NCBI GenBank assembly: GCA_903789665.1
Contig: CAIFEX010000022.1
Location: 1 to 60,245, forward strand
From: an uncultured Clostridium sp.
GTDB lineage: Bacteria; Bacillota; Clostridia; Clostridiales; Clostridiaceae
Length of the DNA: 60,245 bases
Direction of reading: 5' to 3'
The notes under the pieces were generated by a model that worked only from the letters and a program-made list of their open reading frames with translations, did not search any database and was not told the DNA's origin. How positions within the stretch are numbered: the first letter of the stretch is position 1; the number at the start of each line of letters is the position of its first letter. Shown piece after piece: positions 1 to 60,245 of the stretch. A program made the position numbers and the translations under genes.

Positions 1-91
1 TTCTTACTTTAAAATCAGCTCCGGCAAAAGGGAAAGCGGCGGTTCGGTTCCAAAAATTTAATAATTTCAAGTAAAGTTGGGTGTTATAATT

Positions 92-973
92 ATGAATATT
101 AGAGATCTGGAATATTTCAATTCTCTCTGCACGACTAAAAGTTTCACTAAAACTTCAAGACAATTCTATATATCACAACCTTCTATAACCATGGCACTTC
201 ACAGACTTGAAAAAGAATTAGATACAAAACTCATAATAAGAGATCATTCCAGGAATGAAATACTGCTTACAAAATCCGGAGAGGTTTTGGAAAACCATAT
301 AAAAAATATACTTCTGGAAATAAAAAAAACCAAATCAGAAATAGCCCGTATAAACGGTGACAAGATAAAGCTGGGGGTTCCTCCCATAATAGGTGCATAT
401 TACTTTCCACTGATTTTAAAAGATCTGGCTAAAAACGGCCTAGACAAGTGTATTACCCTAGTGGAAACAGGATCCGTAAAAATGAAGGAATTATTGCTAA
501 AAGGCGAAGTGGATATATCTTTCATAGGATCTATAACTCCCATAAAAGAGGAAACAATTAAATCTCATATTCTGACAACAGATGAATTTGCCATTTGTGT
601 AAACAAAAACCATACTTTAGCTAAAAAAGACACTTTGGATTTCAAAGAGCTTTCAGGAGAAAGATTTATTTCTTTAGGTGAAAACTATGTACACAATTAT
701 GTTTTAAAAGAATTATGCCGCAAAAATAACATATCCACAAGTTATTTTTACAACACTGATGAAATTCAGACTGCAAAATCTCTAATAGCCTCAGGTCTGG
801 GAGTAGGATTAATGGTGCACAAGGCCGTCAAAGACACAGATGCCATAAAGACGCTGTCTCTCAGAAACCCCATACATTTTTATATATCTCTGGCATTTAA
901 AAAAGATCACCGTATGGTCCCGCAGGAAAAGAAAATCATAGATATAATACTTGATTCAAGTAAAAAAAATTGA
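92..973 (+). CDS. LysR family transcriptional regulator
   Basis: A 293-residue LysR-type regulator. The N-terminal winged helix-turn-helix covers roughly residues 1-60, with the typical opening MNIRDLEYF and the recognition-helix region TSRQFYISQPSITMALHRLE. The rest is the periplasmic-binding-protein-like effector domain (GEVDISFIG, SLIASGLGVGLM). The reading frame can be opened at a TTG at 77, but ATG 92 gives the usual LysR N-terminus, so I chose it. A strong terminator follows directly. The target genes and effector cannot be read from the sequence. No divergent partner is visible because the window starts here. Confidence 0.9.
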   Translation: MNIRDLEYFNSLCTTKSFTKTSRQFYISQPSITMALHRLEKELDTKLIIRDHSRNEILLTKSGEVLENHIKNILLEIKKTKSEIARINGDKIKLGVPPIIGAYYFPLILKDLAKNGLDKCITLVETGSVKMKELLLKGEVDISFIGSITPIKEETIKSHILTTDEFAICVNKNHTLAKKDTLDFKELSGERFISLGENYVHNYVLKELCRKNNISTSYFYNTDEIQTAKSLIASGLGVGLMVHKAVKDTDAIKTLSLRNPIHFYISLAFKKDHRMVPQEKKIIDIILDSSKKN

Positions 974-978
974 TATTT

Positions 979-1019
979 AATATAAATGCCTGGAACAATA
1001 AACCCCAGGCATTTATATT
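979..1019 (+). terminator. Rho-independent terminator after the LysR gene
   Basis: A near-perfect stem of AATATAAATGCCTGG (979-993) and CCAGGCATTTATATT (1005-1019) begins a few bases after the LysR stop codon and is followed by TTTTC. It ends the LysR transcript. The arms are symmetrical, so it may also serve the opposite strand, where the gene at 1055-1450 ends just beyond it. Confidence 0.8.
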
Positions 1020-1054
1020 TTCAAATTCCCTTACTTTTAAAAAATCACGAAAGG

Positions 1055-1450
1055 TTATAATTTTACAGTCCTCGATTCACCCTTCATGTTATAAAATGTT
1101 GCTTCAGCTTCTTCTGCACAGAAAATTTCAAAAGTAGGATCATCAACACTGTAGAGTTTTTTAAGAGCAGGCATTTCCTCCAATGCCGCACGCTTTGAAT
1201 CCTCAGTTGTGATAAAGCTTGCCTTTCCCTTCAAGCGGATCCATTTATCAGTTCCACATACACCACATATCTCAAATTTAGGGCTGGCCTTCAATTGTTT
1301 GTATACATTTTTCTTATTGCTTGTAGAAAAACATAGCTTGTTCTTATATTTCATCACGAATCCAAAAGGTCTTACCTTTGGTTCAGAACCATCTACAGTA
1401 GCAAGATAAAAAATAGAACTGTCTTTTAAAAATTTAAGAATTTCATTCAT
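1055..1450 (-). CDS. Pyridoxamine 5'-phosphate oxidase-like flavin-binding protein
   Basis: A 131-residue single-domain protein of the FMN-binding split-barrel (PNPOx-like) superfamily. The start reads IFYLATVDGSEPKVRPFGFV, the usual first strands of these barrels, and the middle has LCFSTSNKKNVYKQL followed by FEICGV and WIRLKG. Members of this group are small flavin or F420-like redox proteins, often of unknown substrate; they are not the PdxH enzyme of vitamin B6 synthesis. A good ribosome-binding site lies 5' of the ATG. It is transcribed alone, convergent to the LysR gene. A second, divergent member of the same superfamily occurs at 42025-42474. Confidence 0.85.
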   Translation of the reverse strand: MNEILKFLKDSSIFYLATVDGSEPKVRPFGFVMKYKNKLCFSTSNKKNVYKQLKASPKFEICGVCGTDKWIRLKGKASFITTEDSKRAALEEMPALKKLYSVDDPTFEIFCAEEAEATFYNMKGESRTVKL

Positions 1451-1592
1451 TTTCCCTTTACCTCCCTTAAGTAATCTGCCTTTATTGTTCTATTATATTA
1501 CATACCTTCATTATAAATTGAGTACAAATCCATGTCAACGTGAATTATAAGAAAATATAAAATATTTCTGTAAATTCCTTTCAAGCATTTAA

Positions 1593-4151
1593 CTACACAA
1601 ATTTAAGATGAGATTCACAATAACATGCAAACTTCAGCCTTTCTATTTTAAAATTGGCATCTGCCAGTATCTTCGGCCAGCATTTAATATAATCCATCAC
1701 CTTGATTTTGCTATTATCTAACAAGTCGGTCCATGAGCCATTCCCAATTTTTTTCTTAAGCCAGCGTTCATATTCAGCCTCTGCCAAAATGCCCAATTCC
1801 TTTTCCGTAAATTCAATGGCTTCAATTTTTTTACCTTCAGATACGGAAATCAGATCATAATAAACTTTATAGAGCATATCGGGAATATTCCTTACATTAT
1901 TTCTTACAAATTCCCTTTTATCTTCGCTGAGACTGTTCCAACACCCGTCGGGGGTCAAGTTCATTTTATCACTGCCTTCAAAAATCAACTTGTATCTATA
2001 GTTGAAAGCCTCTGAAAGCTGTTCGACTTTCTCGTTAAAAAATTCGTCTCTCATCAAATGGTGGGTGAATTCATCCTCGTCAACATGTAACCTCAGCTGA
2101 TCTTTAGGCGGTAGATAGGACTGCTCCCACTTTTTTGCATCAGTCAACCTGCTCATTTCCAATATTGCTTCCATGGATCTCGATTCATGTTTATATCTGC
2201 TGATTTTCAAAAGTGCTCTCAGCACACCATTGTCTATTTGAGCTTCACCTCTTTCATTTATAAGATGAGGTGCTTTACGTTCCAAAAGAGATCTGAGAAG
2301 CATCGCCCTCCGGATGATGAACAATTGATCCCACTGATCGTCCGTTTGATTAAGGCCTAAAATATTTACATAACCTCTTAACCTGCTTATAAAGTCAGGG
2401 CCTTTCGCATTTTGAAATTCTTTAAGAAATTTCCCATACTCAGTTTCATCTGAAATATCTCCTCCGCAAAATTCTTCAAATGTGCTGCTGGTTCCCCCTG
2501 CAAATACAAAAATAGCTTTCCCTATGGGATGGACGGAATTATCCTCCCTGAACACACCGTCCTGCATGGGAGCCAGAAAATACTTAAGCCATCCCAATTT
2601 CTTTTCAAAAGTTGAATCGAATTCATCAAAGAATACCAATGGAATTTTACCTATCAAAGAGATGTCCCTTATCTTGTGAAAACTTATAATCAGATCAGAC
2701 AATGTTCGAAATTGAGACAAATTAAAATCCAATTTCTCAATCAGATTCGGAGCCACGCAAGAGGCAACCTCCGTTACTCCAAAAGATTTTCCGGAACCGG
2801 GTGTTCCGAATACTGCAATTGAAAGAGGCCGTATGCTGTTCTTGGAAAGGACATATTCTGACATGAGATTTTTGATGCTCTTGTAGGCCTCAAATTCGTC
2901 TCTGTCCACAGTCTTCAATTTTCCGAACTGTGCTATGGGTATATATTTAAGGGCACTTTCCTCTCCATTTTTAACAATATCATAAGCTATTTCGGCTAAA
3001 TTGGTAGAGCTCTTATCCTTGATAATATACCAACACGACTGACATTCAGTATTATTCGAATTAGGTATTTCAACATCCTGTATATACTCCTTGTATATGA
3101 AGTCATTTTTCCCTTCACTGAAAATTAAAGGACTTGGAAAAACACTTTCCACAATATTCCTGCCAAACCCATACCTGAAATATTTCTGTACGGCCACAAT
3201 TCCTTCACGTATACCGTCATCAATGGACTTATCGATGGGATCATCCTTGTATTTTCCCAAAACCAGGGACTTTGCCAATCCAGCAACAAAGCAGGAAGTA
3301 AGTCCATACATTTTACCCTGAATTCCCTTTATCAAATCTCCCTCAAAAGCGTATGTCAAAAAATATAGTCTGGATTTAGCTTTGGCATTTCCATCATTTC
3401 TATAGTATATGGCACCTTCCAGACCCAATGGTATGATAAGACGGCTGCATCTTGACAGGAAAGCAATACTTGGATTATTTTTTATCTGCCAGACAAAGTC
3501 CAGTGCCGTCCTTTCCCAGGAAAGATTTTTACTTATATTAACCTCTTTGGAGCGCAAATCATCTCCATTTATAACCACTATAGTATTTTTCATATGAAAT
3601 TTTTCTAAGTATTTCCAAAGTTTGCTTGAGCTAGAAGGGTTATCCATTTTATATATGATTGCAGGATGTCTATTTAAATTTTTTAAAGCCGAAGGCCAAA
3701 ATTCATCATTATTATTAAAACCATTGTTTTCATCATCCAATATAACCAAATCCGCATTTTCATCGTCATCTGCAACGGGAAACAGCCCTGGAGCACCAAA
3801 AGGTATTTCTGTAAATCCCAAAAATTCTTTTACCCTATAAACTCTGCTTTTATCTTTATACTTGGATGTTGTAGGAAAAAGCCCCAGTTCAATAGTAGAA
3901 CTTAAAAGCCCCTCCGGTAGATGCTCCCTATCACAGCTTATTTCAGGAGAAATAACGTTAGCTCCCGTTGATAGAGATACAAATTTGGCTAAAAGCAAGG
4001 CTTCGCCTTCACTCAGCCTGCTGTATAGATGCGGATACTGCTGCCAGTTCAAGTCGCTGATATACTCATTGTTAATTTTCCAGAATAATAAATTTACACA
4101 TATATCGCCAGATACGACAATGTTAAAATCTTTTATTTTCACCATTTTCAT
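1593..4151 (-). CDS. AAA-type ATPase with C-terminal RyR-like domain, likely defence-associated
   Basis: A large protein (852 residues from ATG 4151, which has AAGGTGG upstream; a GTG nine bases earlier would add three residues). The Walker A motif GTPGSGKS lies near residue 450 and Walker B (VFFDEFD) near 505, so the middle is an AAA-like P-loop ATPase. The C-terminus has ELGILAEAEYERWLKKK, which resembles the start of RyR domains found in nucleotide-linked conflict systems. The N-terminal third (VVSGDICVNLLFW, RCSRLIIPLGLEGAIYY) weakly recalls a PfkB sugar-kinase fold. The gene begins 21 bases after an orphan hsdS gene on the same strand. No methylase or translocase subunit is present. The ATPase is clear; the RyR and kinase readings and the defence role are inference. 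Confidence 0.7.
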   Translation of the reverse strand: MKMVKIKDFNIVVSGDICVNLLFWKINNEYISDLNWQQYPHLYSRLSEGEALLLAKFVSLSTGANVISPEISCDREHLPEGLLSSTIELGLFPTTSKYKDKSRVYRVKEFLGFTEIPFGAPGLFPVADDDENADLVILDDENNGFNNNDEFWPSALKNLNRHPAIIYKMDNPSSSSKLWKYLEKFHMKNTIVVINGDDLRSKEVNISKNLSWERTALDFVWQIKNNPSIAFLSRCSRLIIPLGLEGAIYYRNDGNAKAKSRLYFLTYAFEGDLIKGIQGKMYGLTSCFVAGLAKSLVLGKYKDDPIDKSIDDGIREGIVAVQKYFRYGFGRNIVESVFPSPLIFSEGKNDFIYKEYIQDVEIPNSNNTECQSCWYIIKDKSSTNLAEIAYDIVKNGEESALKYIPIAQFGKLKTVDRDEFEAYKSIKNLMSEYVLSKNSIRPLSIAVFGTPGSGKSFGVTEVASCVAPNLIEKLDFNLSQFRTLSDLIISFHKIRDISLIGKIPLVFFDEFDSTFEKKLGWLKYFLAPMQDGVFREDNSVHPIGKAIFVFAGGTSSTFEEFCGGDISDETEYGKFLKEFQNAKGPDFISRLRGYVNILGLNQTDDQWDQLFIIRRAMLLRSLLERKAPHLINERGEAQIDNGVLRALLKISRYKHESRSMEAILEMSRLTDAKKWEQSYLPPKDQLRLHVDEDEFTHHLMRDEFFNEKVEQLSEAFNYRYKLIFEGSDKMNLTPDGCWNSLSEDKREFVRNNVRNIPDMLYKVYYDLISVSEGKKIEAIEFTEKELGILAEAEYERWLKKKIGNGSWTDLLDNSKIKVMDYIKCWPKILADANFKIERLKFACYCESHLKFV

Positions 4152-4172
4152 TTCAGCCACCTTTTCTCCATT

Positions 4173-5321
4173 TCAATCAAACAATTCTCCATTAAATACT
4201 TTTTGTGTCAGTGAGTCAAAACATTCCTGCAATTTTTTCAAACTTTTCTGCAGCTTTTCCCTCTGATTTCTTATATACTGTACTGACGCTGCAAACTTAT
4301 CTTGAAATTTTACAGGTGGAATAGGCAATTTCAGGCTGCCGATGACTTCAAGATTCAAAAAAGCCTGGGCTTCACCTGCACAATACTTATACAAAATACA
4401 ATTTTTTAAATAGTTTAATTCATACTCCATAAATATGGGGTTCACCCTATTCTTATCTAATTTCAGCAAAGCCACATTTTTCATGCTGAATTCCTCATGC
4501 AGTGGATTAAAAACGGCATTCCCCACACCAGATCCTATGTTGGTATACAATATATCTCCATATTCCGGATCACATCTCCTGTATATTTTCCGATGATCCG
4601 CTTCAGAGATAAATTTCAAATCCGACAGATCCAGCTTGAAAGGTTTTATATTCCTGCCTGTAATGAATTTGACCCCATTTTCTCCCTTACGGGGAGTGTC
4701 ATGAGTACCATCCGTAATCTTATCACAAACATCTTTCAGCTCCTTCTCTTCCCACCCATATTTATTTAACCGCAGATCTCCGAACATATTATAAAAAATA
4801 CTTTTTATCAGATCTTCCAGAATTTTCATTTGAACTTTTCTCTTATTTATAAGATCTCGAATTTTATCCAATATTTTTACAATCTTGAACTGAGAGTCCA
4901 GATCCAGAACCGGTATCAACTGCTCTCCCAAAATTTTATGCCCGAGATGCTTCTGAACCCCGCATTTCATCTGATTTCCAATTATATTTTGAAATTTAAT
5001 TGACGATAAATAATAAAATAGGTAGTCTCTGTTTAGCAGACTTTGATCAAAGTTTATCTTAAAGAGATTATTGCTAAGCACTCCGTGTCTTCCCCTAAAC
5101 ACAACTCCTGGAGTTCCAGTATTGGCCATAATCAAATCGCCGGCGTTTACCACCTTCTGGCGGTATATGTCCTTTACATATTTTCTCTTGCCATTATCCT
5201 TAAAATCAGCAATATATAAATACCTGATATATCCATCGGCATCACTGTCAATCTGTTTACTTTTGGGTATCTGTACTCCCTGCGCTGCAGAACATATCTC
5301 CTTTAATTTTACAAATTTCAC
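4173..5321 (-). CDS. hsdS: Type I restriction-modification specificity subunit (HsdS), orphan
   Basis: A 382-residue HsdS-type protein with two target-recognition domains, each followed by a long helix. The first half starts FVKLKEICSAAQG and ends LIPVLDLDSQFKIVKILDKI; the second starts WEEKELKDVCDKITDGTHDT and ends LKLPIPPVKFQDKFAASV, the usual HsdS boundary motifs. HsdS subunits read a bipartite DNA site and normally work with HsdM and HsdR, neither of which is in this window. It starts at GTG 5321. It lies 21 bases upstream of the AAA/RyR ATPase and just after a 62-residue protein, so the three are probably one transcript. Either the methylase is elsewhere or the subunit gives DNA specificity to the ATPase (inference). 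Confidence 0.88.
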   Translation of the reverse strand: MKFVKLKEICSAAQGVQIPKSKQIDSDADGYIRYLYIADFKDNGKRKYVKDIYRQKVVNAGDLIMANTGTPGVVFRGRHGVLSNNLFKINFDQSLLNRDYLFYYLSSIKFQNIIGNQMKCGVQKHLGHKILGEQLIPVLDLDSQFKIVKILDKIRDLINKRKVQMKILEDLIKSIFYNMFGDLRLNKYGWEEKELKDVCDKITDGTHDTPRKGENGVKFITGRNIKPFKLDLSDLKFISEADHRKIYRRCDPEYGDILYTNIGSGVGNAVFNPLHEEFSMKNVALLKLDKNRVNPIFMEYELNYLKNCILYKYCAGEAQAFLNLEVIGSLKLPIPPVKFQDKFAASVQYIRNQREKLQKSLKKLQECFDSLTQKVFNGELFD

Positions 5322-5340
5322 ACTGCATTACCCCATTCTA

Positions 5341-5529
5341 TCAGCTTATCCCCTTATCATAAATAATCAGCGCCGTATATTCATTTTGTGCCTGGGCATA
5401 TTTTATGTCAATTATTACTCTATCCTTTAGAGTGACTTCAAGAGTATATTTAATCTCGTTTTCTAAATTTTTCAGTGTATTTTCACACAATCCTTTTATT
5501 CCTATAACACTACTCCTATATGTTGACAT
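5341..5529 (-). CDS. Small conserved-looking protein, possibly Cse60-like
   Basis: A 62-residue protein. ATG 5529 is preferred because GGGGATG lies upstream; a TTG six bases earlier is possible. It has an alternating pattern with VIDIKYAQAQNEYTALIIYDK at the C-terminus, which recalls the small Cse60 sporulation proteins (VIDIKF...YSALVIY). That resemblance is from memory and weak. It is the first gene of the hsdS-ATPase group, 19 bases before hsdS. Function unknown. Confidence 0.5.
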   Translation of the reverse strand: MSTYRSSVIGIKGLCENTLKNLENEIKYTLEVTLKDRVIIDIKYAQAQNEYTALIIYDKGIS

Positions 5530-5552
5530 ATACAATCATCCCCTTATTGACC

Positions 5553-5586
5553 TATTAAAACAAGCATCCTAAATACCGGATGCTTG
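5553..5586 (-). terminator. Terminator of the enoate reductase transcript
   Basis: A perfect 9-bp stem CAAGCATCC (5561-5569) and GGATGCTTG (5578-5586), followed on the minus strand by TTTTAATAGG. It lies between the stop of the enoate reductase gene and the start of the small-protein/hsdS group, so it separates the two transcripts. Confidence 0.75.
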
Positions 5587-5622
5587 TCCTGATGTTATGC
5601 ATATCTTCAGTTAAATTCGAAA

Positions 5623-7626
5623 TCAACAGTTAAGTCCAATTTCATTGGCACTCCACACAGCGTCCATTATATTTGAAGCTTTAAAAGCATCTCCTATTAA
5701 ATACAATTTCGCTATTTTACCATGTAATTTATTATATAATTTCCTGTTGGATTTAAACCCTACACAGATTACAATGCTGTCGGCAGTTACACTTTGTTTT
5801 TTGAACTCCCTGTCAATCAATACTGCACCTTTATCCGTAACTTCAAGAAGTGAATTGCATGTAACAACCTTTATACCATAAAATTTTAGAAGATCTACAA
5901 GCATAATTCTATTCATGTGGGGAATTGGCTTTCCTGCACTCAATATATCATCTTTAGCTTCTACAATGGTGACCTTCTTCCCTGATTTTGCAAGATATAG
6001 GGCGGTTTCACATCCAACAAGTCCCCCTCCCACCATTAAAACACTGTCTCCGGTTTTTTTGCGACCATTTAAAACGTCCACTGCAGAAAGTACTTTTTCC
6101 TTCTCTATTCCAGGTAATTTGAGCTTGATTTCCTTTGCACCTACGGCAACAATGACTGCATCCGGTTTTTCTTTTTCCACAATATCTTCCGTAACTTTAG
6201 TATTAAATACTATCTTGATATTGAGCTCTTTCATCTCGTTTCTGTACCAGTTGAGAAGTCTCCTGTCATCAACTTTGAAATCCGGTGAAGAGCCGGGTAT
6301 GACAACACCACCAAGCTTGTCAGTACTTTCATAAATAACAACATTATGCCCTCTTAAGGTCGCGGTCCTCGCCGCTTCCATACCTGCAATTCCACCTCCT
6401 GCAACAAGTATTTTCTTGGGTACGGGGGCAGGTTGTATATTATAATATCTTTCTCTCCCTGCCGCCGGATTTACAGCACAGCTAAGAGGCTTCCCTTCAA
6501 ATCCCCTCCCCAGACATCCTGTATGACATCCAATACAGGGACGAATCCTCTCAGGACAATTTCCAAGAACTTTCCTCGGCCAATAGGGATCCGCAAGAAG
6601 CGGTCTTCCAAGTCCGACCATATCAGCTGCACCCTCTTCCAGAGCCTTTTCGGCTATTTCAGGCATACCCAGTTTTCCTGCAACTATAACGGGAACCTTT
6701 ACAGCTTTCTTAAGTTTTTTCGTATAGGGAAGATAAAGCCCATCCTTCTGATAAAGCGGCGGATGAGACCAATACCAGGCATCATATGTTCCAACATCTG
6801 TATTCAATTCATCATATCCTGCCTTTTCCAATATCTTTGCAGCTTCGATTCCCTCTTCCAGGTCACGACCTTTTTCTTTAAAATCTTCCTCCGGAAGACC
6901 TCCCTGCCGCCAGTCCTTTATACAGCTCTTTACACTATACCTCAGTCCTACAGGAAAATCATTCCCCAATTTCGATTTTATACCCTGAACTATTTCTATA
7001 GGCAGCTCAAGCCTCCCCCTAAGATCTCCTCCATATTTGTCAGTCCTTCTGTTGAATATGGAAAGAGTAAATTGATCCAGCAGATAACCCTCATGGACAG
7101 CATGTATTTCGACTCCGTCAAAACCGGCATGTTTTGCAATTTCAGCACCCTCAATAAACTTTGTCACTATCCATTCCACTTCTGAAGTGGTAAGTTCCCT
7201 GCAGGTAACAGACGGGTCCCAGTAATTGGGAATATTTGAAGCAGAAACAGGCTGTGCTGCAAGAAGTGTTCCCGGAGCCCCGCTTCTTCCGAAACCCATA
7301 GTCAGCTGGAGAAATATCTTTGATCCATAAGCATGTACCCTTTCTGTCATTTCAGATGAAGTCATTATAAATCGCGCTGGATTTATAGATATGATCGGAA
7401 TTATGCCAGGTACCACCTTATCTAATTCGTTTTCAACTTTTGTAATACTTGTTATAATAAGCCCTGTTCCGCCTTTAGCTCTCTCTACATAATAATCAGC
7501 GGCCCTCTGATTGTAACATCCCTCATTGTCTACAAGTCCAAAGGCTCCCATAGGTGCCATAGATATCTTATTTTTAATTTCCACGCTGCCTATTTTCATA
7601 GGCTCAAATAAAGACTTTTTACTCAT
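5623..7626 (-). CDS. 2-Enoate reductase (Old Yellow Enzyme/2,4-dienoyl-CoA reductase type)
   Basis: A 667-residue iron-sulfur flavoprotein, the length typical of clostridial 2-enoate reductases. The N-terminal part is an FMN-binding OYE barrel (EPMKIGSVEIKNKISMAPMG; active-site region HAVHEGYLLDQFTL). A 4Fe-4S cluster motif C-x2-C-x3-C-x11-C is near residues 362-382 (CIGCHTGC...C). The C-terminal part has two Rossmann motifs, VAGGGIAGMEA near 404 for FAD and VGGGLVGCETA near 530 for NAD(P)H. Such enzymes reduce the double bond of enoates such as cinnamate at the end of reductive amino-acid (Stickland) pathways. A 2-hydroxyacid dehydrogenase lies 63 bases upstream, probably in the same operon. 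The substrate is not determined by sequence. Confidence 0.9.
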   Translation of the reverse strand: MSKKSLFEPMKIGSVEIKNKISMAPMGAFGLVDNEGCYNQRAADYYVERAKGGTGLIITSITKVENELDKVVPGIIPIISINPARFIMTSSEMTERVHAYGSKIFLQLTMGFGRSGAPGTLLAAQPVSASNIPNYWDPSVTCRELTTSEVEWIVTKFIEGAEIAKHAGFDGVEIHAVHEGYLLDQFTLSIFNRRTDKYGGDLRGRLELPIEIVQGIKSKLGNDFPVGLRYSVKSCIKDWRQGGLPEEDFKEKGRDLEEGIEAAKILEKAGYDELNTDVGTYDAWYWSHPPLYQKDGLYLPYTKKLKKAVKVPVIVAGKLGMPEIAEKALEEGAADMVGLGRPLLADPYWPRKVLGNCPERIRPCIGCHTGCLGRGFEGKPLSCAVNPAAGRERYYNIQPAPVPKKILVAGGGIAGMEAARTATLRGHNVVIYESTDKLGGVVIPGSSPDFKVDDRRLLNWYRNEMKELNIKIVFNTKVTEDIVEKEKPDAVIVAVGAKEIKLKLPGIEKEKVLSAVDVLNGRKKTGDSVLMVGGGLVGCETALYLAKSGKKVTIVEAKDDILSAGKPIPHMNRIMLVDLLKFYGIKVVTCNSLLEVTDKGAVLIDREFKKQSVTADSIVICVGFKSNRKLYNKLHGKIAKLYLIGDAFKASNIMDAVWSANEIGLNC

Positions 7627-7689
7627 ATAATTACCTCCATTTGATTTATTTCTTCAATTATAAACCTAATTATTCCAAATTGACAGCTT

Positions 7690-8652
7690 TTATAATACCT
7701 TTTTTAAATGATTTACAGGATAACTTATTTTTTCCCCTCTGACAAATTTCAGGGATTCCTCTGCCACCTTTCTCTCAAGATCATGAGATGCCTCCTCTGA
7801 ATACCATGCCATGTGCGGCGTTACAATTACATTTTCATATTTGAGCAGATCCCTGTTAGCTTCTCTTCCTTCATTTTCCAGGCAATCCAGTGCGGCTCCG
7901 GCAATCTCTTTATTCTCAATAGCTTCCTTTAAATCTTCTTCATTTATAATTCCACCCCGGGCTGCATTTATTATAAATGAAGTGTTTTTCATCTTTTTGA
8001 ATGATTTCCTGTTAATCAAATTTTCATTGTTTTCAAGAGGACAATGAATGGAAATCACATCTGAATTTTCTAGAATTTCATCCATTGTCACTTGAGTGAC
8101 AAATTCATTTTGTTTTGTTTTTTTATAAAATGGATCATATCCTATGATCCTGCATCCCAGCGCCTTTGCTTTTCCGGCAAAATTCAAACCTATCCTTCCA
8201 AGCCCGATTACCCCTACAGTTAAAGAAGATATTCTCCTTACAGGAATTGCTCTGACATAATCCCATTTTACATTTTTCGTATAATTGTTCATGATTACAA
8301 TTTTTCTCGTGAGAGCCAACATTAGAGCCAGAGCATGATCCGCCACCTCGTTCGTTCCATAATCGGGGACGTTGCAAATTTGAATTCCCAAGTCCGTCGC
8401 AGAATCCACATCTACATTGTCTACACCAACTCCATAGCGTATAACCATTTTCAGTTTTGGAATATTTTCCATTACTTTTCTGGTAATTGGAACATATTGA
8501 TTTATAATAACATCCGCATCCCGGCATTTTTCAATTACATCATCCTCACTTGCACATTGTTCCAGTCTGAAATTGATATCTTTCTGATTCAGAATTCTCT
8601 TTTCAATATCAACACTGTCGTGATCGCAGTCGCTTATCACTATTGTTTTCAT
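7690..8652 (-). CDS. D-isomer 2-hydroxyacid dehydrogenase (CtBP/phosphoglycerate-dehydrogenase-like)
   Basis: A 320-residue NAD-dependent dehydrogenase. It shows GVIGLGRIGLNFAGKAKALG for the nucleotide-binding loop, the catalytic arginine in NAARGG, and the catalytic histidine in VTPHMAWYSEEA. The length fits C-terminal-binding-protein-like 2-hydroxyacid dehydrogenases without an ACT domain, so it is unlikely to be the serine-pathway SerA. It is probably co-transcribed with the 2-enoate reductase downstream (63-base gap). The pair suggests reduction of a 2-oxo acid to a 2-hydroxy acid and later of an enoate, although the dehydratase that would link the steps is not here (inference). Confidence 0.87.
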   Translation of the reverse strand: MKTIVISDCDHDSVDIEKRILNQKDINFRLEQCASEDDVIEKCRDADVIINQYVPITRKVMENIPKLKMVIRYGVGVDNVDVDSATDLGIQICNVPDYGTNEVADHALALMLALTRKIVIMNNYTKNVKWDYVRAIPVRRISSLTVGVIGLGRIGLNFAGKAKALGCRIIGYDPFYKKTKQNEFVTQVTMDEILENSDVISIHCPLENNENLINRKSFKKMKNTSFIINAARGGIINEEDLKEAIENKEIAGAALDCLENEGREANRDLLKYENVIVTPHMAWYSEEASHDLERKVAEESLKFVRGEKISYPVNHLKKVL

Positions 8653-8720
8653 TTTTAAAACATCCCCTTAAAAAAGCATATAATTTTAATTCATTTATAT
8701 CAATTTTATATCAAAAAAAT

Positions 8721-8757
8721 AAAAAAATCACAGAGAATTGATTATTCTCCGTGACTT
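8721..8757 (-). terminator. Rho-independent terminator of hcp
   Basis: The arms TCACAGAGAAT (8728-8738) and ATTCTCCGTGA (8744-8754) pair with one mismatch. On the minus strand they are followed by TTTTTTTATTTTTTT. The hairpin sits directly after the hcp stop codon. Confidence 0.82.
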
Positions 8758-8765
8758 TTCAATTT

Positions 8766-10412
8766 TTATTTTTGAAAGAAAAGATCTATGTCGTCTTCCA
8801 CCGATCCTATACCTGCAATTCCGAAGTTCTCAACCAGTACTTTGGCTACATTCGGAGAGAGGAATGCAGGAAGTGTAGGTCCAAGGTGAATGTTCTTTAT
8901 TCCAAGGTACAGAAGTGCCAAAAGTACTATTACAGCCTTCTGTTCATACCATGCAATATTGTATACAATTGGAAGCTTGTTGATATCATCAAGCCTGAAA
9001 ATCTCTTTCAGTTTTAGTGCAATTACCGCCAGAGAATAGGAATCGTTACATTGTCCAGCATCAAGTACACGGGGAATACCGCCGATATTTCCAAGATCAA
9101 GCTTGTTGTACCTGTATTTTGCACAGCCTGCTGTAAGAATAACTGCATCTTTCGGAAGTGCTTTTGCAAAATCAGTATAATAACTTCTCGTCCTTGCCCT
9201 TCCGTCACATCCTGCCATAACCACAAACTTCTTTATGGCACCTGACTTAACTGCATCTACAATTTTATCGGCCAGGGCAAAAACCTGGTTATGCGCAAAT
9301 CCACCTACGATCTCACCTTTTTCCAGTTCAACAGGAGGTGTACATTTTTTGGCCTGTTCTATGATCTCGGAGAAATCTTTTTCCTCCCCTATTTCCCCAG
9401 GGATATGTTTACAGCCCGGAAATCCTGTGGCGCCAGTGGTATATAGCCTGTTCTTATAACTGTCTTTTGGTGGTACAACACAGTTACTCGTCATGAGAAT
9501 AGGACCATTAAAGCTTTCAAATTCCTCTCTCTGCTTCCACCATGCATTTCCATAGTTTCCTGCAAAATTGGAATATTTCTTAAATACAGGATAATAATGG
9601 GCAGGAAGCATTTCAGAATGAGTGTACACATCTACTCCAGTTCCCCTGGTCTGCTTTAAAAGCATCTCCAGATCCCTGAGATCGTGACCTGAAATAAGTA
9701 TTCCGGGATTATTTCTAACTCCTATATTCACTTTTGTAATTTCAGGATTTCCATAGGCAGATGTATTTGCCTCGTCCAAAAGTTTCATGCAATTTACACC
9801 ATATTTCCCGGTTTCAAGCGTCAATCCCACCAGATCATTTACAGTCAAAGAGTCATCCAGAGTTTTCGCCAGTGCTTTTTGTATAAACTCATCAACTTCG
9901 TCATTGTCTTTCAAAAGTACATTTGCATGTTTGGTGTAGGCCGAAATCCCTTTTAAACCGTAGGTAATAAGTTCACGCAAGCTTCTTATATCTTCATCTT
10001 TAGTGGAAAGAACTCCTACTTTGTCTCCAGCTGCTTTTGCCGCAAATTCACTTTCATCCGAGCTGCCCCACAATGCAGCTTCAGGGAGATTATCCTTATT
10101 GTCCAGCTGTTCCAGAAGCTCTCTTTTCTTTTTTAATGTTTCAACAACCCTCGAAGTTATAGCACTTTTATCAAAATTTGCATTCGTTATTGTTGTAAAC
10201 AAATTAAACGTAACAAGATGATTTACTTCACTGCCCACTTTCTTTCCCTCGGCACGAAGTTTCGTAGCAACTGCAGATATTCCCTTTGTCACATATATAA
10301 GTAAATCCTGCATGGCAGCTACCTCAGGCCTTTTCCCACAGACTCCAACTCGAGTACAGCCTTTGCATCCTGCTGTTTCCTGACACTGATAACAAAACAT
10401 TTTGTTTTCCAT
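8766..10412 (-). CDS. hcp: Hybrid cluster protein (hydroxylamine reductase)
   Basis: A 548-residue hybrid cluster protein. The N-terminal cluster ligands follow C-x2-C-x8-C-x5-C (C7, C10, C19, C25), the spacing of the short-type anaerobe Hcp. Later hybrid-cluster ligands are visible in [28 protein letters not shown] and [11 protein letters not shown]. Hcp proteins reduce hydroxylamine in vitro and are now mostly linked to nitric oxide detoxification. The start ATG has AGGGAGGAAATAATC upstream. It is monocistronic, with its own terminator. It is one of several reactive-nitrogen or oxygen defence genes in the window, with the FprA pair at 43-48 kb. Confidence 0.96.
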
Positions 10413-10574
10413 GATTATTTCCTCCCTGTTTTTTTATCCGGGATGCCGCCGTTAAAAAATGATAAACACAGCTGCACCCTCTGGATTGTTTCCTCCAAGG
10501 CTTAGTTTAAACCGAACAGGCTTTATCTAAACCTGAGAATCACTTTATAAGTCTACATTAACAGGAATTCTAAA

Positions 10575-10604
10575 AAGCTTCCGTAACATAAGTTACAGAA
10601 GCTT
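10575..10604 (-). terminator. Terminator after the DUF1287 gene
   Basis: Arms AAGCTTCCGTAAC (10575-10587) and GTTACAGAAGCTT (10592-10604) form a 13-bp stem with one mismatch and a 4-base loop. On the minus strand it is followed by TTTTTAG. On the plus strand CAATTTTTTT follows, so it could act both ways. Confidence 0.78.
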
Positions 10605-10636
10605 CAATTTTTTTATATCCTGAAAATAATTTTTCG

Positions 10637-11338
10637 TCACTTAGGAAATCTAAAATGTCCTGTTATTTTTGGCATCCAGTACATGATTTCATCACTTTCT
10701 CTGGCATAGGGTGGTGAACTGTGTATTATATATGGAACACCATCTGCTCTCCTCTTGTCGGAAACCACAGCTATGTGTTCACTATTGTCAAAAGTCAGGA
10801 TATCCCCTGGCTGCCATTGTTTCAGATTTTCAAAATCATTTGGCTTCAGCTGGGTAGTAATACTGGCTGCGTGGTTCTTAAAATAAATATAGAGAACGGA
10901 CACCCTTCTAAAATCTATATTCGGATCAATTTTTCCGTGAACCCCTGCATAATTACCGGGATTATCTCTTATATCTTCATCCACCATATCCTTGAGATTG
11001 TATCCTGCATCCCTAAATGCCCTCCACACAAGGTCAGTACACACCCCTTCGCTCTCAGGGGGATATCCGCCTGTATAATAAGCTGATTTATATTTCACCC
11101 TTTTATACGCTTCTTTTCTCGCTCCGAGAAGTATATCCTCCTGATCCTTTATGCCATCTCCGTCTTTATCCGAATTATCAAACGATATTGCTTTTTTCAA
11201 CTTTTCATCAATCGTATCCTTCTCCTGTATTTTTGGTGTATCTACACCGTAAAACACATTTTTATGTACAAAAAGTTCAAATCCCGCAGCCGTCAAACAA
11301 ATCAAGCATAAAAACACTATAAAAAATTTTTTCCTCAT
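10637..11338 (-). CDS. Exported DUF1287 protein with an EF-hand-like loop
   Basis: A 233-residue protein with an N-terminal hydrophobic segment (about residues 4-22) after a basic MRKK, so it is exported or membrane-anchored. Residues near 57-68 read DKDGDGIKDQED, a textbook 12-residue EF-hand calcium loop. The rest matches the DUF1287 family, with EGVCTDLVWRAF, GDILTFDNSEHIAVVSDKR and YIIHSSPP. The conserved Cys and His positions look like an NlpC/P60-type cysteine hydrolase, so a cell-wall peptidase or amidase role is possible but inferred. It is monocistronic, with its own terminator. Confidence 0.8.
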   Translation of the reverse strand: MRKKFFIVFLCLICLTAAGFELFVHKNVFYGVDTPKIQEKDTIDEKLKKAISFDNSDKDGDGIKDQEDILLGARKEAYKRVKYKSAYYTGGYPPESEGVCTDLVWRAFRDAGYNLKDMVDEDIRDNPGNYAGVHGKIDPNIDFRRVSVLYIYFKNHAASITTQLKPNDFENLKQWQPGDILTFDNSEHIAVVSDKRRADGVPYIIHSSPPYARESDEIMYWMPKITGHFRFPK

Positions 11339-11397
11339 TTATCAACCTCTTGCTCATAATAATTTAATGTTATCAAATATAAGGAGGCAATGCAATC

Positions 11398-11664
11398 ATA
11401 AAAAGTCGTTATGAATTAGGGGTAAATAAACTAAGTGAAGTTGATGGGGAGGGAGGTACAGAAGTAGTAGAATCACTTAAAAATATTGCCCCAGATCTAG
11501 GAAAATACATTATTGAATTTGCCTTTGGCGACATTTATACCAGGCCATCGCTGAATTTAAAACAGAGAGAGCTGATCACTCTATCCATACTTGCAGCACT
11601 AGGCGGATGTGAAAAACAATTGAAAGTCCACGTTAACGGAGCATCTGCTTTAGCATTTTTCTAA
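11398..11664 (+). pseudogene. Carboxymuconolactone decarboxylase-like remnant
   Basis: An open frame of 88 codons, without an ATG, GTG or TTG start, follows an intact AAGGAGG site (11381-11387). The only ATG nearby (11390) runs into a stop after three codons. The translation contains LKNIAPDLGKYIIEFAFGDIY, LNLKQRELITLSILAALGG and QLKVHVNGA, the N-terminal half of carboxymuconolactone decarboxylase/AhpD-like proteins. It breaks off at the point where the second half should begin, ending in SALAFF. I read it as a decayed gene that lost its start and C-terminus. Translation from ATA or ATC is possible but unlikely. Confidence 0.7.
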
Positions 11665-11790
11665 TTCTCCGGCAATTTTACGACAATTTCTTACTTGACG
11701 GATTACTGTATTGGAAAATATAAACAGTAGTTGAAGGAATATGGATATTCGGTTATAATTAAAATATCAAAGTTGAAGGACTGATTTAAA

Positions 11791-12165
11791 ATGTTAGATA
11801 AAAAGGATATTGAGGTATTAAAAGAATTGATACAAACCGAATTAAAACCAGTAAATGACAATATACAGAGCCTAAAAGTAGGGCAAAATAAACATTCCAT
11901 ACTACTTGAAAACATGAATAAAAAACTTAATACAGTAATAGAGGGACAGCAGGCTCAACGGGAGCAGATCGACCGCCATTTTCAAAGGCTGGAGAACAAT
12001 ATGAAAGATGACAATACATTGATTAAATCGGCATTAAAGACGGTATCTGGCGATGTGAAAGATATAAAAAATGATACCAATAAATTAAAAGATGAAAATA
12101 AGGAGATAAAAAAGGTCACGGCCAGAAACAATTATGACATACAGTTATTAAAAGAGTCCATATAA
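11791..12165 (+). CDS. Coiled-coil hypothetical protein
   Basis: A 124-residue, highly charged protein that is almost entirely predicted helix. Heptad-like spacing runs through VLKELIQTELKPVNDNIQSLK, SILLENMNKKLNTVIEGQQ and TVSGDVKDIKNDTNKLKDENKEI. There is no signal peptide or membrane segment. GAAGGA lies upstream of the ATG. Such short coiled-coil proteins are common in clostridia, some in phage-derived regions, and their roles are unknown. A terminator overlaps its stop codon. Confidence 0.65.
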   Translation: MLDKKDIEVLKELIQTELKPVNDNIQSLKVGQNKHSILLENMNKKLNTVIEGQQAQREQIDRHFQRLENNMKDDNTLIKSALKTVSGDVKDIKNDTNKLKDENKEIKKVTARNNYDIQLLKESI

Positions 12166-12180
12166 AGGACTCTTTCTTTT
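12151..12180 (+). terminator. Terminator overlapping the stop of the coiled-coil gene
   Basis: A perfect 9-bp stem AAAGAGTCC (12151-12159) and GGACTCTTT (12167-12175) is followed by CTTTTT. The stop codon at 12163-12165 lies in the loop. Confidence 0.8.
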
Positions 12181-12229
12181 TATCTTTGCCAATTTTTAGA
12201 TTCTCAAAGCCATAAATAAATCTCCCTAT

Positions 12230-12931
12230 TTATTCTTTCTTTTCTCTAAGATAGAGATAAGTCAATCCCCAGAAAAGAATAAACCCAAACCCAGTTAACA
12301 CTGCTGCTGTAATTTTACCATCACTGCTTGACATCCAGCTTTCCGTCATAGGCAGCCTTGAAGCAATTCCAATAAGGCCTAAAATCCATATGAATGGTAG
12401 AAAAGGCCACCACATCCGTCCATCCTTCTTACTACGGATAAATACTAGAATAAGGCTTCCAATAAGCATTATAGCTATTACCAAAATGGCAAATGTATTT
12501 GACAAATGTATGGTCAGAAGAGTGTGAGGAACAAGTAGTTTAATCAATACGAGAAGGTTTATTCCCCTATCCGAAGAAGTCAATGCACTCAGCAGTTCAA
12601 AAAAAGAGCTGATGCCAAAAACCAAGCCTACCAATTTCAATATTTCTTTTCTACTGGATTTGCCAAGATTGTGAATTAATTCATCCGCCGCCAGCTGTGG
12701 ACTTTTTCCAAAGAATCCTTCAGCAGATTGTCCATCCTCCTGGGCAGAAATTATATCTTGTAAAATCTGCAGTAATAAGTTTTCTATCTCATAATCGTCA
12801 TAGAATAATCCGGCACTGCGGATGTATACCAGCAGCTGTTCATAATACTCCCTATTTTCATCCGTCAATTTTTTGCGCAATTGATTATTTGTTTTAATAG
12901 ATTTTTCCACAGAATCATTTTGTTTATTCAC
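12230..12931 (-). CDS. DUF1129/HAAS-type membrane protein partnered with PadR
   Basis: A 233-residue protein with a soluble helical N-terminus (about residues 1-95, with FYDDYEIENLLLQILQDIISAQEDG and PQLAADELI) resembling the HAAS/DUF1129-type domain. At least four membrane segments follow (around LVGLVFGISSFFELL, TFAILVIAIMLIGSLILVF, WPFLPFIWILGLIGI, AAVLTGFGFILFWGLTYL). Its start overlaps the end of the PadR gene by 8 bases, so the two are translated from one message. PadR plus HAAS-type membrane protein pairs are frequent in Firmicutes and control envelope or transport functions. Here the specific job is unknown. Confidence 0.75.
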   Translation of the reverse strand: MNKQNDSVEKSIKTNNQLRKKLTDENREYYEQLLVYIRSAGLFYDDYEIENLLLQILQDIISAQEDGQSAEGFFGKSPQLAADELIHNLGKSSRKEILKLVGLVFGISSFFELLSALTSSDRGINLLVLIKLLVPHTLLTIHLSNTFAILVIAIMLIGSLILVFIRSKKDGRMWWPFLPFIWILGLIGIASRLPMTESWMSSSDGKITAAVLTGFGFILFWGLTYLYLREKKE

Positions 12932-13262
12932 ACAGTTTCTCTCCTTTCAGGCATATAAGATTATCAACCTTGTACACCAAATCCTTCCACTGTTCAATAA
13001 AATCCCTGCAGTGAGCCTTTCCTTCTGGGGTTATACAATAATATTTTCTGTTCGGACCTTCCGGTGAAGATTTCATTATACTGGAAAGATAACCTTGCTT
13101 TTCTAACTTTTGAAGCAGTGGATATACGGTACCAGCAACTATTTCATTAAAGCCGTGTTTTTTTAACAGCTGAATCATCTCGTATCCGTATACCTCATTT
13201 TCTAAAACAATCAAAAGCACACATCCTTCAAGTACGCCTTTCAAAAGCTGAGTTTGCTTCAA
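12924..13262 (-). CDS. PadR family transcriptional regulator (TTG start)
   Basis: A PadR-type winged-helix repressor. The frame is open for 28 codons further upstream, but those codons run through a promoter and two palindromes. TTG 13262 has GGAGGG at 13269-13274 and gives the normal PadR N-terminus (KQTQLLKGVLEGCVLLIVLENE). The product is 112 residues. The DNA-binding wing is near GTVYPLLQKLEKQGYLSS and RKYYCITPEG. It is co-transcribed with the overlapping membrane protein downstream and is probably autoregulated through the two operators. The ligand is unknown. Confidence 0.88.
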   Translation of the reverse strand: MKQTQLLKGVLEGCVLLIVLENEVYGYEMIQLLKKHGFNEIVAGTVYPLLQKLEKQGYLSSIMKSSPEGPNRKYYCITPEGKAHCRDFIEQWKDLVYKVDNLICLKGEKLCE

Positions 13263-13282
13263 ATTATCCCTCCTCACCTCAT

Positions 13283-13351
13283 CTATTATGTAATGCATAT
13301 TAGTGTTGATATCATTATATAATAATTTATCTATTATGTAAAGCATAATAG
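13283..13351 (-). promoter_or_regulatory. padR promoter with two palindromic operators
   Basis: Two related 21-bp palindromes lie 48 bp apart. The distal one (13331-13351) has perfect arms CTATTATG/CATAATAG around TAAAG. The proximal one (13283-13303) has CTATTATG/CATATTAG around TAATG. Between and over them is a sigma-A promoter on the minus strand: -35 TTTACA (13337-13342), a 17-bp spacer, and -10 TATAAT (13314-13319). The distal palindrome covers the -35; the proximal one lies just past the expected +1. This is the layout of an autorepressed gene. Confidence 0.8.
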
Positions 13352-13425
13352 ATAAAAAATAAATATTATAATCACGTAATTCTTAAGTCCACCTTATCCA
13401 GGCACATAGGCACTATTTATTTCAG

Positions 13426-14667
13426 CTACACATCATGTGCGGTAATCTCCTCCCTATTTTTAACTCTCCTATTATTATATACAGATAAAAGTATTACCGA
13501 AATCAAAAGTAAAAGGCTCCACAAAGCTGCTTTAAACAATAATGACACAAATGATATGATGAGTATTGAAATTGCAATTTTCAGTCTGATACTGTGCAGC
13601 AGCTTAAATCCAGCAGCTAATCCAATTATTGCATTGGACAGGAAAAACACATTGGCACAGGTTATAATTTTATCCAGACTTATGAAGTTTGCAGCAGACA
13701 GGAATAAAATTACAAAATGTATACATACAAGTGTTATGACAGCATTGGCTGGGCTTCCATATCTGTTCATATATGACAGATAGACAGGCAGCTTATTCTT
13801 TGTCCCGCGCTGTGCATTCATCCTTGAAACTCCCCCGACTACCATAAGATAGGTACACATGCACAGTCCCGATGCAGCAGCAGTGATTACAGGCAAAGAA
13901 AATGAACCAAACAGTGGAGTCATGATTGCCAGTATATCGTGATTATCGGCGGACACATTTTGTATGGAAAATGCAACAATAATATATAAGCTGATAATAA
14001 CTATTAAACTTACAGTCATTGCTTCAACAAGTGTTTTTTTAGGATTTTTTATATCTTCAATATAGTTGCCTACAATTTCCCATCCTATGATTGCCCAAAA
14101 TAAAAGTAAAAGAGTATATCCAAATTTGGAAATGGAAAAGGATGTTTGAGGTACATGTACATTTGAAGCAAAAATCAGTGTATATATACTTCCGCAGAAT
14201 AGCAGCGCAGCTGTAAATCCTGTTAAGATTAAGGTGACTTTCCCCAGAGCTTTTACACCATACATAAGAATCAGGGCACATATGATTTCCATCCCAAATG
14301 CGATTATCTCCACTTTTATATTTGAAAGCAGGCTGAAGTTTTTTAAAAATTCCGCAGCTGTAATCAAAACTGCTGTAGGGCCAAAGCAAACTGCCGCTGT
14401 GAGAAAATTCGAAGTCAGTTCTCGAAAAAAATTCCCAAAGGCATTCCCAACTGCAATTGCAACACCTTCATTTCCAGGGCTTTTCAGACTTAAGAATATA
14501 AAAACATAGGCAAATACAATGCCAAGCAGCATTATAATAATCCAGGCAGCTATTGCCCATCTTCCAACCAGATTGTAGGCAATTGGCGGCAGCAGTATTA
14601 TTCCCGATCCCAGTACTGAGCCTGCTATGAGGCCGGAAAGTGTTATTGTTCCAATATTTTTACTCAT
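13426..14667 (-). CDS. APC-family amino acid permease (YjeH-like)
   Basis: A 413-residue integral membrane protein with about 12 hydrophobic segments. The start GTITLSGLIAGSVLGSGIILLPPIA carries the glycine-rich first half-helix of APC-superfamily transporters, and LFWAIIGWEIVGNYIEDIKNPKK is the conserved helix 6 region. It resembles the YjeH/amino-acid exporter branch, but direction and substrate cannot be decided. It is divergent from the LysR gene at 14872, which probably controls it. The ATG has no ribosome-binding site of its own; its start overlaps the stop of a short upstream frame (ATGA), suggesting coupled translation. Confidence 0.87.
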   Translation of the reverse strand: MSKNIGTITLSGLIAGSVLGSGIILLPPIAYNLVGRWAIAAWIIIMLLGIVFAYVFIFLSLKSPGNEGVAIAVGNAFGNFFRELTSNFLTAAVCFGPTAVLITAAEFLKNFSLLSNIKVEIIAFGMEIICALILMYGVKALGKVTLILTGFTAALLFCGSIYTLIFASNVHVPQTSFSISKFGYTLLLLFWAIIGWEIVGNYIEDIKNPKKTLVEAMTVSLIVIISLYIIVAFSIQNVSADNHDILAIMTPLFGSFSLPVITAAASGLCMCTYLMVVGGVSRMNAQRGTKNKLPVYLSYMNRYGSPANAVITLVCIHFVILFLSAANFISLDKIITCANVFFLSNAIIGLAAGFKLLHSIRLKIAISILIISFVSLLFKAALWSLLLLISVILLSVYNNRRVKNREEITAHDV

Positions 14668-14693
14668 ATTTTACATTTAGTGAAAAACTTCAC
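14664..14693 (-). CDS. Possible leader peptide coupled to the permease
   Basis: A 9-codon frame starting at GTG 14693 and ending in TGA 14664-14666 overlaps the ATG of the permease (ATGA). A strong AGGGGGTG site lies at a suitable distance upstream of the GTG, while the permease ATG itself lacks one. The peptide would be MKFFTKCKI. A perfect 9-bp inverted repeat TTTAGTGAA/TTCACTAAA (14676-14697) covers it and could fold in the RNA. The frame is seen; translation and a control role are inference. Confidence 0.4.
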   Translation of the reverse strand: MKFFTKCKI

Positions 14694-14697
14694 TAAA
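14676..14697. promoter_or_regulatory. Palindrome upstream of the permease start
   Basis: Perfect 9-bp arms TTTAGTGAA and TTCACTAAA with a 4-bp centre, 9 bases before the permease ATG and within the divergent intergenic region shared with the LysR gene. It could be a regulator site or an RNA hairpin in the permease leader. Confidence 0.45.
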
Positions 14698-14871
14698 CTT
14701 CACCCCCTATCTTTTTTTGATTTGATTGCAGCCAGCTGTAATTTTTCAAAAATTTAATCAAAAAATTTATTGAATTTCCAATAGATTTATATTAGCATAA
14801 GATTAACTATTAATAAAATTGAATTATTTGAAAATACAATTCAGTTTTTTTGAAGTAATTGGAGGGATATT

Positions 14872-15747
14872 ATGGAGTTTAGAAATCTGATAACATTTTC
14901 GGAAATTGCCCATTTGAAAAGTTTTACCAAGGCAGCAGAAGAATTGGGATATGCCCAATCCACTATTACAACCCAGATTAAACTTTTAGAAGAGGAGCTC
15001 GGCATAAAATTGTTTGAAAAGATCGGAAGGAAAATACATCTCACTTCAAAAGGCAAAATACTTCTCAAATATGCAGAAAATATAATAAGTCTTACAGAGG
15101 AAGCCAGGGAAGCAGTAGGCGGCATAGATTTTCCCCATGGGATTTTAAGAATAGGAATTGTGGAGTCCCTGTGTACCATGAGGCTTCCGGAAATGCTTAA
15201 AAATTATCATATGAAATATCCTGAAGTAGAAATTATAATCAAAGTTGGAGTTTGTTCGGATTTAAGAAGCATGCTCAAAAACAATATAGTTGATTTGGCA
15301 TTTATTCTGGATAAACCAACTGTTGATCCGGATTTGATATGCTGTGTATCCTACAATGAACCCATGATATTTTTGTCCTCTCCAGTAAACGGGCTTGCTG
15401 GCAAAAATCAAATCACAATTGAGGATATCAAAGATGAGCCTTTGATTGTAACGGAAAAGGGCTGCAGCTATAGAAATATTTTTGAGAAAATGTTTCAAAA
15501 ATCAGGTCTGAAGCCCAATATAGCTTTGGAAGTCGGAAGTATTGAGGCAATTAAAAGTTTTACTATGAGTAATCTTGGAATAACCCTGCTTCCCGTTATG
15601 ACCGTAGAGAAAGAACTAGAAAGCGGACAGCTTGTTGGATTTGATTTGGACGGATGTAAATTCAATATGGCTACACAAATACTATATCACAAGAACAAGT
15701 GTGTAACAGCTGCAATGAAGGCTTTCATATCGGAAGCCAAGAGTTAA
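14872..15747 (+). CDS. LysR family transcriptional regulator, divergent from the permease
   Basis: A 291-residue LysR-type regulator. The N-terminal helix-turn-helix is MEFRNLITFSEIAHLKSFTK and AAEELGYAQSTITTQIKLLE, and the effector-binding part has LRIGIVESLCTMRLPEML and VDLAFILDKP. A GGAGGG site precedes the ATG. Divergent arrangement with the APC permease gene (204-bp shared intergenic region) suggests it regulates that transporter in response to the transported amino acid or a metabolite. It is convergent with fumC downstream. Confidence 0.92.
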   Translation: MEFRNLITFSEIAHLKSFTKAAEELGYAQSTITTQIKLLEEELGIKLFEKIGRKIHLTSKGKILLKYAENIISLTEEAREAVGGIDFPHGILRIGIVESLCTMRLPEMLKNYHMKYPEVEIIIKVGVCSDLRSMLKNNIVDLAFILDKPTVDPDLICCVSYNEPMIFLSSPVNGLAGKNQITIEDIKDEPLIVTEKGCSYRNIFEKMFQKSGLKPNIALEVGSIEAIKSFTMSNLGITLLPVMTVEKELESGQLVGFDLDGCKFNMATQILYHKNKCVTAAMKAFISEAKS

Positions 15748-15801
15748 GATATGGGGAGATATATACCTATTTTAAAAGGCCATATAACTCCCGACAGACA
15801 T

Positions 15802-17166
15802 TTAAACCATATTCTCAGGTTTTATAATATCGTCAAATTGTTTTTCTGTTAAATACCCAAGTTCTACAGCTGCATCCTTCAAACGGATTCCCTTTTTATG
15901 GGCAAGTTTTGCAATCTCTGCGGATTTATCGTAACCGATGTATGGATTAAGTCCAGTTACAAGCATCAGGGACTTATCCAGATTTTCCTTCATTTTATCC
16001 ACATTAGCTTTTATCCCCACTGCACAATTATTATTGAATGAAACAACCGCATCTGAAACCAATCTGACAGATTGTAAAAAATTATATATACACACCGGCA
16101 TAAATACATTCAACTGGAAATTTCCCTGTGAAGCTCCAAAAGAAATTGCAGTATCATTGGCCATCACCTGGCAGGCCACCATGGTGACAGCTTCGCACTG
16201 GGTTGGATTTACTTTGCCGGGCATTATGGAGCTTCCAGGTTCATTTTCAGGAATAGTTATCTCGCCAAGACCACATCTAGGGCCGCTGGCATACCATCTA
16301 ACGTCATTGGCAATCTTCATCAAATCTGCTGCAAGAGCTTTTATTGCGCCGTGGGCATAGACCAGGTCATCCCTGCTGGTTAAAGCATGGAATTTATTTT
16401 CGGCAGTGACAAATCTTGTACCAAGACAGCTGCTAATTTCCTCCGCTACAATTTTGCCGAAATCAGGATGTGCATTGAGACCCGTTCCTACCGCTGTTCC
16501 TCCCAGCGCCAATTCTCTCAAACCCTCTATGGACTGTTTTATATTTTTTTCTCCCTTGACGAGCATCTGTTTCCAGCCGCTTATCTCCTGAGAAAACGCT
16601 ATGGGAACGGCGTCCTGCAAATGAGTCCTCCCTGTCTTGATAATTCCCCTGTTCTCTATTTCAAGATGTTCCATGGTTCCTCTCAATGTATCTATAGCAG
16701 GCAGTAATTTGTTTTCTATTTGCATTACGGCAGCTATGTGCATTGCCGTCGGGAAAGTATCATTCGAGCTTTGGGACATATTTACGTCATCGTTTGGGTG
16801 AATTACTTTTTTGCCCAATATCTGATTTGCCCTGTTGGCAATGACTTCATTCACATTCATGTTGCTCTGTGTTCCACTGCCTGTCTGCCAGACTACCAGT
16901 GGAAAATTGTCATCCAGCTTACCTTCATAAATTTCATCACATACCTGTCGAATTACCTTCGTCTTTTCATCGTCAAGCTTGCCCAGCCTGTTGTTTGCCT
17001 TTGCCGCTCCTTTTTTTAAAATGCTGAACGCCCTAATCACTTCTATCGGCATCTTTTCAGTACCGATTTTAAAATTCTCAAAACTTCTCTGCGTCTGGGC
17101 ACCCCATAATTTATCAGAGGGAACTTTCACTTCCCCCATCGTGTCCTTTTCTACTCTATAATCCAT
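15802..17166 (-). CDS. fumC: Class II fumarate hydratase
   Basis: A 454-residue fumarase C. It shows the superfamily signature GSSIMPGKVNPTQCEAVTMV, the substrate-binding region TGSGTQSNMNVNEV, and the catalytic region GRTHLQDAVPIAFSQEISGW. It interconverts fumarate and malate without an iron-sulfur cluster, which makes it oxygen-stable. The length equals the standard class II enzyme. The close relative aspartase is excluded by the conserved sequence set around RTHLQDA and the C-terminal LKDAAVELGYLT. It is monocistronic. Confidence 0.96.
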   Translation of the reverse strand: MDYRVEKDTMGEVKVPSDKLWGAQTQRSFENFKIGTEKMPIEVIRAFSILKKGAAKANNRLGKLDDEKTKVIRQVCDEIYEGKLDDNFPLVVWQTGSGTQSNMNVNEVIANRANQILGKKVIHPNDDVNMSQSSNDTFPTAMHIAAVMQIENKLLPAIDTLRGTMEHLEIENRGIIKTGRTHLQDAVPIAFSQEISGWKQMLVKGEKNIKQSIEGLRELALGGTAVGTGLNAHPDFGKIVAEEISSCLGTRFVTAENKFHALTSRDDLVYAHGAIKALAADLMKIANDVRWYASGPRCGLGEITIPENEPGSSIMPGKVNPTQCEAVTMVACQVMANDTAISFGASQGNFQLNVFMPVCIYNFLQSVRLVSDAVVSFNNNCAVGIKANVDKMKENLDKSLMLVTGLNPYIGYDKSAEIAKLAHKKGIRLKDAAVELGYLTEKQFDDIIKPENMV

Positions 17167-17222
17167 AAAAATGCCTCCCTTTATTCTCCATTAAATATAA
17201 AATCCATTGAATATTCCCGGCT

Positions 17223-17783
17223 TTATAAAGACAGCTCCACGAAAAAATAATGCTGCATTTTATCTGCAAATCTGATAGCTTTTTCATCTATACCCTTTTC
17301 CAGTGTCCATGTCATGATGACAAAAACATTTGCCACATAAAGATTTGCCAATAGATCTAATGAAACATCCGTAATCTTTTTATGTTCTTGCAAATATAAA
17401 CGGCATTGTGAAAAAAGGATCTTTTCAATTTCCTCTCTTAGATCTCCCCTTGGAACGTGAACTTTCAGCAATGTTTTTATCTCCTCCTTATGATGTGAAA
17501 ATATTTGGGAAACGTCACCTATGATTTTCCCCACGCCGCTGCTTTCAGCCTGTAAAAAACGCATTTCTGCTTTCTTTCCCACAATGCCGGCATAATATCT
17601 TACAATTCCTTCCAGAAGATCATACTTATCCACATAGTGACTGTAAAAAGTAGAACGACTTGTCAATGAAGTCTCACATATATTTTTAATTGTAATGCTG
17701 TCAAAATCTTTTTTTTGCAGCAATTTGATAAAAGCTGCCTCAATAGTCCGCTTTGTTTTAAAAATACGCACATCTTCCGCCAA
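17223..17783 (-). CDS. TetR/AcrR family transcriptional regulator
   Basis: A 186-residue TetR-type repressor. Its N-terminal helix-turn-helix reads IKNICETSLTSRSTFYSHYVDKYDLLEGIV (start about residue 33, in two segments). The C-terminal domain resembles the TetR_C YcdC/DhaS-type. It is divergent from the alpha/beta hydrolase gene at 17944 (160-bp intergenic region) and probably controls it. The inducer is unknown. Confidence 0.88.
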   Translation of the reverse strand: MAEDVRIFKTKRTIEAAFIKLLQKKDFDSITIKNICETSLTSRSTFYSHYVDKYDLLEGIVRYYAGIVGKKAEMRFLQAESSGVGKIIGDVSQIFSHHKEEIKTLLKVHVPRGDLREEIEKILFSQCRLYLQEHKKITDVSLDLLANLYVANVFVIMTWTLEKGIDEKAIRFADKMQHYFFVELSL

Positions 17784-17943
17784 TCAATTTCACACCTCTT
17801 GTACAATTTAATACATTTTTATATATTTTATTCGATTACGAACATATTATATCATTTTAACAATTGTTTGTCCCCTAAAATAACAATATACTCTAGTTGA
17901 TGGCCGATAGGTCAAATAAATCAATTAAACCGGAGGTATTTTT

Positions 17944-19056
17944 ATGTTCAAAAAATATACAGGCAACGAACAATTTGATCTGCAGATAACCCGTTTTACT
18001 TATGATTATGAAAATGATCCAAGGGTAAAAGAAGATTTAAAACAAATAGTACCTGAATTAAAAGATTTTGAAAGCTGGTATAAAAGCTGGTCACATCTTG
18101 CTGTGAAACGGGAAAATGAAGGTTTCTACGGAATAGCTTCAAACTATTACAAGGCAGCTGAATTTTATCTGCGGTCCGAAGATCCCAATAAACAGAAAAT
18201 GTATGAAGGGTACCGAAGAAATTTTTACAAATACTATGATGATTTTAACTACAAAAGATACAAAATTCCCTATGAAAACTCCTTCCTTCCAGCTGTAGAA
18301 CTGTTCAACCCAAATGCACATAAAACGCTGATTGTTTTTGGAGGCTATGATTCCTATATGGAAGAAGTCATCAAAGAAACTATATTTCTAAAAAATACAG
18401 ACTATAATATAATTGTTTTTGACGGCCCTGGCCAGGGTACAGCTTTAAAAAACGGTCTGAAGTTCATTCCGAACTGGGAAAAACCGGTCTCGGCAGTAAT
18501 TGATTATTTCAATTTGAAACGTGTCAGTGCAATCGGCATATCCTGGGGAGGTTATTTTGTCATGCGTGCGGCAGCTTTCGAAAAGCGCATAGATAAAGTA
18601 ATAGCATTCGATATCTTTTATTCCGGACTAGATCCATTGATGAATCGAATGTCCAAGGAAATATGGAATAAGTTCGTTAAATTGTTTGAAGCCGGCAAAT
18701 CAGCTGAATTCAACAATTTCATAAATAAAATGATGCAGGGCAATATTGATTTGACATGGAAAATAAATAAGGGTTACGAAATTACCGGTGAAACCACACC
18801 TTTTGATCTATGTAAAAATTTCAAACGCCACAGCATGAAGGGAATAGGACAATTTATCAACCAGGATGTCCTCTTACTGGCCGGTGAAGATGACCAGTAT
18901 GTACCAATCTCAAGACTCCCTCAAATCCAGAGGGAACTCTGCAATGCGGCTTCCATTACAACAAAGGTTTTTACCAGGGAAACCGGCGGAGAACAGCATT
19001 GTCAGGCTGACAAAATTACTCTTGCATTTGATGAGATCAAAAAATTTCTGAGCTGA
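17944..19056 (+). CDS. Alpha/beta hydrolase (FrsA/esterase-like)
   Basis: A 370-residue alpha/beta hydrolase with an N-terminal helical part (about residues 1-115) as in FrsA/dienelactone-type esterases. The nucleophile elbow is GISWGGYF with Ser200. The oxyanion/strand region is IIVFDGPGQGTAL, the acid is in LAGEDDQYVP, and the His in GGEQHCQAD near the C-terminus. There is no signal peptide, so it is cytoplasmic. CCGGAGGT precedes the ATG. It is divergent from a TetR regulator, an arrangement often seen for detoxifying hydrolases. The natural substrate is unknown. Confidence 0.87.
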   Translation: MFKKYTGNEQFDLQITRFTYDYENDPRVKEDLKQIVPELKDFESWYKSWSHLAVKRENEGFYGIASNYYKAAEFYLRSEDPNKQKMYEGYRRNFYKYYDDFNYKRYKIPYENSFLPAVELFNPNAHKTLIVFGGYDSYMEEVIKETIFLKNTDYNIIVFDGPGQGTALKNGLKFIPNWEKPVSAVIDYFNLKRVSAIGISWGGYFVMRAAAFEKRIDKVIAFDIFYSGLDPLMNRMSKEIWNKFVKLFEAGKSAEFNNFINKMMQGNIDLTWKINKGYEITGETTPFDLCKNFKRHSMKGIGQFINQDVLLLAGEDDQYVPISRLPQIQRELCNAASITTKVFTRETGGEQHCQADKITLAFDEIKKFLS

Positions 19057-19095
19057 GAAAATTTATTTGCAGAGATCAAAACATGCCGTAAAATA

Positions 19096-19132
19096 AAAAA
19101 GCAGTATCCAAATATCTGGATTGCTGCTTTTT
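19096..19132. terminator. Bidirectional terminator between the hydrolase and MarR genes
   Basis: AAAAAGCAGTATCCA pairs with TGGATTGCTGCTTTTT (about 19096-19132), leaving A-rich and T-rich flanks on both strands. It lies between the convergent ends of the hydrolase and MarR genes and fits a two-way terminator. Confidence 0.82.
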
Positions 19133-19146
19133 ACTTTTACAGTCCA

Positions 19147-19746
19147 TTATTCCTTTTTTTCAACGTAATTGTCATGCCAGCTATCCCATTCATGATGGAA
19201 TCTGCCTTCGAAGGAGCCATCCCCATGTCCTCTAAAGTGATGGCAGCGGCTATGTTTCATAAAATGTTCAAATACCTGTTTGCGCAAATCCTCATTCTCG
19301 TCTCCAGACTGCTCTTCAAGCTGCTTTATGATACGCTTCAAATATTCATTGAGGTTGGTCAGTTCTTCATCATTTAAGCAATCAAATATCTTCTCCAGCT
19401 CAGACGGTGCATCATCAGTATTATCAGCAGAAGCTGCAGCACCCTTTTCAGTCAGCTTTATATTTAAACTGCGGTGATCCTGCTCTGACGTTTCACGTTT
19501 GATATATCCCTTTTTTTCTAACTTGTTCAGAAGTTCCGCCAAAGCCTGCCTGCTCATGTCAAGCAGATAAGTCAATTCTTTCTGGCTCATTTCAGGTTTC
19601 ATCTTCAAAATAGAAAGTACACGTCCCTGACCTCTATGCGGGTTTCCCCCTGGTCCAAAATTCCTGAAATTCTTTATTTGACACCTGTGCAGCAATGTAT
19701 GCAAGTGCACGAACTGATCCAAAATTTCTTCTCTAATTCCACTCAC
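19147..19746 (-). CDS. MarR family regulator with His-rich C-terminal tail
   Basis: A 199-residue MarR-type regulator. The winged helix is MSQKELTYLLDMSRQALAEL and LEKKGYIKRETSEQDHRSLNIKLTEKG. MarR proteins are usually about 140-160 residues; the extra 40 residues at the C-terminus are rich in His with a Cys (SRCHHFRGHGDG, GRFHHEWDSWH), which could bind a metal. It is a single gene. Its promoter region carries two MarR-type palindromes, so it is likely autoregulated. Metal or redox sensing by the tail is inference. Confidence 0.88.
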   Translation of the reverse strand: MSGIREEILDQFVHLHTLLHRCQIKNFRNFGPGGNPHRGQGRVLSILKMKPEMSQKELTYLLDMSRQALAELLNKLEKKGYIKRETSEQDHRSLNIKLTEKGAAASADNTDDAPSELEKIFDCLNDEELTNLNEYLKRIIKQLEEQSGDENEDLRKQVFEHFMKHSRCHHFRGHGDGSFEGRFHHEWDSWHDNYVEKKE

Positions 19747-19790
19747 GTGAAATACCTCCCTTTTGTAGTTTGAATTACCTAGGTATTCTT

Positions 19791-19845
19791 GTCAAGTACT
19801 TGACTATAGTATAGCAATTCGAAAATATCTTGTCAAGTACCTGAC
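19791..19845 (-). promoter_or_regulatory. marR promoter with two operators
   Basis: A sigma-A promoter on the minus strand has -35 TTGACA (19831-19836), a 17-bp spacer and -10 TATACT (19808-19813). A perfect 14-bp palindrome GTCAAGTACTTGAC (19791-19804) lies over the expected +1. A copy with one change, GTCAAGTACCTGAC (19832-19845), covers the -35. The two are 41 bp apart. This is the layout expected for repression of the MarR gene by its own product. Confidence 0.82.
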
Positions 19846-19891
19846 TATAATTTTCAATTTTATTTTTCACAAATACCAATAAAATATTTAT
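19844..19891. repeat. 48-bp direct repeat, left copy (orphan pdxT 3' end)
   Basis: Identical over 48 bases to 28513-28560. On the minus strand it holds the last ten codons and stop codon of pdxT (YFIGICEK*) plus 16 bases beyond, yet no pdxT gene is attached here. It starts within the second marR operator. I read it as the left junction (attL-like) of the 8.67-kb segment inserted at the 3' end of pdxT. Confidence 0.85.
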
Positions 19892-19956
19892 ATTGTATTA
19901 TTTATATTTAAAAATGCCATACTTTATAAGGAAATAGTTAAATTTAATCCAATAAA

Positions 19957-20706
19957 TTATAAATTAATAGAATCAATTTTTTCTTTTGCCTTTAATAGTA
20001 ATTCAATCGCTTGTTTGTCTTTATCTTCAGTAGCTCGAAAAGTAGGAATACTTATACTAATAGCCGCTACAATTTTACCTTTTAAAGTTAAGGGAACAGC
20101 ATAGCATTTTAAAAATTTTGTCACTTCTTCAACTTCTGTTGCAACATTAGTTTCTCTAATCTTCTTTAACTGATCCTCCAAAACATTAAAATCGGTTATG
20201 GTATTTTTTGTAATAACTTTTAGACCCTTAGGATAAAGTGATTTTATTTCTTCAATCCTATATTTACTTAATAGAGCTTTACCTAAAGCCGTACAGTATG
20301 CAGGTATTCGTTTCCCGACATGAGAAATAAGACGAATATCCATATCTTTTACAGGATCTTCTTTTAATACATATAATACATTATTTCCATCAAGAACTCC
20401 CATTTGACAAGTTTCATCAATATTAGCTACAATATTTTTCATTATTTTCTGTATAAAATCCATCAAATATTTATTTCGTGAATAAAGAGATGTACCAATA
20501 CAAAAAGCAGAAATTCCAATTGAATATCTCAAGGAACTTTTTTCAAGAGAAACAAAATTACGATTCAACATCGTTTGCATAATAGGATAAAGAGTACTTT
20601 TAGGTACATTAATTTCTTCAGAAATCTCCGTTAAAGTTAGCCCCTTGGGACTTATTGACAAAATATTCAATACATCTAAAACTCTTTCTGTTGGTTTATG
20701 TGTCAT
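19957..20706 (-). CDS. IclR family transcriptional regulator
   Basis: A 249-residue IclR-type regulator. The N-terminal winged helix is RVLDVLNILSISPKGLTLTEISEEINVPKSTLYPIMQTML (positions about 8-48, given in parts), and the C-terminal GAF-like effector domain has RIPAYCTALGKALLS and FKCYAVPLTLKGKIVAAISISIP. It is the last gene on the left of the pdxT-linked island and very likely controls the sugar-acid operon at 21-28 kb. In E. coli the homologous xylonate clusters also have an IclR-type regulator (YagI/YjhI). Confidence 0.92.
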   Translation of the reverse strand: MTHKPTERVLDVLNILSISPKGLTLTEISEEINVPKSTLYPIMQTMLNRNFVSLEKSSLRYSIGISAFCIGTSLYSRNKYLMDFIQKIMKNIVANIDETCQMGVLDGNNVLYVLKEDPVKDMDIRLISHVGKRIPAYCTALGKALLSKYRIEEIKSLYPKGLKVITKNTITDFNVLEDQLKKIRETNVATEVEEVTKFLKCYAVPLTLKGKIVAAISISIPTFRATEDKDKQAIELLLKAKEKIDSINL

Positions 20707-21024
20707 ATTTTATACCCACCATTCCAATCCTCATAAAAATTTATTATATTACTATACATAAAATTAATTATATATATTTTACCAACAATATTCAATGATC
20801 TACTCTTTTTAGTACCTTTTTTGCTTTATTAATACATCATCAAGGAAAATTTCTTTTTTGTTTTAAATTATTCTACAGTAATGTTACATTAAGATATTTT
20901 TATAAGGCATCCCTAACACTTCCCAAGTTTCGAAAATAATTATATTTTAAAAAAGTTATTTTTATAAAAATAGAACCACCAACTTCGTCTTAAAAACTCA
21001 TTGGTGGTTAAACAATTCACTCTA
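20707..21024. other. Intergenic region between the sugar-acid operon and iclR
   Basis: About 318 AT-rich bases with no reading frame worth reporting. The right end holds the terminator of the sugar-acid operon, and the left part must carry the iclR promoter, but no single clear -35/-10 pair stands out in the AT-rich sequence. Confidence 0.5.
20974..21009 (-). terminator. Terminator of the sugar-acid operon
   Basis: A perfect 9-bp stem AACCACCAA (20974-20982) and TTGGTGGTT (21001-21009) lies just downstream of the LarA-like gene. On the minus strand it is followed by CTATTTTTAT and later CTTTTTT. Confidence 0.7.
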
Positions 21025-22305
21025 TTACCAAATATCTACAGGCTCGCCATTTTCAAATTCAATTTCTTGAGGCCCAGTTAAAATTTCCAGTTTGGGATTT
21101 CTTTCGACTTCATCTAACAAAGGCTCACTTACCCACATTTTCCCCAGCTCCATAGTGTTTTTAATCCAGACTATCTTATGCTGCTTACTTTTTATACCAT
21201 TACATAATTTGACTGCTATTTTCACAGCATCCTCCGTATTTCTGGCAACCATGGGTATTTTGGCAGGTTCTATTTCAGTACTTGTAAAACAATTTGTATA
21301 CATCGAAATAAAATCTATTTTATCAAATAGCTTTCTGGTTGTAACATCAGCCATTCCCACTCCATTTGCATTTCCATGAGACTCATCTGTCACATTCAAT
21401 ATTACACATTTCTTAAATTCAGGTCCTCCGCTGGCACATTTGGTAAAATACAGTCCTGTCACGTTTGGATCCTGTCCATCTCCGCTTATATTCTTGCCTA
21501 TTTCCCCTATTATAAGTACATCAAATTTTGGTATGAGTATCTGAGCCATCTTTTTTCTGCTCTCTTCAAGAAGAGCTTCTTCCTTTTTCAATCCAAGTAT
21601 CTCATTTTTTGTAAGTATAGTTATCTTATAGGTATCATCATAGGCATTTTCGACTGTGGATACAGCAAAAAGCAGTTTGATCCTCTTAGCTATCATACAC
21701 CCAACTCCAGGTATAAGCTCATGGAATCTTTCAAATCCCTTACTGTGAACTGAATCCGCTCCCCGCTGTTTGCCAAGCCCTATAACTAACATTTTACAAG
21801 CACCGCTTTCAACTTTACCTCTAAAACAAGTGTGAGGTTTTATTCTAGGAATTATAACTACTCCATCAGCTTCCAGTGCGCTTTTGGCAACATAAACAGT
21901 CAACCCTGGTTCATACTCTCCAATCGGATTAACATCTACAGACGCATCTATTTTAACCTTCATTGTTTTCTCTGTAATACCATAAGAGGCTAGAATTTCT
22001 GCCTGTCCCTCAGGTGTGGCCCCGCCATGGCTTCCCATGGCAGGTATGATAAACGGCTCTGCCCCAGCTCCTTTTAGACAATCCACAACTGTTTTCGCTA
22101 TTTTAGCTATATTTGCAACTCCACGGCTGCCAACTCCAACTGCAATCCTCTTGCCTTTCAAGTCCATATTTTTTATACTCTGTTTTACTTTATCTGTCAC
22201 TTCGAATTCTATATTTTCAACTTTATCTTTCTCAAAATTCTGCTTTATTTTCAAAAACCTAGGTAATTCTATTTTGGGAAATTTAGTTAAATCCAAAGAC
22301 TCCAT
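21025..22305 (-). CDS. LarA-like (DUF2088) nickel-pincer racemase/epimerase family protein
   Basis: A 426-residue protein of the lactate-racemase (LarA/DUF2088) family. Recognisable parts are IAVGVGSRGVANI, AMGSHGGATPEGQ, IPRIKPHTCFRGKVESGACKML and GLGKQRGADSVHSKG. LarA uses a nickel-pincer nucleotide cofactor; paralogues epimerise other 2-hydroxy acids, including sugar acids. Here it is the last gene of the sugar-acid operon, so a sugar-acid 2-epimerase is more likely than a lactate racemase (inference). The LarB, LarC and LarE cofactor genes are not in the window. GGAGATG lies upstream of the ATG. Confidence 0.82.
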   Translation of the reverse strand: MESLDLTKFPKIELPRFLKIKQNFEKDKVENIEFEVTDKVKQSIKNMDLKGKRIAVGVGSRGVANIAKIAKTVVDCLKGAGAEPFIIPAMGSHGGATPEGQAEILASYGITEKTMKVKIDASVDVNPIGEYEPGLTVYVAKSALEADGVVIIPRIKPHTCFRGKVESGACKMLVIGLGKQRGADSVHSKGFERFHELIPGVGCMIAKRIKLLFAVSTVENAYDDTYKITILTKNEILGLKKEEALLEESRKKMAQILIPKFDVLIIGEIGKNISGDGQDPNVTGLYFTKCASGGPEFKKCVILNVTDESHGNANGVGMADVTTRKLFDKIDFISMYTNCFTSTEIEPAKIPMVARNTEDAVKIAVKLCNGIKSKQHKIVWIKNTMELGKMWVSEPLLDEVERNPKLEILTGPQEIEFENGEPVDIW

Positions 22306-22356
22306 ATTCGCATCTCCTACTCATTTGATATTTCGTACATGCTCAAAATAATCTAT

Positions 22357-23631
22357 TTATAATTCTTCACTTCTAGATGTTTCTTTTGGTAACGATACCG
22401 TTACTAAAAATCCAATTGCTAAAATTATTACTAAGCTATAAATTCCTATACCAGAGCTATATTTCATAGTCAGCCATCCAACTATATATGGTCCTAAGAA
22501 ACCTCCCAGATTTCCAAGTGCATTTATAATTCCCCTAGCACCACCTGCCATTTCAGCATTAAACAATATTGGTGGTATTGTCCAGAATACACTTGAAGCC
22601 GCTTGAAGAAATACACCGCATCCAATTAAAAATGCAAACGACAGCCATATATTAGATTTAGTTTGAACTGACAGCAACAAGCATATAGAAAATCCAATCA
22701 AAGGCAATGCAGTATATAACTTTCTATTTCCATTTTTATCAGATAAATGAGAAAATACATATAATCCAACTATAGTACCTATATAAGGTAATGTAGATAA
22801 CCATCCTACACCATTCATTCCTGATTTAGTAAGTCCTTTTATTAATGTCGGAAGCCAAAGCGAAAAGCCATATATTCCAGTTTGGTAACAAAAATATATT
22901 ACAATTAATTTCCACATATTTATATTAGAAAATATATCTTTAAAAGATGTAAAATTTCCTTCCAGATTTTTTATGTTTTTCTGCTCATCTTTTATTTTTT
23001 GTATAATATACTCTTTTTCCTCTTCAGATATCCACTTGGCATCTTCAGGTCTATCACTTATAAGTGGAAGCCAGACTAATATTAGTGCAAGTGATATTAT
23101 ACCTTCTATTATAAAAACAGCACGCCAATTATATACAGTTATAATCCATCCTGAAAGTGGACCGGTTATTATAGAAGCTATCGGCACATTCATTATAAAA
23201 TATGCATTTGCTCTACCTCTTTCTTCATTAGGAAACCAGTGACTTATAATAGTAAGTACTGCTGGCCAAACACCACCTTCAGCAACTCCCAACAGAAAAC
23301 GAATTATAAGCAGCTGAGGTACATTTCTAACAAATCCTGATATAATTGCGAGTCCACCCCAAGCTAAAATGGAACAAGCTATAAATTTTTTAGCACTTCC
23401 TTTTTCAGCTATTTGACCACCAGGCACTTGAAGAAACATATACCCTACAAAGAATATTCCTGCAGCAAGTCCTGTGATACTAGCTGTCATAGCCAGTTCT
23501 TTGCTCATTCCTCCCGCCATTGCAAAACCTATATTTGTACGATCCATAAATGCTACTATATAGACCAATATTGCAGGTGGAATTATATGAAGCCAACGCC
23601 CGCTAGGTATTTTTTCTATACTTTTTTGCAT
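22357..23631 (-). CDS. MFS transporter, anion:cation symporter type, sugar-acid uptake
   Basis: A 424-residue major facilitator with 12 hydrophobic segments. The start RWLHIIPPAILVYIVAFMDRTNIGFAM matches the ACS (hexuronate, tartrate, phthalate) subfamily. The loop RFLLGVAEGGVWPAVLTIISHWFPNEERGRA is the conserved ACS signature region (positions about 90-120, given as known family pattern). AAGGAGG precedes the ATG. Its place between the LarA-like and UxaA genes makes it the uptake system for the island's sugar acid. The exact substrate is not known. Confidence 0.88.
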   Translation of the reverse strand: MQKSIEKIPSGRWLHIIPPAILVYIVAFMDRTNIGFAMAGGMSKELAMTASITGLAAGIFFVGYMFLQVPGGQIAEKGSAKKFIACSILAWGGLAIISGFVRNVPQLLIIRFLLGVAEGGVWPAVLTIISHWFPNEERGRANAYFIMNVPIASIITGPLSGWIITVYNWRAVFIIEGIISLALILVWLPLISDRPEDAKWISEEEKEYIIQKIKDEQKNIKNLEGNFTSFKDIFSNINMWKLIVIYFCYQTGIYGFSLWLPTLIKGLTKSGMNGVGWLSTLPYIGTIVGLYVFSHLSDKNGNRKLYTALPLIGFSICLLLSVQTKSNIWLSFAFLIGCGVFLQAASSVFWTIPPILFNAEMAGGARGIINALGNLGGFLGPYIVGWLTMKYSSGIGIYSLVIILAIGFLVTVSLPKETSRSEEL

Positions 23632-23679
23632 TTAAATTCCTCCTTAATATTATAAATAATTCTCATTCAAACAAATAAC

Positions 23680-24840
23680 CTACACATAGTTGCACACTCT
23701 GCATATTGCAGTATCATTGAAGCCCAATGCTTCTGCCTTTGTAACTTTTCCATCTGCCACATGGATGACTTCATTCAGCAGTTTCTCGCCCAGCTGTTCT
23801 ACCGTATCTTTTCCCGATAGAATTCCACTTGCATCAAAATCTATATTTCCCTTCATCTTTTCAAAGGTATATTTGTTGCCCGTCACTTTCAGCACCGGCG
23901 ATATTATATTGCCCGTAGGAGTTCCCCTTCCCGTAGTAAACACTATTATCTGGCATCCTCCTGCTGCAAGCCCTGTCACAGATGCTATATCAAAACCCGG
24001 TGTATCCATTATGACCAATCCCTTTTTACTTGGAAAATAAGCATAATCAACTACTTCTACTATTTGCCTGTGTCCTCCCTTGTGTATGCATCCCAGGGAT
24101 TTTTCCTCAATGGTGCTTATGCCCCCTGCCTTATTGCCAGGCGATGGGTTTCCTTCCCTTAAGTCTTCCCCTGCAGTCTTTAAATGCTTTTCATATCTCT
24201 TGACTATTGATATAATCCTATCGCTTATTTCAGGAGTAGCTCCCCTGGCTGCGAGCAGATGCTCCGCGCCTATGAATTCAGTTGTCTCACACAATATTGA
24301 AGTCGATCCCAGATCCACCAGCCTGTCACTCATATCACCAAGAACCGGATTGGCTGCCAGCCCGGAAGTTGGATCAGATCCTCCGCATTCCGTACCTACT
24401 ATGAGTTCAGATATGTCAGCTTCTTCCCTTTCAAGTTCAGATGCCTCCTGTGCCATCTCCCTTGCATATTCAATTCCCTTGGCTATAGTAGCACTTGTAC
24501 CTCCCTCCTCCTGAATTACCAGTTTCTTCAACGGTTTGTTTGTAACAGCTTTTATCAACTTTGAAACCTCATCAGGCTGGGCATTCTCACATCCCAGTCC
24601 TATGAGAACTGTACCGTATACATTTGGATTTGCTGCCAGGCCAACTAATACCTTTACAGTAATATCAAGATCTCCCTTCGCCTGACCACATCCATTCTGA
24701 TTGATTATGCTGACAGCTCCTGTTACCTGCCCTGCCACTATCCTGCAGGTTTCACTGGAGCATGCACAGGTAGGCAGCACAAGAACCTTATTTCTCACTC
24801 CAACCTTTCCATCGGGCCTTCTGTATCCCATAAATTTCAT
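23680..24840 (-). CDS. UxaA-family hydro-lyase, large (C-terminal) part
   Basis: A 386-residue protein matching the C-terminal catalytic part of altronate/galactarate dehydratases (UxaA/GarD). Recognisable blocks are GYRRPDGKVGVRNKVLVLPT, CSSETCRIV, GCGQ, TECGGSDPTSGLAANP and FTTGRGTPTGNIISPVLKV. These enzymes dehydrate sugar acids with an iron centre. Many bacteria carry it, as here, separated from its small SAF-domain partner, which is the next gene upstream (27-base gap). AAGGAGG lies before the ATG. Confidence 0.9.
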   Translation of the reverse strand: MKFMGYRRPDGKVGVRNKVLVLPTCACSSETCRIVAGQVTGAVSIINQNGCGQAKGDLDITVKVLVGLAANPNVYGTVLIGLGCENAQPDEVSKLIKAVTNKPLKKLVIQEEGGTSATIAKGIEYAREMAQEASELEREEADISELIVGTECGGSDPTSGLAANPVLGDMSDRLVDLGSTSILCETTEFIGAEHLLAARGATPEISDRIISIVKRYEKHLKTAGEDLREGNPSPGNKAGGISTIEEKSLGCIHKGGHRQIVEVVDYAYFPSKKGLVIMDTPGFDIASVTGLAAGGCQIIVFTTGRGTPTGNIISPVLKVTGNKYTFEKMKGNIDFDASGILSGKDTVEQLGEKLLNEVIHVADGKVTKAEALGFNDTAICRVCNYV

Positions 24841-24867
24841 AATATCATCCTCCTTCCCTCTATCTTG

Positions 24868-25155
24868 TTATATATTTTCCCTTATGCTTATTAAATTGTG
24901 CAGATGAACATGCTCTCCTATTTTTATATCTTTTACGGCCCTGCCTATTACCTGCCCGTATTTGTAAATTTTATCTCCTTCACTTATATTGGACACCGAA
25001 AATTTATGATAGACAGGTACGTTGTCCACGATAGTAACCTTTTTCAATTCATCACCAATCTTGTACACAGCTGTATCCCCGGTATTTAGTTCCACCATAG
25101 CCACAGCCACATTATCTTTTTTGTCTACAATTAAGGAATTTATATTGTCATTCAT
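24868..25155 (-). CDS. UxaA-family hydro-lyase, small SAF-domain (N-terminal) subunit
   Basis: A 95-residue SAF-domain protein matching the N-terminal part of altronate dehydratases (GDTAVYKIG, VYHKFSVSNISEGDKIYKYG, GRAVKDIKIGEHVHLHNL). ATG 25155 is preferred to ATG 25161 because it leaves a 7-base gap after GGGGG. It forms the small subunit of the split dehydratase with the adjoining large subunit. Confidence 0.88.
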   Translation of the reverse strand: MNDNINSLIVDKKDNVAVAMVELNTGDTAVYKIGDELKKVTIVDNVPVYHKFSVSNISEGDKIYKYGQVIGRAVKDIKIGEHVHLHNLISIRENI

Positions 25156-25182
25156 AATCATTCCCCCTTAAAATTTAAATAA

Positions 25183-27156
25183 TTATTGCTTATCCATCGC
25201 TTTTTTGCCTTCTTCAATAACTTTAATAATTTTATCTACATCATATACGCTTCCACTCCAGGTTCCACCGCTGACAGACTGAAGTGCCGCCCATAGTTTT
25301 GTATCATCTGGAAGATCTGGATCAGGCTCAAGATCTGGATTAGGTTCACGTGCTTCTAGTACTTTGGCTGCTTCTTCATAAGAAAGTTTTTTATCCTCAG
25401 TTCCAATAAAATTAATCGATCCCTCAAGCTTATTGGTGTCAACTATAATTTCAATAACATCTCCATCACGAAGCTTCCCAAGAGGGCCTCCTGCCAATGC
25501 CTCAGGACCTACATGACCAAAACAAGCACCTGTAGAAACACCGGAAAAACGTGCATCTGTGATCAAGGAAACATGTTTACCAAAAGACAGATGTTTTAAA
25601 GCAGATGTCAACTGATATGTCTCCTCCATACCTGTTCCCATCGGACCTCCACCCATGACAACCATTATATCTCCAGCCTTGATCTTTCCAACATCTTTAA
25701 GCGCTTTAATAGCTGATTTTTCAGAGGTGAAAACCTTAGCTTTTCCAGTGTGTCTAAATACTCCATCATCATCTATAACAGATGGATCAATAGCTGTTGA
25801 TTTTACCACCGAACCTTGAGGAGCAATATTTCCCATAGGAAAAGTTACTGTTGATGTCAATCCCCTTTCTTTTGCCCTGCTTGGGCTCATTATAATTTCA
25901 TCAGGATCAAATCCATCTACTTCAACCAAACGTTTTCTACACTGTACACGTCTTTCAGATTTTTCCCACCAATCAAGATTAGCTCCAAGTGTTTCCCCTG
26001 TAACGGTAAGAACGTCTTCATGCAAAAGTCCAAGTTTTCTTAAATGAAGCATAACTTCAGGAACTCCTCCTGCTAAAAATGCGCAAACTGTTGGGTAATT
26101 AACCGGTCCCATAGGAAGAACACTTACTAAACGGGGAACTTCCCTATTAACCCTTGCCCAGTCTTTTACAGTTGGAATTTTACAACCGGCAGCATGTGCA
26201 ATTGCAGGCAGATGAAGGAGCAAGTTCGTCGATCCACCAAAAGCAGCATGAACCACCATGGCATTTTCAATAGCTTTATCTGTAACAATATCCCTGGTAG
26301 TTATTCCATTATCAGCCATATCCAAAACTGCCCTAGCTGACTGCTTAGCAATTTCTTCCCATATCGGCTGACCTGAAGGTGATAAAGCAGAGTGAGTCAA
26401 CGCTATTCCCAATGCTTCGGCAATAACCTGTGAAGTACCAGCTGTTCCCAAGAACTGGCATCCACCGCCTGCAGAAGCACAAGCTTTGCATCCCAATCGG
26501 CAGGCATCCTCAAATGAAAGCTCATTGTTGGCAAATCTAACTCCAATAGTTTGAATAGTTCCTGCATCTTCCCCTTTTATAGGTTGAAGTGTTGCACCAC
26601 CAGGAACAATGATAGCTGGCAAATCATGCATAGACACCAGCGCCATCATCATGGAAGGCAGTCCTTTATCACATGAAGCTACACCAATTATTGCACGTCG
26701 TGTCGGCAGTGAACGAATTAAACGTCGCAGTACTATTGCCGCATCATTACGATAAGGCAGAGAATCAAACATTCCTGTTGTACCCTGGCTGCGTCCGTCA
26801 CATGGATCTGTTACGTATGCAGCATAAGGAACGCCTCCAAGTTTCTTGATCTCTTCAGATGCCGCTCTTACCTGCAATCCCAATTCAAAGTGACCTGTGT
26901 GTAATCCTAAAGCTATCGGAGTACCGTCATTATCACGAACACCACCTTGATTGCTGAGTATCAGCACGTCACCACCCAAGAGTTTAGATGGCTCCCATCC
27001 CATACCGGCACTTAAAGTCATTCCGAATACATTACCGCTAGGTAATTTTTTCAACAATTCCGGAGTAAGTGGAAGCGAACCCTTAGGCCCTTCTGCATGA
27101 GTGTGAATTTTATACAAAGCTGCTTTTTCTTCACCAAAAATTGATTTTAATGACAC
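25183..27156 (-). CDS. IlvD/Edd-family sugar-acid dehydratase (YjhG/YagF type)
   Basis: A 657-residue dehydratase of the IlvD/Edd superfamily. Amino-acid IlvD enzymes are about 560 residues; the length here matches the YjhG/YagF xylonate dehydratases (about 655). Cluster cysteines are visible in [17 protein letters not shown] and [20 protein letters not shown]. The start is GTG with GAGGAAGGG upstream. In E. coli YjhG/YagF dehydrate D-xylonate to 2-keto-3-deoxy-D-xylonate, which YjhH/YagE aldolases then split. The aldolase is the next gene upstream here, which supports that pathway. Confidence 0.88.
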
Positions 27157-27231
27157 AATTAACCCTTCCTCTCTATAATTAAAATTATTTTGATAACTTA
27201 ATTAACAAAACATATGGCTAAGTAGCAATTT

Positions 27232-28134
27232 TTATGAGATTATATGATCTACCTCTTCCATCAGTTCCTTAATTGCATTGGTTTGCTTTTCATCTGCCTG
27301 AAGAAAAGGAGTTTTACAGTAGTCTTTAATATCTAAACCTTTAAACATCATTGCTTTCTTTAGAATAGGAATAAAACACTGGCTTATCTCATATAATTCT
27401 GACATTTTATCAACACAATTTTGAATTTCAGCTATTTTAGCGATATTTTTATTATTAACCGATTTCACCCAATTTACAAAAATCTCTGGATAAAGATTTG
27501 AAAGTGCACTAATGCAACCGCTTCCACCTACAAGAATATTATGGACAAAATTTTCATCAAATCCTGAAAATACCTCAAATCCAGGAAATTCATTCTGTAC
27601 GGTTTTGATCAGCTTTCTAGTATGTCCCATTTCTGATACCGTATCTTTATATCCAACAATATTGCTATGTTTTCTCAACAAATTAAGTGTAAATTCTGGT
27701 GATAGATCATATCCTGTTCTGTCAGGAAAATTATATAAATAAATATTACCCTTTACAGCCTTTGCGATTTCTCCATAGTAAAAATCCAAATTTGCATCCG
27801 TTAAGCCAAAATAATACGGACTAACAACAATAACAGCATCTGCTCCAACACCAATAGCATAATTGGAAAGTTCAATTGTATCTTCTATTGTCATACAGCC
27901 TGTACCAATAATAGTCTTTGTTCTCTTATTTACATAGGGAACAACAAGATCAATCAATTCTTTCCTCTGTTCAATAGACATTGCATAGAATTCACCTGTA
28001 CTGCCCATAACAACTAAACCATCTATACCTGAGTCAATAAGATAGTCATAAACATTTTTATTTGCCTGGACATCTAAATTTCCCTCAGCATCAAATGCAG
28101 TAATTACAGGAGTTATAAATTTAGCTTTTTTCAC
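27232..28134 (-). CDS. DapA-family 2-keto-3-deoxy sugar-acid aldolase (YagE/YjhH-like)
   Basis: A 300-residue class I aldolase of the DapA/NAL family. It shows VMGSTGEFYAMS, the substrate motif YLYNFPDRTGYDLSPE, the Schiff-base lysine in IVGYKDTVSEMGH and FSGFDENF. The layout is closer to YagE/YjhH (2-dehydro-3-deoxy-D-pentonate aldolase, 302 residues) than to dihydrodipicolinate synthase. It would split the dehydrated sugar acid to pyruvate and an aldehyde (glycolaldehyde for a pentonate). It is the first gene of the island operon, with start GTG and AAAGGAGAG upstream. Confidence 0.87.
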   Translation of the reverse strand: MKKAKFITPVITAFDAEGNLDVQANKNVYDYLIDSGIDGLVVMGSTGEFYAMSIEQRKELIDLVVPYVNKRTKTIIGTGCMTIEDTIELSNYAIGVGADAVIVVSPYYFGLTDANLDFYYGEIAKAVKGNIYLYNFPDRTGYDLSPEFTLNLLRKHSNIVGYKDTVSEMGHTRKLIKTVQNEFPGFEVFSGFDENFVHNILVGGSGCISALSNLYPEIFVNWVKSVNNKNIAKIAEIQNCVDKMSELYEISQCFIPILKKAMMFKGLDIKDYCKTPFLQADEKQTNAIKELMEEVDHIIS

Positions 28135-28528
28135 GTGTTATCTCTCCTTTAATAAAAATCAGATCAAATTGAAACTCATTTTTTAATTATAAGCAATTGC
28201 TTGTTTCGTATATACAAAATATATTTGTTTATACAAACCTTATAATTAATAATATCATATTTTTTTATCATGTCAAGATAACAAATAAACATTTCATAAA
28301 AAAGATATAGCTCTAATCCAGTAATTAAAAATATATGTGGAAAAATAAAATTTGGAATATATATAGTCAGAAATGACTAAACTGTATGATATTATTAGAA
28401 TACAGAATTTATTTGAATAATAGAGTAGCATAAAAATATCTCCAACAAAACAAACATAGTCAGAGATACAAAACATTTTATTTTAAATTATTTTATGGTA
28501 ATTTTACACTTTACTATAATTTTCAATT
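28135..28528. other. Intergenic region: operon promoter side and right junction
   Basis: About 394 AT-rich bases, without a gene, between the island operon and pdxT. The left half carries the operon promoter and the two operators. The right half (28285-28510) shows no clear gene or hairpin and ends in the 48-bp repeat. Confidence 0.6.
28204..28276 (-). promoter_or_regulatory. Promoter of the sugar-acid operon with two IclR-type operators
   Basis: On the minus strand there is -35 TTGACA (28271-28276), a 16-bp spacer and -10 TATTAT (28249-28254). Just past it are two related palindromes, TTTGTTTATACAAA (28224-28237) and TTTCGTATATACAAAA (28204-28219), 20 bp apart centre to centre. They are good candidates for sites of the IclR regulator of the island. 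The promoter and palindromes are seen; the IclR assignment is inference. Confidence 0.65.
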
Positions 28529-28560
28529 TTATTTTTCACAAATACCAATAAAATATTTAT
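28513..28560. repeat. 48-bp direct repeat, right copy (authentic pdxT 3' end)
   Basis: Exact copy of 19844-19891. Here it includes the last ten codons and stop of pdxT (28529-28560) and 16 bases of its downstream sequence. It marks the right edge of the inserted segment. Confidence 0.85.
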
Positions 28561-29098
28561 GAAATTGAAAATTATCTGTCAGCTCCGGGTGAAATGAAGT
28601 GGCCAGCATATTTTTCTGCCTTACAGCTACAATGTTGTCGTCAACCCTGCACAACACATTTACATCACTGCCTATTTCAGTTATATAGGGAGCCCTGATA
28701 AAAACCAAAGGTATTTTTTCACTGCAAATTCCATCTATCTTTTTATAGGTCAAGAAGCTGTTAATCTGGCTTCCATAGGCATTTCTTTTTACAGTTATAT
28801 CCATCATCTGCATATGGGCTTTTTCATCATTTTCAATATTTTTTGCAAGGAGTATCATACCTGCACAGGTTCCCCACACAGGGAGGCCGTTTGTTATTTT
28901 TTCCTTGAGTTTGTAAAAAATACTCGTTTTCCTCAATAATTTACCAATGGTTGTACTTTCTCCCCCCGGAAGGATGATCCCCTGAAGATCATCCAGTTCT
29001 TCGGGCCTTTTTACCTCGACTGTTTCACAGTGGAGAGCTTTTAAATGATGAATATGCTCTGCTACTCCACCTTGAAGTGCAAGTACTCCTATTTTCAT
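28529..29098 (-). CDS. pdxT: PLP synthase glutaminase subunit
   Basis: A 189-residue glutamine amidotransferase. It has [13 protein letters not shown], the catalytic cysteine in [11 protein letters not shown], and the His/Glu pair in SFHPELTD. With PdxS it makes pyridoxal phosphate from ribose 5-phosphate, glyceraldehyde 3-phosphate and ammonia. A longer frame opens ten codons upstream inside pdxS, but ATG 29098, one base after the pdxS stop, gives the normal [11 protein letters not shown] start and has GAGG before it. Its last codons lie in the 48-bp direct repeat. Confidence 0.96.
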
Positions 29099-29099
29099 T

Positions 29100-29969
29100 T
29101 TACCAGCCTCTTTCTTCAAATTTTTCATTCAGCTCACTGCAGTTTATACCTACCATAGGTTCTCCAAGATCCTCCGACACTTCGGCAATGCATTTGGGAT
29201 CGTCATAATTTGTAGTTGCCATAACTATTGCCTTGGCTCTCTTTTCCGGGTTTTCGGATTTGAATATTCCCGAGCCCACAAAGACTCCCTCAGCTCCCAG
29301 CTTCATCATAAGTGCTGCATCAGCAGGTGTAGCTATTCCACCTGCAGCAAAATTAACTACAGGGAGCTTCCCATTTTCATGGACAAATTTCACCAAATCA
29401 AAAGGTGCCCCAAATTCCTTGGCCAGAGTCATCAATTCCTCCCTTGATGAACTTTTAACTTTTCCTATATCATCCATTATGCTTCTCATATGGGTAACAG
29501 CTTGAACTACATCTCCAGTGCCCGCTTCCCCCTTAGTTCTTATCATGGCTGCACCTTCACCAATCCTTCTCAAAGCTTCCCCCAAATTTCTTGCACCACA
29601 TACAAAAGGAACGTCAAATCTCTTTTTGTCTATATGATATTTATTGTCTGCAGGAGTCAGGACTTCACTTTCATCTATAAAATCAATTCCTATAACCTGC
29701 AGTATTTCAGCCTCGACGAAATGTCCTATTCTGACCTTGGCCATAACCGGAATAGACACGGATGCCTTTATTTTCTTTATCATTTTAGGATCGGACATTC
29801 TTGCAACCCCGCCCTCTTTCCTTATATCTGCAGGTACTTTTTCAAGTGCCATAACTGCACATGCTCCCGATTTTTCAGCAATCACAGCTTGTTCAGCATT
29901 TACCACATCCATAATTACTCCGCCTTTGAGCATCTGGGCCAAATTTTTATTCAACTCATACTTTGCCAT
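29100..29969 (-). CDS. pdxS: PLP synthase synthase subunit
   Basis: A 289-residue PdxS. It shows [14 protein letters not shown], the lysine in VMAKVRIGH that binds ribose 5-phosphate, and [18 protein letters not shown] and [10 protein letters not shown] phosphate loops. It forms a dodecamer and makes pyridoxal phosphate using ammonia from PdxT. The frame opens six codons earlier at a GTG, but ATG 29969 ([12 protein letters not shown]) follows GAGGAG at the right distance. The pair pdxS-pdxT is one transcript. Confidence 0.97.
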
Positions 29970-30237
29970 AAATATACAACTCCTCACTTATTTTTTAGGA
30001 TCATTATAATATACAGGCTATATAATTCAAATGTACCCATACAATTTTTCCTATGAAAATATATAGAATTAAATACATATTTTATTATTTTTATACTGCT
30101 TCTAGACATTGACAATATTAAAAATAAGCCACCGCTTTACCATATTATTTTGACTAAAAAATCTAAAAACATCAGTAAAGGATGACTTAATTATGACTAT
30201 GCCAACACTGGCAAATTTAAGCTAAAATGTTATTATA

Positions 30238-31734
30238 TTATTTCCAGACATTTTCATATTTATATCCAGTAAGATTTTCGACAACTTTTCTTGTTTCCGG
30301 ATCAACGTCCATTTTTGAACCATTGTTCTTCAAACGATCAACTTCTTTTAATAATACAAGATGCGTTTGTTTATTAAGTTTGAATGTAAAAGCTATTATT
30401 ATGGAAATTAAAAGCATTGCAGTACACCCAATAACAAGTATATATGCAATTGCATGCATTACCTGCGGCGGCTGAACCGCATTTCCCTTAACGAATCCGG
30501 AAGATTGAAGTATAGTTCCTACAGCAAATGTGGCTATACCTACGGTACTTTTTCTTGTAAAAGTCATGACTGCTGCAAAAAGCCCTTCTCGTCTCTGCTT
30601 TGTAACTATTTCATCTACATCCGGTATAAAAGGGAATACATTCCAGGGAGTAAATTCAAGCAAAGCTCTTCCCATCTGATAGACGGCAGCAATTAAAAAT
30701 AAAATAGAAGTTTTTGATCCTGCTTGATATGCATACATTCCATAAAATCCAAATAAACACGCAATCATAGTTGAATACGATATTTTATATAAATTTGCAG
30801 GTCCAATTTTTATCATTAAAAATCCACCCAATATAGTTATAGGTATACCTACAATACTAAGAGACAGTAAATTAGCGCCAAGTGAAGCTGAAATCTTCAA
30901 ATCGTATACACAGAAATATAGGAACACTGTATTGAATGTATCTTTAGCAGTAAATGATAAAAGATATATTAGCAAGTGCTTTCTAAAAACTTTTATTTTT
31001 AAAGTAGACAAATACTCGCCAGCTATTTTAGCAAGTGCTTTCATCGAATGTTTAAACCCTTTATGTTCATTTGAAGCATTTAACATCTCTTTTTTCATAT
31101 CAGGCGTTATTTCTCTTTCCCACGTTACTTTATATGATATAAATATACAAATTGCATATATGATAGCGAAATTCAATCCATTAATAAAATATGCATATGC
31201 ATTATCTTGTCCAAAATGTTCAATTAATCGGCCCGGAACAAATGTGGCTAAAAATGTACCTGTCGCAGAAATAAACATCCTTGACGTAGATATCTTGGTT
31301 CTATCATTATAATTTTTCGTCATCTCAGAAGGTAATGTTTCCCATGGAATCAATACCATAGAAGCAATAATTTCAAACAATAAATAGGTAATTAGATAAA
31401 ACCAATAACTCATTCCCGTTATCCATAACAATATGTAATCTGCCATTAAAGGTGAGCCTATCAGCAGGAAAAAACGGCGTCTTCCAAACTTCTTTCCCAA
31501 CTTATATTTATAGAAAGTGTCTGTTACACCTCCCATAACCAAACTTGCAATCGCATCTACAATACGTGCAATGGCTATAATAGAAGCTCCCTGCATGGGA
31601 GATAATCCTGCGAAATTTGTATAAAAAAACAATAAAAATGTACCGATAATGGTAAAAGCACTACTACCCATTATATCGGTAAGTCCATATCCGATTCCCA
31701 CAGGTATAGTAACTTTTTTATCCTTTCTTGACAT
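30238..31734 (-). CDS. GPH-family (glycoside-pentoside-hexuronide) cation symporter
   Basis: A 498-residue transporter with 12 hydrophobic segments. It has the GPH start PVGIGYGLTDIMGSSAF, IARIVDAIASLVMGGVTDTF and KFGRRRFFLLIGSP. ATG 31734 follows AGAGGAATATCT; an in-frame start 22 codons earlier lacks a site. It lies at the end of the glucuronate operon and would bring in the uronic acid or uronide. It is 205 bases after uxuA, with a long inverted repeat between, so its expression may differ from that of the rest. Confidence 0.9.
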   Translation of the reverse strand: MSRKDKKVTIPVGIGYGLTDIMGSSAFTIIGTFLLFFYTNFAGLSPMQGASIIAIARIVDAIASLVMGGVTDTFYKYKLGKKFGRRRFFLLIGSPLMADYILLWITGMSYWFYLITYLLFEIIASMVLIPWETLPSEMTKNYNDRTKISTSRMFISATGTFLATFVPGRLIEHFGQDNAYAYFINGLNFAIIYAICIFISYKVTWEREITPDMKKEMLNASNEHKGFKHSMKALAKIAGEYLSTLKIKVFRKHLLIYLLSFTAKDTFNTVFLYFCVYDLKISASLGANLLSLSIVGIPITILGGFLMIKIGPANLYKISYSTMIACLFGFYGMYAYQAGSKTSILFLIAAVYQMGRALLEFTPWNVFPFIPDVDEIVTKQRREGLFAAVMTFTRKSTVGIATFAVGTILQSSGFVKGNAVQPPQVMHAIAYILVIGCTAMLLISIIIAFTFKLNKQTHLVLLKEVDRLKNNGSKMDVDPETRKVVENLTGYKYENVWK

Positions 31735-31861
31735 ATAGATATTCCTCTTTTCCCAATTTATAAGCTTTTTATTTATTTTTAAATTTAAAATAATTTTCAC
31801 TATTCAATCATTGCTATTCAAATTAATCTGTGCTAAATTAAAGTTGTAGATAATTTCTTAT

Positions 31862-31935
31862 TAGACATTTTCACATAATTGATCATATAAAATTTCCACT
31901 ATTCAATATGATCAACTATGTATAAAAAATGTCTA
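31862..31935. promoter_or_regulatory. Long inverted repeat between uxuA and the GPH transporter
   Basis: TAGACATTTT (31862-31871) pairs with AAAAATGTCTA (31925-31935), and ATAATTGATCATAT (from 31875) pairs with ATATGATCAACTAT (from 31906). The two blocks form one long hairpin, 5 bases after the uxuA stop. There is no run of T after it on the minus strand. It could slow transcription, be an RNA-processing site, or hold operators. Confidence 0.6.
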
Positions 31936-31939
31936 TTTT

Positions 31940-33022
31940 TTATCGATTTCTATTGTTCATCTTTGTAATAGCTTCCCAGAGTCCATTTAAATATGCTGCT
32001 CCGAGAGCTCTGTCATACAGACCATATCCGGGTCTTGCTTTTTCACCCCAGATCATTCTTCCATGGTCAGGTCTTATATATCCATCAAATCCCACATCAT
32101 AAAACGCCTTCATTATTTCAAACATGTCAAAACTTCCATCACTGGAAAGATGAGAAACTTCATGAAAATGCTTCTCTGATAATATTTTTATATTTCTTAC
32201 ATGTGCAAAATGTATTCTTTTTTTAGCACCAAAATATCTTATAAGTTCAGGTATATTGTTTTTAGTACTGGATCCCAGCGATCCGCTGCAAAGGGTAATA
32301 CCGTTGTACGGACTGTCCACAAGTCCTATTATTCTGTCCAGATTTTCCTTTGAATGTACTATTCTTGGAAGTCCAAATACATTCCATGCAGGATCATCAG
32401 GGTGAACGGCCATTTTTACATCATATTTTTCACATGTAGGTATTATAGCTTCAAGAAAATATTTATAATTTTTGAATAATTTTTCTTCATCCATTCCATC
32501 ATACAACTTTAAAACATTCTTTAATTCTTTAAGTCTGTCAGGTTCCCATCCCGGCAGCAAAAATCCATTTGAATTTTTTTCAGTATTCTCCACAAGTTTT
32601 ACGGGATCCATCCCTTTTAATTTGTCATCGTCATAATACATGACTTCAGAACCATCAGGAAGCTTGTACGCAAGATCTGTCCTGAGCCAGTCAAACACAG
32701 GCATAAAATTATAACATATTACCCTTACTCCGGACTTCCCTAAATTCTTTATCGTCTCCTTATAGTTCTCTATATATTTATCTCTCGATGGCAGCCCAAG
32801 TTTGATATCCTCATGCACATTGACGCTTTCAATAACCTCAAGCTGCAGCCCATGGCTTTCTATATTGTTTTTGTACTCAAGTATCCTCTCCATGGGCCAT
32901 ACTTCTCCTGCCGGAATATCAGGCAAAAATCCCGCGATCCCCCTAACTCCGGGTATTTGACGTATCTGATCCAGCGTAACACTGTCATCATTTTCACCAA
33001 ACCACCTAAATATCATATTCAT
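31940..33022 (-). CDS. uxuA: Mannonate dehydratase
   Basis: A 360-residue UxuA, with the family start FRWFGENDDSVTLDQIRQIPG and FLPDIPAGEVW. Metal-site residues lie in MAVHPDDPAWNVFG, TLCSGSLGS, FAHVRN and GYIRPDHGRMIWGE. It dehydrates D-mannonate to 2-keto-3-deoxygluconate. ATG 33022 (MNMIFRW) was chosen because AAAGGA precedes it; the longer frame starts six codons earlier with no site. It follows uxuB by 37 bases. Confidence 0.96.
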   Translation of the reverse strand: MNMIFRWFGENDDSVTLDQIRQIPGVRGIAGFLPDIPAGEVWPMERILEYKNNIESHGLQLEVIESVNVHEDIKLGLPSRDKYIENYKETIKNLGKSGVRVICYNFMPVFDWLRTDLAYKLPDGSEVMYYDDDKLKGMDPVKLVENTEKNSNGFLLPGWEPDRLKELKNVLKLYDGMDEEKLFKNYKYFLEAIIPTCEKYDVKMAVHPDDPAWNVFGLPRIVHSKENLDRIIGLVDSPYNGITLCSGSLGSSTKNNIPELIRYFGAKKRIHFAHVRNIKILSEKHFHEVSHLSSDGSFDMFEIMKAFYDVGFDGYIRPDHGRMIWGEKARPGYGLYDRALGAAYLNGLWEAITKMNNRNR

Positions 33023-33059
33023 AAAAAACATTCCTTTCAAAATGAATTAATTTAAACAG

Positions 33060-34673
33060 TCATTCAAGATATTTTTTAAGTGTATTCCTAACTGCATCTT
33101 TTCCTTCAATCATTTCTTCAAAGTATTTCTCGATTTTTTCTCCAAGACCGAGTTTGCACAAGTCAATTCCAAATATATCTTTATTTGAAAGTATCGGCTT
33201 CAGAGTACCCTTCTTGTACTTTCCTCCCAATTCAACATCTCTCAAATATCCCTGCAGCATTCCAATAAGAGGATCAGAACTCACTTCAAATTTCTCTCCC
33301 TTGTCATTTATTCCAAGTAAATACCTGCACCAACCTGCAATGACAAGCGGTATATATTTCAGAGATTTCACATCGAGATTACTGTTTTCAGCATATGCTT
33401 TAATTGTTTCTCCAAATCTTATTCCAACTTTTTGGGATGTATCTGTCGCTATTCTCTGTGGTGTATCAGGTATATATGGATTTGGAAGTCTTGTTTCCAT
33501 AACTTCCTTTATAAAATCCTGCGGTTTTATTATTTCGGGATCTGACACAACTGGAAGTCCCTCTTTATATCCAACTTTATTTATAAGTTTTACTATTTCC
33601 CTATCCTTCATTTCATCTGCAATTAAAGTATATCCAAGCAAACAGCCAAATACCGCCATTGATGTATGCAGTGGATTAAGACACGTACATACCTTCATTC
33701 TCTCAACTTTTTCCACAGTTTCCCTGTCTGTAAAATACACCCCTGACTTTTCAAGCCTGGGCCTTCCATTTGGAAAATCATCTTCTATGACAAGATACTG
33801 CGGTCCCTCTGTATTTACAAAAGGTGCTATATACGTGTTTTTCCCAGTTATAATGGGTTCCATTCCATTAATTCCAAGCTTCTCTAGCTTTTCTTCTACT
33901 GATTTGGACGGTCTTGGTGTTATTTTATCTATCATAGTCCAGGGAAATGTAACTTTGCTCCTGTCGTCTATATAGTTCAAGAATTCTTTTTTAACAGATC
34001 CATTTTCAAACCATTTATACGCAATTGTTTTTACTGCATTATAAAGTTTCTCGCCATTGTGTGAACAATTATCCATGCTCACCATCGCAATTGGCAAACT
34101 TCCCGCCTTGAATCTCGTATAAAGCAGTGACGAAACCTTTGACATAACATTATTTGGTGCAGATGGACCCCCTTTTATATCTTTTTGAACTTCATCTGCA
34201 AAATTCCCCGACAGGCCCTTCAAGTTGTATCCCTTTTCAGTTATTGTAAAACTGGCCATCTGAAGTGAAGGCTCTGAAAATATCTGATTTAACCTTCCCC
34301 AGTTTTCCTCTTTGCCGCTGTCTCCGATTACACTCTCTCCCACACTTGCAATTACAGTATTATCGAGACTTCCATCCGGATTCATGATGACTTGAATACT
34401 CAAATTGTCATGAGGCTTATAGATTTCATCTATGATTTCATAATCATATGTCTCAACTGCAGTTATTCCTGATTTTTCCCCACCTTCATCAAGAAGTTTC
34501 TGCTGAAGTGCTGCTATAAATCCCCTGAATATATTTCCTGAACCAAAATGTACCCACACTGGATTCTCCATGGTGTTTTCGCACATTTTTTGATAATCAA
34601 ACTGAGGAAGTTTGATCTTGGCGCTTTCCCATTCAGACTTCTTTTTTATGTTTTCTTTATCTAAGATTAGCAT
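33060..34673 (-). CDS. uxuB: Fructuronate reductase (mannitol dehydrogenase family)
   Basis: A 537-residue long-chain dehydrogenase. WVHFGSGNIFRGFIAALQQ is the nucleotide-binding region and VSMDNCSHNGEKL is the family signature block. The C-terminal domain carries CLNPLHTSMAVFGCLLG, the active-site region of polyol dehydrogenases. In the operon with uxaC and uxuA it reduces fructuronate to mannonate with NADH. AGGAGG precedes the ATG. Confidence 0.92.
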   Translation of the reverse strand: MLILDKENIKKKSEWESAKIKLPQFDYQKMCENTMENPVWVHFGSGNIFRGFIAALQQKLLDEGGEKSGITAVETYDYEIIDEIYKPHDNLSIQVIMNPDGSLDNTVIASVGESVIGDSGKEENWGRLNQIFSEPSLQMASFTITEKGYNLKGLSGNFADEVQKDIKGGPSAPNNVMSKVSSLLYTRFKAGSLPIAMVSMDNCSHNGEKLYNAVKTIAYKWFENGSVKKEFLNYIDDRSKVTFPWTMIDKITPRPSKSVEEKLEKLGINGMEPIITGKNTYIAPFVNTEGPQYLVIEDDFPNGRPRLEKSGVYFTDRETVEKVERMKVCTCLNPLHTSMAVFGCLLGYTLIADEMKDREIVKLINKVGYKEGLPVVSDPEIIKPQDFIKEVMETRLPNPYIPDTPQRIATDTSQKVGIRFGETIKAYAENSNLDVKSLKYIPLVIAGWCRYLLGINDKGEKFEVSSDPLIGMLQGYLRDVELGGKYKKGTLKPILSNKDIFGIDLCKLGLGEKIEKYFEEMIEGKDAVRNTLKKYLE

Positions 34674-34742
34674 TTGTTACCTCCTGCCTCCTTATAATTT
34701 CTTTTTATATAATAATTACAGATAATTTAAAAATACACTCTC

Positions 34743-36137
34743 CTAAATCTCAAAATAATTTCTGGCATTATTAAAACTTATATCTTGAACCACCCTGCCT
34801 AAATAATTCATATCACATGGTACCTCGCCATTTTCAACCCATTTGCCTATTAAATTACAAACTATTCTTCTAAAATATTCGTGCCTTGCATAAGAAAGAA
34901 AACTTCTGGAATCCGTTGCCATTCCTATAAACCTAGTAAGTAACCCGCAATTGGAAAGTGCCTTCATCTGTTCTTCCATGCCATCTTTATTATCATTAAA
35001 CCACCATGCAGGTCCAAATTGTATTTTTCCAGGTATTAAGCCTTGAAAATTACCAAGCATACTTGATATAACGTAGTTATAACTTGGATTTAAGGTATAC
35101 AGAACCGTTTTGGGAAGCACATTGTCCCTTTCTAAAGAATCCAGCAGCCCAGCTAATTTTTCGGCAATCCTGCAATCATTCATGGAATCAAAACCTGTAT
35201 TGGGTCCTAATTCATTAAATTTATTTGTATTATTATTTCTCATTGCACCTATATGGAACTGCATTGACCAATTAAATTTGAAATACATCTCTCCCAGTGA
35301 ACGCAGGGTATATGTTTTATATTTTTCTTCCTCGGCTCTATTTAATTTTTTAAAATTCAAACGTTTTCCAAATATTTCAGATACTTCCTTTTTAGATGTT
35401 TCCATATATGGAACGTAAGTAAGTGAATGATCTGAAATCTTACATCCGGATTCATTAAAAAATTCTATTCTGGAATTCAACGCCTGTAAAAAATCATCAT
35501 AGTTTTGTATATTTATATTACTTGCTTTTTCAAGTTTTCCTATCCAGTCAACGAAATCACCATTTCTTATTTCAAGTGCCTTATCGGGCCTAAATCCGGG
35601 TACGATCTTTACATCAAAGCCTTCATTTTTGATTTTCCTGTGATACTCAAGTGTATCTGCCGGATCATCCGTCGTGCAGACAACTTTCACATTGGATTTT
35701 TTCATAAGACTTCTCGCTGAAAATCCCAAATTTTTGATAATAGAATTTGCTTCATTCCAGATATTTTCCGCAGTGTTTTCATCTAAAGTTTCATGAATAT
35801 TAAAATACCTTTGCAGCTCCAAATGTGTCCAGACATAGAGGGGATTGCCTATAAGTTTGGGAACTGTCCTTGACCAGGCAAGAAACTTCTCATAATCGCT
35901 GGCATTTCCTGTAATATATTTTTCATCCACTCCATTGCCTCTCATGGCTCTCCATTTATAATGATCACCGTAAAGCCAAATTTCAGTTATATTACTGTAA
36001 TTTTTATCTTCATAAATTTCCCTCGGATCAAGATGGCAATGGAAATCATAGATAGGCATTTTTTCAGCATAGTCGTGATAAAGTTTTACAGCAGTCCCAT
36101 TTGAGAGATCAAAATTTTCATCTAAAAATTTTTTCAT
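34743..36137 (-). CDS. uxaC: Uronate isomerase
   Basis: A 464-residue glucuronate isomerase. The metal-binding start is IYDFHCHLDPREIYED, followed by EIWLYGDHYKWRAMRGNG, CTTDDPADTLEYH, FHIGAMRNNN and GMATDSRSFLSYARHEYFRR. It converts glucuronate to fructuronate (or galacturonate to tagaturonate), the first step of the pathway encoded here. With UxuA and UxuB next in line, the glucuronate branch is the one served. Confidence 0.97.
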   Translation of the reverse strand: MKKFLDENFDLSNGTAVKLYHDYAEKMPIYDFHCHLDPREIYEDKNYSNITEIWLYGDHYKWRAMRGNGVDEKYITGNASDYEKFLAWSRTVPKLIGNPLYVWTHLELQRYFNIHETLDENTAENIWNEANSIIKNLGFSARSLMKKSNVKVVCTTDDPADTLEYHRKIKNEGFDVKIVPGFRPDKALEIRNGDFVDWIGKLEKASNINIQNYDDFLQALNSRIEFFNESGCKISDHSLTYVPYMETSKKEVSEIFGKRLNFKKLNRAEEEKYKTYTLRSLGEMYFKFNWSMQFHIGAMRNNNTNKFNELGPNTGFDSMNDCRIAEKLAGLLDSLERDNVLPKTVLYTLNPSYNYVISSMLGNFQGLIPGKIQFGPAWWFNDNKDGMEEQMKALSNCGLLTRFIGMATDSRSFLSYARHEYFRRIVCNLIGKWVENGEVPCDMNYLGRVVQDISFNNARNYFEI

Positions 36138-36176
36138 AATATTCCACCTTTCTAACCTAAAATAAAGTTTATTTTC

Positions 36177-37205
36177 TTACCTTACAACTTTTCCAGTGCC
36201 TGCCCCATGAAAAATCTTTTCAACTTCCTCTTCTGATACGTGATTCAAATCCCCTTGAATGGTATGTTTCAAAGCTCCGGAAGCGATTCCAAACTCAAGT
36301 GCCTCTCTGGGATCTCCATTTTTTAAAATTCCATGGAGGAATCCCGCACAAAGCGCATCCCCTGTTCCAACTCTGTCAACAATATGAATACAATAGCTCT
36401 TTCCAGTATAAATACCATTCTCGGAGGCAACCAAGGCACTATATTTGTTATCTGAAGCAGAAATATTTTCACGAAGTGAGCTAAACAAATACTTGAATTT
36501 ATATTTTTCAATAACTTTAGTCATATTTTCTCTATTTACACATATTGAATAATCTCCAGTTATAAAATCAGTAGAGCCATCGCTGTAACCTAAGACCAGC
36601 GCTGCATCTCTGGCATTTCCCAGGCAAATATCCACATATTTCATCAAATTGTTCATGATTTTCTGCTTTTCACTTACCTTGTCCTGCCACAACTTTGCCC
36701 GGTAATTTAAATCAAAAGATGTTAAAATATTTCTTTTTTTAGCCTCTTTAAGTGCTCTTTCTGTAATTTTGGCACAGTTTTTACTTAATACTGGAGTAAT
36801 ACCTGAAGTATGAAACAGATCCGCCCCCTTAAAAATTTCATCCCATTTGAATTCTTCCTCTGCCGCTTCCGCCATGGAAGATCCTTCACGATCATAGACA
36901 ACATTTGATCCTCTGAGAGAACATCCATTTTCCAGAAAATAAATTCCAAGTCTTCTGCCGCCTCTTACTATATGCGAACAATCTATATTGTTTTTTTTCA
37001 AAGCTGCAACTGCCGCATCTCCCAATGGGTTGTCCACTAATTTTGTTATATAGGATACCTTATCTCCATAGTTTGCCAGAGATACTGCAACATTAGCTTC
37101 ACTCCCGCCGTAAACAGCATCAAAACCTTCTGCCTGAATAAACCTCTTATATCCATAGGGAGATAGTCTCAGTAATATCTCCCCCATTGTTACAACCTTT
37201 GCCAT
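36177..37205 (-). CDS. kdgK: 2-Keto-3-deoxygluconate kinase (PfkB family)
   Basis: A 342-residue PfkB-family sugar kinase. VVTMGEILLRLSP is the N-terminal strand, YGGSEANVAVSLANYG the substrate loop, and DRVGTGDALCAGFLHG the C-terminal signature with the catalytic aspartate. It phosphorylates 2-keto-3-deoxygluconate for the aldolase encoded 8 bases upstream. The context, rather than the family alone, supports this assignment. Confidence 0.92.
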   Translation of the reverse strand: MAKVVTMGEILLRLSPYGYKRFIQAEGFDAVYGGSEANVAVSLANYGDKVSYITKLVDNPLGDAAVAALKKNNIDCSHIVRGGRRLGIYFLENGCSLRGSNVVYDREGSSMAEAAEEEFKWDEIFKGADLFHTSGITPVLSKNCAKITERALKEAKKRNILTSFDLNYRAKLWQDKVSEKQKIMNNLMKYVDICLGNARDAALVLGYSDGSTDFITGDYSICVNRENMTKVIEKYKFKYLFSSLRENISASDNKYSALVASENGIYTGKSYCIHIVDRVGTGDALCAGFLHGILKNGDPREALEFGIASGALKHTIQGDLNHVSEEEVEKIFHGAGTGKVVR

Positions 37206-37213
37206 AATAAATC

Positions 37214-38179
37214 TTACCCTCTCTTCACCAAATGAACTGCAAATCCACCGATTTCATCTTTTAAATAAACAACTGCAGGTTCTTTAAATTCATTGTATTT
37301 AATACTATCTTCTATAAATTTCACATTGATCTTTTCAAGTTGATACACAGCTTTTTCCACATCATTTACGGCTACAGCGATATGTCCTTTTTTACCGTAG
37401 AATGGTTTTTTCATCACTTCAACATCTGCTCCTGCAAAAATGGAGTTATTATTTTCACTGCTTTTAAAATGAAACATATTTTCAAACAATGAGCAGATAT
37501 CTCTTGCCTCTTTAGAATCCACTGCATTGATTCCAATATGGACAACTTTATAGTCCAGCATTTTATCAACAGCCCTTTTTGTGGTTTCCTCAATCTGATC
37601 AAATTTTTTTTCTTCAACCAGGAAATCTTTTACCATCCACGTTCCTCCGCAAGCTATAACATTTTTCAAATTCAAATACCGGCTCAAATTTTCTTCATTT
37701 ATACCGCCGGTCGGAATAAATTTTACATCCGGATACGGTCCTGAAAATGCCTTCAAAGTTTTTATCCCGCCACTTGCCTCGGCAGGAAAAAATTTAACAA
37801 TCTTTAGGCCTTTATTAACGGCCTTTGCCACTTCACTGGCACTAGAGCAGCCGGGAATGACAAAAATATTTTTTCCCAAGCAATAATCCACAACCTCGTC
37901 AATATAACCCGGACTTATAATAAAAGAAGCACCAGCTTCAACAGCTTCTTCTACCTGTCTGACAGTGATAACTGTCCCTGCTCCCACAATAAACTCCGGA
38001 AACTCCCGGTGAACATTTTCAATGGCATTCTGTGCAGCAGGACTTCTAAAAGTTATCTCTACACTATCCAATCCACCTTCTTTTAAAGCTTTGACCAGTG
38101 GAATCGAATTTTTTGCATCATTAATTTTTACTACAGGAATAATACCAATTTTTCTTATCTTATCGGCTAAGCTATTCAT
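37214..38179 (-). CDS. eda: KDPG aldolase fused to a VOC (glyoxalase-type) domain
   Basis: A 321-residue protein in two parts. Residues about 1-205 are a KHG/KDPG aldolase with VEITFRSPAA, VGAGTVITVRQVEEA, the Schiff-base lysine in IVKFFPAEASGG and FIPTGGI. Residues about 207-321 (VVHIGINAVDSKEARDICSLF, KGHIAVAVNDVEKAV, EFKEPAVVYLKDEIGGFAVHLVKRG) form a VOC/glyoxalase-like domain. Ordinary Eda is about 205 residues. The aldolase splits KDPG to pyruvate and glyceraldehyde 3-phosphate; the VOC domain role is unknown. It is the first gene of the operon. Confidence 0.9.
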   Translation of the reverse strand: MNSLADKIRKIGIIPVVKINDAKNSIPLVKALKEGGLDSVEITFRSPAAQNAIENVHREFPEFIVGAGTVITVRQVEEAVEAGASFIISPGYIDEVVDYCLGKNIFVIPGCSSASEVAKAVNKGLKIVKFFPAEASGGIKTLKAFSGPYPDVKFIPTGGINEENLSRYLNLKNVIACGGTWMVKDFLVEEKKFDQIEETTKRAVDKMLDYKVVHIGINAVDSKEARDICSLFENMFHFKSSENNNSIFAGADVEVMKKPFYGKKGHIAVAVNDVEKAVYQLEKINVKFIEDSIKYNEFKEPAVVYLKDEIGGFAVHLVKRG

Positions 38180-38194
38180 GTATTCCTCCTATTG

Positions 38195-38264
38195 ATCATA
38201 CAAATTATTATTTTATAGCTACATAATATCATTTTTAAAGTATAAAGTCAATAATTTGTATGAT
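38195..38264 (-). promoter_or_regulatory. Promoter of the glucuronate operon with paired operators
   Basis: A perfect 15-bp inverted repeat, ATCATACAAATTATT (38195-38209) and AATAATTTGTATGAT (38250-38264), spans a minus-strand sigma-A promoter: -35 TTGACT (38246-38251), a 17-bp spacer and -10 TATTAT (38223-38228). The right arm overlaps the -35 and the left arm lies past +1. The obvious candidate regulator is the FadR-type protein encoded next door. Confidence 0.75.
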
Positions 38265-38275
38265 GAATTATTGGC

Positions 38276-38323
38276 TTAAATAAAAATAGTGAACTGCCAT
38301 TTTGTTCAGACAGCTCACTATTT
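38276..38323 (-). terminator. Terminator overlapping the stop of the FadR-type regulator gene
   Basis: AAATAGTGAACTG (from 38284) pairs with CAGCTCACTATTT (to 38323) with one mismatch, and is followed on the minus strand by TTTTTATTT. It overlaps the stop codon (38318-38320) and isolates the regulator transcript from the eda operon downstream. Confidence 0.8.
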
Positions 38324-39025
38324 CTTCGCGGAATTTCCTTTACCGCGGATTTTATCAATCACATACTGGCGATTGGCATTTATATGACATATCATAGAAT
38401 ATTTTGCGCCAAGAGAATCTCTGTCCCCAATTGCCTCTGCAATTCTTCTGTGGTAATAAACAGTATTTCTAATCAATGCATTATTTGTATAATCTATACT
38501 ATTTTGAATTGAATTGTGGAGAATTGGAATAATGTGATTTATTACCGTATTACCGCTGGCCTTGCCAATAAGATTATGAAACATGGCGTCTTTATCTGCA
38601 TAGGGAATATTTTCGCTAATTGCCCTCTCAACTTCATCACACTGCACCATAATTTTTTCAATATCCCCCTTGCTGGCATTTACAGCCGCCAGTGCTGCTA
38701 TTTCCGGTTCCAGTATAAGACGTGTATCAAACATGTCCAAAATTAATTTTTCACTGCCCAAAAACTCCAGTCCAAATGGATCCTTTACCATGCCGGTATT
38801 CTCAGATACAAAAATTCCAGATCCCTGTCTTGTAAACAATATGTTGCGGGAGGTCAATATTTTCAAGGCTTCTCTTAAAGTACTCCTGCTGACATTCAGC
38901 AATTTTACCAGTTCGTTTTCACTTGGTAATTTGTCACCTGCTTTCATATTTTTCTTTTTTATCATATCTGCAATGTCTTTTGCAACTGATTGTGCCAGAG
39001 GCATTTTATTATTCACTAAAATCAC
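38318..39025 (-). CDS. FadR-subfamily GntR regulator of uronate catabolism
   Basis: A 235-residue GntR-type regulator. The N-terminal winged helix has GDKLPSENELVKLLNVSRSTLREALKIL and TRQGSGIFVSENTG. The C-terminal FCD domain (ILEPEIAALAAVNA, FHNLIGKASGNTVINHIIPIL) normally binds a metal and an organic acid. UxuR, ExuR and KdgR-like proteins of this class respond to uronates or 2-keto-3-deoxygluconate. It is immediately upstream of the uronate operon on the same strand, separated by a terminator and the operator-promoter region, and divergent from the dipeptide epimerase gene. Confidence 0.9.
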   Translation of the reverse strand: MILVNNKMPLAQSVAKDIADMIKKKNMKAGDKLPSENELVKLLNVSRSTLREALKILTSRNILFTRQGSGIFVSENTGMVKDPFGLEFLGSEKLILDMFDTRLILEPEIAALAAVNASKGDIEKIMVQCDEVERAISENIPYADKDAMFHNLIGKASGNTVINHIIPILHNSIQNSIDYTNNALIRNTVYYHRRIAEAIGDRDSLGAKYSMICHINANRQYVIDKIRGKGNSAKK

Positions 39026-39129
39026 CTTCTTCTATTCATTCAGTGTGGATTCGATTTTAGCACAATCCCAAATATGTGTCAATTGCAAAGAGTTGATTGA
39101 CTTACTGCAGTATTTAATATATTATAGAT

Positions 39130-39143
39130 TTGTCAATTGACAA
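39130..39143. promoter_or_regulatory. Perfect 14-bp palindrome TTGTCAATTGACAA
   Basis: A self-complementary 14-mer in the divergent region between the GntR gene and the epimerase gene, 25 bases before the epimerase ATG. A partial copy, GTGTCAATTG, lies near 39075. It is a good operator candidate, although which regulator uses it is not known. Confidence 0.55.
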
Positions 39144-39168
39144 TATCAGGGAAGGTAGGTCGATAATA

Positions 39169-40245
39169 ATGAAAATAAAGGATATAAAAATAAAACAGAT
39201 ATCCGTCCCGCTGAATACACCCTTTAAAACCGCACTCCGCACGGTGAAAAGCGTAGAAGATATCATAGTGGAGATATATACGGACACAGGTAATGTTGGT
39301 TTTGGAGAAGCTCCCCCTACCGGTGCCATAACGGGAGATACGACTGGAGCAATAAAAGGAGCCATAGAGGATCATATAAAAAAATCAATAACAGGCATGG
39401 ATATAGAAAATTTCGAATCCATAATAAAAAAGTTAAACGGCTGCATTGTAAAAAATACAAGTGCAAAAGCCGCAGTGGATATAGCACTTCATGACCTGTA
39501 CGGCCAGTTGTATAAGGCTCCTCTGTACAAACTTCTGGGAGGATTTAGAAAAGAAATAACTACAGATATAACCATAAGTGTAAACGAACCTGAGGAAATG
39601 GTAAAGGACAGCATAAAAGCCATAAAAAAAGGATATAAAACGTTAAAGATAAAAGTAGGTGTGGATTCCAAAAAGGATCTTGAAAGAATAAAAGCTATAA
39701 GACAAGCTGTTGGATATGATGTAGACCTCAGAATAGATGCCAATCAGGGATGGAAACCCAAGGAAGCTGTACGTGTACTTAAAAAGATGGAAGATGAAAA
39801 TTTAAAAATTGAACTCGTGGAGCAGCCTGTGACAGCTTGTGATATAGAGGGCCTGAAATTCGTTACAGATAATGTATCGATACCGGTTTTGGCAGATGAA
39901 AGTGTATTCTCTCCGGGAGACGCTTTAAAGATTTTGCAGAGCAGGGCAGCAGATCTAATAAATATAAAACTCATGAAAACAGGCGGACTGCACAACGCAC
40001 TGAAAATATGCTCACTGGCAGAAATATACGGAATTGAATGTATGGTAGGCTGCATGCTGGAAGCAAAAGTAAGTGTGACGGCTGCAGTACACCTCGCATG
40101 TGCAAAGAGTGTAATAACCAAGGTAGATCTGGATGGGCCTGTGCTGTGCAGGGAAGATCCCATAGAAGGTGGAGCTGTTTTCAATGAAAGTAAAATAAGC
40201 CTTCCGGACAGCCCAGGTCTCGGCATAAAATCAATACATTATTAA
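39169..40245 (+). CDS. Dipeptide epimerase (enolase superfamily)
   Basis: A 358-residue enzyme of the muconate-lactonizing subgroup of the enolase superfamily. The first catalytic lysine pair is in LKIKVG. The metal ligands are in RIDANQGW, ELVEQP and VLADES, and the second catalytic lysine is in INIKLMKTGG. The family L-Ala-D/L-Glu epimerases recycle murein peptides. ATG 39169 follows GGAAGGTAGG; the frame is open 13 codons further up from a TTG inside the palindrome. A beta-lactamase-like hydrolase follows 18 bases later, very likely in the same operon, which supports a peptide or cell-wall role. Confidence 0.88.
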   Translation: MKIKDIKIKQISVPLNTPFKTALRTVKSVEDIIVEIYTDTGNVGFGEAPPTGAITGDTTGAIKGAIEDHIKKSITGMDIENFESIIKKLNGCIVKNTSAKAAVDIALHDLYGQLYKAPLYKLLGGFRKEITTDITISVNEPEEMVKDSIKAIKKGYKTLKIKVGVDSKKDLERIKAIRQAVGYDVDLRIDANQGWKPKEAVRVLKKMEDENLKIELVEQPVTACDIEGLKFVTDNVSIPVLADESVFSPGDALKILQSRAADLINIKLMKTGGLHNALKICSLAEIYGIECMVGCMLEAKVSVTAAVHLACAKSVITKVDLDGPVLCREDPIEGGAVFNESKISLPDSPGLGIKSIHY

Positions 40246-40263
40246 AATGGGGAGGGTTAAAAC

Positions 40264-41037
40264 ATGCTTTTTGAAAAGATTATAAAATCAGCAGACTTAA
40301 AAAGGCTAAATTGTGCCTTTGAAGTGAAAAATCTCAAAACAGGCGAAAAAATTTCCTACAATGAAAACACGGTAGTACCTTCGGCAAGCCTTATAAAAAT
40401 ACCTGTAATGATGAAAATAATCGAATTGGTCAAAGAGGGCAGTCTTTCTCTCAAGCAGAGGATAACGGTTACAGATGAAGTCAAGGTACCTTTCAGTATA
40501 CTCACCCTTATGGAAAGTGGAAACAGTTATACCCTGAAAGATATAATCACCCTCATGATCGTACAAAGCGACAACACCGCCGCAAACATGCTGATTGATA
40601 TCGCAGGTATGAACGATGTAAATGATTATATTAAAAAATTGGGGCTAAAAAATACTGTACTCCAGAGAAAGATGATGGACTCAAAGGCCAGAGAAGAAGG
40701 CAGGGAAAACAAGACCACTGCTGCCGACATGGTGAAATTCTTTGAACAGATTTATAAAGATGCAGAGTCCGGCAGTCCTTACGGCATGCTGATGAAAAAT
40801 ATATTAACCGCACAATTGGACAACAGCGTGATGAGGCTTTACATACCGGACAGTACAATAATTGCACATAAAACAGGAGATCTCGACGGGATAAGTCATG
40901 ATGCGGGAATAGTATATCTTCCCGGCATCAATTATATTTTCTGTGCCCTTACCTGGAATGCTCCAAACAACAATTTAGCACGGGATACAATAGGAAAAAT
41001 TTCTAAAACAGTTTACGATTATTTTACAAGATTTTGA
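40264..41037 (+). CDS. Class A beta-lactamase-like serine hydrolase
   Basis: A 257-residue serine hydrolase of the class A beta-lactamase fold. The nucleophile motif SxxK is S42-L-I-K45, the SDN motif is in VQSDNTAAN, and the KTG motif is in AHKTGDLDG. There is no signal peptide, unlike a secreted beta-lactamase, and the omega-loop region is short (GRENKTTAADM). It follows the dipeptide epimerase by 18 bases with GGGGAGGG upstream. A cytoplasmic peptidase or amidase acting on murein peptides is more likely than antibiotic resistance (inference). Confidence 0.85.
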   Translation: MLFEKIIKSADLKRLNCAFEVKNLKTGEKISYNENTVVPSASLIKIPVMMKIIELVKEGSLSLKQRITVTDEVKVPFSILTLMESGNSYTLKDIITLMIVQSDNTAANMLIDIAGMNDVNDYIKKLGLKNTVLQRKMMDSKAREEGRENKTTAADMVKFFEQIYKDAESGSPYGMLMKNILTAQLDNSVMRLYIPDSTIIAHKTGDLDGISHDAGIVYLPGINYIFCALTWNAPNNNLARDTIGKISKTVYDYFTRF

Positions 41038-41041
41038 GATG

Positions 41042-41987
41042 TTACTTATTTTTTTCTGAATCTCTCTTGAGAAAATCCAGCAGGACTTCTGTGCGTTCTC
41101 TTTGTTTCCTTTTTAAAAGTTCAGGAGTCCAGTTGTAAAATCCTTTCCCGCTCTTGCTTCCCAGATCACCGGAATCAACTTTGCTCTGCATAAGTTTGGA
41201 AGGTTCCTTATAATCACACAGATCTTTAAACAAATAGGAAGATATATTATTGAATATGTCAAGTCCTCCCAAATCCGCACTGCACAGCGGACCTGTAACA
41301 GGCAGCCGCCTTCCATGTCCATATTCCATGGCTTTATCAACTTCTTCAGGTTTGGCCCATCCCTGTTCGACTATATACAGTGCTTCCCTGAGAAGTGCCA
41401 GCTGAAGCCGGTTTCCTATAAACCCCGGACATTCCTTTTCCATACGCACTCCTTTTTTGTCTATGAATTCCACCCATTTCATGGTTTCATCCATGACATC
41501 GGAGGAAGTTTTACTGCCGGGAACAACCTCCACCAGTGGAATAAAGCTGCGGAGGATTCCAGAAATGTGCAACTACCACTCTCTCGGGACGTTTTGTATA
41601 TTTTGCTATATCCGTGGGACTGAGTCCGGATGTATTAGATGCCAGAATAACTTTTTTTTCACAAATATCATCCAGCTGTTTAAATATATTCTGCTTCAGT
41701 TTCAGATTCTCAGCTACGCACTCCACTACAATATCAGCATTTTCCGCAGCTTCCCCGAGAGTTTTTACTCCCTTTACCCTATTTAGTATATATTTGCATT
41801 CACTGTCTGACAACTCTCCTGTATCCTCCAAAAGTTTCAAGCTGGATTTTATCCTGTTAAATCCCCTCTCGAGGCTTGCATCGGTTCTCCCATACATGGT
41901 AACATTCAGCCCGGCCTTTGCAGAAAGCAGCGCTATACCGTGACCCATAGTGCCGGTCCCCAGCACGGCCGCATTTTTTATATTCAT
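41042..41987 (-). pseudogene. 3-Hydroxyacyl-CoA dehydrogenase, disrupted by a single frameshift
   Basis: The N-terminal part (41511-41987, AAVLGTGTMGHGIALLSAKAG and ILASNTSGLSPTDIAKY) and the C-terminal part (41042-41572, IPLVEVVPGSKTS and CPGFIGNRLQLALLREA) are in different frames. They would join as HFWNPPQL-IPLVEVV if one T were removed from CTTTATT (three A at 41543-41545 on the plus strand). The intact protein would be about 314 residues, a NAD-dependent 3-hydroxyacyl-CoA dehydrogenase. It is either a recent frameshift or a sequencing error. Its stop is 4 bases from the hydrolase gene, tail to tail. Confidence 0.85.
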
Positions 41988-42024
41988 CTTATATCAATCC
42001 CCCTACTTTTAAATTCAATTGCTT

Positions 42025-42474
42025 TTACACGAATTCTTTTACTTCTTTTGGATCCTCAGTATAATCAGCTGTCTTGACAAATTTTGTCTTTACCCTGTAT
42101 ATAACGGAATCACCTATCTCTCCCTTATCCACATTTTCTTTCAGTACAGGATATCTGACACTTATTTTTTCCACTGCATCCCTAAAATCAGCATCACTTT
42201 GCAGCACTTCCGATGCCTCTCCAGTTACAGAAACACATTTGAAAGTATCATAGGATTGATTTTCATCTTGAAAATAAAAAGTAACTATTGGGTTTTTCTT
42301 TATATGTTTAACTTTATTTGATTTCCTTCCAGTTTCAAAGTACAAATTAACGCCGTCATTTGAAAATGCACCCATTACCCTGGCGTAAGGTGCGCCATCT
42401 TCACCTATTGTAATCAGTAAACCTGTTTTGGACTTTTCTATATATTTTACCGCATTGTCTAATACTTCACTCAT
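42025..42474 (-). CDS. Pyridoxamine 5'-phosphate oxidase-like flavin-binding protein
   Basis: A 149-residue single-domain split-barrel protein. KTGLLITIGEDGAPYARVMGAFS is the first beta hairpin region, followed by LYFETGRKSNKVKHIKKNP, VTFYFQDENQS and VSVTGEASEV. ATG 42474 follows AAAAAAGGAGGATTTCACAT and was preferred to a longer frame. It belongs to the general-stress or flavin reductase-like group of PNPOx folds; the substrate is unknown. It stands alone, convergent with nothing and divergent from the cupin gene. Confidence 0.86.
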   Translation of the reverse strand: MSEVLDNAVKYIEKSKTGLLITIGEDGAPYARVMGAFSNDGVNLYFETGRKSNKVKHIKKNPIVTFYFQDENQSYDTFKCVSVTGEASEVLQSDADFRDAVEKISVRYPVLKENVDKGEIGDSVIYRVKTKFVKTADYTEDPKEVKEFV

Positions 42475-42590
42475 ATGTGAAATCCTCCTTTTTTTATAAT
42501 TATAATTCAACAATAAACAATGTTCAAACACATTTTTTAAATAAAGGCATATTATGATAATAAACCCTTATATATGAAAGGAGAAAAATA

Positions 42591-43133
42591 TTGTATAATC
42601 CTTATAAAATGTACCACTGCCCCTATTGGAGCAATATTGCTTCAGATAGATATTTATACTGCCCTATGTATAATTCCAGCTTTTCACGTTCCGCAGCAGA
42701 CAATTACAGTGAGGCAAGGTTAAGAGACTATGGCCCCAAACCCTTTGTGATAAATATCGAGGAAGCTGCAAAACAAAATGACACCTACCGCACAGCTCTA
42801 TGGACAGGAAGCCATCTGCAGCTTACCCTGATGAGTATCAAAGTCGGAGAAAATATAGGTCTTGAAATTCATCCCAATACGGATCAATTCATACGAATTG
42901 AAGAGGGAGAGGGAATTGTCAAAATGGGTGATAGAAGAGATGAACTGAATTTTCAGAAAAAGGTAGAAAATGACTCCGTATTTATTGTACCTGCCGGAAA
43001 ATGGCATGATTTGGTCAACACAGGTAATAAACCGATCAAACTGTATTCTATTTATGCACCCCCTAAACACCCCAGAGGTACAGTTCACGAAACCAAAGCA
43101 GATGCGGAAGCGGCAGAAGAGGACCTGCATTAA
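42591..43133 (+). CDS. Cupin protein with a Tyr/Cys-rich N-terminus
   Basis: A 180-residue protein starting at TTG with AAAGGAG upstream. The cupin core is about residues 65-160 (VGENIGLEIHPNTDQFIRIEEGEGIV, FIVPAGKWHDLVNTGNKPIKLYSIYAPP), with metal-ligand-like His and Glu. The first 35 residues are rich in Tyr, Cys and Ser (MYNPYKMYHCPYWSN, YLYCPMYNSS), which recalls spore coat proteins rather than an enzyme. Cupin-fold proteins of unknown function occur in clostridial spores. The role here is unknown. Confidence 0.82.
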   Translation: MYNPYKMYHCPYWSNIASDRYLYCPMYNSSFSRSAADNYSEARLRDYGPKPFVINIEEAAKQNDTYRTALWTGSHLQLTLMSIKVGENIGLEIHPNTDQFIRIEEGEGIVKMGDRRDELNFQKKVENDSVFIVPAGKWHDLVNTGNKPIKLYSIYAPPKHPRGTVHETKADAEAAEEDLH

Positions 43134-43154
43134 GAAAAACTTGTATAAAAGAAA

Positions 43155-43215
43155 CCGGCTCCTGAATTAGCTTTTTTACAGTTTAGAATTAAAAAAAGCA
43201 TAACATATGAGCCGG
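43155..43215. terminator. Convergent terminator between the cupin and fprA1 genes
   Basis: CCGGCTC (43155-43161) pairs with GAGCCGG (43209-43215), and an inner GCTTTTTT (43170-43177) pairs with AAAAAAAGC (43191-43199). The nested stems lie between genes that end facing each other. Confidence 0.65.
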
Positions 43216-43230
43216 AATCTGGTTTTAAAA

Positions 43231-44430
43231 TTATTTCATTGACTTGATAATGCTGTCGGCAAGTTCTCCCATCAAACTGGCCTCGTCTTCCTTCATACTG
43301 GAGCTCAAGGACATATCCTTATCCAGAACAGTCATCTCTTTCATTCCATCCAGGAATTTACGCATTAACCTTCCCGACTGGGGAGCCCATGAACCATTTT
43401 CTATAAGGGCAAAGGTACGTTTTTGAAGATTCAGTGCTTTCATATGTTCCAGATAATCGAGCATTGGCGGATAAATTTTCAGATTATAGGTTACACATGC
43501 AAGAACTATGTGGCTGTATTTGAATGTCTCAGAAATCAAATAGGACACGTGAGTTTTTGAAACATCATACATAACTACATTTTTCATTCCCTTTTCCACC
43601 AGCCTGATAGCCAGATTGTGGGCGGCAGATTCTGTATTGCCGTACATTGAAGCATAAACTATCATGACACCTTTCTCTTCAGGTTCATAACGGCTCCATT
43701 TATCATACTTGTCTAGAAAATATCCCAGGTTGCTGCGCCATACCGGTCCGTGCAGAGGACAGATAGTCTTTATATCAAGCTTGCTGGCTTTCTTCAAAAG
43801 TGCCTGGACATGAGGTCCATATTTCCCCACAATATTTGTGTAATACCTTCTGGCATCGTCAATCCAATCCCTGTCAAAGTCTACCTCATCGTTGAACAGC
43901 TGGCCGTTTAATTTGCCAAAGCTGCCAAAGGCATCGGCAGAAAACAGCACTCCATTTGTAGTGTCGTAGGTAACCATGACTTCCGGCCAATGTACCATAG
44001 GTGCAGTTACAAATGCCACTTTATGTTTTCCGAAGGATCTGGTATCCCCTTCTTTAACTACCTCCACTTTTCCGTCCATGTCAAATCCAAATTGGTTGAG
44101 GAACATGAAAGCTTTTTTAGTACACAATATCTTTGCCTTTGGATAACGCAGGAGGATCTCCTGAATGCAGGCCGCATGGTCCGGTTCAACATGGTTTATC
44201 ACCATATAATCCAAAGTTCTGCCTTTGAGAACTGCCTTTAAATTTTCGAGAAACTGGCGGCAAACTGCCCAGTCTACCGTATCAAATAGCACAGTCTTCT
44301 CATCCAAAAGTACATAAGAGTTATAGGAAACTCCCCTTGGAATTGGATGGATATTTTCAAATAGGGCAAGGCGATTATCATTTGCCCCAACCCAATAAAG
44401 ATCTTCATTTATTTTTCTAACACAATGCAT
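43231..44430 (-). CDS. fprA: Flavodiiron protein (FprA), copy 1
   Basis: A 399-residue A-type flavoprotein. The metallo-beta-lactamase domain carries the diiron ligands in NHVEPDHAA, MVHWPEVMV, FSADAFGSFG and CPLHGPVW. The C-terminal flavodoxin domain (from about residue 250) has MIVYASMYGNTESAA. Clostridial FprA proteins reduce O2 to water, or NO to N2O, with electrons from rubredoxin. It is next to the acyl-CoA dehydrogenase-ETF-rubredoxin fusion gene (34 bases away) on the same strand, and a second copy is on the other side. Confidence 0.95.
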   Translation of the reverse strand: MHCVRKINEDLYWVGANDNRLALFENIHPIPRGVSYNSYVLLDEKTVLFDTVDWAVCRQFLENLKAVLKGRTLDYMVINHVEPDHAACIQEILLRYPKAKILCTKKAFMFLNQFGFDMDGKVEVVKEGDTRSFGKHKVAFVTAPMVHWPEVMVTYDTTNGVLFSADAFGSFGKLNGQLFNDEVDFDRDWIDDARRYYTNIVGKYGPHVQALLKKASKLDIKTICPLHGPVWRSNLGYFLDKYDKWSRYEPEEKGVMIVYASMYGNTESAAHNLAIRLVEKGMKNVVMYDVSKTHVSYLISETFKYSHIVLACVTYNLKIYPPMLDYLEHMKALNLQKRTFALIENGSWAPQSGRLMRKFLDGMKEMTVLDKDMSLSSSMKEDEASLMGELADSIIKSMK

Positions 44431-44463
44431 GTAACTAATCCTCCTTATCTATATTTATAATAA

Positions 44464-46377
44464 TCATACATCAGCATCTATAAATCCATCTTTCTCTTGA
44501 CCGCAAACAGGACACGTCCATTCTTTCGGTATATCTTTAAAAAGTGTACCTGAAGCTATATCACCTTCAGGATCTCCTACACCCGGATCATATTCATAAC
44601 CACATCCATTGCAGACATAATGTTTCCAATTTGGAACAACCTTCTTGGGAACTGCCCTCTTCATCTTCTTCATTGGCGGTGCCTCCTTCTTAGGTTGGCC
44701 ATTATCCAGGGCAGCAGTGAGCAGCGGCACAATTTCCACTAAATCGCCAACTATACCGTAATCGGCATTTTTAAAGATCTTGGCATTGGGATCTATATTT
44801 ATGGCAACAATTGTAGAAGCATCAACTATGCCTTTAAGATGCTGAATTGCACCTGAAATACCAATAGCCACATACAGATTACCCTTGAATTTCTGACCGG
44901 ACATACCAACATAGCGGTTCAGCGGTAAATATTTGAGGGTTTCAGCTACCGGACGGGAGGAACCTATGGCCGCACCTGCCTGTACTGCCAGATCTTTTAT
45001 AAGCTTCATGTTCTCCCTTTTGCCTACGCCCATTCCTATACTCACTACTCTTTCAGCTTTATTTATAGGAGTGTCCATTGGAATTCCAACTGTAAAATCA
45101 TATCCGTCTTCTTTGAGTGCCTTTACAAGTGAATCAACTTTTTCTTTTGAAGTTCCCTTGTTGAAGATGATATTTTTACGATATCCCGTAGCCGGCAGGC
45201 GCTTAGAAGTTTTTGCCGCAGTTTTATTTTTAGGAGCTTTGCCGACAATGTGGGAGGCGATAACCACACGCTGAATTTCATTGGTTCCCTCATATATGGT
45301 GCATATTTTGGCATCCCTATAGGCACGTTCAACTTCCATGCCCTTCATGTAACCGCTTCCTCCAAATATCTGAAGGGCGTCATTTACAATTTCAAGACAC
45401 GTATCAGAAGCATACTGCTTTGCCATAGCAGCCTCCATGTTGTAATCCTCGTGGTTCTGCTTCAACTCCGCTGCACTGTAGACCAGAAATCTGGAGGCTC
45501 TGAGCTTTGTGGCCATATCGGCTAACTTAAAGGAAATAATCTGCTGGCGGCAGATTGGTTTTCCAAACTGTACCCTCTCCTTTGAATACGCCAGGGCATT
45601 TTCATAAGCTCCCTGCGCTATGCCAAGAGCCTGAGCGGCAATGCCAATACGTCCTCCGTCCAAAGTGGACATAGCAATCTTGAAACCTTCTCCTTCTTTA
45701 CCAAGGAGGTTTTCCCTAGGTACCTTCACGTTGTTGAAATTAAGCTCTGCAGTTGCCGAAGACCGGATTCCCATTTTATCATAGTGTTTCCCGGTACTAA
45801 AACCTTCCCAGCCCTTTTCCACAATAAATGCACTTATGCCGTGAGTGCCTATATTCGGGGTAGTAACTGCAAAAACTACATAGACATCCGCTTTCCCCGC
45901 ATTTGTTATAAATATCTTTTCTCCGTTTAGGACATAGTGATCGCCCTCCAGCACGGCAGTAGTCTCCGTACCGGCGGCATCACTTCCGGCATTTTCTTCA
46001 GTTAAGCCAAATGCCCCAATTTTTTCACCTTTTGCCATGGGGATTAAATATTTTTGCTTCTGCTTTTCAGTACCAAAGGCGGCAATCGGATATGTTCCCA
46101 AAGATGTATGTGCAGAAAGAATTACGCCAACTCCACCATCAACTCTCGATAATTCTTCAACAGCTATTGCATAACTGATCACATCCAGACCGGCTCCGCC
46201 GTACTCCCTGGGATATGGTATGCCCATAACTCCCATATCCGCCAGTTTATGAACAATTTCATCCGGAAATTTGTTCTCCTGATCCAGCATAAATGCAATA
46301 GGTTTGACTTCTTCTTCAGCAAATTTTCTAATTTTCATTCTTAAGTTTTCGTGTTGCTCTGTAGTTTTAAAAAACAT
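44464..46377 (-). CDS. Acyl-CoA dehydrogenase fused to ETF-alpha and rubredoxin
   Basis: A 637-residue triple fusion. Residues about 1-380 are an acyl-CoA dehydrogenase ([17 protein letters not shown]; the catalytic glutamate in [10 protein letters not shown] near 361). Residues about 395-565 match the ETF-alpha C-terminal FAD domain ([62 protein letters not shown]). Residues about 583-637 are a rubredoxin with C-x2-C pairs ([21 protein letters not shown]). All active or binding motifs look intact. No ETF-beta gene is adjacent. Flanked by two fprA copies, it could pass electrons from an acyl-CoA to a flavodiiron O2/NO reductase (inference). Confidence 0.93.
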
Positions 46378-46634
46378 TTACGTCCCTCCCCTTTACTAAA
46401 TATAATGTTCCCTTAATATCAATTTAAAAACCTACATGATAATTATAGCTCTCATTAATTTTCCCCACAATCTCAGTTCTAAGCTGTTTTCCCCACAAAT
46501 CTCCAATGAAACGTAAATAAATTTTATTCTGCCTGTTTGCCATCTTATGTCTTTCAATTCCTCTTATTTTTAGAGTTTTAATATTATTTAAAAAAAATTA
46601 TTTATTAATAATTATTCTGTAAATGTAGCATGAA
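46378..46634. other. Intergenic region with a duplicated motif
   Basis: 257 bases between the fusion gene and fprA2 with no gene seen. It must hold the promoter of the fusion-fprA1 unit. TTTTCCCCACAA occurs twice, at 46459-46470 and 46487-46498, 28 bp apart in the same direction, and may be a regulatory site. Confidence 0.5.
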
Positions 46635-47834
46635 TCATTTAGCTGACTGGATGATACTGCCGGCAAGTTCCTTCATCGAACTGTTGTCTTCCTCTTTCAT
46701 GCTGGATCTCAAGGATATATCTTTGTCCAGAACAGTCATATCCTTCATTTCACCTAAAAATTCACGCATCAATTTTCCAGACTGGGGAGCCCATGAACCA
46801 TTTTCTATAAGGGCAAAGGTACGTTTTTGAAGATTCAGTGCTTTCATATGCTCCAGATAATCGAGCATTGGCGGATAAATCTTCATATTATAAGTCACAC
46901 TTGCAAGGACTATGTGGCTGTATTTGAATGTCTCAGAAATCAAATAGGACACGTGGGTTTTTGAAACATCATACATAAACACATTTTTCATCCCACCTTC
47001 CACCAGTCTTATAGCCAGATTGTGGGCGGCAGACTCCGTATCGCCGTACATTGAAGCATAAACTATCATGACACCTTTTTTCTCCGGTTCATAACGGCTC
47101 CACCTATCATATTTTTCAAAATAATATTCCAGGTTGCTGCGCCAAACCGGCCCATGCAGCGGACAAATAACCTTGACATTCAATTTATCGAGCTTCTTCA
47201 AAAGCAATTGAACGTTAAAACCATATTTTCCTATAATATTTGCATAGTATCTCCTTGAATCATCAAGCCAGTTCCTGTCAAAGTCCACTTCATCGTTAAA
47301 GAGTCTTCCGCCCAATGCACCAAAAGTGCCAAAAGCATCTGCAGAAAACAGCACGTTATTTGTAGTGTCATAGGTAACCATGACTTCCGGCCAATGTACC
47401 ATAGGTGCAGTTACAAACATCACTTTATGTTTTCCAAACGACTTTGTATCACCTTCTTTAACCACTTCTATCTTTTCATTTATATCAAAACCAAACTGCT
47501 TCAAAAATACAGCAGCTTTTTTAGTGCACAGGATCCTCACCTCCGGATAGCGGAGAATAATTTCTTTAATACAAGCCGCATGGTCCGGTTCAACATGGTT
47601 GAGTACCATATAATCCAAAGTTCTGCCTTTGAGAACTGCCTTTAAATTTTCGAGAAACTGGTGGCAAACTGCCCAGTCCACCGTATCAAATAGCACAGTT
47701 TTATCATCTAAAAGTACATAAGAGTTATATGAAATTCCCCTTGGAAGCGGATGAATATTTTCAAACAAAGTAAGACGATTGTCGCTTCCACCAATCCAAT
47801 AAACATCTTCAACTACTTTTCTAACACAATACAT
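46635..47834 (-). CDS. fprA: Flavodiiron protein (FprA), copy 2
   Basis: A 399-residue paralogue of the copy at 43231-44430, the same length and very similar throughout. Diiron ligands are in NHVEPDHAA, MVHWPEVMV, FSADAFGTFG and CPLHGPVW; the flavodoxin part begins MIVYASMYGDTESAA. Long stretches of DNA near the end are identical in the two copies, including the segments at 46785-46844 and 43381-43440. This suggests duplication with gene conversion. It is probably transcribed separately from the fusion gene. Confidence 0.95.
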   Translation of the reverse strand: MYCVRKVVEDVYWIGGSDNRLTLFENIHPLPRGISYNSYVLLDDKTVLFDTVDWAVCHQFLENLKAVLKGRTLDYMVLNHVEPDHAACIKEIILRYPEVRILCTKKAAVFLKQFGFDINEKIEVVKEGDTKSFGKHKVMFVTAPMVHWPEVMVTYDTTNNVLFSADAFGTFGALGGRLFNDEVDFDRNWLDDSRRYYANIIGKYGFNVQLLLKKLDKLNVKVICPLHGPVWRSNLEYYFEKYDRWSRYEPEKKGVMIVYASMYGDTESAAHNLAIRLVEGGMKNVFMYDVSKTHVSYLISETFKYSHIVLASVTYNMKIYPPMLDYLEHMKALNLQKRTFALIENGSWAPQSGKLMREFLGEMKDMTVLDKDISLRSSMKEEDNSSMKELAGSIIQSAK

Positions 47835-47897
47835 GTATTCAATCCTCCTTATATTTGCTTATCCGATGTACAGTTTTAGTATACTATATTATAAATT

Positions 47898-48503
47898 TCA
47901 CGTAAATTTAATCAAGGAATCAATATATCTGTCCAGATCTTCCCTGGTATTCACATTCATGAACATATCCCAGCCGGGACTGTATCTTCTCGCTTCCTTC
48001 TCTTCTACATAAAATGTGTTAACTCTGCGGGTCAAAGATGATACAGACCTGCAATCTTTCGAGAGAAGTTCTTCTATGTCATCTATCACATTTCTGGAAT
48101 AAAAAGCATTAAAATGTTCCAGCCTGTCCCCCAACCTGGTTACACATGCATCTACTTTTAAGTTTCTTATTTTTTCTTCCATATATCTTATATACCCAAT
48201 GTTTATGTTTGGCATATCACAAGCTGTAAAATATGCATATCTGCTGATACTTTCCTTAAGTCCTGCATGGATTCCGCTCAAGGGTCCCCTCTGCTTTATC
48301 TCGTCACAAAATATTCTGCATGAACTGCCCTCATACTGTTCCGGTTTGTTCGTAACTATGATAATATCCACAAATTCTCTCCTCAGTTTATCCACCATAA
48401 TTTTCAGCAATCTCTTCCCTTTTATTTTCATAAATTGTTTGTCAAATCCCATCCGCGAACTCTTTCCACCTGCCAGAATCACCGCAGTTCCAAATTTTTT
48501 CAT
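47898..48503 (-). CDS. mobA: Molybdenum cofactor guanylyltransferase
   Basis: A 201-residue nucleotidyltransferase. The start FGTAVILAGGKSSRMGFDKQFM has the GTP-binding signature. CDEIKQRGPLSGIHAGL and YFTACDMPNIN follow, and FMNVNTREDL is the C-terminal motif. It joins GMP to molybdopterin to make the guanine dinucleotide cofactor for enzymes such as formate dehydrogenase. ATG 48503 follows GGAAGAGGAGATT; the frame opens nine codons earlier without a site. It stands alone. Confidence 0.87.
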   Translation of the reverse strand: MKKFGTAVILAGGKSSRMGFDKQFMKIKGKRLLKIMVDKLRREFVDIIIVTNKPEQYEGSSCRIFCDEIKQRGPLSGIHAGLKESISRYAYFTACDMPNINIGYIRYMEEKIRNLKVDACVTRLGDRLEHFNAFYSRNVIDDIEELLSKDCRSVSSLTRRVNTFYVEEKEARRYSPGWDMFMNVNTREDLDRYIDSLIKFT

Positions 48504-48597
48504 AATCTCCTCTTCCCTTATTAGGATCAATAATACTTTATTAATTATACATATGGTATCATGATTCCTTCTTTTTTAACTTTAAATATTAAAAAAA

Positions 48598-48631
48598 GAC
48601 CCATATCCTTTATAAAATTTGATATAGGCCC
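48598..48631 (-). terminator. Terminator of the nadABC operon
   Basis: The stem pairs GACCCATATC with GATATAGGCC (about 48598-48631) and is followed on the minus strand by CTTTTTTTAAT. It lies 11 bases after the nadC stop. Confidence 0.72.
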
Positions 48632-48641
48632 TTTGAACTTT

Positions 48642-49472
48642 TCATACAAATTTTAAACTTATATCCATGGCTTTTACTGAATGAGTAAGAGCACCTACAG
48701 ATATTATATCAACTCCCGTAGAAGCGATGTCTTTTACATTTTCCTCAGTAACATTCCCTGAAGCTTCCAGAATGAACTTTCCATTTACAAATTTCACAGC
48801 ACGCTTCATTTCATCCACACTCATATTGTCAAGCATTATCACGTCGGTATCTGTAGTAACTGCCTCTTTGAGCTGCTGCAGATTTTCCACCTCCACTTCC
48901 ACCTTTACAGTAAAAGGGAGGCTCTTCTTTATTTTTTCCACAGCTTTTGTTATGGATCCGACTGCCTTTATATGATTGTCCTTTATCATCACGTAATCCG
49001 AAAGATTCATCCTGTGATTATATCCACCGCCCACTCTGACCGAATATTTGTCCAGCATTCTGAAACCTGGAAGTGTCTTTCTCGTATCCACTATCTTGAC
49101 ATCATAGTCTTTTACAAGATCTACCATATTTCTGGTTTTAGTTGCAATTCCGGACATTCTCTGCATTATATTGAGTGCAGCTCTCTCACCCTTTAGTATG
49201 GCCCTGGAATTGCCTTTTATCTCCGCAGCAGTACAGCCCTTTTCAACTTTACATCCATCTTTTATTCTTGCATGAAATACTATACTTTTGTCCAGAAACT
49301 CAAATACTCTCTTTGCTATACCAATTCCCGCTGCAGTGCCCGGTTCCTTGAAAATAAATTTTCCCTTTGAAATCTGACTTTCCGAAATCAAATTGTCAGT
49401 AGTCACATCCCCATAATCTATATCTTCCAAAAGTGCCCTTTCAATCAATTTATCAACCATCAACCAGTTCAA
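48642..49472 (-). CDS. nadC: Nicotinate-nucleotide diphosphorylase (carboxylating)
   Basis: A 276-residue quinolinate phosphoribosyltransferase. It shows EDIDYGDVTTDNLI, ALNIMQRMSGIATKT, IVDTRKTLPGFRMLDKYSV, GGGYNHRMNLSDYVMIKDNH and LEASGNVTEENVKDIASTG. It converts quinolinate to nicotinate mononucleotide, the third step of de novo NAD synthesis. It is 6 bases after nadB and is the last gene of nadABC. Confidence 0.97.
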   Translation of the reverse strand: MNWLMVDKLIERALLEDIDYGDVTTDNLISESQISKGKFIFKEPGTAAGIGIAKRVFEFLDKSIVFHARIKDGCKVEKGCTAAEIKGNSRAILKGERAALNIMQRMSGIATKTRNMVDLVKDYDVKIVDTRKTLPGFRMLDKYSVRVGGGYNHRMNLSDYVMIKDNHIKAVGSITKAVEKIKKSLPFTVKVEVEVENLQQLKEAVTTDTDVIMLDNMSVDEMKRAVKFVNGKFILEASGNVTEENVKDIASTGVDIISVGALTHSVKAMDISLKFV

Positions 49473-49478
49473 ATAAAA

Positions 49479-51044
49479 TCACCTCGCGGCCTTAGAATAA
49501 TCTTCAACATAATTGCTCCCTATAGAAGACTTGGAATTCAATATTGAAATCACAATATTTCCGGCCACTTGATACATATTATAGGCTTCTATAGATTCAA
49601 CAGTTTTTAAATCCAAAGCTTCCATTTTTAAAAGAGCGTCTTCAATAACCTTCAATATTCCTTTGAGATCTTCTATATTCCTTATTATTCCGGCATGCTT
49701 CTCCATAAGGTCTTTCAAAGATTTTTCAAGTTCGCCAAAATCCAATTTCTGTCCTCCATCTTTTAAATTGATTCCAGTTTTGACTTCAGGCAGACCGTAT
49801 TTTTCACCGCCGGAGATTTTTTCCGATATATCCTGTGCAGCCCTATTTCCAAATACAAGTGCCTCTAAGAGTGAATTGCTCGCCAGCCTGTTGGCACCAT
49901 GCACTCCGGTACAGGCACATTCTCCAACAGCATAGAGTCCGTCCATGCACGTTCTGCTAAACAGATCCACCTTGATTCCACCCATAAAATAGTGTTCTGC
50001 CGGAGTTACCGGTATATAGTCCTTATACATTTCTATGGAATTGTCTTCACATTCCCTGTAAATCTGTTTAAATCTGTTTCTGAGAAATTTTTCATCATAC
50101 ATGGTGGCATCCAGATATACATATTTGGATGACGTCTTTTTCATCTGATCAAATATGGCCCTGGCGACAATATCCCTGGGTGCAAGTTCCATTCTGCTGT
50201 CATACTCTTTCATAAACCTTTTCCCGTTTATGTTTTTAAGCACTGCACCCTCGCCTCTCACGGCCTCGGATATCAAAAACAGCCTTCCTTCCGTATCTTT
50301 ATTTTTTGAATAAAAGGCAGTAGGGTGAAATTGCACATATTCCATATCCTTGAGTCCTATACCTGCCCTTATGGCCATGGCAATTCCGTCCCCGGTCAAC
50401 ACATCCACATTTGTAGTCTTCGAAAAAAGCTGCCCTATTCCTCCTGACGCCATTACACAACAACGGGAACCCAAATACACCGGTTCTCCCCTGTGAAGTG
50501 CCGTTATGCCGCAGTATTTTCCTTCATTTTCCACAATGTCCACGGCAAATATACCTGATATTATATCTATGTTGCCGGCACGTTCTGCCTGTTTTATAAG
50601 CACTTCCATTACACCTTTTCCTGTGGAATCACCGTTTACATGAAGTATCCTGGCAATGGAATGGTTCCCTTCAAAGGATCTGTAAAAATTGCCATTGGAA
50701 TCCCTGTCAAAATTGACACCAAGTTTGATTAAATTTTCTATGGCCTGTTCGGATTCATTTACAAGTACCTCTACTGCTTCCTTATCATTTACATAACAAC
50801 CTGCATTTACCGTATCTTTTACATGAAGTTCCCTGTCGTCACCATCTATACTGGCAGCAATACCTCCCTGGGCCATATAGGAATCCGAATCGTCTATCTC
50901 CTTTTTGCTGAGTACTGCTATCTTCAGTTTTTGGGGAAGCATAAGAGCGGTATACAGCCCGGCTATTCCCGCACCTATTATAATGACGTCAAAATATTTA
51001 TGTTTGCATAAATTACTGTTAAAATCTATTAAATATCTTTTCAT
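49479..51044 (-). CDS. nadB: L-aspartate oxidase
   Basis: A 521-residue flavoenzyme. The FAD-binding start is VIIIGAGIAGLYTALML, and the substrate region has AQGGIAASID, EGNHSIARILHVNGDSTG and VQFHPTAFYS. C-terminal markers are HYFMGGIKVD and GVHGANRLASNSLLEALVFG. It oxidises L-aspartate to iminoaspartate with fumarate or oxygen; in an anaerobe fumarate is the likely acceptor. It is between nadA (18 bases) and nadC. Confidence 0.97.
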   Translation of the reverse strand: MKRYLIDFNSNLCKHKYFDVIIIGAGIAGLYTALMLPQKLKIAVLSKKEIDDSDSYMAQGGIAASIDGDDRELHVKDTVNAGCYVNDKEAVEVLVNESEQAIENLIKLGVNFDRDSNGNFYRSFEGNHSIARILHVNGDSTGKGVMEVLIKQAERAGNIDIISGIFAVDIVENEGKYCGITALHRGEPVYLGSRCCVMASGGIGQLFSKTTNVDVLTGDGIAMAIRAGIGLKDMEYVQFHPTAFYSKNKDTEGRLFLISEAVRGEGAVLKNINGKRFMKEYDSRMELAPRDIVARAIFDQMKKTSSKYVYLDATMYDEKFLRNRFKQIYRECEDNSIEMYKDYIPVTPAEHYFMGGIKVDLFSRTCMDGLYAVGECACTGVHGANRLASNSLLEALVFGNRAAQDISEKISGGEKYGLPEVKTGINLKDGGQKLDFGELEKSLKDLMEKHAGIIRNIEDLKGILKVIEDALLKMEALDLKTVESIEAYNMYQVAGNIVISILNSKSSIGSNYVEDYSKAAR

Positions 51045-51062
51045 TTATATCACCAACCCATT

Positions 51063-51989
51063 TTATGATTTTGATCCAATACACAGCATTTTTTCCAGCG
51101 AGCTCTCGGCTTTTTTTCTGATGTCTTCCGGTACTGATATCTCATATTGCATGTTCAAAAGAGAATTATAGACACTTTCAAGAGAAGTCATCTTCATATT
51201 TTCACATACAAGTCTAGGGCTGAGCAGATAAAATTTCTTATCAGGATTATCCCTTTTCATTTTATGGAGTACTCCCATTTCAGTACCAATTATAAATTCT
51301 CTCTTGGGAGACTTCCCAGCATGTTCTATTATTTGCGAGGTACTTCCAACAAAATCAGCACTTTCCCTTATTTCCTCGGAAACTTCAGGATGTACCAATA
51401 TTTCTGCGTCGGGGTGCTCCCCGGCTGCTTTGACAAGATCCTGAACTGTTATTCTGGCATGGGTTATGCAGTGTCCCAACCAGGGTATTATATGCTTATC
51501 GGGAACATTTTCAGCTACATAACTGGCAAGATTTTCATCGGGCACAAACAGCACCTCATCGGACTTTATGCTCTTTACAATACTGACTGCATTAGAAGAA
51601 GTACAACATATATCACTCATAGCTTTAACTTCTGCAGAAGAATTTACATAACACACAACAGCTGCATCAGGATGTTTGTTCTTCATCATCTTAAGCTGAG
51701 CTGCAGTTATAGAATCTGCCAGGGGACACCCTGCATATCTGGCGGGGAGCAGCACTTTTTTATCCGGAGACAGTATCTTGGCACTTTCGGCCATAAATCT
51801 AACTCCGCAAAAAACTATGATTTCTTTATCCATTTTTGCCGCTGCCCTGCTTAAGGCAAAAGAATCGCCCACAATATCCGCTATGTCCTGAACATCAGGT
51901 ATCTGATAATTGTGTGCAAGTATACAGGCATTTCTCTCTATCTTCAGCCTTTTTATTTCGTTTATCAAAAACACTTTATCCATATCCAT
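51063..51989 (-). CDS. nadA: Quinolinate synthase
   Basis: A 308-residue iron-sulfur enzyme. Its three cluster cysteines are in FCGVRFMAESAK, ICCTSSNAV and PRLVCENMK. It condenses iminoaspartate with dihydroxyacetone phosphate to quinolinate. The sequence starts MDKVFLINEIKRLKIERNA with AHNYQIPDVQDIADIVGDS. It is the first gene of nadABC. Confidence 0.97.
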   Translation of the reverse strand: MDMDKVFLINEIKRLKIERNACILAHNYQIPDVQDIADIVGDSFALSRAAAKMDKEIIVFCGVRFMAESAKILSPDKKVLLPARYAGCPLADSITAAQLKMMKNKHPDAAVVCYVNSSAEVKAMSDICCTSSNAVSIVKSIKSDEVLFVPDENLASYVAENVPDKHIIPWLGHCITHARITVQDLVKAAGEHPDAEILVHPEVSEEIRESADFVGSTSQIIEHAGKSPKREFIIGTEMGVLHKMKRDNPDKKFYLLSPRLVCENMKMTSLESVYNSLLNMQYEISVPEDIRKKAESSLEKMLCIGSKS

Positions 51990-52012
51990 ACTCCTAAAAT
52001 GATATTTATAAC

Positions 52013-52056
52013 TAGTGTATATACATCAGTATATACTATTTTTATTTTTTTAACAA
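52013..52056 (-). promoter_or_regulatory. nadABC promoter overlapped by a palindrome
   Basis: On the minus strand there is -35 TTGTTA (52051-52056), a 17-bp spacer and -10 TATACT (52028-52033). The -10 lies in an imperfect palindrome (52013-52038) with two GTATATAC units 12 bp apart (52017-52024 and 52029-52036). It fits control of NAD synthesis by a repressor such as NiaR, but I cannot confirm the motif from memory. Confidence 0.6.
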
Positions 52057-52154
52057 TAATAAAACAGAAGTGTTGTTTTGTCAATTTTCTATTTTTTTAT
52101 TTTATCCAAAAAACTGCCGTGTTATAAATTAAATCTGATATAAATATCTGCCAG

Positions 52155-55100
52155 CTAAGTAAGTCTAGTAAGACTCTGGGGATCATTGTCCCTGAAAAAT
52201 GCCTCTTTCATTTCCATTTCCTTCGTCATAATCTGATTTACACCGTCACTGGCTTCTCTTAGCTTACAGCTGTATACAATTGGAAAATAGGTTCTTATGA
52301 ATTTTCCTTCCGAATGTGCTGTAAGAGCTATTATTTGAAATCCAAGCTGTTCTGCAATAAAAAATACCGGATCCAATACATGTTCACTGGATGCCTTGCC
52401 AAAAGGATTATCCATTATAACTACCCTGTTCCTTTTACAATCTGAGGTCACCCTGATTCTTTTCTCTACCAGATAATTCAGTATACCCAAAAACAAAGTC
52501 ATGTTCTTGCTCCACTTTTCTCCGCCGGACCACTGATTTGATGTTTCCCATGAAAAAGGCAGACTGCTCATCTTCCCATCATTGGTCACTTTCCTGCATT
52601 TTACCTTTATGGTATTCTGCTTCATCACATACTGCAGCAGCTGTTTTGACTGAAGCCATTTTTCAATGGACTTCCTGACTTTTTCCACATCTTCCTTGCC
52701 ATTTTCATCCTTAAACCGGTCCCCCTGAAGCTGATTCAGCATCCAGTCAATATATTCAGCCAGTCTTTCCCTGCCTTCTTTTTCATTCCATTCAGGTACT
52801 GTAAATAAAAATACCTCTTTCCACTTTCCATCAATTTTTATTCTGGTACTTCTGGGAAGCTGCCTGAGTTCATCTGCTATTGTCTTCAGATAGGAATGCA
52901 GCTGATTTATAAACTGCTGAATTTCTCTATCATGATCTCTCATGTCATTTTCTGTGATTTCAACTATGCGCATAATCCTTTCACTCATTTTATTCTGCCA
53001 TCCTAAAATATCTTCAAAATTCCTGTTGTATTCTATGCCTGTCACAGACATCTCCTTAAGTTTTACATCCAATATGTCATTTTGGCAGAACTCAATAAAA
53101 TTCTCCTTTTGCATCCTTACCCTGCTGGCTTTTTTATCCAGATTCCCGGTGATTTCATTTAGATTTTTCTCCATTTCTTTCAGAACTTCCATCCTCTTAT
53201 AGGGAAATCTTTCCTTCATATCTTCAGAAATAGTCGTTTCTCCTGTTTCCTCTGCAGAAGATGGATATTTTGCATTTATAACTTTGATTTCCTGCAGAGC
53301 ACTTTCTATACTTATTTTCTGTTTTTCAAGGGACTCCTGCTCTGCTGTGAGATAATCTTTTCTTCTATTTATATTTTCTCCTTCTCTGGATAAAACCTCA
53401 GGCACTCTCTCCAGTGGAATGTGAAAAGATATCACATTCTCATATTCACTTTTAAAGTCCCTTTCCCTGATTTCATACTCATTTTTGCTATTTTGGAATA
53501 TAAGTTCAGCTCTATCATATTTTTTCTTCAAATCCTTCAGAGGTGATCTCATGTTTCTTATTTCAACTGAAAGTTTATTTATATCTTCATCCCCATGGTA
53601 AATGGGCTCTTCTTTTTCATCTATGGGAAATTCCAGTTCGTTTTTAAACACTTCAAAGTCGGACTCTAGAGAATTTTTCAATTCAACTGCATTTTTCATT
53701 TCCTGTTCAAGCAAATCTCTTCCCTTTTGCTTTTTGGCAAGCATATCTTTCAGGGCATTTCTCTCATCTTCCAGCACTTCTACACTCACCGAAGTATATT
53801 TAGGATCAGATTCAAGCACCTCTGCATAAAGTTTTTCACCTTCCAAATTTTTAAGAACACTGCAGATCTCATTAAAATTACCTTCCAGATCCTCCTGTAA
53901 TTTTGAAGATATGGTCTTATCCCCATTGAGCTTTGAAAATTCCCTGTCATTTTCCAGAATATCTTCTTCTATTTCAGCCGCATCCTCTTCATATTTTTGC
54001 TTCTTCTCTCTATTACTTATATACTTCTTCGACTTTATTATTTTATTTTCCAATACATTCTGTTCACCGCTTAAATCCAGTATACTGCCGTTGAGTTCCT
54101 TTACCTTCTCATCGATATCGTCAATTCTTTTCTCATCAGAGGATATATTTCCTGCCGTCACAGATATATTGTATTTGACACTCTTTTGATCTCTTTGTAT
54201 ATCCATATACCGTTCATAGGGGTATACTTCATAAAACTTTTTCACATCCACGAGCAGCCCACCGCATATTTTAACTTCATTTTCTTTTTCAATTCGAATT
54301 TTAGTGGATTCATCGGCCTTTGCCGCAATTCTTCTCTTCCAGTTTTCAAAATTTTCTTGGGAAATATTTTCCCCCCAGCTGGGCGGGAAAAATATATTTT
54401 CCTCTCCAGCTGCATACTCGTTTTCAATCTTGAATCTTGCTTCATTTTCATCCATCACTACAACAGGATGGGAAAGCTGACTGCAGCTATCAGCTATCTT
54501 TTTCTTAAGCTTATCTATTTCTGCATTGGAAGTTATTATGGATATAGTCCAATAAGGATATAAATTTTCGCCGCCGTTCAAAGCTCTTTGAAAATACTGG
54601 GTTCCGCTTTCTATATAATTGAATCCATTTCTCCATGCTCTAACCCATTTTTCTATAACAGGATCTGCAGTATAATACTCACTGTCACTGTAATCATCCA
54701 GCCATCTATGAGCTATTCTCTCTTTAATTATCAGCCTTTCCTTTTCTTCAGAGAAACTTACAGCTCTATTTTCAAGTTGCTGCAGTATAGTCTCTTGTTT
54801 TGAGTAGAGTGAATCAAAGCTGAACCAGTTTCCCCTGAATTCTTTAACTCTTTTCAGCAAAGCATTATGCTTTTTCCCATGGACTTCCATATAGTTCTCA
54901 ATCCTGCTTTCTTCTCTTTTGAGTTCCTCCAGCTCCTCTCTCTTCATTTTAATATCCGCTCTCAGATCCTCTTTTTCCCCTTCAATAGATTTAATCTCTT
55001 TATTACACTTAAAAATATTGTCTTCAAGGACATCTATACGGTACTGCCATTTAGCTGCCTCTTCTTCAACACTTTCCTGTTCAGGATTGCTCAGTATTTC

Positions 55101-56543
55101 TCTTTCAATGGATTTCATATCTTTCCCAAGATATTCAATTTTAGCTTCCAGCCCGCTTTTCTCTCCAATCAGTTCTTTACCTTTACCCTGAACTTTTGAA
55201 ATCCTGTTTTCAATCTGTTTAATCTTATTTTCAGCATTTTTAAGATGATTTTCGGCTAAAGATCTTTCATACCCCAGTTTTTTCTCCTGTTTTACATAAT
55301 ATCCTCTAAGGCAGCAGGAATTATTCTGAATTTTTTCAACGATATCAGCTGCTTTTCTATCCCTGTTGAATTCCTCAAGCTGGCTTTGTAAAAGTTTTAT
55401 TTTCCCATTTTGAACCTTGATATGGCTTTTATATTTTAAAAATCGGATCCTTTCATAGGTTTTCTGCCTTCTATTTCTTATACTCAGCATTCCATTATAA
55501 CTGTCAGAAATCTTTTCAAAATTTCTCCTGCCTTCTTCCACCTTCATTTTCAAAACTTGAAGATTGTAGGAACTCTTCTTCTGCTTCCAGCTGTCTTCTT
55601 CCCTATTTAAACCTTCCAACATGGTACCATTTTTATCGATTTTATTTTTATTTTCAATCTGTTCTTTTTTTGCAAAGTCGTATACAGCCTTCACACTCTT
55701 CTTCATCTCACCTAATTTCAAATTTACATTATGGTAGTCCCTGCAAACTTCTACATATCTGTCTATTTCAGCCTCAATGACCCTGCTTTCCTCTATCCTC
55801 GCCTTCAATTGCTTATATTTTTTAAAATGCTGTATCTGCTTTTCAAAAGTCTCAGCAAAATCCTTTGTTCCATCACCAGCTATAGCTTCTTCAACAGTTG
55901 GTATCAAAAGATTGTCCACCAGCTGTCCCGTGCTTCTGCAGTTATTGAAAAATTCCTCTACTCCACCTTCTGCACTATTTATCAGTGCAATTTTTCTCCA
56001 TTCCCAAGGAACTATTTTAAAATTTTTCTCTATATATTCCTGATATTCTTTTATGGTTGAAAATTCATGGGCATTTATCTTATTTCGGCTCATATTCAAA
56101 TAGTATTCATTCATTTCCTCTTTTTCGGCAGATCTCTTATTTCCACTGCTGCTCTGTCTTACAAATGGCAGTTTCTCTATGGAATTTTCATCATTTTCTT
56201 CATATTCATAGACATACTTCAGGGAACTCACCGATCCCCTGTTCATAAACAGAGTCACAGCTGTAAGTCCATATCTTCTGGGCTTTTCACTCAATATCCA
56301 CTCAATTGCTATATGTGCAGAAGTGTTTTCAAGCATCAGAGTGTCTTTTATCTTCCTGTTTGCAACTTCCGCATGGGGCAGCACAGCTTGAATAGCTGTT
56401 TGCACAAATACGGTCTTCCCTCCCCCGTTTGGAATCAAAAGGGCTCCATTGTGTCCATCAAACTGGAATATGTCGTCATTGAACCTTTTGGCACCATTTT
56501 CATAGATAACATTCGTAAATCTTATTTTAGAAATAGACGGCAT
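52155..56543 (-). CDS. jetC: Wadjet JetC, SMC-like ATPase
   Basis: A 1462-residue SMC/MukB-type ATPase. The P-loop is LLIPNGGGKTVFVQ near residues 33-46. Long coiled coils fill the middle (about 290-600 and 800-1250). The ABC signature is WSGGEK near 1336, and Walker B is VVIMDNPFGKAS near 1374-1385. The residue after the Walker B aspartate is Asn, where classical SMC proteins have Glu. JetC extrudes DNA loops so that JetD can cut small circular plasmids. Its ATG overlaps the jetB stop by one base. The size and neighbours fit Wadjet type III. Confidence 0.9.
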   Translation of the reverse strand: MPSISKIRFTNVIYENGAKRFNDDIFQFDGHNGALLIPNGGGKTVFVQTAIQAVLPHAEVANRKIKDTLMLENTSAHIAIEWILSEKPRRYGLTAVTLFMNRGSVSSLKYVYEYEENDENSIEKLPFVRQSSSGNKRSAEKEEMNEYYLNMSRNKINAHEFSTIKEYQEYIEKNFKIVPWEWRKIALINSAEGGVEEFFNNCRSTGQLVDNLLIPTVEEAIAGDGTKDFAETFEKQIQHFKKYKQLKARIEESRVIEAEIDRYVEVCRDYHNVNLKLGEMKKSVKAVYDFAKKEQIENKNKIDKNGTMLEGLNREEDSWKQKKSSYNLQVLKMKVEEGRRNFEKISDSYNGMLSIRNRRQKTYERIRFLKYKSHIKVQNGKIKLLQSQLEEFNRDRKAADIVEKIQNNSCCLRGYYVKQEKKLGYERSLAENHLKNAENKIKQIENRISKVQGKGKELIGEKSGLEAKIEYLGKDMKSIEREILSNPEQESVEEEAAKWQYRIDVLEDNIFKCNKEIKSIEGEKEDLRADIKMKREELEELKREESRIENYMEVHGKKHNALLKRVKEFRGNWFSFDSLYSKQETILQQLENRAVSFSEEKERLIIKERIAHRWLDDYSDSEYYTADPVIEKWVRAWRNGFNYIESGTQYFQRALNGGENLYPYWTISIITSNAEIDKLKKKIADSCSQLSHPVVVMDENEARFKIENEYAAGEENIFFPPSWGENISQENFENWKRRIAAKADESTKIRIEKENEVKICGGLLVDVKKFYEVYPYERYMDIQRDQKSVKYNISVTAGNISSDEKRIDDIDEKVKELNGSILDLSGEQNVLENKIIKSKKYISNREKKQKYEEDAAEIEEDILENDREFSKLNGDKTISSKLQEDLEGNFNEICSVLKNLEGEKLYAEVLESDPKYTSVSVEVLEDERNALKDMLAKKQKGRDLLEQEMKNAVELKNSLESDFEVFKNELEFPIDEKEEPIYHGDEDINKLSVEIRNMRSPLKDLKKKYDRAELIFQNSKNEYEIRERDFKSEYENVISFHIPLERVPEVLSREGENINRRKDYLTAEQESLEKQKISIESALQEIKVINAKYPSSAEETGETTISEDMKERFPYKRMEVLKEMEKNLNEITGNLDKKASRVRMQKENFIEFCQNDILDVKLKEMSVTGIEYNRNFEDILGWQNKMSERIMRIVEITENDMRDHDREIQQFINQLHSYLKTIADELRQLPRSTRIKIDGKWKEVFLFTVPEWNEKEGRERLAEYIDWMLNQLQGDRFKDENGKEDVEKVRKSIEKWLQSKQLLQYVMKQNTIKVKCRKVTNDGKMSSLPFSWETSNQWSGGEKWSKNMTLFLGILNYLVEKRIRVTSDCKRNRVVIMDNPFGKASSEHVLDPVFFIAEQLGFQIIALTAHSEGKFIRTYFPIVYSCKLREASDGVNQIMTKEMEMKEAFFRDNDPQSLTRLT

Positions 56544-57280
56544 TATTTTTCTTCCTTTCTATTATCAATATTATACATAAAATCAAGTATGCCCCTGTTG
56601 TAGTCATATTCCATATAGTACTTCTGAATTATGGTCTTTGCCTTTTCCGTAAGTGTCAGTTCCTCATTTCCAATATCTTTTATAAGATTCTGGGACTCCA
56701 GGAAACGCTTTACTGTATTTAAAAAGCCCTTTCTACTTGCAGTCCTGGCATCCTGAACTTTTGCAGTTTCCCTTATTTCATCTATATCTGTCCACTTTTT
56801 TACAACAGAGGACCAGTTATAATCATATTTACTGTCGAGCTCTTTCAGCTTTTTATCCCCTTGTTCCTTCAGCGTCGAAATCCTCTCATTCAAACTGGAA
56901 AGCCAGTCATTTAAAGATATGAAATCTCTGGTGGGTTCTATTGTCTGATAACTGTCATAAAATTCTCCAAACAGAACTATTATTGATACGTACATCATGT
57001 ATAAATCCACATTTACTGCCTTTGCAGGAAGATAGGTTTTTTTAATATAATCATTTGAAACGTGGAATACTGAATCTTTTAAAACAGGTATTAGATATAT
57101 ATAATCTCCAGATAAAAATATGCTGCAGTCAACCTGTTTTGCAAACTGATCCACCAGCGACCTTATGCTGTCATCGGACATGTAAAGATGAAGCTGCTCT
57201 TTTTCTCCATATCCCTGCATAGCTAGCACTGAATACAGCCTAAATGCCTGCATTACCTGTTCATTACTGTAAAAAACCAT
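56543..57280 (-). CDS. jetB: Wadjet JetB, kleisin-partner (DUF6063-like)
   Basis: A 245-residue protein between JetA and JetC. In Wadjet systems JetB is a MukE/KITE-like winged-helix partner. It begins MVFYSNEQVMQAFRLYSVLAMQGYG and has the helix pattern DDSIRSLVDQFAKQVDCSIFLSGDYIYLIPVL. The size matches type III (DUF6063-like) rather than the longer JetB of type II. It ends one base into jetC. Confidence 0.8.
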   Translation of the reverse strand: MVFYSNEQVMQAFRLYSVLAMQGYGEKEQLHLYMSDDSIRSLVDQFAKQVDCSIFLSGDYIYLIPVLKDSVFHVSNDYIKKTYLPAKAVNVDLYMMYVSIIVLFGEFYDSYQTIEPTRDFISLNDWLSSLNERISTLKEQGDKKLKELDSKYDYNWSSVVKKWTDIDEIRETAKVQDARTASRKGFLNTVKRFLESQNLIKDIGNEELTLTEKAKTIIQKYYMEYDYNRGILDFMYNIDNRKEEK

Positions 57281-57284
57281 GTTT

Positions 57285-58793
57285 TCACTCCAATCTCAAA
57301 TTCATATCTTTTATGGTAAATCTCTTTGTAACCTCCAGCACTCCTCCTGTTTCCTTTACACAAATGCAGTCTGACTTCTGTGCAAATAAACCAAAAGATT
57401 TTCCAAACAGACTCTTTCCGCTGTTTTCATAATTTCCCAAATTCACAGGAGATTTTTGATGAAGCAAGATCCAGTAGTCGTAAAAGCAGCGTCTGTCAAG
57501 TATATTTTCATATCCACTTCTTTTCATATATACTACCACTTGTTTTAGATCTATATCCTTTCTATCTCCTAAAGCTCCCAATACTATAGAGGTTATCTCC
57601 CTGAAATTATTTGCCTGAATCTCAATATCCTCCTCTACCTCTTCCTTATCGGATACGGACAAAAAATCCTGAAATTTTTTAAGACTGCTCCTGTTTTCTA
57701 TCCTCTGTCTAAAAAAAACCGCCAGGGGCGACCATCCTTTATATCTTTTCAAAAACATGAAGGGCTCTATGAGCATTCTGGAAGCATGCAGGGGCAGTGG
57801 AGATGAAAACAATCTGCCAGTTATCTCCTGGTCAAAATTAAAGGAATCTATTCCCGAATAATACAGTGCCTCCTGGGCTGATTCAAGTGCCCTGGTCTTT
57901 AAAATTATACTTTCCTTCAAAAGCAGCCTGTGCTCATAATTCACCTGTCCCAATTCCCTGTCTACTTTAATTATGAGCTCATAGGCTTTTCTATCTTTTT
58001 CATGGACTATCTCGTTTCCCATTTTCTCTTTGGTCTCTTTTACAAAAGACTGCAGTTCGCTGAATTCCTCATCTTCCCGCTGCAGTCTTATATTGATATC
58101 TTCAATTATATTTTTATATCTCTCATAGATCTGATTTGAAATTATATTTCTGCTTACCTCATGCTTGATTCTCATTATTCTATCACGAAGGTTTCTCACA
58201 CCAAGACTCATTTCATCAATCTGCCTGAGTGCTCCTACAAATTCTCCTTTCTCAAGCTGCTTTCTTAAAACAAGCTGGTTTATGGAGAGCTGAAATTCAT
58301 TGAAATACTCCTTTGTAGCAAATACAAGTTCCAATCCCTGCTCATCAAGGGTATAATATTGGGTATTTTTTTCAAAATTCGCCCTTTCAGCCTTTATTAT
58401 AGAATACTGAACGGTTTCCTCTTTTCCCGTTTCCCAATTGTAAAACTTTCTGGAATTTCTTTTCCCATTGGGCGGTCTAAAAATTTCTATTATATTCCTG
58501 GCAATCTTCTCAAAATCCTCATAGTCAAGATCCAGCCTTCCCTGATTAATCTTCTGAAAAAATTCAGCCAATTCCCTTATTCCCGTCTTTTTATTTCTCA
58601 TGAGCATATTTTCAAAAAAGAATAATAGAGCCAGAAACCCCAAATTAAAGTAGTCAATAGGCTTATTACTTCTATCTCTTGAATTTTTATTAGACAGTTT
58701 GTAGAGTGGATCAAACAGTGCAAGCCTCTGAATTCTCTCTCTATAGTTTTCAGTAATACTTTTTATATCTATGTCCAACAATCTTCCCTCCAT
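57285..58793 (-). CDS. jetA: Wadjet JetA, kleisin-like subunit
   Basis: A 502-residue MukF/kleisin-like subunit. The N-terminal region is helical (FLALLFFFENMLMRNKKTGIRELAEFF, YTLDEQGLELVFATKEYFNEFQLSINQLVLRKQLEKGEF), with coiled-coil segments between about 170 and 300. It starts inside the end of jetD (25-base overlap) and ends 4 bases before jetB, so the four genes form a tight operon. Confidence 0.82.
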   Translation of the reverse strand: MEGRLLDIDIKSITENYRERIQRLALFDPLYKLSNKNSRDRSNKPIDYFNLGFLALLFFFENMLMRNKKTGIRELAEFFQKINQGRLDLDYEDFEKIARNIIEIFRPPNGKRNSRKFYNWETGKEETVQYSIIKAERANFEKNTQYYTLDEQGLELVFATKEYFNEFQLSINQLVLRKQLEKGEFVGALRQIDEMSLGVRNLRDRIMRIKHEVSRNIISNQIYERYKNIIEDINIRLQREDEEFSELQSFVKETKEKMGNEIVHEKDRKAYELIIKVDRELGQVNYEHRLLLKESIILKTRALESAQEALYYSGIDSFNFDQEITGRLFSSPLPLHASRMLIEPFMFLKRYKGWSPLAVFFRQRIENRSSLKKFQDFLSVSDKEEVEEDIEIQANNFREITSIVLGALGDRKDIDLKQVVVYMKRSGYENILDRRCFYDYWILLHQKSPVNLGNYENSGKSLFGKSFGLFAQKSDCICVKETGGVLEVTKRFTIKDMNLRLE

Positions 58794-59788
58794 ATACTTT
58801 TAAGTTCCTCTTTTCCCAAAGCTTCCTGGGGCAAATACTTTCCCGAATGCAGTATATCCAAAATCCTTCGGCTTTCATCCCTGCTGAAAAATTTCAAGAA
58901 GTTGTCAAGGGCACTGTGATTTTCAAGCTGATTTTCCTTTCCCATGCTGCTGGGCTTTTTGATGAGTTCACTATAAAATTTCACTGCAACAGAGGCTTGC
59001 CTCTTTCCATTCAAGGAATTCCATATGGATATGCCTTCATTATCCAGGTCTCCAAAATAATACAGTTTGTGTTTTCCAGTTACACCAAGCTGTCTTTCCA
59101 AAAGTCCTATATTGGAAACTATTTTCCATCCAGAGCCAAATATGAGGGTTGTAAAATCAGTATCACAGAGTACATTCAAAAGCGCCATGAAAGTGGCCTT
59201 ATTTTCCACAATCAAATGTCGGTATTTAGCCTGCGGCCGTGAAAGTTTCTTTGGATTCACTGCCATCATAAGAGGATCACAATTGTTTATTATCTTCAAC
59301 TTATTCCAAAGTCCAATCTTATCAAGAAGTTTTCTGCCGGATTTTTCATCAATCCACTTTTCGTCCCCTACGAGATAAAAGGATCTTTCCTGGGAAGTTG
59401 CATATTCTTTTGGAAGTCCTTCTTGGCATATATATTCATTAATCTTATCGATATAGGGTTTGTCCCTCTTCAATTCTTCAAAACTGCCGGCAAAATATTT
59501 TTGCAGGTCGATTTCACTGCTTATGCTCAAACTGTAATTCTGCAGGAAATCAATGTAGTCTTTTTTCAATTCATATTTATTGATGCCGAATTTATAGGGA
59601 AGTGGAATATCCTTTCCGTTATTTATTTCCGGCTTTTTTTCCACAAGTACATTATCTTTCACCAGCTCCATTATACAGCCGGCAAATTCGTCATATTTCA
59701 TATTTCCCGGCACCAAGCTCTCCAATTCTCCCAGAGTTATAGTGGCTCTCTTGTAGGATTTGAGATAGGAAATTATATCATCTTTCAT
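58769..59788 (-). CDS. jetD: Wadjet JetD, Toprim-type nuclease
   Basis: A 339-residue protein with a C-terminal Toprim-like domain. The Toprim glutamate is in IVENKATF near residue 193, and the DxD motif is FGDLDNEG near 245-252. JetD is the nuclease that cleaves plasmid DNA extruded by JetABC. The N-terminal half is a helical, winged-helix-like part of unknown role. It is the first gene here (order D-A-B-C). Confidence 0.88.
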   Translation of the reverse strand: MKDDIISYLKSYKRATITLGELESLVPGNMKYDEFAGCIMELVKDNVLVEKKPEINNGKDIPLPYKFGINKYELKKDYIDFLQNYSLSISSEIDLQKYFAGSFEELKRDKPYIDKINEYICQEGLPKEYATSQERSFYLVGDEKWIDEKSGRKLLDKIGLWNKLKIINNCDPLMMAVNPKKLSRPQAKYRHLIVENKATFMALLNVLCDTDFTTLIFGSGWKIVSNIGLLERQLGVTGKHKLYYFGDLDNEGISIWNSLNGKRQASVAVKFYSELIKKPSSMGKENQLENHSALDNFLKFFSRDESRRILDILHSGKYLPQEALGKEELKSIWREDCWT

Positions 59789-59966
59789 CTTATCACCTTT
59801 ATGTACAATTATTACCTGTTGCTCCCCGATTTGTTTGCAATAACCAATACAGTTATTATAGCATTATCTAATAAAAGTTCAGAGACAAAAACATTTCTTA
59901 TGGGCAATTTCCATTTATGCTATAATTAATTCCATAAATATTCTAAATTTGGAGGGACAAAGAAAA
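59789..59966. promoter_or_regulatory. Divergent promoter region of jetD and the ACT gene
   Basis: A TATAAT-type -10 occurs on each strand: minus strand, 59855-59860, for jet; plus strand, 59921-59926, for the ACT fragment. No convincing -35 matches are seen. GGAGGGACAAAG precedes the ACT gene start. Confidence 0.5.
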
Positions 59967-60065
59967 ATGGCAAAAAAGATATTAACACTGAAATTGTTAA
60001 AGGGAAAATATGGTGTCTGCAGATTGAATAAAACTCAATCAATACCTGAGTGGTCAAAAATATGA
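59967..60065 (+). pseudogene. Truncated ACT-domain (amino-acid sensor-like) gene
   Basis: A 32-codon frame with a good ribosome-binding site (GGAGGG). It encodes MAKKILTLKLLKGKYGVCRL and then QSIPEWSKI, the N-terminus of small ACT/CASTOR-type proteins (about 130 residues), then meets TGA. The remainder of the family sequence is not found downstream. I read it as a gene cut by an insertion or deletion near 60060. Confidence 0.65.
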
Positions 60066-60165
60066 AGTTGTGGATCAATAAATAATCACTATATGAATTT
60101 TTGCCATGTCTTACTTACCTTAGTGTAAAATTACTGTAGGGTTATTTGAGATAAGAAATGGAAAA

Positions 60166-60235
60166 AAGAGACTTTCCTTTGATAATATATTAAGTAAGCA
60201 AAACAAAATATACAAAGAAAGAAGGAAAGTCTCTT
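60166..60235 (+). promoter_or_regulatory. Hairpin that covers a ribosome-binding site at the right edge
   Basis: A perfect 14-bp inverted repeat, AAGAGACTTTCCTT (60166-60179) and AAGGAAAGTCTCTT (60222-60235), 42 bases apart. The right arm contains the site AAGGAAAG and is followed directly by ATG GAT AAT (60236 on), a likely start cut by the window edge. Pairing would hide the site. Insertion sequences often carry such hairpins against transcription from outside, so this may be the start of a transposon, but no transposase is visible. Confidence 0.5.
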
Positions 60236-60245
60236 ATGGATAATA

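Follow-up and report, generated by a model that had tools for sequence, protein, structure and literature searches.

A BOOR-like fusion gene between two flavodiiron genes in an uncultured Clostridium, and relatives whose rubredoxin lacks the iron-binding cysteines

The closest described system to the locus considered here is the butyryl-CoA oxygen oxidoreductase (BOOR) of Fusobacterium nucleatum, encoded by FN1423-FN1424 and described by Bystrom and Wolthers (2024), whose work we take as relayed in PMC12288474, PMC12630350 and PMC13404960. On that account an alpha4-beta4 complex takes electrons from butyryl-CoA and passes them to O2, which is reduced to water, and it showed no NO reductase activity; a path from acyl-CoA through FAD and rubredoxin to a flavodiiron protein (FDP) and on to O2 has already been published for this pair. 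Two further systems invite comparison: the bifurcating Bcd-EtfAB complex, and the class A flavodiiron proteins or FprA (1ycf, 1e5d).

We analysed a window (a stretch of 60,245 nt of contig CAIFEX010000022.1, from an uncultured Clostridium sp.) in which three open reading frames, all on the minus strand, encode an FDP, a fusion protein and a second FDP. The features are:

43231..44430, minus strand: downstream flavodiiron protein (FDP/FprA), the expected BOOR partner; 399 aa, open reading frame and Pfam; starts 33 nt past the fusion
44464..46377, minus strand: BCR-type fusion of acyl-CoA dehydrogenase, ETF-alpha FAD domain and rubredoxin; 637 aa, open reading frame and Pfam
45247..46362, minus strand: acyl-CoA dehydrogenase domain, residues 6-377; Pfam N, M and C domains, nearest solved chain 5ol2_C
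44707..45081, minus strand: ETF-alpha FAD domain, residues 433-557 (Pfam core 438-517, E 1e-25); EtfA domain I and EtfB absent
44482..44619, minus strand: rubredoxin domain, residues 587-632, with C589, C592, C622 and C625; Pfam Rubredoxin, E 7e-18
46378..46634, no strand: 257-nt gap between the upstream FDP and the fusion; promoter- and terminator-like matches no commoner than in shuffles
46635..47834, minus strand: upstream duplicate FDP; 399 aa, iron ligands kept, longer branch

The single-protein architecture claimed in a preliminary description of this DNA is borne out by Pfam, as are the FDP (fprA) genes on both sides, whose products are 82% identical to each other and consist of an ODP metallo-lactamase and a flavodoxin domain with no rubredoxin domain. 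That description had also noted the lack of an ETF-beta gene nearby, and indeed, when the EtfA and EtfB of the genome (both identified by eye) were compared with the window by tblastn at E ≤ 0.1, the sole match was that of EtfA to the fusion. Scans of the gap and its surroundings for promoters and terminators gave no excess over shuffled sequence (15 against 13.6, and 4 against 4.3, respectively).

The dehydrogenase domain has acyl-CoA and butyryl-CoA dehydrogenases as its closest solved relatives, 5ol2_C being presumably the dehydrogenase of the bifurcating Bcd-EtfAB complex. With that complex the fusion shares both this domain and the ETF-alpha FAD domain, but it lacks EtfA domain I and EtfB (for which the window holds no match), is covalently joined, and carries an additional rubredoxin; as only the FAD domain of ETF-alpha is present, the fusion is not an ETF, and its reading as EtfAB was rejected. 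Both FDPs share the domains and the six diiron ligands of class A FDPs, whereas their electron donor would here be an acyl-CoA-oxidising fusion and not NAD(P)H acting through a rubredoxin reductase.

The likeness to BOOR goes further: a Bcd with a C-terminal ETF-alpha domain and a rubredoxin in one protein, the same domain order, an adjoining FDP, the conserved residues, and relatedness to Fusobacterium, with the fusion 74-75% and the FDP 64-67% identical to homologues in two Fusobacterium records other than F. nucleatum (L090 and L128). E363, which we take to be the catalytic glutamate, and R475, S493, G494, H513, N527 and D539, presumably the residues of the ETF FAD site, are kept in 60/60 aligned long fusions, and the four rubredoxin cysteines in 58 of these, the remaining two coming from Anaerococcus. 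Likewise H80, E82, D84, H147, D166 and H227 (downstream-FDP numbering), which we assume to be the six iron ligands, are present in both window FDPs, and the ligand set is intact in all 69 aligned FDPs. The window differs from the F. nucleatum system in having a second, upstream FDP. By domains, neighbour and residues, we assign the fusion and its FDP to BOOR; the reaction, the complex and the order of electron transfer would then be those of the F. nucleatum orthologue, and to this reading as a whole we give a probability of roughly 0.88.

We therefore propose, by analogy, a model in which the dehydrogenase domain (for which we infer the chain length of the substrate) would oxidise butyryl-CoA to crotonyl-CoA on its own FAD. 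The electrons would then move on to the FAD of the ETF-alpha part and from there, through the iron of the rubredoxin, reach the FMN and the diiron centre of the FDP, where O2 would be reduced to water. The supply of butyryl-CoA would be kept up by the crt-bcd-etfBA-hbd/Rnf system of the cell itself; elsewhere in the genome the genes stand in the order crt-bcd-etfB-etfA-hbd (names assigned by eye), and there is an RnfC match above cut-off. The path put forward in the preliminary description is thus essentially right as a prediction for this organism, in agreement with what the sources relay of the F. nucleatum orthologue. Its alternative acceptor, NO, is unlikely, since the F. nucleatum complex is reported to have shown no NO reductase activity. 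That the system might serve NO detoxification instead of O2 removal we consider very improbable: NO reduction does occur in the FDP family, and the best NCBIfam matches of both FDPs are flavorubredoxin models, but the downstream FDP reaches only 233 of 635 and 219 of 711 bits against the equivalog cut-offs of these models. Identity with NorV, the anaerobic NO reductase flavorubredoxin, was rejected on those scores and on the 399-aa length of the window FDPs, which have no C-terminal rubredoxin of their own.

The direction of electron flow can also be questioned. Bcd acts as a reductase in clostridia, and the dehydrogenase domain resembles Bcd, so that the fusion might be a crotonyl-CoA reductase working in reverse on electrons delivered by its rubredoxin, the FDPs then being stress genes that have nothing to do with it; a rubredoxin-less paralogue (L145) sitting in an HBD/CoA-transferase cluster, as read by eye, could be taken to favour this. 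Set against it are the nearly perfect and co-directional linkage of fusion and FDP, the Bcd-EtfBA already carried by the genome, and the butyryl-CoA donor and O2 acceptor reported for the orthologue; we regard it as extremely unlikely.

That linkage, which the preliminary description had asked to see examined as a constant flanking of the fusion by fprA, holds well beyond the window. An FDP lies directly downstream in 38/38 full-fusion genomes where the contig permitted a view, and likewise in 65 of 66 named loci (tblastn count), the contig of the 66th stopping 431 nt past the fusion; within this sample no long fusion without an FDP was found. A wide occurrence of the fusion without FprA, named earlier as grounds for refutation, is accordingly not seen for the long form; a related fusion that lacks rubredoxin does occur without an adjoining FDP. 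The pair is found again in loci assigned to Bacillota, Fusobacteriota, Spirochaetota and Synergistota, and so is not a chance association. The Synergistaceae locus comes from a metagenome-assembled genome and groups with Clostridia; it may be misbinned.

Flanking on both sides, in contrast, is not the rule: the FDP-fusion-FDP order occurs in only 4/187 genomes of the family, and the unusual second FDP reflects a local duplication. At 115 positions conserved in at least 95% of 53 BOOR FDPs, the downstream copy deviates once and the upstream copy seven times, and a comparison of the two (dN 0.104, dS 0.72) indicates purifying selection. We suggest that the upstream FDP arose by duplication of this same FDP within the lineage, and that it would supply a second or altered partner.

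The strongest new point, the electron path itself being already described, concerns Anaerococcus. In 29/29 long fusions of this genus the four rubredoxin cysteines are replaced by Asp-Ser-Ser-Ser, beside an FDP whose six iron ligands are intact. The altered domain nevertheless scores above the Pfam Rubredoxin cut-off in all 29 (51-57 bits; 50.5 bits against a cut-off of 23 for L115), is under purifying selection (mean pN 0.087, pS 0.546; 406 pairs), and at two of its three serine positions the residue has been retained across AGY as well as TCN codons. The conserved positions that differ in every one of the 29 fusions fall in the ETF part (5/80) and, in the rubredoxin, at the cysteines (4/16), with none in the dehydrogenase (0/190); the ETF-dehydrogenase difference (p 0.002) comes from a post hoc test devised after looking at the data, and an ETF border at residue 397 takes in one altered site, other borders giving 4/79 or 4/69 (p 0.007 or 0.005). 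We found no report of the cysteine replacement in the open-licence literature, though one may exist outside it, for instance in the 2024 BOOR paper.

Some fusions lack the rubredoxin altogether, and certain of these branch deepest. L127 and L217, which probably come from a single organism, have such a fusion next to an FDP, as do 7/7 Anaerococcus short-fusion loci inspected. With the replaced cysteines, these forms suggest that the rubredoxin iron may be dispensable in this enzyme family, and they make the rubredoxin step of the proposed path doubtful for the family as a whole. One could then read the rubredoxin as mainly a 'docking' piece, the ETF-type FAD reducing the FMN of the FDP directly and the iron being an optional relay that was dropped in Anaerococcus; some FDPs take their electrons straight from F420H2, presumably including 6frm, which was among the structural matches. 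This is possible, with the odds somewhat against it: its support is sequence inference throughout, and the Anaerococcus change, being confined to one clade, counts as a single event. Moreover, a stand-alone rubredoxin, with four cysteines in the 4 sequences inspected, is present in 31/31 Anaerococcus genomes and could stand in, whilst all long fusions examined outside the genus, the window protein included, keep their four cysteines. Several rubredoxin-less fusions (L145, L215, L216, L218 and five in the genus of the window) have no adjoining FDP, and the Anaerococcus ETF changes are not common, as a set, to the rubredoxin-less forms. We tentatively speculate, at a little under even odds, that the iron is inessential to the O2-reducing chain; that the domain in the 29 Anaerococcus genomes is an iron-less, selectively maintained docking module, past which electrons would go straight from the ETF-type FAD to the FDP flavin; and that BOOR may have been built stepwise, dehydrogenase and ETF FAD domain first and rubredoxin later.

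Surveys by domain would miss the Anaerococcus-type change, as the domain without its iron remains above the Pfam cut-off. Natural variants without the rubredoxin iron, or without the domain, offer a direct way of testing what rubredoxin contributes when flavodiiron proteins receive their electrons. Finally, the window extends BOOR, only recently described as an enzyme with which butyrate producers consume O2 and save energy, to a member from the Clostridium family whose FDP is duplicated. It also suggests a part in oxygen defence for a gene that would probably be labelled as no more than an acyl-CoA dehydrogenase.

On the minus strand of the window, three open reading frames (ORFs) match exactly the interval in which the preliminary description had placed a fusion protein between two flavodiiron proteins (FDPs, FprA), in this order:

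46635-47834, minus strand: ORF, upstream FDP (399 residues)
44464-46377, minus strand: ORF, fusion protein (637 residues)
43231-44430, minus strand: ORF, downstream FDP (399 residues)

A domain search finds acyl-CoA dehydrogenase domains, an ETF-alpha FAD domain and a rubredoxin domain in the fusion. Its top PDB match is a dehydrogenase chain (5ol2_C, 472 bits, residues 8-376), and none of the best 60 of 208 matched chains covers the whole protein, such that no solved structure of the fusion was seen amongst them. The two FDPs are 82% identical to each other, and a search of the genome with the downstream copy finds no match beyond these two at E ≤ 0.001. Elsewhere on the same strand, a 3-hydroxyacyl-CoA dehydrogenase is split across two overlapping frames (41042-41987; either the gene is frameshifted or the sequence contains an error), and four adjoining ORFs (52155-59788) match the PADLOC models JetC3, JetB3, JetA3 and JetD3, by its parts a Wadjet type III defence system.

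The finding at this locus is real, and the system is a known one. In published accounts (PMC12288474, PMC12630350, PMC13404960), a review describes FN1423-FN1424 of F. nucleatum as a butyryl-CoA oxygen oxidoreductase (BOOR), in which a Bcd/EtfA-C-terminus/rubredoxin fusion (BCR) and an FDP assemble as an alpha4-beta4 complex, coupling butyryl-CoA oxidation to the reduction of O2 to water, with no NO reductase activity seen; a later paper restates this description, and a 2026 preprint places the BOOR gene pair of gut Clostridia next to an Rrf2-family regulator. Because domain order, neighbour and residues all fit, we assign the fusion-FDP pair of the window to BOOR on sequence grounds, and the electron path proposed earlier, from acyl-CoA through FAD and rubredoxin to the FDP, is essentially right. 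The accompanying idea of a bypass of the normal ETF also fits, as the latter is present in the genome, outside this locus. On another contig, ORFs for crotonase, Bcd, EtfB, EtfA and HBD follow one another in that order (named by eye from their translations) and, with an RnfC that scores above its cut-off, would supply the butyryl-CoA.

In a class-wide sample of 393 genomes, 36 match the fusion at E ≤ 1e-150, 35 with the full protein and one (G012) with a shorter form only; the 13 genomes of the window's genus comprise five with the full form, five with the short form and three without a match at E ≤ 1e-170. It had been asked whether fprA always flanks the fusion. Across 40 genomes searched for FDPs (the 36 class matches plus G001, G002, G009 and G010), one lies directly downstream on the same strand in 38/38 with the full fusion; G010 and G012, with the short form only, have a BOOR-type FDP elsewhere. 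In the other three short-form genomes (G003, G004 and G011), a search at E ≤ 1e-60 found no FDP. From a named collection we took the best 80 of 593 relatives and left out 14 (L129-L142) that are ETF-alpha-like matches without the fusion; the other 66 loci (L063-L128, some partial) take in Fusobacterium, Brachyspira and a Synergistaceae MAG. Of these, 65 have a same-strand FDP downstream, with gaps of up to ~0.9 kb, and at the 66th the contig stops 431 nt past the fusion. Two BOOR-type FDPs (L033:4690-5886 and L034:5319-6515) do not adjoin a long fusion, and both genomes carry a short fusion elsewhere, possibly a split system.

The second, upstream FDP is rarer. No co-directional copy was seen at the 66 named loci drawn from the best 80 of 593 (at ten, the sequence reaches <1.5 kb beyond the fusion on that side, and L125 is partial); L087, L121 and G114 have a divergent one, the L087 and L121 copies being ~43% identical. 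At E ≤ 1e-140, a threshold that would miss more diverged copies, 84 of 187 genomes of the family have a BOOR-type FDP and six of the 84 have two, with four of the six (the window genome G000, G002, G007 and G330) sharing the FDP-fusion-FDP arrangement. G453 has a fusion-FDP pair followed by another FDP after 1.5 kb (L234), and G492 two complete pairs (L235, L236). The FDP tree groups the G000, G002 and G007 upstream copies in one clade (99/96) within the genus and places that of G330 elsewhere, in an unresolved set with its own downstream copy, which makes two or more duplications likely. Branches of upstream copies are longer than those of downstream ones (0.18 versus 0.069 in G000; 0.44 versus 0.15 in G330), and at 115 conserved columns the upstream copies of G000, G002, G007 and G330 carry 7, 5, 4 and 7 changes, against one in each downstream copy; we infer that the downstream copy has kept the BOOR role. 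Between the two copies in the window dN is 0.104 and dS 0.72, and as this dS is lower than that to three copies in the related G002 and G007 (0.90-1.33), there are hints of gene conversion between them.

Fusions lacking rubredoxin (L019-L028, L127, L145, L179-L185, L214-L218) stop after the ETF domain, and some adjoin an FDP while others do not. The five in the window's genus, one per genome, have none beside them, and none was found within 12-15 kb of L145 (which sits within an HBD/CoA-transferase cluster), L215, L216 or L218; one does adjoin at L127 and L217, which are probably one organism. In Anaerococcus, 14/31 genomes have a short fusion, 62-67% identical to the long one, and all seven inspected (six of the 14 and a partial one in G312) have an opposite-strand FDP, 42-44% identical, with another ORF intervening at L181. 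L024, L025 and L027 adjoin ORFs that by eye resemble Fur and DUF134 proteins, and L214:1764-5663 holds a short and a long fusion in tandem, then an FDP, a duplication of the fusion and not of the FDP. In a fusion tree for which the Bcd of the window's genome serves as the one outgroup, on a long branch, short forms of L145/L216, the window's genus and L127/L215 diverge first, and those of Anaerococcus, L218 and L214 arise from within the long forms; this requires at least four switches between presence and absence of a cysteine-bearing rubredoxin. The simplest reading is that the dehydrogenase-ETF fusion predates the rubredoxin, which was later lost in places or gained a second time.

A different state was found in Anaerococcus. 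Over 116 tabulated loci (some being repeat fetches of one genome), the rubredoxin has its four cysteines (C589, C592, C622 and C625 in the window) in 99, is absent in 12 and reads Asp-Ser-Ser-Ser in five: L115, L118 and L121, all named Anaerococcus, plus G312 and G114, which we place there because G312 is identical to L115 and G114 is assigned to the genus of G312. The long fusion occurs in 29/31 Anaerococcus genomes, with Asp-Ser-Ser-Ser in 29/29 (L150-L178; also L115, L118, L121, L144 and L146), each adjoining an FDP with all six ligands intact. The surrounding family (130 genomes) adds 58 genomes with a long fusion; the 40 read (some shared with other sets) all have four cysteines and an adjoining FDP, and so provide no intermediate.

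This ‘iron-less’ domain still scores 51-57 bits against Pfam Rubredoxin in 29/29 (cut-off 23), and a separate short-frame rubredoxin (83-88 bits) is present in 31/31 genomes, with four cysteines in the four read. Over 406 pairs its mean pN is 0.087 and pS 0.546, resembling the ETF domain (0.084 and 0.525) and exceeding the dehydrogenase (0.051 and 0.515); by these substitution patterns, purifying selection maintains the domain. At two of the three serine positions both codon families (TCN and AGY) occur, so that it is serine itself that is retained. Amongst columns conserved in ≥93% of 102 other fusions, those changed in all 29 Anaerococcus proteins are the four cysteines of 16 in the rubredoxin, 5/80 in the ETF part (at 397-507) and 0/190 in the dehydrogenase (ETF versus dehydrogenase, Fisher p 0.002; moving the border gives 0.005-0.007; the test is post hoc and covers a single clade). 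The five ETF changes are not shared as a set by the short fusions compared, of which L184 differs at a FAD-site residue as well; in the FDP, a similar comparison picks out H307N alone.

Taken together, the system is a known one, on which the second FDP is a minor variation; what deserves following are the relatives whose rubredoxin is iron-less or missing.
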